Positions 1 to 20,420 of a stretch of 20,420 bases of DNA are shown here, piece by piece. The stretch is taken from the IMG/VR virus record IMGVR_UViG_3300005580_000036, positions 1-20,420 of that record. One strand, 5' to 3'. The stretch comes from a virus. Under the pieces are notes generated by a model, which worked only from the letters and a program-made list of their open reading frames with translations, had not been told where the DNA came from and ran no database searches. Positions within the stretch are counted from its first letter, which is position 1, and the number at the start of each line of letters is the position of its first letter. The position numbers were made by a program, and so were the translations under genes.

Positions 1-2451
1 GATTCAGAATCAGCATACGCTGATTATATTTCTAATGGATGGAAATTTATTGAGTACTCTACAACAAAAAATAAATCTACTGAATATTCTTATAGTAAAT
101 TAAATCCATTTAATAAAGTTCCAAAGGCTGCCATGGGTGGTCGAATAAAGAAGTACGATTTTGGCGGAAATGTAATTGGACCAGGAACTTCTACATCGGA
201 TTCAATTCCCGCAATGCTTTCTGATGGAGAGTATGTAATTAAAGCATCTTCAGTTGACAAGGCCCAAAAAGAATTCGGTTCAGATTTCTTTGACACTATA
301 AATGCTGGTAGATTTGCAAAAGGCGGAAAAGTAAGCAAAGCTGGAACAGCAGACTCAATGATTAAAACAGCAGAGTCTATGCTAGGGTATCAAGAAAGAA
401 AAGGCAACGACACAATATTCGGAAAGTTTGCACAGAAAGCTTATGATCTGCAAAGTAGATATATTGCATGGTGTGGTGCTTTTATAAATTGGGCAGCAAA
501 AAAATCTGGAGTAGATTTAGCAAGCATGGTATGGACTCCTGGTGGAGCACAATCATTTATGAAGAGTGGCAAGTGGACAACTATGAATCCAGTTCGTGGA
601 GATTTAGCCTTTATGAATTTTCCAGGAGATGGCGTAAATAGAATTTCTCACGTGGGTCTTGTAAGAAATGTTTTAAGCAAAAATGCAGTTTCAACTATAG
701 AGGGCAACACATCAGGTTCTGGAAGTCAAAGAAGCGGCGGCGGCGTACTTGGAAAAGTAAGACAATACAATTTAAAGAATGCTCCAATTGTAGGATTTGG
801 AAGACCTTCATATAGGCCAGTAAATACTATTAAATATGGATATGGCACACAAGAATATTACAGCGCAGATGATGCTAAATCAGATTATGAAAATGAAAGA
901 TACACCGTATCTAAAGGAGATACATTATCTGCAATTGCCGCAAAGTATGGAATTACTGTTAAGCAATTAATGGCAATGAATCCACAGTTAAATGATCCAA
1001 AATATATGGGTGGATCAAGAATTTTTGCAGGCACAAAGATTAATGTAAAGAAGTTTGCAGAAGGTGGAAAAGTTGTAGATACTTTGAGTAATTCTGGGAA
1101 ATGGATAAAACCAAAATCTCCTTATAACTCCAAGAATAAACCTACTGGAAGCCCATACGGAAGATATTGGGGAGAGCTAGAAAGACTGTACCAGCAGTCA
1201 CCAATGGGATTTGATAAAAATGGAAAACCAATATTTAATAACGACGGCAAAGATCCATGGGGAGGGACTGAAATACCAGGCCTTGCATTCAATGGCAAGG
1301 TAGCAAACTTCTCAGACTACTTCCACCAATTAGCAGAGCAGCCAAAAAAATCTAGTGGTCCATTGATGGGTCTAGATAAGAGTCCAGATCGTTACGCAGG
1401 CTCAGGTGCTTCTATGGGTGGTATAGGTAGTGGAGCTTATGGCATAACAAATTCTTTATTTATGGCAGAAGGAGGAAAAGTTTCTTTATCTAAATTTTTG
1501 TTAAATCAAGCTAAAGATCTTTTCGGCCTGGGGCATACTCTTGGGCCACTTCTTAACGGCCCAGGAGTTTTAAGAAACCTTGTTCAAAGGTTTGAGCAAA
1601 GAGATAATGTTGGAAAATTTCAATCAGATGGATCTAAAATTTCGAAGTCTAAAAATTCACAAACAGTTTATTTATCTGTTAAAAATTTAGCGGATGATGA
1701 CAGCGCTGCACAGAAAAAAGACAATATCCAATCAATTTATAGAGCAGCTAACAAACTAACAGAAATGTCTGGTATTCGTTTTAAAGTTTTAAAGCCAGGT
1801 ACTGAAAATAAAGTAGCAGGCCAAACGGTTATACCAATTAATTTTATTTCAAAAAAATCTATGCAAGAGCATAACCCAATGGCAGGAGGGTATACCCGCT
1901 CCGACCTTGAATCAGACATATATCTAAGATCTGCCAGAGCTAACAATTTTCTTAGCTTAGGTAGAAGCGGTTCAATAGACGTTCCCATTCATGAGATACT
2001 GCATCAGATTGGAGCAAAATACAATAAAGATTCAGAAAGTTCAATTTTGGGTTCTGCAATAAAGAATCATAGTAAAAATCCATTGAATATAATGTTTCCA
2101 GGTGAAATAGGCCTTCCTCAATATGTAGCAAATAGAGATCTTGAAAACATAAGAGATAATTTTGGCTATTATGCATATGGCGATAGTCTTAAAAAAGCTA
2201 TGCCTAAATTTTCTAATGGAGGAATGGCAACTCCAAAATATAATGTACCAAGCAGCAGCTTGTCTATTGGAAATAATCAAAATATGGGATATAATAAAGG
2301 TGGATCAATTCATCACTACAACGCAGGCGGAATAGTAGTTAACGGTGCACAAGGACAAGACGTTAAAGAGCTTGCAAGCCATATAGTTACTATAATGGAT
2401 GCACGTGGCTCAAGAAGAAATAGCATGAACGGTGGAGGAATTACAGTATGA
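1..2451 (+). CDS. Tail tape measure protein, C-terminal part, with CHAP, LysM and metzincin-like domains (5' partial)
   Basis: The frame is open to the first base, so the true start lies upstream; the first ATG in view (133) is internal. Counting from that Met, the chain carries tape-measure-type glycine motifs (GPGTSTSDSIPAMLS near 16-30, then repeated GGKV/GGxV units near 64, 311, 447, 696 and 723). A CHAP-like amidase/endopeptidase spans about 73-225, with candidate catalytic Cys114 (WCGAF) and His173 (SHVGLV). A LysM peptidoglycan-binding domain spans about 257-306 (YTVSKGDTLSAIAAKYGI). A metallopeptidase-like segment follows at about 500-660, with HEILHQIG at 620-627 and NIMFP at 652-656, resembling the metzincin zinc site and Met-turn. 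Tape measure proteins set tail length and can enter the cell envelope during DNA injection. Local wall cleavage here is inferred. The third metzincin zinc ligand (His/Asp) is Tyr630, so peptidase activity is uncertain. Confidence 0.88.
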   Translation, partial: DSESAYADYISNGWKFIEYSTTKNKSTEYSYSKLNPFNKVPKAAMGGRIKKYDFGGNVIGPGTSTSDSIPAMLSDGEYVIKASSVDKAQKEFGSDFFDTINAGRFAKGGKVSKAGTADSMIKTAESMLGYQERKGNDTIFGKFAQKAYDLQSRYIAWCGAFINWAAKKSGVDLASMVWTPGGAQSFMKSGKWTTMNPVRGDLAFMNFPGDGVNRISHVGLVRNVLSKNAVSTIEGNTSGSGSQRSGGGVLGKVRQYNLKNAPIVGFGRPSYRPVNTIKYGYGTQEYYSADDAKSDYENERYTVSKGDTLSAIAAKYGITVKQLMAMNPQLNDPKYMGGSRIFAGTKINVKKFAEGGKVVDTLSNSGKWIKPKSPYNSKNKPTGSPYGRYWGELERLYQQSPMGFDKNGKPIFNNDGKDPWGGTEIPGLAFNGKVANFSDYFHQLAEQPKKSSGPLMGLDKSPDRYAGSGASMGGIGSGAYGITNSLFMAEGGKVSLSKFLLNQAKDLFGLGHTLGPLLNGPGVLRNLVQRFEQRDNVGKFQSDGSKISKSKNSQTVYLSVKNLADDDSAAQKKDNIQSIYRAANKLTEMSGIRFKVLKPGTENKVAGQTVIPINFISKKSMQEHNPMAGGYTRSDLESDIYLRSARANNFLSLGRSGSIDVPIHEILHQIGAKYNKDSESSILGSAIKNHSKNPLNIMFPGEIGLPQYVANRDLENIRDNFGYYAYGDSLKKAMPKFSNGGMATPKYNVPSSSLSIGNNQNMGYNKGGSIHHYNAGGIVVNGAQGQDVKELASHIVTIMDARGSRRNSMNGGGITV

Positions 2452-2915
2452 GCATGACAATGCCTAGAGGATCAATTTTATTAATTGAAGCCAAAGACCT
2501 ACTTGCTTCACCAGCAGGATCATCATTATCTTGGAATAAAATAAGTGAGCACAATAGATCTTCTTTTACAATTAGCAGCCAAAGAATTGAATCTAAAAGA
2601 AGAATGTCTAATGGAACTTTAAGAAAGTATCATATTGCAGATAAAAAATCATTTAATCTAAGTTGGGAGATGCTTCCTTCATATAGAACTTTAACTGTAG
2701 ACGGGGCTTGGGGCGCAGAAGATCTTAGAGAGTTTTATAAAAACGGTGGAACAGGAACGTTTAAGATAAGAGTAAACATTGCAAAAAATGGAACTAATCA
2801 AGAGTCATCTGGATATGAGGAATATAATGTTTCATGTACAGAGGCAACATTTACAATTGTAAAGCGTGGTATACAACCTCATTGGAATGTGTCTTTATCT
2901 CTGGAAGAGGTTTAA
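2448..2915 (+). CDS. Small tail protein, possibly distal-tail or tail-tip adaptor
   Basis: This 155-residue protein starts at an ATG overlapping the tape measure stop codon by four bases, so translation is probably coupled. It has no signal peptide or membrane segment and looks beta-rich. Recognisable stretches include KRRMSNGTLRKYHIADKK (about 50-67), SWEMLPSYRTLTVDG and WGAEDLREFYKNGG in the middle. Its place between the tape measure and a large hub-like protein is where siphophages usually keep the distal tail protein. That role is inferred from position and size, since no diagnostic motif is visible. It could equally be another small virion protein that caps the tail tube. Confidence 0.55.
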   Translation: MSMTMPRGSILLIEAKDLLASPAGSSLSWNKISEHNRSSFTISSQRIESKRRMSNGTLRKYHIADKKSFNLSWEMLPSYRTLTVDGAWGAEDLREFYKNGGTGTFKIRVNIAKNGTNQESSGYEEYNVSCTEATFTIVKRGIQPHWNVSLSLEEV

Positions 2916-5900
2916 ATGATTCCAGCATCAAATGAATTAAAAAAAGTATTAAAAACAAATCATGCAATAAAAATATCCGCAGGATGTTTAATTGAATATA
3001 ACCTAAATTCAATGGTTAATGATATTGTTATAACTGGAGCAGAGTATAAAACAATTAATGGAGCAAAACCTTTTCAAAAGCTTTTTCCAGTTGATACAAT
3101 TGTAAAGCCAGTCAGACCAGAACTTGCAGGAATTAAATATTATATAAATGGAGATGTTGATTCTGGAGACTGGGCGGATCCAAAAAATGTGTCTTACCCA
3201 AAAGATTATAGAGTTTATATTCCAGGATCTAATACCTATTATAAATATTTTATAACTCCAGTTGGACAAGATACTACTCTTTCTATAACATATCCTAAAA
3301 CAATTTTTGTAAATAAAATAGTTGTTAAGTTTGAGATATCACATTCACTACCCACATCCTGGACAATTTCAGCAACAGCACCTGGAGGTGCAAGCCAGTC
3401 GCTTGTGTCTGGAACATCATCAGACATTAAAACATTTAAAACTGGTTCAACAAAAAATTATGATGCTGGGTCTTTAACAATATATTATACTGGCACAGGC
3501 TGGTCAAAAAATGAAGCAGACTTAAATACATCTGCACGTGTTGCTCTTACAAAAGTTGGGCTATTTGTTGATGTTCCTGCAAATGAGTACGTTGGAATAA
3601 TTGAGGTGGCACCAAAATATGTTATTGACATATCAGAAGATGTAGAGTCCTTTGATATATTAAAAGAAAGCTCATCTTCAGCCAGAGACACATTGCCAGT
3701 AGGATACATATCCGCAAACTCCCTGTCTTTGCAACTTAATAGATATAATATCGAGTCTATGAAATCTGTATCTTACATAAAATCAACTACATCGTTTGAA
3801 GACGGAATAATTTATTTTTATAAATCATCTGAAGTAAAGCCTCACTTTAAAATTTATCATGCAGATGGGGCCTATGGGACATCTGAAAAGTATGATATTG
3901 TAAATCAAGGTAAATTTTTTATGGACAGCTGGTCAATTTCAGAATACGGAAATGTAAATGCAGAATGTTTAGATGGGGCAAAAATCTTACAGGAAATAGT
4001 TTCTCCAGATATATTTTGTGAGGGGTATTCAGTTACTGCAATTATTAGAAGACTATTAGATAATATTGGATTTACTAATTATAATATTAATACACATCCA
4101 GATCCATCACTAGAGACCAGTATAATTTCTCCAGCCTACTGGTGGACAGATGACTCCGCAACCGTATGGGAAACCCTTCAGCAAATATGTAGAGATACTC
4201 AGATGACCGCGGTGTTTGATGAAAACAATGTACTTCAATTTTATACCAGGGACTTTTTGTATAGAGATAGAGATGTTGATTTGAAGGCAACATACAATGA
4301 TTTGCAAGAAGGAACTTCACCAAATATAGTTACAATTCTTCCTAATATTATATCAATGTCTAAACAAGATCTTCCATCTGCAAATAAAGTTATAGTTCGT
4401 TGGCAAAGCGCACTGACTTCAAACTACCTTCAAGATAACACAACTCTTTGGAAGTCACCAACATCTTATTTGGGAGCGCTATCTTTAGAAAAAGATCTTC
4501 TGTCATCACAAGCGGCTGGAGAAGACAGCTGGGTAGAACTTCTTCCAATTGTAACTGATGACAACACAACAATACAATCTTTATTTTCATTTAGCGGATA
4601 CCTTCTGATTAATTCTGAGGTTATTGAGTATGATGCTATAGAATACACATACCAGCCAATAGGAACAACTAGCTGGACCAATGTAGTAATTAAAAATGAA
4701 AGTGATGTTTTTAAATATAGAGCTTTAGCAAAAGCAGGTGCAGAAGATTATACAAAACCAGAAACAGCTTATTTTAGACCAACTGGTAAATATAGAATTA
4801 AAGCAAGGCAGGCATTTTCAACGCCTTTAGGTAATCATCTATCTGGATCTAAAGATATTATATCTTCATGGACAACTATAGATAAAGCATGGGACGGAAC
4901 TGGAACTTCATCTGCATCAAGTAATTCCTCTATAAAATTTGGAGTTCCAGGTGCAGTAAATACTAATACAATAGAGGGCATTAATGCGGCAAGCGGATAC
5001 TTACAAAAGGGAACCCTTAATAATAAAAATACAGTAGCTGCCGCCAGATCACTTTTTTGTGTAACAAATAACTCTCCTTCAAAAACAGACTACTCTTTGG
5101 CCTATAAAGCTTTAACTAAAATACCAACAACTGGAACAGACCAGTACTACTCCTTTGGAACAACAATGTTTATGGAAAATAATTTAAATGATCCTATTGC
5201 AGGCGGCGGAATAGGATTCTTTATGTCTTCAAATGCTAGCTCTGGATATATCATAAAAATTGATACAAGCGCAAAGGCTGCGATATCTACTAAGAACGAG
5301 TTGTCAATTATTAAGGTTGAAAATAATACTATTAAAAAATTAGATGATAATCAAACAGAAGAGGTTAAGCTTTCTGGAATTTACGGCGGAGATTCATATA
5401 GAGTAGACGTAAGAGTAAAATGCACCACGCTGGCTAATACAATAACAGTTTATATAAACGGATATATGATTGAGGCTGTCGACACAAAGACAGTTGAAAA
5501 TCCAATACTATCCCCAACAAATGTGTTTGCTATGATATCAACAACTGGAACTACAAAGTTTGATTATGTTTATGGTATGCAATTAACAGAACTTCAATAT
5601 AATAAAAAGTACATATATAATTTATACAGCGGAAAATTTTCAAGCAACTCAATTCAATTTTTGTATGGAGAAAAGGTTTTAAATCAATTATCTGAAACGG
5701 ATCCAATAAAAGGAGAGGTTGAAGAGTTTGGTATAATTGCAAGAGAGATTAGAAAAGTTGATATTAAATATGGCACAAGACCAGCCTACCCTCTCTGGCC
5801 ATCTACTGGATCTAATCAGTTTGCTACTGTAATAGGATCTAGAACCACCCCCTTTGCAGCAGAAGCATATGTATTAAATAATTCTGGAACCTATATTCCG

Positions 5901-6272
5901 TTAGATGATGGCGATTCAAATTCATTTTATGTAGGAGGGAAAACTGTATCTAGGTCAGGAGTTCTAGAATACGTAGATGACTCTTCAAATGAGTTTACAT
6001 CAGAAGAGCCAGTTATATTTTCTTCTCAGTGGTTACAAAATAACTCAGATGTTATTAATTTGGCAAAGTGGATTAAGACTCAATGGGCAAAAAAGCAGAT
6101 GGTCTCATCTCTAGAGATGTTTGGAAATCCTTTAATTTCAGTTGGAGATGTTATATCTATAAAATATGATTACCACGGCCTAGACGGAACTTCTCAAAAG
6201 TTTATAGTTACAAACGTAAATCATTCATATTCAGAAGGGATGTCAACTTCAATAGTGTGTAGAACACTATAG
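2916..6272 (+). CDS. Large minor tail protein, hub/Tal-like, with inserted ConA/LamG-like domain
   Basis: This 1118-residue protein starts one base after the previous stop, with a purine-rich SD (GGAAGAGG) just upstream. The N-terminal and central part (about 230-500) has features of phage tail hub proteins: SFDILKESSSSARDTLPVG, an FDENNVLQFYTRDF stretch, then LPSANKVIVRW. The last about 45 residues (PLISVGDVISIKYDYHGL... KFIVTNVNHSYSEGM) resemble the closing domain of hub/tail-associated proteins. Between them, about 695-890 reads as a concanavalin-like beta-sandwich: YSFGTTMFMENN, GGIGFFMSSN, YRVDVRVKC and ITVYINGYMIEAVD. Such a module suits glycan binding at the tail tip, which is inferred. 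No peptidase motif was found. It presumably plugs the tail tube and carries the fibres encoded next. Confidence 0.72.
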   Translation: MIPASNELKKVLKTNHAIKISAGCLIEYNLNSMVNDIVITGAEYKTINGAKPFQKLFPVDTIVKPVRPELAGIKYYINGDVDSGDWADPKNVSYPKDYRVYIPGSNTYYKYFITPVGQDTTLSITYPKTIFVNKIVVKFEISHSLPTSWTISATAPGGASQSLVSGTSSDIKTFKTGSTKNYDAGSLTIYYTGTGWSKNEADLNTSARVALTKVGLFVDVPANEYVGIIEVAPKYVIDISEDVESFDILKESSSSARDTLPVGYISANSLSLQLNRYNIESMKSVSYIKSTTSFEDGIIYFYKSSEVKPHFKIYHADGAYGTSEKYDIVNQGKFFMDSWSISEYGNVNAECLDGAKILQEIVSPDIFCEGYSVTAIIRRLLDNIGFTNYNINTHPDPSLETSIISPAYWWTDDSATVWETLQQICRDTQMTAVFDENNVLQFYTRDFLYRDRDVDLKATYNDLQEGTSPNIVTILPNIISMSKQDLPSANKVIVRWQSALTSNYLQDNTTLWKSPTSYLGALSLEKDLLSSQAAGEDSWVELLPIVTDDNTTIQSLFSFSGYLLINSEVIEYDAIEYTYQPIGTTSWTNVVIKNESDVFKYRALAKAGAEDYTKPETAYFRPTGKYRIKARQAFSTPLGNHLSGSKDIISSWTTIDKAWDGTGTSSASSNSSIKFGVPGAVNTNTIEGINAASGYLQKGTLNNKNTVAAARSLFCVTNNSPSKTDYSLAYKALTKIPTTGTDQYYSFGTTMFMENNLNDPIAGGGIGFFMSSNASSGYIIKIDTSAKAAISTKNELSIIKVENNTIKKLDDNQTEEVKLSGIYGGDSYRVDVRVKCTTLANTITVYINGYMIEAVDTKTVENPILSPTNVFAMISTTGTTKFDYVYGMQLTELQYNKKYIYNLYSGKFSSNSIQFLYGEKVLNQLSETDPIKGEVEEFGIIAREIRKVDIKYGTRPAYPLWPSTGSNQFATVIGSRTTPFAAEAYVLNNSGTYIPLDDGDSNSFYVGGKTVSRSGVLEYVDDSSNEFTSEEPVIFSSQWLQNNSDVINLAKWIKTQWAKKQMVSSLEMFGNPLISVGDVISIKYDYHGLDGTSQKFIVTNVNHSYSEGMSTSIVCRTL

Positions 6273-6283
6273 TTGATAAATGG

Positions 6284-6289
6284 TATAAT
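6284..6289 (+). promoter_or_regulatory. Extended -10 promoter, apparently giving a leaderless transcript
   Basis: A perfect TATAAT preceded by TGG forms an extended -10 (TGGTATAATA). It lies in the 23-base gap after the hub gene. Six bases separate the hexamer from the ATG at 6296, so transcription would be expected to begin at or beside the start codon. No Shine-Dalgarno sequence is present. No good -35 box is visible at 16-18 bases. Confidence 0.6.
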
Positions 6290-6295
6290 AAATAA

Positions 6296-6646
6296 ATGGC
6301 CAGTAAACCAAGAATAAGCAATTTAGATCTAACGCAAAACGCCGAACCAGTTGTTAATATTGGCACGGCTGATTCATACTACATGAATAAAAAGTATGTT
6401 AGATATGCCCCAAATCCAACTTCTCGTTCCGCGGAAGGTTTGGTTGAAAGACCAGACGGCCCAGGAACACCAAATGAAATACCTCAACTGTCAGACATAG
6501 AATCTGTAACAAAAAGTGTTTATTTAGATACAAAAACAAATGAAACAAAAGCAAAATTAGTTATTAGAATTAGAAATAGCAGTGGAAAAATATTGTCTGG
6601 AATAGATGCTAGAATTGCAGTTCCAGAGGGAAGCGGCGGCAAATAA
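6296..6646 (+). CDS. Small hypothetical protein of the tail gene cluster
   Basis: I do not recognise this 116-residue protein. The first half is polar and Pro/Asn-rich (ASKPRISNLDLTQN, RYAPNPTSRSAEGLVERPDGPGTP). The second half could be a short beta domain (TKAKLVIRIRNSSGKILSGIDARIAV), ending in a Gly/Ser tail. No transmembrane segment or signal peptide is seen. The ATG follows a TATAAT box by six bases without an SD, so the gene appears to be started from a leaderless mRNA as well as by read-through. Its stop overlaps the next start (TAATG). Its position suggests a minor tail or fibre-attachment protein. Confidence 0.6.
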   Translation: MASKPRISNLDLTQNAEPVVNIGTADSYYMNKKYVRYAPNPTSRSAEGLVERPDGPGTPNEIPQLSDIESVTKSVYLDTKTNETKAKLVIRIRNSSGKILSGIDARIAVPEGSGGK

Positions 6647-7599
6647 TGATAAAAGGTACTTATATATTTTATGAGGATGGTAAAGAGATTTGCCGATCAG
6701 AAAACGTTATAACAAAATTTGGTAAAAGATTTCTTACTAACTATCTAGCTGGAAACGCAGACTTTAATAAAAAAGACATGGCTTTTGGCATAGCAAATAA
6801 TACCGATTACCCAGTATCTGCTAGCAACAGCAGGCTAGGTTTTGAATTTTATAGACTTCCAGTTTCATATGGAAGCATAGATATTCAATCTGACGGATCA
6901 GGAGGATTTAATTATTCTGTTATATATAAAACAACTATTCCACAAGATGTGGCGGGAACAATAAAAGAAATAGGTCTATACCCAGGACTAAGAACATCTG
7001 TAAATAACTATGACGATAAATTTTTATCTGACTTTGAAGATAATAGTTTATGGACTTTATCTTCAAATGGAACAACATTTCCGCCAATAGTAACATCCAA
7101 TAGTCCAAGAATTGGAAAGTATTTAGTTCAGATGTCTACATCTGGAGCATCATCTTCTATTCAATATAATACATCTGTAAACAGCTTAGACATATCTGGC
7201 TACAGCGTAAATGATACACTCACGTTTGCTTTTAATGAAGCTGATGCAAATCTTTCAAATATTAAAATTAGATTTTATAGCTCAGCAACAGCTTATTACG
7301 AAGCACAAGTTTCTGGAGACGGCTCCGCAGGGGACAGAATTAAATCAGTTTCTCTGGGAACCATGTTAAATAATCCAGTAAATAATCCAGACGCAAAAGC
7401 AATTTCTAAAATTGGAATAGTTGTTACATCAGATTCTGGTGGAGCATGCACTGTATATATGGATGGAATAAGAATTAATGACGAAGACACATTTGATCCT
7501 TCATATGGTTTAGTAAGTAGATCAGCCTTAACAACCCCTCTTAATAAGTTGGCAGGAAGACAGGTAGATGTAGAATATAGATTGGATCTATCCTTCTAA
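6646..7599 (+). CDS. Minor tail/fibre protein with inserted carbohydrate-binding-like domain
   Basis: This 317-residue protein is translationally coupled to its neighbours at both ends (TAATG overlaps). Residues 1-115 (FYEDGKEICRSENVITKFG, then TTIPQDVAGTIKEIGLYPG) and 284-317 (YGLVSRSALTTPLNKLAGRQ, ending in a beta strand) read as two halves of one tail-fibre or baseplate-like fold, in which a GLF/GLY strand is normally followed closely by an R-A-L strand. Between them, about 120-283 looks like a jelly-roll carbohydrate-binding module: it opens FLSDFEDNSLWTLSS and closes with CTVYMDGIRINDED, typical of CBM-type edges. I infer a tail-tip protein with a grafted receptor-binding domain. The fold assignment rests on pattern only. 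Confidence 0.6.
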   Translation: MIKGTYIFYEDGKEICRSENVITKFGKRFLTNYLAGNADFNKKDMAFGIANNTDYPVSASNSRLGFEFYRLPVSYGSIDIQSDGSGGFNYSVIYKTTIPQDVAGTIKEIGLYPGLRTSVNNYDDKFLSDFEDNSLWTLSSNGTTFPPIVTSNSPRIGKYLVQMSTSGASSSIQYNTSVNSLDISGYSVNDTLTFAFNEADANLSNIKIRFYSSATAYYEAQVSGDGSAGDRIKSVSLGTMLNNPVNNPDAKAISKIGIVVTSDSGGACTVYMDGIRINDEDTFDPSYGLVSRSALTTPLNKLAGRQVDVEYRLDLSF

Positions 7600-9647
7600 T
7601 GACAGATCTAATTATTAAGAATGGAGGTGCGGCATATGTTCCGCCAGACCTCTTAAATGATACTAGTCAAATTCAAGACGATAAAAATTATATTGACGTA
7701 GTTTTAACTGACCTTAACTTAGATACAGATTATAGCATTCAGTTTGCATGGGTGTATGAAGATAAAACAATTAGCGATTACTCAGCTGTGTTTGATGTAA
7801 AAACATCTAATGTTGTTATTCCAGAAGTTTCTAACATTACAAGCTCATGGTCTGGCAGTACCATGACAATATTATTTGATAGGCCAGAAGAATTAATAAA
7901 TGCAGTATTAACTAATCGTTCTAAAAGTTTTATAATTACACTAACCGCACTTAATGGTGATGGAGTTTCAACAACTGCTAAATTTACTCCCAACGTGGAT
8001 AATTCTCAAAAGCAACAAAAATATGAAGTAACTGAAGCAAGAATGGACACCTGGAGAAAATCAAATGGTATTAAATATATACCAACAGGGTTTGCTGGAA
8101 AAATTCAAGTTGTAAACAATGATGGTACATCTACTGGAGTATCTTTTACCAGTGCTACAAATACAGACACTATAAACGGAAGAGCAATTCCAGATAGTGA
8201 ATGGAGTTTAACATCAGTACTTGACGGATATTTTGTAAACATCATACCGTTTACCGCAGCAACCGATATTGATTATTATAGTTATACAGAAGTTTGGGAA
8301 TCTACATCTGCCGTAGGAACTTATTCTCTGGTTTCAACTGGTTCTAGTTCTATTGCAAGAAAATATGTATCTGACTTAAACACTAAATATGTAAAAATTC
8401 GTCATAAATCAAAAGTTGGAACTTATTCAAATTACTCTAATGTTAAATCAATTGCTTCTGCAAACCCAAGTGGGTATGATGCAACCGCTCCAGCAAACGG
8501 TAGTACGCTAACTGGTGGTACGCCATCAGTTGATGGAGACGGTCTATTTGATTTTAACTACAAAGTTCCATTTACTTGGACTCAAAATTCTGATACAACA
8601 ACATTGGGATATAAAATAAGATTTAGAATAAGCGGCAGCACTGGTGGATATACATTTATGTCTGTTCCAGGAAGGACAACAACATCTACGTTTTTATATG
8701 GAATGCTTGCAAACCAATCGTATGAGGTTGGCCTAGGGGTGTATGATGAGTATGATAATGTTTCTTCAACATGGTCTACGGTAACAATAACAACTCCAGC
8801 ATTTACTGGAGCAATTACTGGAACAAAAGCTTTAACTGCTGGAGACATGAAGCTTGGATATGGAATTGGTGGGAATAGTGTTAATAAAGGTCTGTACCTA
8901 AGCACAAATAACTATTGGTATGTATCTGGCAATACGGTTTTAGATAACGCTGCAGTAATAAAAATTGGCAGCGCAACAGATAACCTTTCATGGAACGGCA
9001 CAACTCTATCAGTAACTGGACAGATTAATGCTAACTCTGGTAATTTTACTGGATCTATAAGCGTTGGATCACCAACAATATCTGGACAACTTAGGGTTAT
9101 TAAAAGCTATGCAGTAGATGGGGTAACGCCAAATGCTGCAGTTGAAATTGGAAAGTTTGCATCATCAGTAACAGCTGGTGGAGTAACTTCAACTCATGGA
9201 ATTTATGCATACGATACAACTGGAAAATATGTTTTAATAAATGCTTCTGATGCATCTATTAGAGCAAACAACGTTATGCTTTCTGGATCATTGTCAACAA
9301 GCGGCGCAGTGGGCAGCTTTGCATCTAATACATTAACGCTTTCTGGCGGAAGAATAGAGGCAGATAACGTAATTCAGTTAGTAACTTTAAATGCTTCGTC
9401 AAACGGAGTTATTCATTTGCTATCAGACTACCTTGAAATAAATGCAGCCACAGAAATTACTGGACCTATTGAGCTATCTGGAAATACTTTATTTAATGGA
9501 GCTAATAACCAAATTAATAGAGATACAGACATTGGTGGCATATCAACAAAAAATATTAGAAATGTTTGGATTAGGAATACTTTAGTTGGAACTAGCCAGG
9601 TCGTTGCCAATAGCTACATAGGAGATATTTGGTTGCAGTATGCTTAG
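7599..9647 (+). CDS. Tail fibre / minor tail protein with Fn3-like domains
   Basis: This 682-residue protein starts at an ATG overlapping the previous stop. The N-terminal about 400 residues read as several fibronectin-III/Ig-like beta sandwiches: around 30-70 (VVLTDLNLDTDYSIQFAW), 75-185, 205-288 (TYSLVSTGSSS, KYVKIRHKS) and 300-400 (FTWTQNSDTTTLGYKIRF, NQSYEVGLGVYDEYDN). From about 405 it changes to short Gly/Asn/Ser-rich beta repeats (LSWNGTTLSVTGQINANSGN, FTGSISVGSPTISG) typical of the beta-helical shaft of phage tail fibres and of the C-terminal part of host-specificity proteins. It is likely to form a trimeric fibre at the tail tip and contact the cell surface. No enzymatic motif is visible. 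Confidence 0.72.
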   Translation: MTDLIIKNGGAAYVPPDLLNDTSQIQDDKNYIDVVLTDLNLDTDYSIQFAWVYEDKTISDYSAVFDVKTSNVVIPEVSNITSSWSGSTMTILFDRPEELINAVLTNRSKSFIITLTALNGDGVSTTAKFTPNVDNSQKQQKYEVTEARMDTWRKSNGIKYIPTGFAGKIQVVNNDGTSTGVSFTSATNTDTINGRAIPDSEWSLTSVLDGYFVNIIPFTAATDIDYYSYTEVWESTSAVGTYSLVSTGSSSIARKYVSDLNTKYVKIRHKSKVGTYSNYSNVKSIASANPSGYDATAPANGSTLTGGTPSVDGDGLFDFNYKVPFTWTQNSDTTTLGYKIRFRISGSTGGYTFMSVPGRTTTSTFLYGMLANQSYEVGLGVYDEYDNVSSTWSTVTITTPAFTGAITGTKALTAGDMKLGYGIGGNSVNKGLYLSTNNYWYVSGNTVLDNAAVIKIGSATDNLSWNGTTLSVTGQINANSGNFTGSISVGSPTISGQLRVIKSYAVDGVTPNAAVEIGKFASSVTAGGVTSTHGIYAYDTTGKYVLINASDASIRANNVMLSGSLSTSGAVGSFASNTLTLSGGRIEADNVIQLVTLNASSNGVIHLLSDYLEINAATEITGPIELSGNTLFNGANNQINRDTDIGGISTKNIRNVWIRNTLVGTSQVVANSYIGDIWLQYA

Positions 9648-9656
9648 GATTTTAAG

Positions 9657-12600
9657 ATGGCAATAAGAGTTAAAACTGGGTTATCTACATGGGCAAATGT
9701 TACTGAGCTAAGAGTTAAAACAGCAATCAATACATGGTCTGATGTAATACGTGCAAGGGTACAAACAGCAGCAGGGGTCTGGTCAGATTTTTTTTCAGCC
9801 ACACTAACACCAACAATTCAAACAAAGGTACAGATTTCTGCCAGCGGCGGAGTTTCTGGAAGCACAATAATGAACGATTCAATTGCTGTTACATTAACAT
9901 CAACAAGATATCACTGGCTTAATGCAGACGGATTCACGTACATTTGGCAAAAGTCCTCAAATAATTCAGTTTGGGAAGATATTGGAACAGCTCAGTCTAC
10001 ATCAAATCCAGCATCTGGATCTTCATCTTCTTCTATTACTAAGGTTTTATCTGGATCTGATTTTACATCTGGATCAGATATGTATTTTAGATTTAAGTTT
10101 ATGGCAACAAACTCTACGTATAATACAAATGCAAGTTCTGAAAGTTTATCTGTGCTGGTATCATATTACGGAACACCAATTCCACAATCACCATATCCAT
10201 CAATTACTGGAAGCACAACTGTAGGCGGCACGGCATTTGGAAATATTGGAACATGGACAAACTCTCCAACATCATATGACTATAGATGGTTTTTTATGAG
10301 TGGTGCTACAAGTCATCCACTTACGTTTTCTCAAGCAAGGTCTGTATCAAATAAAAGTTTATCTGGATTTTCTGCTGCTCTAGTAACTTCAGCAAGTCAT
10401 GGATACAAAGTAAACGATACGGTCTCTGTGTCTGGAATGGACTCCTTGTTTAATGGTAATCATAATATTACTTCAATAACAAATAACACAATATCTTTTA
10501 CTTTACCAGCACCAACATCCTTTTCTATTACAGCCTCAGTTTCTTCTGGAGCATTTTTTTCATTTAATGGATATGCATATCAAGCAGTGTCAAGTTTATC
10601 TGCATCAAGCGCCTGGACAAATGCTGGTACAGCATATTCTACAGGAGATAATGTTTATTATAATTCAAATAGATACCGTGCAAATTCATCATTGTCAGGA
10701 ATTTCTGAATATAACGGGGGAACAATTTATTCATCAGGTGCCATAGTTTATTCTGGAAGCAATAGATATCAATCAACAATGAATAATAATATAGGTAACT
10801 CTGTTACAAACTATATTTACTGGACAGACCTAGGCTCATATGCTCCTGGATCAAATTCAATGTGGACAAGCGTAATGCCAAACAACGCATCATTTTGGAC
10901 TCTACAATCTTTTTCAAATACCGTTGCTTCTGGAACAACAACTGCGCCTAATTATTATGAAGGGACAGTTAGCTCATCAACTTCTATATCTTTAACTGTT
11001 CCAACAACTGATTATAGAAGTCAGTTAAACATGGTAGATAAAGCCCTTTACTTTGGAGTAAAGGCGTATAACCCTGCTACTTTATCTCCGTCTGAATACT
11101 CAAATTATAAACTTGTTTATGGTTATCCAGTTATAACAATTGGAACAATAGTTCCAGGATCTACAACCGCATCAATACCTTATACGCATTCTTATATGAC
11201 TAAATACAATATAGATATATTGTTTGGAGGAACATCTATAGGTGGAATATATCCTACAACTGTAAATTCCCCATCTAGCCCAATTTCCGTTACTGGATTA
11301 ACAGATGCTCCAAGAACATATTCATATAGGATATACCCAATAAATGGTGAAGACACATATGGTGCTTTATCTACTGGACCCTTTACTACTATAGTTCCTG
11401 CAACAATTAGCGACATATCTCTTAACAACACAACCTTATTTCCCTCATCTGCAACATCAATAAATACAACTTCATCTTCAAATGTTGGAACTACATCTTG
11501 GACAAATGGCTCTAACACTTCATTTGCAAACCTAAGCTTGGTAACTGGCTCTGGTACACTAGCTCAACAAGCAGATCCAACTACGCTTACAACATCAGGA
11601 ACATTTCAAATCACATCTACTGGAAATGCTAATATAACTATTAGAGCAATAAATGCTAATAAAACAATTCATGCTGGATGGACACAAACAAATGCACAGA
11701 GCCATCGTATATCCTATGACATATCTGGTAACTCAAATAATCCACAAATTTATAATGGAAACTCTAGTGCATCAAATCCTTCAGTCTTGTTATGGACAGG
11801 AGCTGGAACTATTACTTTAAGAAGTATAACTGTTTATCCAGATATTAATCAGGGGGGCACTGGAGTAACATTAACATCAACCCTATCTGTTACAGCAGCT
11901 AATCGAACAACTAATACAAGTGCAACAAATGCTGTTACTTATTTTTCTCCACCATCTACGCCATCAATTACATATAGTAGTGTTACATCAAGCAGTTTTA
12001 CGGTTTCATGGTCATCAAGTGGAGCTACATCATATAATGTTTCCGTATATGATTCAATTACCGCAGCTTCTTTATATTCAGCAGTTGGAACTACAGCAAC
12101 AACAGTTTCACCTACTGGGTTACAGCCAAATAGAAGCTACAGTACAACAGTTACAGCTTTTAATTCAATTGGAAATGCATCAAATACTGTAAGCCGAACA
12201 ACATCTCTTGGAACTGCCTTAACTCCAACATTTGGAGCAAATTCATCAATTTCTGGTGGATTTACTGGTTCAGTAACAAACTATAATAGCAGCTGGCCTA
12301 CCTGGAATATTTCAACATCTGTAGGAAGTGTTTCCTGGGGAACTATAAGTGGTAGCACTTATCCATTTACAGTAAGCGGGTTAGCAAGTGGACAAAGTGC
12401 AACGGTAACTGTTTCAACCCCACGCACTAACTACAACACTGGATCAGCACAAACAACTGGTTCAGCAGTAACTGTTCAATATAGCGTTAGTTGGAATTCA
12501 AATGGAGGAACAGTTGGAACTGTAACAACGGGTCCATTTAATGCAGGTACTCCACACACCGCTCCAAGTCCTGGAACTAGAGCTAATTTTACATTTTCTA

Positions 12601-13097
12601 ACTGGAGATACCCACTATCTGGTGACTTAATATCTACACTTCAGCCTGGCCAAACTTATACTCCTACTCAAAGCGGTGTTACATTTTGGGCAATATGGAA
12701 TGCAGTTACTCCGACACCGACTGTTTCTACTATAAGTGCATCTACAACTGGAAGGTCTGGAACTAGCCCAAACTTTGTATTTAATAATCCAAAAGCTACA
12801 TTTAGTTTTACATTTACAAATACTGTATCATGCACAATTCATCTAGATAACTCTTTGGACGGAATAAACTGGACACTAGGAACTGCAAATAATTTGTCTG
12901 TATCTGGAAATGCAATAAGCTTGTCAACAAACCTACCATCTGGAACTACATCTGCTTCTGGTAACTATTACTATAGGGCAAGAGTTAATGCATGGTCTGG
13001 TGCAACACAGACTGGAAATCAGACTGGACTTAAGACAAGCTCTTCTGTTAGGAATACAACAACACCAGTAAGCAACGCCTCTCTGTCGTTTGCGTAA
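9657..13097 (+). CDS. Large Ser/Thr-rich tail adhesin with Trp repeats, CBM5/12-like, Fn3 and InlB B-repeat-like domains
   Basis: This 1146-residue protein starts 9 bases after the previous stop, with AGGA six bases upstream of the ATG. It opens with three tandem 15-residue repeats (RVKT...W pattern; Arg4/19/34, Trp12/27/42), perhaps an attachment segment. Beta-sandwich-like stretches follow. At about 237-295 is a common phage structural motif (SASHGYKVNDTVSVSG...NGNHNITSI). At about 303-393 are two aromatic units (AYSTGDNVYYNSNRYRA and IYSSGAIVYSGSNRYQS, then YWTDLG) like CBM5/12 chitin-binding modules. An Fn3 domain spans about 766-849. At about 942-1016 is a Listeria-Bacteroides/InlB B-repeat-like domain (VSWNSNGGTVG, PGTRANFTFSNW, VTFWAIWNA). 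The composition (Ser, Thr, Asn, Gly) and modular build suit a host-binding fibre or adhesin. The receptor is unknown. Confidence 0.72.
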   Translation: MAIRVKTGLSTWANVTELRVKTAINTWSDVIRARVQTAAGVWSDFFSATLTPTIQTKVQISASGGVSGSTIMNDSIAVTLTSTRYHWLNADGFTYIWQKSSNNSVWEDIGTAQSTSNPASGSSSSSITKVLSGSDFTSGSDMYFRFKFMATNSTYNTNASSESLSVLVSYYGTPIPQSPYPSITGSTTVGGTAFGNIGTWTNSPTSYDYRWFFMSGATSHPLTFSQARSVSNKSLSGFSAALVTSASHGYKVNDTVSVSGMDSLFNGNHNITSITNNTISFTLPAPTSFSITASVSSGAFFSFNGYAYQAVSSLSASSAWTNAGTAYSTGDNVYYNSNRYRANSSLSGISEYNGGTIYSSGAIVYSGSNRYQSTMNNNIGNSVTNYIYWTDLGSYAPGSNSMWTSVMPNNASFWTLQSFSNTVASGTTTAPNYYEGTVSSSTSISLTVPTTDYRSQLNMVDKALYFGVKAYNPATLSPSEYSNYKLVYGYPVITIGTIVPGSTTASIPYTHSYMTKYNIDILFGGTSIGGIYPTTVNSPSSPISVTGLTDAPRTYSYRIYPINGEDTYGALSTGPFTTIVPATISDISLNNTTLFPSSATSINTTSSSNVGTTSWTNGSNTSFANLSLVTGSGTLAQQADPTTLTTSGTFQITSTGNANITIRAINANKTIHAGWTQTNAQSHRISYDISGNSNNPQIYNGNSSASNPSVLLWTGAGTITLRSITVYPDINQGGTGVTLTSTLSVTAANRTTNTSATNAVTYFSPPSTPSITYSSVTSSSFTVSWSSSGATSYNVSVYDSITAASLYSAVGTTATTVSPTGLQPNRSYSTTVTAFNSIGNASNTVSRTTSLGTALTPTFGANSSISGGFTGSVTNYNSSWPTWNISTSVGSVSWGTISGSTYPFTVSGLASGQSATVTVSTPRTNYNTGSAQTTGSAVTVQYSVSWNSNGGTVGTVTTGPFNAGTPHTAPSPGTRANFTFSNWRYPLSGDLISTLQPGQTYTPTQSGVTFWAIWNAVTPTPTVSTISASTTGRSGTSPNFVFNNPKATFSFTFTNTVSCTIHLDNSLDGINWTLGTANNLSVSGNAISLSTNLPSGTTSASGNYYYRARVNAWSGATQTGNQTGLKTSSSVRNTTTPVSNASLSFA
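9663..9797 (+). repeat. Three tandem 15-residue (45-bp) coding repeats
   Basis: Within the 1146-residue gene, residues 3-47 repeat with a 15-residue period: IRVKTGLSTWANV, LRVKTAINTWSDV, ARVQTAAGVWSDF. Arg, Val, Thr and Trp recur at fixed positions. The DNA copies have diverged (aagagttaaaac, aagagttaaaac and aagggtacaaac heads), so conservation is mainly at protein level. Confidence 0.85.
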
Positions 13098-13110
13098 AGG
13101 AAGGATAAAT

Positions 13111-13317
13111 ATGAACAATAATGAAAAAATTAAAATTTTACAGCAAAGAATTGATTTAATAAAAATATCAATATCTCATCTTAAATATACTGAGCCAGAA
13201 GACTTGGAGTATTTTGAAACCTTTACAGAAGCCAAAAAAGAAGAAATACGTGATTTTATTAGGGATCAAAATTTAAAGATGTCTGCCCTAGAATCAGAAT
13301 TAAGTCTTTACAAGTGA
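13111..13317 (+). CDS. Small coiled-coil protein 1
   Basis: This is a 68-residue, highly charged, helix-forming protein. The ATG at 13111 was chosen because a strong SD (AAGGAAGGA, 13097-13105) lies just upstream; the frame could extend to a TTG at 13090, but that overlaps the previous gene and would precede the SD. Two helical stretches (KIKILQQRIDLIKISISHLK and DFIRDQNLKMSALESELSLY) have heptad-like hydrophobic spacing. The sequence aligns loosely with the next small protein (IKISISHL against IEYSIYNL; SALESELSLY against AALTTELALL), so they may be paralogues. The function is unknown. Its position between tail fibres and the early module could mean a virion or assembly role. Confidence 0.6.
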   Translation: MNNNEKIKILQQRIDLIKISISHLKYTEPEDLEYFETFTEAKKEEIRDFIRDQNLKMSALESELSLYK

Positions 13318-13336
13318 TTTGTCTTTATGCTATAAT
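13307..13336 (+). promoter_or_regulatory. Near-consensus extended -10 promoter
   Basis: TTTACA (13307-13312), an 18-base spacer ending in TGC, and a perfect TATAAT (13331-13336) form a strong vegetative-type promoter. The -35 overlaps the end of coiled-coil gene 1. The transcript would start around 13342-13344, placing the strong SD of the next gene at the very 5' end of the mRNA. Confidence 0.7.
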
Positions 13337-13353
13337 ATGGAAGGAGGAATAAA

Positions 13354-13572
13354 ATGTCCGCAATTTTAACAAACGAAGAAAAGGCTGCAATTGTAACTCA
13401 GCATATGAAAAATATTGAGTATTCAATTTACAACCTAGAAGTTTCAGTTATTGAAGAAGAGGCTGTACAGTCTCCAGATGCTGAAAAGATTTCTGCTCTT
13501 AACTCTGATATTACAGAGCTAAATGCAAAGAAGGCTGCTCTTACAACAGAGCTAGCATTACTTACAGCATAG
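13354..13572 (+). CDS. Small coiled-coil protein 2
   Basis: This 72-residue protein has a strong SD (AAGGAGG, 13341-13347) before its ATG and its own promoter immediately upstream. It is predicted helical: KAAIVTQHMKNIEYSIYNLE, an acidic linker (EEEAVQSPDAEK), then a Leu/Ala-rich helix (SDITELNAKKAALTTELALL). It resembles coiled-coil protein 1 in length and helix-linker-helix layout. There is no membrane segment or catalytic motif. The strong promoter and SD suggest abundant synthesis. The function is unknown. A small oligomeric virion or scaffold-like protein is possible but not shown. Confidence 0.6.
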   Translation: MSAILTNEEKAAIVTQHMKNIEYSIYNLEVSVIEEEAVQSPDAEKISALNSDITELNAKKAALTTELALLTA

Positions 13573-13579
13573 GGGTAAC

Positions 13580-13762
13580 ATGGCAGAGAAAGCCGAACTA
13601 ATTATAACAGCGCTACAACAACGCATTGGTGAATTGGTAGCAAATTATGAGACTCAGATTGCAATTTTGCGAGCTGATTTGACACAATTAATGGATGAGA
13701 AAAATGCTAAAGAAGAAGCAATCAAGGGCTATTCAAACAGTCTTGATAACCTCACCAACTAA
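13580..13762 (+). CDS. Small coiled-coil protein 3
   Basis: This 60-residue protein starts eight bases after the previous stop, with a GGGG-containing SD (taggggtaac) before the ATG. It is almost entirely one amphipathic helix (LIITALQQRIGELVANYETQ, IAILRADLTQLMDEKNAKEE), ending SNSLDNLTN. It is the third small coiled-coil gene in a row and is probably co-transcribed from the promoter at 13307-13336. Its sequence similarity to the other two is weak, limited to spacing of hydrophobic residues. Its 3' end overlaps the next gene in the +1 frame. Function unknown. Confidence 0.55.
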   Translation: MAEKAELIITALQQRIGELVANYETQIAILRADLTQLMDEKNAKEEAIKGYSNSLDNLTN

Positions 13763-14108
13763 TTTCCCATCAGGAATAGCAGTTAAAACAGATACAGGTA
13801 CATACTGGATTAAAGATAATAAAAAGTATAAACTTATATCTGAAAGGGCTGCAGAGTCGTGGAGATTTATTGAGGTCTTGGCTACTGACACTGCGCTGTC
13901 TAATATTAAATCGGCAGGAAAGCTGGGATTTAGAGATGGTACCTTGATTAAAAACATATCAGATGGTAAGATATATTTAGTATCTCAGAATAAGAGACGT
14001 CATATAATAAGCCCAGATGTCTTTGATAAGTATGGATTAAATAGATCCTTATTAATAGAGGTAAGTGAAGCCGAAACAAATATGCATGAATTAGGAGAAA
14101 ATTTATAA
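13743..14108 (+). CDS. Small putative virion protein with repeated surface-type beta motifs; start uncertain
   Basis: The supported product begins near ITSPTNFPSGIAVKTDTGTYW. I chose the TTG at 13743 because it gives a 20-base overlap with the preceding gene and starts just before the recognisable domain. ATGs at 13695 and 13704 keep the same frame but overlap by 68 and 59 bases and add a Lys-rich stretch that looks like out-of-frame coding. The protein has two related units, TYWIKDNKKYKLIS and GTLIKNISDGKIYLVSQNKR followed by ISPDVFDKYGL and a VSEAE segment. This pattern (strand, LVxNGKKR, S-x-x-VF-x-x-YGL, VSxxE) occurs in bacterial and phage surface or virion proteins as short repeats. The function is unknown. 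It lies in the late region, and its stop overlaps the next start. Confidence 0.5.
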   Translation: MITSPTNFPSGIAVKTDTGTYWIKDNKKYKLISERAAESWRFIEVLATDTALSNIKSAGKLGFRDGTLIKNISDGKIYLVSQNKRRHIISPDVFDKYGLNRSLLIEVSEAETNMHELGENL

Positions 14109-14530
14109 TGGCAAATGTATTCCAAGAAGGTGAACCATTAAATGTTACATCTCTAAATGAAATGTATACCGAGCTAGTTAAGCTTAGAGGAAATTTTGGA
14201 GCAATGTCAACGGCAGAAGATATTGTTGATTCTTTGCTAGGGCCTAGCGTTCCAGTTATTGCTGGTAATAGAGAGTCTGTAGATTTAAAGGCAAATGATG
14301 TTGTAACTATAAATATATCTGATCAGCTTAGTAGAAAGTATACTGGCAAGACAGAGAATCCGTGGATTATTGTAGGTCTAGGCGGAAAGCTAAATGCAAA
14401 AGAAGTTGTTTCCGCAACAGTTCATGGTACAGGATTACAAAAAACCATATACGTTACATCTAATGTAAAGAAAGATAACTTTGGAATATACTGGATTGCA
14501 GTATATCTAAGGCCAATTACCAACAACTAG
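14108..14530 (+). CDS. Hypothetical protein at the end of the structural operon
   Basis: This 140-residue protein starts at an ATG overlapping the previous stop (TAATG). The N-terminus is polar and perhaps helical (LNVTSLNEMYTELVKLRGNF). The C-terminal two thirds look beta-rich (VDLKANDVVTINISDQ, PWIIVGLGGKLN, KTIYVTSNVKKDNFGIYWI, AVYLRP). I recognise no family. It is the last gene before the regulatory interval with a terminator-like hairpin, so it probably ends the late operon. Its composition and place suggest a minor virion or fibre-tip protein, which is a guess from context. Confidence 0.5.
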   Translation: MANVFQEGEPLNVTSLNEMYTELVKLRGNFGAMSTAEDIVDSLLGPSVPVIAGNRESVDLKANDVVTINISDQLSRKYTGKTENPWIIVGLGGKLNAKEVVSATVHGTGLQKTIYVTSNVKKDNFGIYWIAVYLRPITNN

Positions 14531-14532
14531 TA

Positions 14533-14560
14533 TTGACAATTCAAGCTAATATGTTACAAT
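14533..14560 (+). promoter_or_regulatory. Near-consensus promoter of the replication module
   Basis: A perfect -35 TTGACA (14533-14538) is followed after 16 bases by TACAAT (14555-14560), with TGT directly before it as an extended -10. The expected start is near 14567. It lies in the only clear gap between the structural and replication gene blocks. Confidence 0.75.
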
Positions 14561-14571
14561 TGTTGTAACAT
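14551..14571. promoter_or_regulatory. Perfect dyad (candidate operator) over the -10 box
   Basis: ATGTTACAA, a 3-base centre TTG, and TTGTAACAT form a perfect inverted repeat with 9-bp arms. The left arm contains most of the -10 hexamer and the right arm covers the expected start site. A dimeric DNA-binding protein sitting here would block RNA polymerase. The ligand is not known. The HTH protein encoded at 15548 is one candidate. Confidence 0.6.
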
Positions 14572-14572
14572 C

Positions 14573-14597
14573 AAAGTCACGTACCCGTGACTTTTTT
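14573..14597 (+). terminator. Rho-independent terminator-like hairpin
   Basis: AAAGTCACG and CGTGACTTT pair perfectly around a TACC tetraloop, with six consecutive T at 14592-14597. It would end read-through from the upstream tail operon. Because it lies just downstream of the promoter at 14533-14560 and before the gene at 14614, it could also act as an attenuator for that promoter. Confidence 0.75.
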
Positions 14598-14613
14598 CGT
14601 ATTAAGGTAACTA

Positions 14614-15417
14614 ATGTCAAACGATTTAAAATGGATGCTCTCATCCGACCAGCAATTCCCATATCAAGATGATAAAATGATTGCTCTATGGTTTAAAGTT
14701 ATGAAATGGTTTAAGCCAGATGTCGTAGACTATTTGGGAGACACAGACGATCAAGCCTGCTATAGTAAATATACAGAAGGAAGATCAGCAGAATTTATGC
14801 AGCTTCATAAAGATGATAGTCGTGATTTAATTGTTCCAATGATGCGACATGAAGCAAAGGGTGCTAGAGATTTTTATGCAAAGACAAGAGACATGTTACC
14901 AGAGGCTCAATTATTTTCTGCTCTAGGAAACCACGACGTTAGAATTTTTAATTATGTTGATGCTAAGCTGCCAGACTATTTAAATGAAGTTACGCCAGAA
15001 TCATTATGGTCTTTAGATTCCCTGGGTTATGATTATATTTATTACAATGATCTACCAAAGAAACGCTTTGGAGATATACACGTTCACCATGGTCTTTCAA
15101 TTTCCGCAACAGGATCTGTAAGAAAAGATATGGAAGACATGCAAGTTTCTTTAATTAGAGGACACTCACATAGAATTGCTTCACATATGGTTACCTATGA
15201 ACTTAGAAACAACGGAGAGGGAGAGACTCTGCGTGGATATGAGATTGGTCACATGTGCGACGAGAAGGGCCCAGGAATGAAGTACACACAGCACCACGAT
15301 TGGCAGAAAGGCTTTGCCATTGCACATATTGAAAATGGAGAATACCCACACGTTCAAATGATTCACGTATCTCCAAACTATACTTGTGTCGTTGATGGAA
15401 AGATGTTCAGCTTATAA
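14614..15417 (+). CDS. Calcineurin-like metallophosphoesterase
   Basis: This 267-residue soluble protein has the ordered motifs of the calcineurin-like phosphoesterase superfamily: SDQQFPY (Asp12), LGDTDD (Asp43, Asp46), GNHD (Asn106, His107), HHG (158-160) and GHSHR (His184, His186). These bind two divalent metals that hydrolyse phosphoester bonds. The first motif is normally DxH; here it is Asp-Gln-Gln, so one metal ligand is substituted by Gln14, a variation that may tune activity. An AAGG SD (14604-14607) precedes the ATG. It is the first gene of the replication block, downstream of the promoter/dyad/hairpin interval, and its stop overlaps the next start. The substrate is unknown; nucleic acid ends or nucleotides are plausible. 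Confidence 0.88.
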   Translation: MSNDLKWMLSSDQQFPYQDDKMIALWFKVMKWFKPDVVDYLGDTDDQACYSKYTEGRSAEFMQLHKDDSRDLIVPMMRHEAKGARDFYAKTRDMLPEAQLFSALGNHDVRIFNYVDAKLPDYLNEVTPESLWSLDSLGYDYIYYNDLPKKRFGDIHVHHGLSISATGSVRKDMEDMQVSLIRGHSHRIASHMVTYELRNNGEGETLRGYEIGHMCDEKGPGMKYTQHHDWQKGFAIAHIENGEYPHVQMIHVSPNYTCVVDGKMFSL

Positions 15418-15602
15418 TGTGGTGTCAAAAATGTAACGGTAGAGTATTTGTCGATAGAGTATTTTCTCAAAAACTACACGTAGAGTTGTTCTGCGTGATG
15501 TGCGGCAAGCGATGGATGATTAATAAAGAGACGAGTCCACTAGGTAAATGGCTAGACAAAAAAGATCAAAAGCACGCAAAAAGTTTCTTTATTTCTTCTT
15601 AA
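15417..15602 (+). CDS. Small zinc-ribbon protein
   Basis: This 61-residue protein starts at an ATG overlapping the preceding stop. Two CxxC knuckles, WCQKC (Cys3, Cys6) and FCVMC (Cys26, Cys29), are spaced like a zinc ribbon, with KRWMINKETSPLGKW after the second. The C-terminal part is basic (DKKDQKHAKSF). Such small ribbons in phage early regions often bind nucleic acid or another protein. Which one cannot be read from the sequence. The 3' end overlaps the next gene by 55 bases in another frame. Confidence 0.65.
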   Translation: MWCQKCNGRVFVDRVFSQKLHVELFCVMCGKRWMINKETSPLGKWLDKKDQKHAKSFFISS

Positions 15603-16030
15603 ACGGGAAGATCCATAAGGTATTAAAATCATCAAGAGCAAAAGATGAATTGATAGCCTGGTCGTATGAAGATAAAAAAAGAATGTTATACTCGTACACA
15701 TTAGTAGAAAAGAATATGGAAAATGCTTATTCAATTAAAGATGTATCAGCACTTTTAAATAAGCATAAGGTAACAATTGAAGATTATATTTTAGAGGGAA
15801 AGATTAAATCCCCTAAAAGAATATATCCAATTGGAAACCCAGATAGTTCATGGTCTAAGTTTATGTTTAGCCATAAGGATATATTAGATCTACATGAGTT
15901 TATCTTAGAGGTTGGCCATTCATCAAAGGTTCCGTCAAGGGCTGAGATACTGGCACTTCTCAAACACAACTTAATATTGTATACTAAGACCGAAGAAGGA
16001 AAGTTTGTCCCTGTATGGAAGGCGGAATAA
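15548..16030 (+). CDS. MerR/excisionase-like helix-turn-helix DNA-binding protein
   Basis: This 160-residue protein starts at an ATG with an AGG SD (15542-15544), inside the end of the zinc-ribbon gene. A basic N-terminus (MARQKRSKARKKF) is followed at about 60-115 by a winged HTH pattern of the MerR/excisionase type: AYSIKDVSALLNKHKVTIEDY (the HTH), EGKIKSPKRIYPIG (wing), and FSHKDILDLHEFI (following helix). A C-terminal region (about 118-160) has no recognised motif. It lacks an effector-binding domain typical of full MerR proteins. It is a candidate transcription regulator, possibly acting on the dyad at 14551-14571, or a replication accessory protein. This target is inferred. Confidence 0.62.
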   Translation: MARQKRSKARKKFLYFFLNGKIHKVLKSSRAKDELIAWSYEDKKRMLYSYTLVEKNMENAYSIKDVSALLNKHKVTIEDYILEGKIKSPKRIYPIGNPDSSWSKFMFSHKDILDLHEFILEVGHSSKVPSRAEILALLKHNLILYTKTEEGKFVPVWKAE

Positions 16031-16239
16031 TGTCAGACACTAGAGTTAAAGTAGACCTATCGTTTACTCGCAACCTTGGCAATTACGAAAGCATTAAGAT
16101 CGGCATTGGAATAGAAGATTCAGTTCGTCAAGGCGAAGGCGTTGAGGCTGCAACAGAACGTGTCTATAAATTTGTAGAAGATAAGCTTATTGAAAAGACT
16201 CGTGAAGTTGAAGAAGAGTTGAAGACACGTGGCAAGTGA
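16030..16239 (+). CDS. Small conserved-type hypothetical protein
   Basis: This is a 69-residue protein. I chose the ATG at 16030, which overlaps the previous stop (TAATG) and has the SD GGAAGGCGG; an in-frame ATG at 16015 would place the SD inside the gene. The sequence has beta strands (RVKVDLSFTRNLGNYESIKI, GIGIEDSV) and a charged C-terminal helix (ATERVYKFVEDKLIEKTREV). Similar short strand-helix proteins are common in phage replication regions. I cannot name its function. It is co-directional with the helicase gene block and overlaps the next gene by 11 bases. Confidence 0.6.
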   Translation: MSDTRVKVDLSFTRNLGNYESIKIGIGIEDSVRQGEGVEAATERVYKFVEDKLIEKTREVEEELKTRGK

Positions 16240-16546
16240 AAAAGAACCTTATGTTTTAATTGGCCTATACGAATCTCTATATTTATCTAAGTATGGTAAA
16301 AAGCCAAAGCTAAATAAGTTTAGAGAAAAGTGGGCTATGCAGGATGTAATAGATAGCGTAGGCTTTGAACATGCAAAAGATCTGCTTTCCTACTATTTTA
16401 AAACAAGTAAGTCTGGGCACCCATTAAACTTTTTCTTTTACAACTTTGACAAGATAGATTATCTTAAAGTTGCAATGGATAAGGATGTAGAAAATCGTCG
16501 TATGCTACTAAAGGCAACGAAGAAGTTAGTTGAAGGCGGTGAGTAA
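16229..16546 (+). CDS. Small protein upstream of the helicase; possible helicase-associated factor
   Basis: This 105-residue protein begins at a GTG, the best start available in the frame, overlapping the previous gene by 11 bases. It is rich in aromatic and basic residues: YVLIGLYESLYLSKYGKKPK, LNKFREKWAMQDVIDSVGFE, then LLSYYFKTSKSGHPLNFFFY and a C-terminal helix. No catalytic motif is seen. Its stop overlaps the helicase start (TAATG), so the two are probably made in step. By position it could be a loader or partner of the DnaB-like helicase, but there is no sequence proof. Confidence 0.5.
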   Translation: MASEKEPYVLIGLYESLYLSKYGKKPKLNKFREKWAMQDVIDSVGFEHAKDLLSYYFKTSKSGHPLNFFFYNFDKIDYLKVAMDKDVENRRMLLKATKKLVEGGE

Positions 16547-17790
16547 TGAATACAGAAGCAGAAGTCATTTCCGCAGTATGTAAAAATAAAGACATCAGTA
16601 CACTACTTGCCGATAACGTAGATGAAATATTTACCTCACATAGAGACATTTGGGAATCATTAAAGCTATATTATTATAAGTTTAAGGCAGTGCCAGAGGC
16701 TGGTATCCTAGTAGAAAAGTTTAAAGACTTTGAGCCAGTAGCAACAAAAGCAGAGACTGGATATTACTTAGACAAGTTAAAGAATGAATTCTTAACTAAT
16801 AAACTTAAGAGTATTATTATTCAGTCTGGCTCAGCCCTTAAAGAAGATTCTGCTGGCAGAGTAATTGCAGATATGCAGTCAAAGTTATCTCAGCTTTCAA
16901 AGTTTACAAATAATGTAAGAGATTTAGATGTAACAGATTTAGAATCTGCAACAGCACACTTTACTTCAGTTAAAGAAAGATCTGCTGCAATGGGCGGTAG
17001 CCCAGGAATTCTTACTGGATTTGATGCTATTGATAAGGCGTATCCAACTGGAATGGCACCAGGTCATTTGATTGTTGCTATTGGTTGGCCAGGACGTGGT
17101 AAGACATGGTTTACTTCCTACCTAGCATGCAAGGCGTGGGAGCAAGGCTTTAAGCCAATGATTGTTTCCCTTGAAATGTCACCAGAAGATATGCGTAACC
17201 GTATCTATACAATGATGGGATCTGGATTATTTCGTGCAAGCGACTTTGCAAAGGGAGATGTAAACATAGATGACCTGCGTACCTGGGGTTCTAAAAAGTT
17301 TGAAAACAAAAATGGATTCGTATTGGTTTCAAGCGAGGGAATGTCAGATGTTAGTGCAAATACGGTACAGGCAAAGATAGACCAACACAAACCAGATCTA
17401 GTTATTCTTGACTACCACCAGCTTTTTTCTGATACAAAGCGAAGCTCTGGTGCTACAGAAAGAAATATGAATATTTCACGTGAGTTTAAAATGCTTGCAA
17501 TGACAAACGGTATTCCAGTAATTGATATTACGGCGGCAACTATGGATGACATAACCGATCAAGATGCCCCTCCAATGCTATCTCAGGTTGCGTGGTCCAA
17601 AGCTATTGAGTATGATGCCGATATGGCAATAGCAATTCATAAGTATACGAATACAAATATGATTGAGGTTGTTAGCAGAAAGAATAGACACGGACAAGAC
17701 TTTAGCGTGTTCTTAGATTGGGATATCAATAGAGGTATCATCAAAGAGATTTATGAAAATCCTTTCCAAAATGACGCACAAAAAAATTAG
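16546..17790 (+). CDS. DnaB-like replicative DNA helicase
   Basis: This is a 414-residue RecA-fold helicase. The N-terminal about 120 residues are helical, as in the DnaB collar domain. The motor domain (about 150-405) shows Walker A GWPGRGKT (180-187), VSLEMSPEDM (207-216, the DnaB H1a-type motif), Walker B VILDYHQL (286-293), ITAATMDD (328-335) and SRKNRHGQDF (377-386), the arginine-finger region. It would unwind the phage replication fork as a hexamer, with the primase encoded downstream. It is shorter than typical bacterial DnaB of about 450-470 residues, mainly at the N-terminus, which is usual for phage versions. It is coupled to the upstream small gene. Confidence 0.92.
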   Translation: MNTEAEVISAVCKNKDISTLLADNVDEIFTSHRDIWESLKLYYYKFKAVPEAGILVEKFKDFEPVATKAETGYYLDKLKNEFLTNKLKSIIIQSGSALKEDSAGRVIADMQSKLSQLSKFTNNVRDLDVTDLESATAHFTSVKERSAAMGGSPGILTGFDAIDKAYPTGMAPGHLIVAIGWPGRGKTWFTSYLACKAWEQGFKPMIVSLEMSPEDMRNRIYTMMGSGLFRASDFAKGDVNIDDLRTWGSKKFENKNGFVLVSSEGMSDVSANTVQAKIDQHKPDLVILDYHQLFSDTKRSSGATERNMNISREFKMLAMTNGIPVIDITAATMDDITDQDAPPMLSQVAWSKAIEYDADMAIAIHKYTNTNMIEVVSRKNRHGQDFSVFLDWDINRGIIKEIYENPFQNDAQKN

Positions 17791-18073
17791 TAGATTTCAA
17801 ATAAATGTAGAGTTTTTAGATGATTCAGAAATTATTAAAATTAAACATCAATACGAAAGCATGCTTACTCATCAAATGAGAGACAAGGGCTACGCAAGAG
17901 TACTTGACATAGACCCAGCGTTTGCAGTAGAATTCACAGGAGAAACATGGAAGTTCTTAATGACCTTGCATGGAGTTTATGTAGGAAAGAAGAAGGCATG
18001 GCTATCAGAGGGAATCTCTCAGGGAAAGCTAATCTCACGCAATATGCGCCCAACCATATCAAATCCATACTAA
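17753..18073 (+). CDS. Small protein overlapping helicase and primase genes; function unknown
   Basis: This 106-residue protein starts inside the helicase gene (38-base overlap; AAAGAGA SD upstream of the ATG) and ends inside the primase frame. It is basic, with motifs such as VEFLDDSEIIKIKHQYESML, RDKGYARVLDIDPAF and VEFTGETWKFLMTLHGVYVG, then KKKAWLSEGISQGKLIS. No zinc or nucleotide site is seen. The length and codon regularity in a frame distinct from both neighbours support a real gene rather than a shadow. The position between helicase and primase suggests a replisome accessory protein, but this is inference. Confidence 0.6.
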   Translation: MKILSKMTHKKISRFQINVEFLDDSEIIKIKHQYESMLTHQMRDKGYARVLDIDPAFAVEFTGETWKFLMTLHGVYVGKKKAWLSEGISQGKLISRNMRPTISNPY

Positions 18074-18996
18074 AATCACTTGGCCTTGACATTGTTGGAG
18101 AAACGTCTAATGACTTTTTGTGCTATTGTCCTTTTCATTCCAATAGACACACGTCTAGTTTTAGTGTAAGTAGGGACAAGGGTGCCTTTATTTGTTTTAA
18201 TCCTTCATGCGGAGAGGCTGGTAACCTGATTGAATTAGTAAAAAGAGTATTGCACAAGAATGATTTTGAAGCTATGAGATTTATTGCCACAAAAGAAACT
18301 GAGTCATTAAATAATTTTGATGAACTAATATCGGAGATACTAGAAGACAAGCCAGACTTTATAGAGTTTTCAGAAGAAACGCTTAAGGATCTATATAATG
18401 GTTTAGTTAAAAGCAAAGACGCTCAAGACTATTTAAAGTCAAGAGGAATTAATCTAACAGAGATGACATACTTTTCTTTAGGATATTCACCTAAGCAAAA
18501 CATGGTAACTGTTCCAGTTCATAGCCCAGATGGAACTCCAATAGGAATTGTCGGTAGATCAATTGAAGGTAAGTCATTTAAAAATAGTACAAATCTTCCT
18601 AAGAGCAAAACAATATTTAATGTGCACCGTGCAAAAAAGATTGGCGACCATGTAATTGTTGTTGAGTCCAGCTTTGATGCTATACGTGTACATGAAGCTG
18701 GATTCCCAAATGTAGTTGCTACGCTTGGTGGTTTTATATCAAACGAACAACAACATTTATTAAATAGATATTTTAATAGAATAACTATAATGACAGATGC
18801 AGATGAAGCAGGCAGGGCTCTAGGTATAAGCATTGCTAATAAATTAAAGAACAAAGACATCTTGTGGGCTTCTTATGAATATGGTAAGATATATCCACAT
18901 GCAGCAAAAGATGCAGGCGATATGTCACCAGATGAGATAAAGGCTTGTATTAAAAATGCAGTTTCCGACATCGAATATCGATCTTGGAACCCATGA
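17998..18996 (+). CDS. DnaG-like primase (zinc-finger and Toprim domains)
   Basis: This is a 332-residue protein from the ATG at 17998, which has GGAAAGA eight bases upstream; the frame extends to an ATG at 17947, adding residues that look non-native. An N-terminal CHC2-type zinc site is visible: Cys44 and His47 (CPFH) with Cys66 and Cys71 (CFNPSC). The Toprim catalytic fold carries Glu223 (VESSFDAIR) and Asp267/Asp269 (TDADEAG), which bind Mg2+ for primer synthesis. It has no obvious C-terminal helicase-binding domain of bacterial DnaG, so it may contact helicase differently. It would lay RNA primers for the DnaE-type polymerase encoded downstream. Confidence 0.9.
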   Translation: MAIRGNLSGKANLTQYAPNHIKSILKSLGLDIVGETSNDFLCYCPFHSNRHTSSFSVSRDKGAFICFNPSCGEAGNLIELVKRVLHKNDFEAMRFIATKETESLNNFDELISEILEDKPDFIEFSEETLKDLYNGLVKSKDAQDYLKSRGINLTEMTYFSLGYSPKQNMVTVPVHSPDGTPIGIVGRSIEGKSFKNSTNLPKSKTIFNVHRAKKIGDHVIVVESSFDAIRVHEAGFPNVVATLGGFISNEQQHLLNRYFNRITIMTDADEAGRALGISIANKLKNKDILWASYEYGKIYPHAAKDAGDMSPDEIKACIKNAVSDIEYRSWNP

Positions 18997-19002
18997 TATA
19001 AT
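18997..19002 (+). promoter_or_regulatory. Extended -10 promoter for the ssDNA-binding protein gene
   Basis: TGATATAATA (18994-19003) is a perfect -10 with TG extension just past the primase stop codon, leaving a leader of roughly 43 bases before the ATG at 19052. No convincing -35 box is seen. It would give the ssDNA-binding protein extra expression, in line with its stoichiometric need. Confidence 0.55.
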
Positions 19003-19051
19003 AGCAATACAGGCAGATATATACTGTCAACTATATGAAAAGAGGATATAA

Positions 19052-19726
19052 ATGGGTATCGTAAAGGGATTAAAAGACCTAAACAAAGTAATGGACAAGC
19101 CACAGTCATCAGGTGGCGACACAACAAAGGCACGTTGGGTAAAGCTAGAAGATACAGAAAGCGTAAAGATTCGTTTTCTACAAGAGCTTGATCCAGATTC
19201 ACCAAGCTACAACGAAAAGCACGGGCTTGGCTTTATTGCAGTAGAGCACACAAATCCAAAAGACTATCGCCGTAAGGCTTTATGTTCAATGGAAGATCAA
19301 GGAAAGTGCTATGGCTGCGAACAACACCGAAAAGATTATAAGGCAGGGTGGAAAGGTCGTTCACGACTTTACATTAACGTCCTTGTTGACGACGGTAAAG
19401 AGGATCCATATGTTGGAATCCTTTCACAGGGTTCAAGTGGAAAAACAGTAACACCAACTTTAATTGAATACGCTGGAGAAATGGGTAGTATTACAAATCT
19501 CATGTGGCGCATTAAACGTTCTGGAACAAAGACGGATACAAGCTATACAATTATTCCTTTAGGTAAGGATGAAACAGATTTTGATTCATCATCACTAGAG
19601 CTATACAAGCTTGAAGAAACTGCTATTCGTGACATGCCATACACAGAACAAGAAGCTTTCTTTAATGGTGAAGGCGGACAAGAACAATCTGATACTGCTA
19701 CAAACAGCAGCTTAGACTGGTTATAA
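19052..19726 (+). CDS. gp32-like single-stranded DNA-binding protein
   Basis: This 224-residue protein has an AAGAGGA SD before its ATG and a promoter of its own. A zinc site is apparent: His66, Cys78, Cys86 and Cys89, closely matching the H-x12-C-x9-C-x2-C spacing known from T4 gp32 (here H-x11-C-x7-C-x2-C). The surrounding OB-fold-like segments include SVKIRFLQELDP, RLYINVLVDD and LMWRIKRSG. The acidic, flexible C-terminus (FNGEGGQEQSDTATNSSLDWL) is like the tails by which ssDNA-binding proteins contact other replisome members. It would coat single-stranded DNA at the fork. T4-type family membership is inferred from motif spacing, not from overall alignment. Confidence 0.8.
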   Translation: MGIVKGLKDLNKVMDKPQSSGGDTTKARWVKLEDTESVKIRFLQELDPDSPSYNEKHGLGFIAVEHTNPKDYRRKALCSMEDQGKCYGCEQHRKDYKAGWKGRSRLYINVLVDDGKEDPYVGILSQGSSGKTVTPTLIEYAGEMGSITNLMWRIKRSGTKTDTSYTIIPLGKDETDFDSSSLELYKLEETAIRDMPYTEQEAFFNGEGGQEQSDTATNSSLDWL

Positions 19727-19733
19727 TTTGGCA

Positions 19734-19755
19734 GGGAGCAGAGCAATCTGCTCCC
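19734..19755 (+). terminator. Strong hairpin between ssDNA-binding gene and tRNA
   Basis: GGGAGCAGA and TCTGCTCCC pair perfectly around a GCAA loop (GNRA type). A further TGGCA/TGCCA pairing outside it includes the first bases of the tRNA. Only TTAT follows, so termination may be weak; it could also protect or process the transcript. Confidence 0.6.
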
Positions 19756-19759
19756 TTAT

Positions 19760-19832
19760 GCCAGAGTAGCCCAGCGGTAGAGGCGGTAGACTTAAAATCT
19801 ATACAGCGTGGGTTCGAATCCCACCTTCGGCA
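19760..19832 (+). tRNA. tRNA-Leu(UAA), short variable loop
   Basis: A 73-base cloverleaf can be drawn. The acceptor stem is GCCAGAG with CTTCGGC, with one A-C mismatch and one G-T pair, then A73. The D arm has the G18-G19 pair. The anticodon arm is GTAGA / loop CTTAAAA / TCTAT, giving anticodon TAA at 34-36. The variable loop is only five bases (ACAGC), and the T arm is GTGGG-TTCGAAT-CCCAC. CCA is not encoded (CACA follows). Anticodon UAA reads the Leu codon UUA, frequent in this AT-rich genome. Leu tRNAs of bacteria normally have a long variable arm, so charging by LeuRS is not certain. Confidence 0.85.
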
Positions 19833-19856
19833 CACAACAAGAAACGGCGGAAATAA

Positions 19857-20420
19857 ATGAGCTTTACACACTTACACGTTCATTCATATTATTCATTAAT
19901 GGATGGATTGAATTCGCCTAAAGAATTATGCCAAGCTGCTTTAGATGCTGGACAAACTGCAATTGCAATTACAGATCATGGAACATTATCTTCTCATCGT
20001 GATATGCAAATTGCTGCAAAAGAATTAGGCATAAAGCCGATACTTGGCGTAGAGGCATATATATCGCCAACAGATAGATTTGATAGATCATCTAAAACAG
20101 ATAAGTCTATTCAGGCATACAACCATATTATTCTTTTAGCTAAAAATAAAAAGGGCTTAGAGAATATAAACACCTTGCAGGAACTTGCATGGAACGAAGG
20201 CTTTTATCATAAGCCACGTATTGACAGGGAGGTTTTAAATGATTATAGCGAAGGTATTATCGTTCTCAGCGGATGTCTTAATGGACTCATTAGTAAGGCT
20301 ATCGATAAAGGTAACATGGAGGAAGCAGAACTTCTTCTCAAGGGCTTTAAACAAACTTTCGGACAAGATTTTTACGTGGAAGTGCAATCACATAACCCTA
20401 TGGAGATCAACTCTGCCCTT
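19857..20420 (+). CDS. DNA polymerase III alpha subunit (DnaE-type), N-terminal PHP domain (3' partial)
   Basis: The frame begins at ATG 19857, with a GGCGG SD (ACGGCGGAAATAA), and runs off the window after 188 codons. It is the PHP domain of a bacterial-type C-family polymerase: FTHLHVHSYYSLMDGL near the N-terminus supplies the HxH metal motif; AIAITDHGTLSS, PILGVEAYIS, YNHIILLAKNKKGLENI, and VLSGCLNGLIS follow in the usual order. The PHP domain of such enzymes can carry proofreading or phosphatase activity; the His/Asp ligands seen are intact. It is the chain-elongating enzyme of the replication module. The polymerase domain is outside the window. Confidence 0.92.
   Translation, partial: MSFTHLHVHSYYSLMDGLNSPKELCQAALDAGQTAIAITDHGTLSSHRDMQIAAKELGIKPILGVEAYISPTDRFDRSSKTDKSIQAYNHIILLAKNKKGLENINTLQELAWNEGFYHKPRIDREVLNDYSEGIIVLSGCLNGLISKAIDKGNMEEAELLLKGFKQTFGQDFYVEVQSHNPMEINSAL

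Follow-up and report, generated by a model that had tools for sequence, protein, structure and literature searches.

A conserved promoter-proximal leader hairpin before the replication genes of actinophage-like viruses

What is the role of a strong promoter that runs straight into a hairpin shaped like a terminator? This question is raised by a short intergenic element that separates the tail module from the DNA-replication module in an uncultivated virus resembling actinophages. The window, that is, the whole stretch of DNA analysed here, is the entire virus record of 20,420 bases, itself a fragment, and its relatives are contigs of up to ~120 kb. The features of the locus are listed in Table 1. 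The upstream tail-side gene, which had no Pfam or PHROG match and belongs to no family, is separated from TTGACA by 2 bases after its stop at 14530, and the metallophosphoesterase (MPE) gene on the other side starts with an ATG at 14614. No PDB sequence match was found for either the MPE or the HTH protein. The genes run in the same order (minor tail, then small genes, MPE, HTH protein and helicase) in three Rhodococcus phages (Trina, NiceHouse and Weasels2) as well as in the Streptomyces Stanwilliamsviridae. A search for MPE relatives in genome contigs to find the host returned none, while the named relatives suggest an actinobacterial host.

Table 1. Coordinates of the features at the boundary between tail and replication genes (positions in the window)
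Feature	Position	Strand	Remarks
Upstream gene, 140 aa	14108..14530	+	closes the structural (tail) module
-35 element TTGACA	14533..14538	+	kept in 151/158 distinct leaders
Dyad ATGTTACAA-TTG-TTGTAACAT	14551..14571	.	over the -10 and start
Extended -10 TGT-TACAAT	14552..14560	+	spacer 16 in 151/158; TGN in 151/158
TAACAT, -10-like hexamer at ~+1	14566..14571	+	in the right dyad arm
Leader stem-loop AAAGTCACG-TACC-CGTGACTTT	14573..14594	+	-10.7 kcal/mol
T6 run	14592..14597	+	gives the stem-loop its terminator-like form
Shine-Dalgarno-like AAGG	14604..14607	+	sequence inspection
Metallophosphoesterase (MPE)	14614..15417	+	phrog_221, E 6.6e-54; first gene of the predicted replication-side operon
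HTH protein	15548..16030	+	phrog_9440; weak HTH_17 match
DnaB-like helicase	16546..17790	+	PF03796, E 8.6e-27
DNA primase	17947..18996	+	
Single-strand DNA-binding protein (SSB)	19052..19726	+	phrog_9721, E 5.4e-49

The original prediction of a TTGACA-N16-TACAAT promoter proved exact to the base (14533-14560), and the -10 is in addition of the extended type, with TGT directly 5′ of the hexamer (14555-14560) and a spacer of 16 bases. Three sites in the window carry 11 of the 12 consensus letters, this promoter included, and two of them have a TG before the -10. The hexamer TACAAT itself is kept in 123 of the 158 leaders with a recognisable promoter. From its position, the RNA is predicted to start at ~14567. 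A second strong promoter of the window, TTTACA-N18-TATAAT with a TG (13307-13354), lies 5′ of a small gene at 13354; with a gap of 17 bases to the ATG and no hairpin, it is a useful internal control.

A stem-loop had been described as beginning about 6 bases after this start, and its stem indeed begins at 14573. The two arms (14573-14581 and 14586-14594) form 9 pairs, 4 of them GC, around the loop TACC; the first three Ts of the T-run can pair with AAA, and TTT follows the stem. In the window, a GC-containing stem is thus followed by a U run, as in an intrinsic terminator, and this is the best terminator-like site there. Perfect inverted repeats (arms of at least 9 bp, loop of 3-8) occur at three places in the 20.4-kb window, two of which are the leader stem and the dyad over the -10, while shuffled windows contained a mean of 0.79 such repeats and, in 100 of them, two repeats never lay within 60 bases of each other. 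Both of these dyads fold as tandem hairpins in read-through RNA (z -5.2). When the window was searched with the Rfam covariance models at the gathering score, only tRNA matched, and the element matched no Rfam family. Another stem-loop (GGGAGCAG..CTGCTCCC, 19733-19756) was observed between the SSB stop (19726) and a tRNA-Leu(TAA) at 19760; the SSB gene carries a TATAAT at its end, a few bases 5′ of this stem-loop, which gives the same order of -10 and then hairpin, here before the tRNA.

Leaders of relatives were collected by an MPE protein search, a DNA scan for the hairpin with T6, an HTH protein search and from named phages. This gave 162 distinct leaders, 158 of them with a recognisable promoter, and a subset of 107 leaders that were reached without using the hairpin. 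A hairpin follows the promoter in 157 of the 158 distinct leaders, and the distance from the -10 to the hairpin is 11-14 bases in 134 leaders. An exact scan of IMG/VR for the hairpin with T6, which took no account of the gene, returned at least 120 stretches, and among the matches listed, the hairpin and T6 always lay directly 5′ of an MPE gene and were themselves preceded by the promoter. In the large relative contigs tested (~100 kb; 60-116 kb for the hairpin with T6), promoter, dyad and hairpin each occur as a single copy. The leaders fold with a median z of -3.3, and for 143 of 153 leaders no more than 3 of 60 shuffles were equally stable. The AU-rich hairpins (L249, L250 and L275) and that of L294 were no more stable than shuffles; the stem-loop may be decaying at the family edges, and the edge of the hairpin family is uncertain because the AU-rich stems are mostly no better than shuffles. 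The relatives support what had been proposed, a conserved module at the boundary of structural and replication genes in which a strong promoter runs straight into a terminator-shaped hairpin, and a lack of conservation of dyad and hairpin, which would have spoken against the proposal, was not seen. Given that more than 100 related phages have retained the arrangement, once in each genome, despite changed stem letters, the element is a real control element, probably of a familiar kind. No description of it was found in the open-access literature searched; it is conserved and, as far as we searched, undescribed, although the kind is already known.

All pairs in the 15 distinct stems are standard, a percentage inflated by the fact that the hairpin finder picked the stems. 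Among these stems, two-sided (compensatory) changes are found at 5 of 7 pairs, and the stem covariation score exceeded all 500 shuffles as well as all slides. In the GTCACG class, the non-Watson-Crick cells comprised 12 G/T, 1 A/C and 9 others, with related sequences counted repeatedly. The preponderance of G/T over A/C mismatches indicates that the hairpin is selected as plus-strand RNA, and it disfavours a DNA-level operator as the hairpin's reason. On the comparison of leaders, then, the hairpin is under selection as plus-strand RNA and is coupled to the promoter, and the covariation means that it is the leader hairpin that is conserved, rather than its letters or its T-run.

The T-run is present in 89 of the 107 leaders (83%) and absent in 18, all of which keep the hairpin, and it changes 7 times on the MPE tree. 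A stem with its U-run is therefore not conserved as a unit across the homologous leaders, among which several hairpin types occur. The T-less types include GGCCATGAA/TTCATGGCC, GGTCATGC and AU-rich stems, and the GGCCATGAA/TTCATGGCC stem is more stable than the usual stem. In most lineages T6 persists even after the stem has changed (L071, L074 and L077). In Weasels2 and Grayson, similar hairpins lie 5′ of the HTH gene, some with an intact T6 and some without it, and classical terminators are used by these phages elsewhere. As the T-run is missing in 18 of 107 hairpin-bearing leaders, termination is not a function common to all of them, and these leaders make it more likely that the hairpin is more than a terminator alone. 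In a related contig (L315, 19188-19216, minus strand), we also observed an intergenic 11-bp stem-loop with a T-run (ATCCACAGGG..), located near a repeated TAGATAGATA-like sequence.

The explanation that we favour, and to which we give an even chance of being right, is a replication-operon promoter with a promoter-coupled 5′-leader hairpin that is terminator-shaped in most lineages. The 81 bases would represent the promoter and 5′ leader of a replication-side operon predicted to comprise the genes for MPE, HTH protein, DnaB, primase and SSB and probably expressed early. The near-consensus promoter would start the RNA, the first ~30 bases of which may fold into the stem-loop 5′ of the MPE ribosome site. 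In most lineages, the six Us would cause a partial stop both of RNA from the local promoter and of read-through from the tail genes, so that the hairpin might serve as a leaky attenuator and a module insulator. Since lineages without the U-run keep the stem-loop in place, the function that all lineages have in common more likely concerns the mRNA 5′ end, where the stem-loop would act in 5′-end protection or as a structured leader, than termination alone. Stem-loops that stabilise mRNA from the 5′ end need no T-run. Which of attenuation, insulation and 5′-end protection would dominate is a matter that the sequence cannot settle. In Trina, NiceHouse, Circinus and Weasels2, there is no promoter 5′ of the MPE gene, and no such hairpin there. 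Phage Dorin, in which a hairpin lies 5′ of the MPE gene without a clear promoter, counts against this explanation.

At most of the other promoters in these phages the leader is short and unstructured, which indicates that the stem is no general need. A general rule of leader hairpins at the promoters of these phages is accordingly mostly false; the other leader-hairpin promoters are that of an Hsp20-like gene and one more. The Hsp20-like gene (L302, 18730-18816; L316, near 213) has an extended -10 and an RNA that would open with a hairpin holding TGCCNAANGGG, a pattern seen in 5 of 18 related contigs, and this hairpin is possibly the structured leader of a small heat-shock-type gene.

The hairpin with T6 might instead be a plain terminator of the tail operon, which would block late transcription into the replication genes and overlap the promoter owing to the short gap. 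The textbook shape of this best site in the window is in its favour, as are the median of 3 bases between tail stop and TTGACA, which leaves no room upstream, and the two tandem hairpins of read-through RNA, in which the dyad would be the second hairpin. However, the 18 leaders that lack the T-run have no space for another terminator before the promoter, the distance of the hairpin from the -10 varies less (sd 1.8) than its distance from the upstream stop (sd 3.9), and no terminator is found at this boundary in Trina, NiceHouse or Circinus. Moreover, the order of promoter and then terminator would stop the operon's own RNA too, and we regard a plain terminator as unlikely.

An operator at the dyad is a different possibility, in which a dimeric repressor or activator, possibly the HTH protein, whose gene lies 1 kb downstream, would bind over the -10 and start. 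The perfect palindrome with 9-bp arms on which it is based was confirmed, the arms (14551-14559 and 14563-14571) being 100% complementary with 3 bases between them and the left arm coinciding with the extended -10. A palindrome overlapping the promoter is what a dimeric operator would provide, and its position over the -10 suits a repressor. The right arm is as conserved as the -10 in the commonest class (99.6%, with 70% for the N13 spacer), and left T/C and right A/G positions co-vary (91 T-A, 14 C-G, 2 T-G and 2 C-A), with agreement in 4 of 4 supported independent arm pairs (p 0.125). The half-site spacing, in contrast, is not constant: it is 5, 6 or 7 (rarely 8) in relatives and changes 17 times on the tree, a poor fit to a classical dimer operator. 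Looking for the dyad elsewhere, we found it in relatives, where it is present in 74 of 107 leaders and absent in 33, but not as a second copy, either in the window (21 bases, up to 3 mismatches; 0.00 expected) or in the large contigs. Its mismatches lean to G/T over A/C (14 to 3, few of them independent). The HTH gene accompanies 98 dyad leaders and 43 non-dyad leaders, and the neighbouring HTH protein was rejected as the dyad binder because it does not co-occur with the dyad. With a varying spacing, a single copy per genome and an HTH gene independent of the dyad, the repressor control suggested originally is unsupported, and we consider an operator of either sign quite unlikely to be the main point. 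The left arm is missing from RNA that starts at the local promoter, and a dyad RNA hairpin would therefore be possible only in read-through transcripts. In phage Circinus (L216, 2800-2880), a dyad AACTACT..AGTAGTT was seen to flank an extended -10 (TGCTATACT) 5′ of the holin gene.

In most leaders, the hexamer TAACAT cannot be told apart from the dyad arm. TANNNT occurs at that offset in 66 of 104 dyad leaders, and in 23 of 45 non-dyad leaders against 13.9 in shuffles. This enrichment even without the dyad suggests that the conservation of the dyad may partly reflect a start-region or pause signal, not an operator, and TAACAT is possibly a sigma-dependent pause signal. Such a pause site for loading would belong to regulated attenuation, in which a phage or host factor would help polymerase through the terminator, in the way that Q acts at late promoters and AlpA in Pseudomonas. 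A strong promoter, a -10-like hexamer at ~+1 and a terminator just 3′ correspond to the Q and AlpA layout (PMC6606751, PMC7969949), but the stretch between -35 and -10 is the least conserved (70% identity versus 99% for the flanking motifs), the T-run is repeatedly lost and no antiterminator candidate was identified, and regulated attenuation appears to us just as unlikely as the operator. We hold it decidedly improbable that the element is a promoter-embedded antitermination checkpoint of actinophages, in which polymerase would make a sigma-dependent pause at the +1 TAACAT and a phage or host factor would act before the terminator ~30 bases on; if true, the whole replication operon would be gated, with the dyad as the loading site. 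A trans-acting small RNA of ~30 nucleotides ending at the T-run would be the expected product of a promoter firing into a terminator, and the good conservation of the leader (AAGTCACG..CGTGACTTTTTT) also speaks for it, but the variable loop, the turnover of stem letters, the loss of the T-run in 18 of 107 leaders, the missing Rfam match and the position of the element, in cis and 5′ of the MPE gene in every match listed, make it very unlikely.

The promoter with its leader hairpin would be a single-copy site, defined by its sequence, at which the expression of replication genes is controlled in many environmental relatives of actinophages, a large group represented here by metagenomes only. 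It offers a clean test case of whether promoter-proximal, terminator-shaped leaders work by ending transcription or by giving structure to the 5′ end of the mRNA.

Like the Q-dependent PR′/tR′ (PMC6606751) and the AlpA-dependent alpB/tB (PMC7969949), the element combines a strong sigma-70-type promoter with an intrinsic terminator shape before the first gene, and it may share with the Q type a -10-like hexamer near +1 (PMC6606751). The binding element of Q and AlpA is located between -35 and -10 (PMC6606751, PMC7969949), whereas here this region contains no conserved element (identity 70% in N13, 99% in the promoter motifs), no more than ~30 bases separate the terminator from the predicted start, replication genes are driven, the T-run is not universal and no antiterminator was identified. 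In HK022, the putL RNA is likewise a structured RNA directly 3′ of a phage promoter (PL); put RNA is ~70 nt long, has two stem-loops and suppresses termination (PMC9378689), while our element has a single stem of 9 bp, which in most members is accompanied by a T-run. The SAS/ESAS of cluster K mycobacteriophages are also inverted repeats with a variable spacer 5′ of start codons in actinophages, and each genome contains 11-19 copies of SAS, which share a 13-bp motif (PMC3203893); a dispersed start-associated repeat of this type was rejected for our element, which is single-copy. The 5′-terminal mRNA-stabilising stem-loops of ompA, papA and aprE would resemble it in lying a few bases from the predicted 5′ end and 5′ of the ribosome site (reviewed in PMC3997798, its references 92-95 and 109), with the difference that most members here carry a T-run and that stabilisation would be a predicted role. 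In Comrade, NootNoot, Trina, Grayson and Weasels2, a hairpin lies just after the -10, 5′ of the gene that opens the corresponding region; these hairpin sequences are unrelated to ours, and in Trina, Grayson, Weasels2 and NootNoot the element is 5′ of the HTH gene, not of MPE, but the leaders of the Stanwilliamsviridae and Rhodococcus phages share with it the order of -10, hairpin, MPE or HTH gene, and then DnaB.
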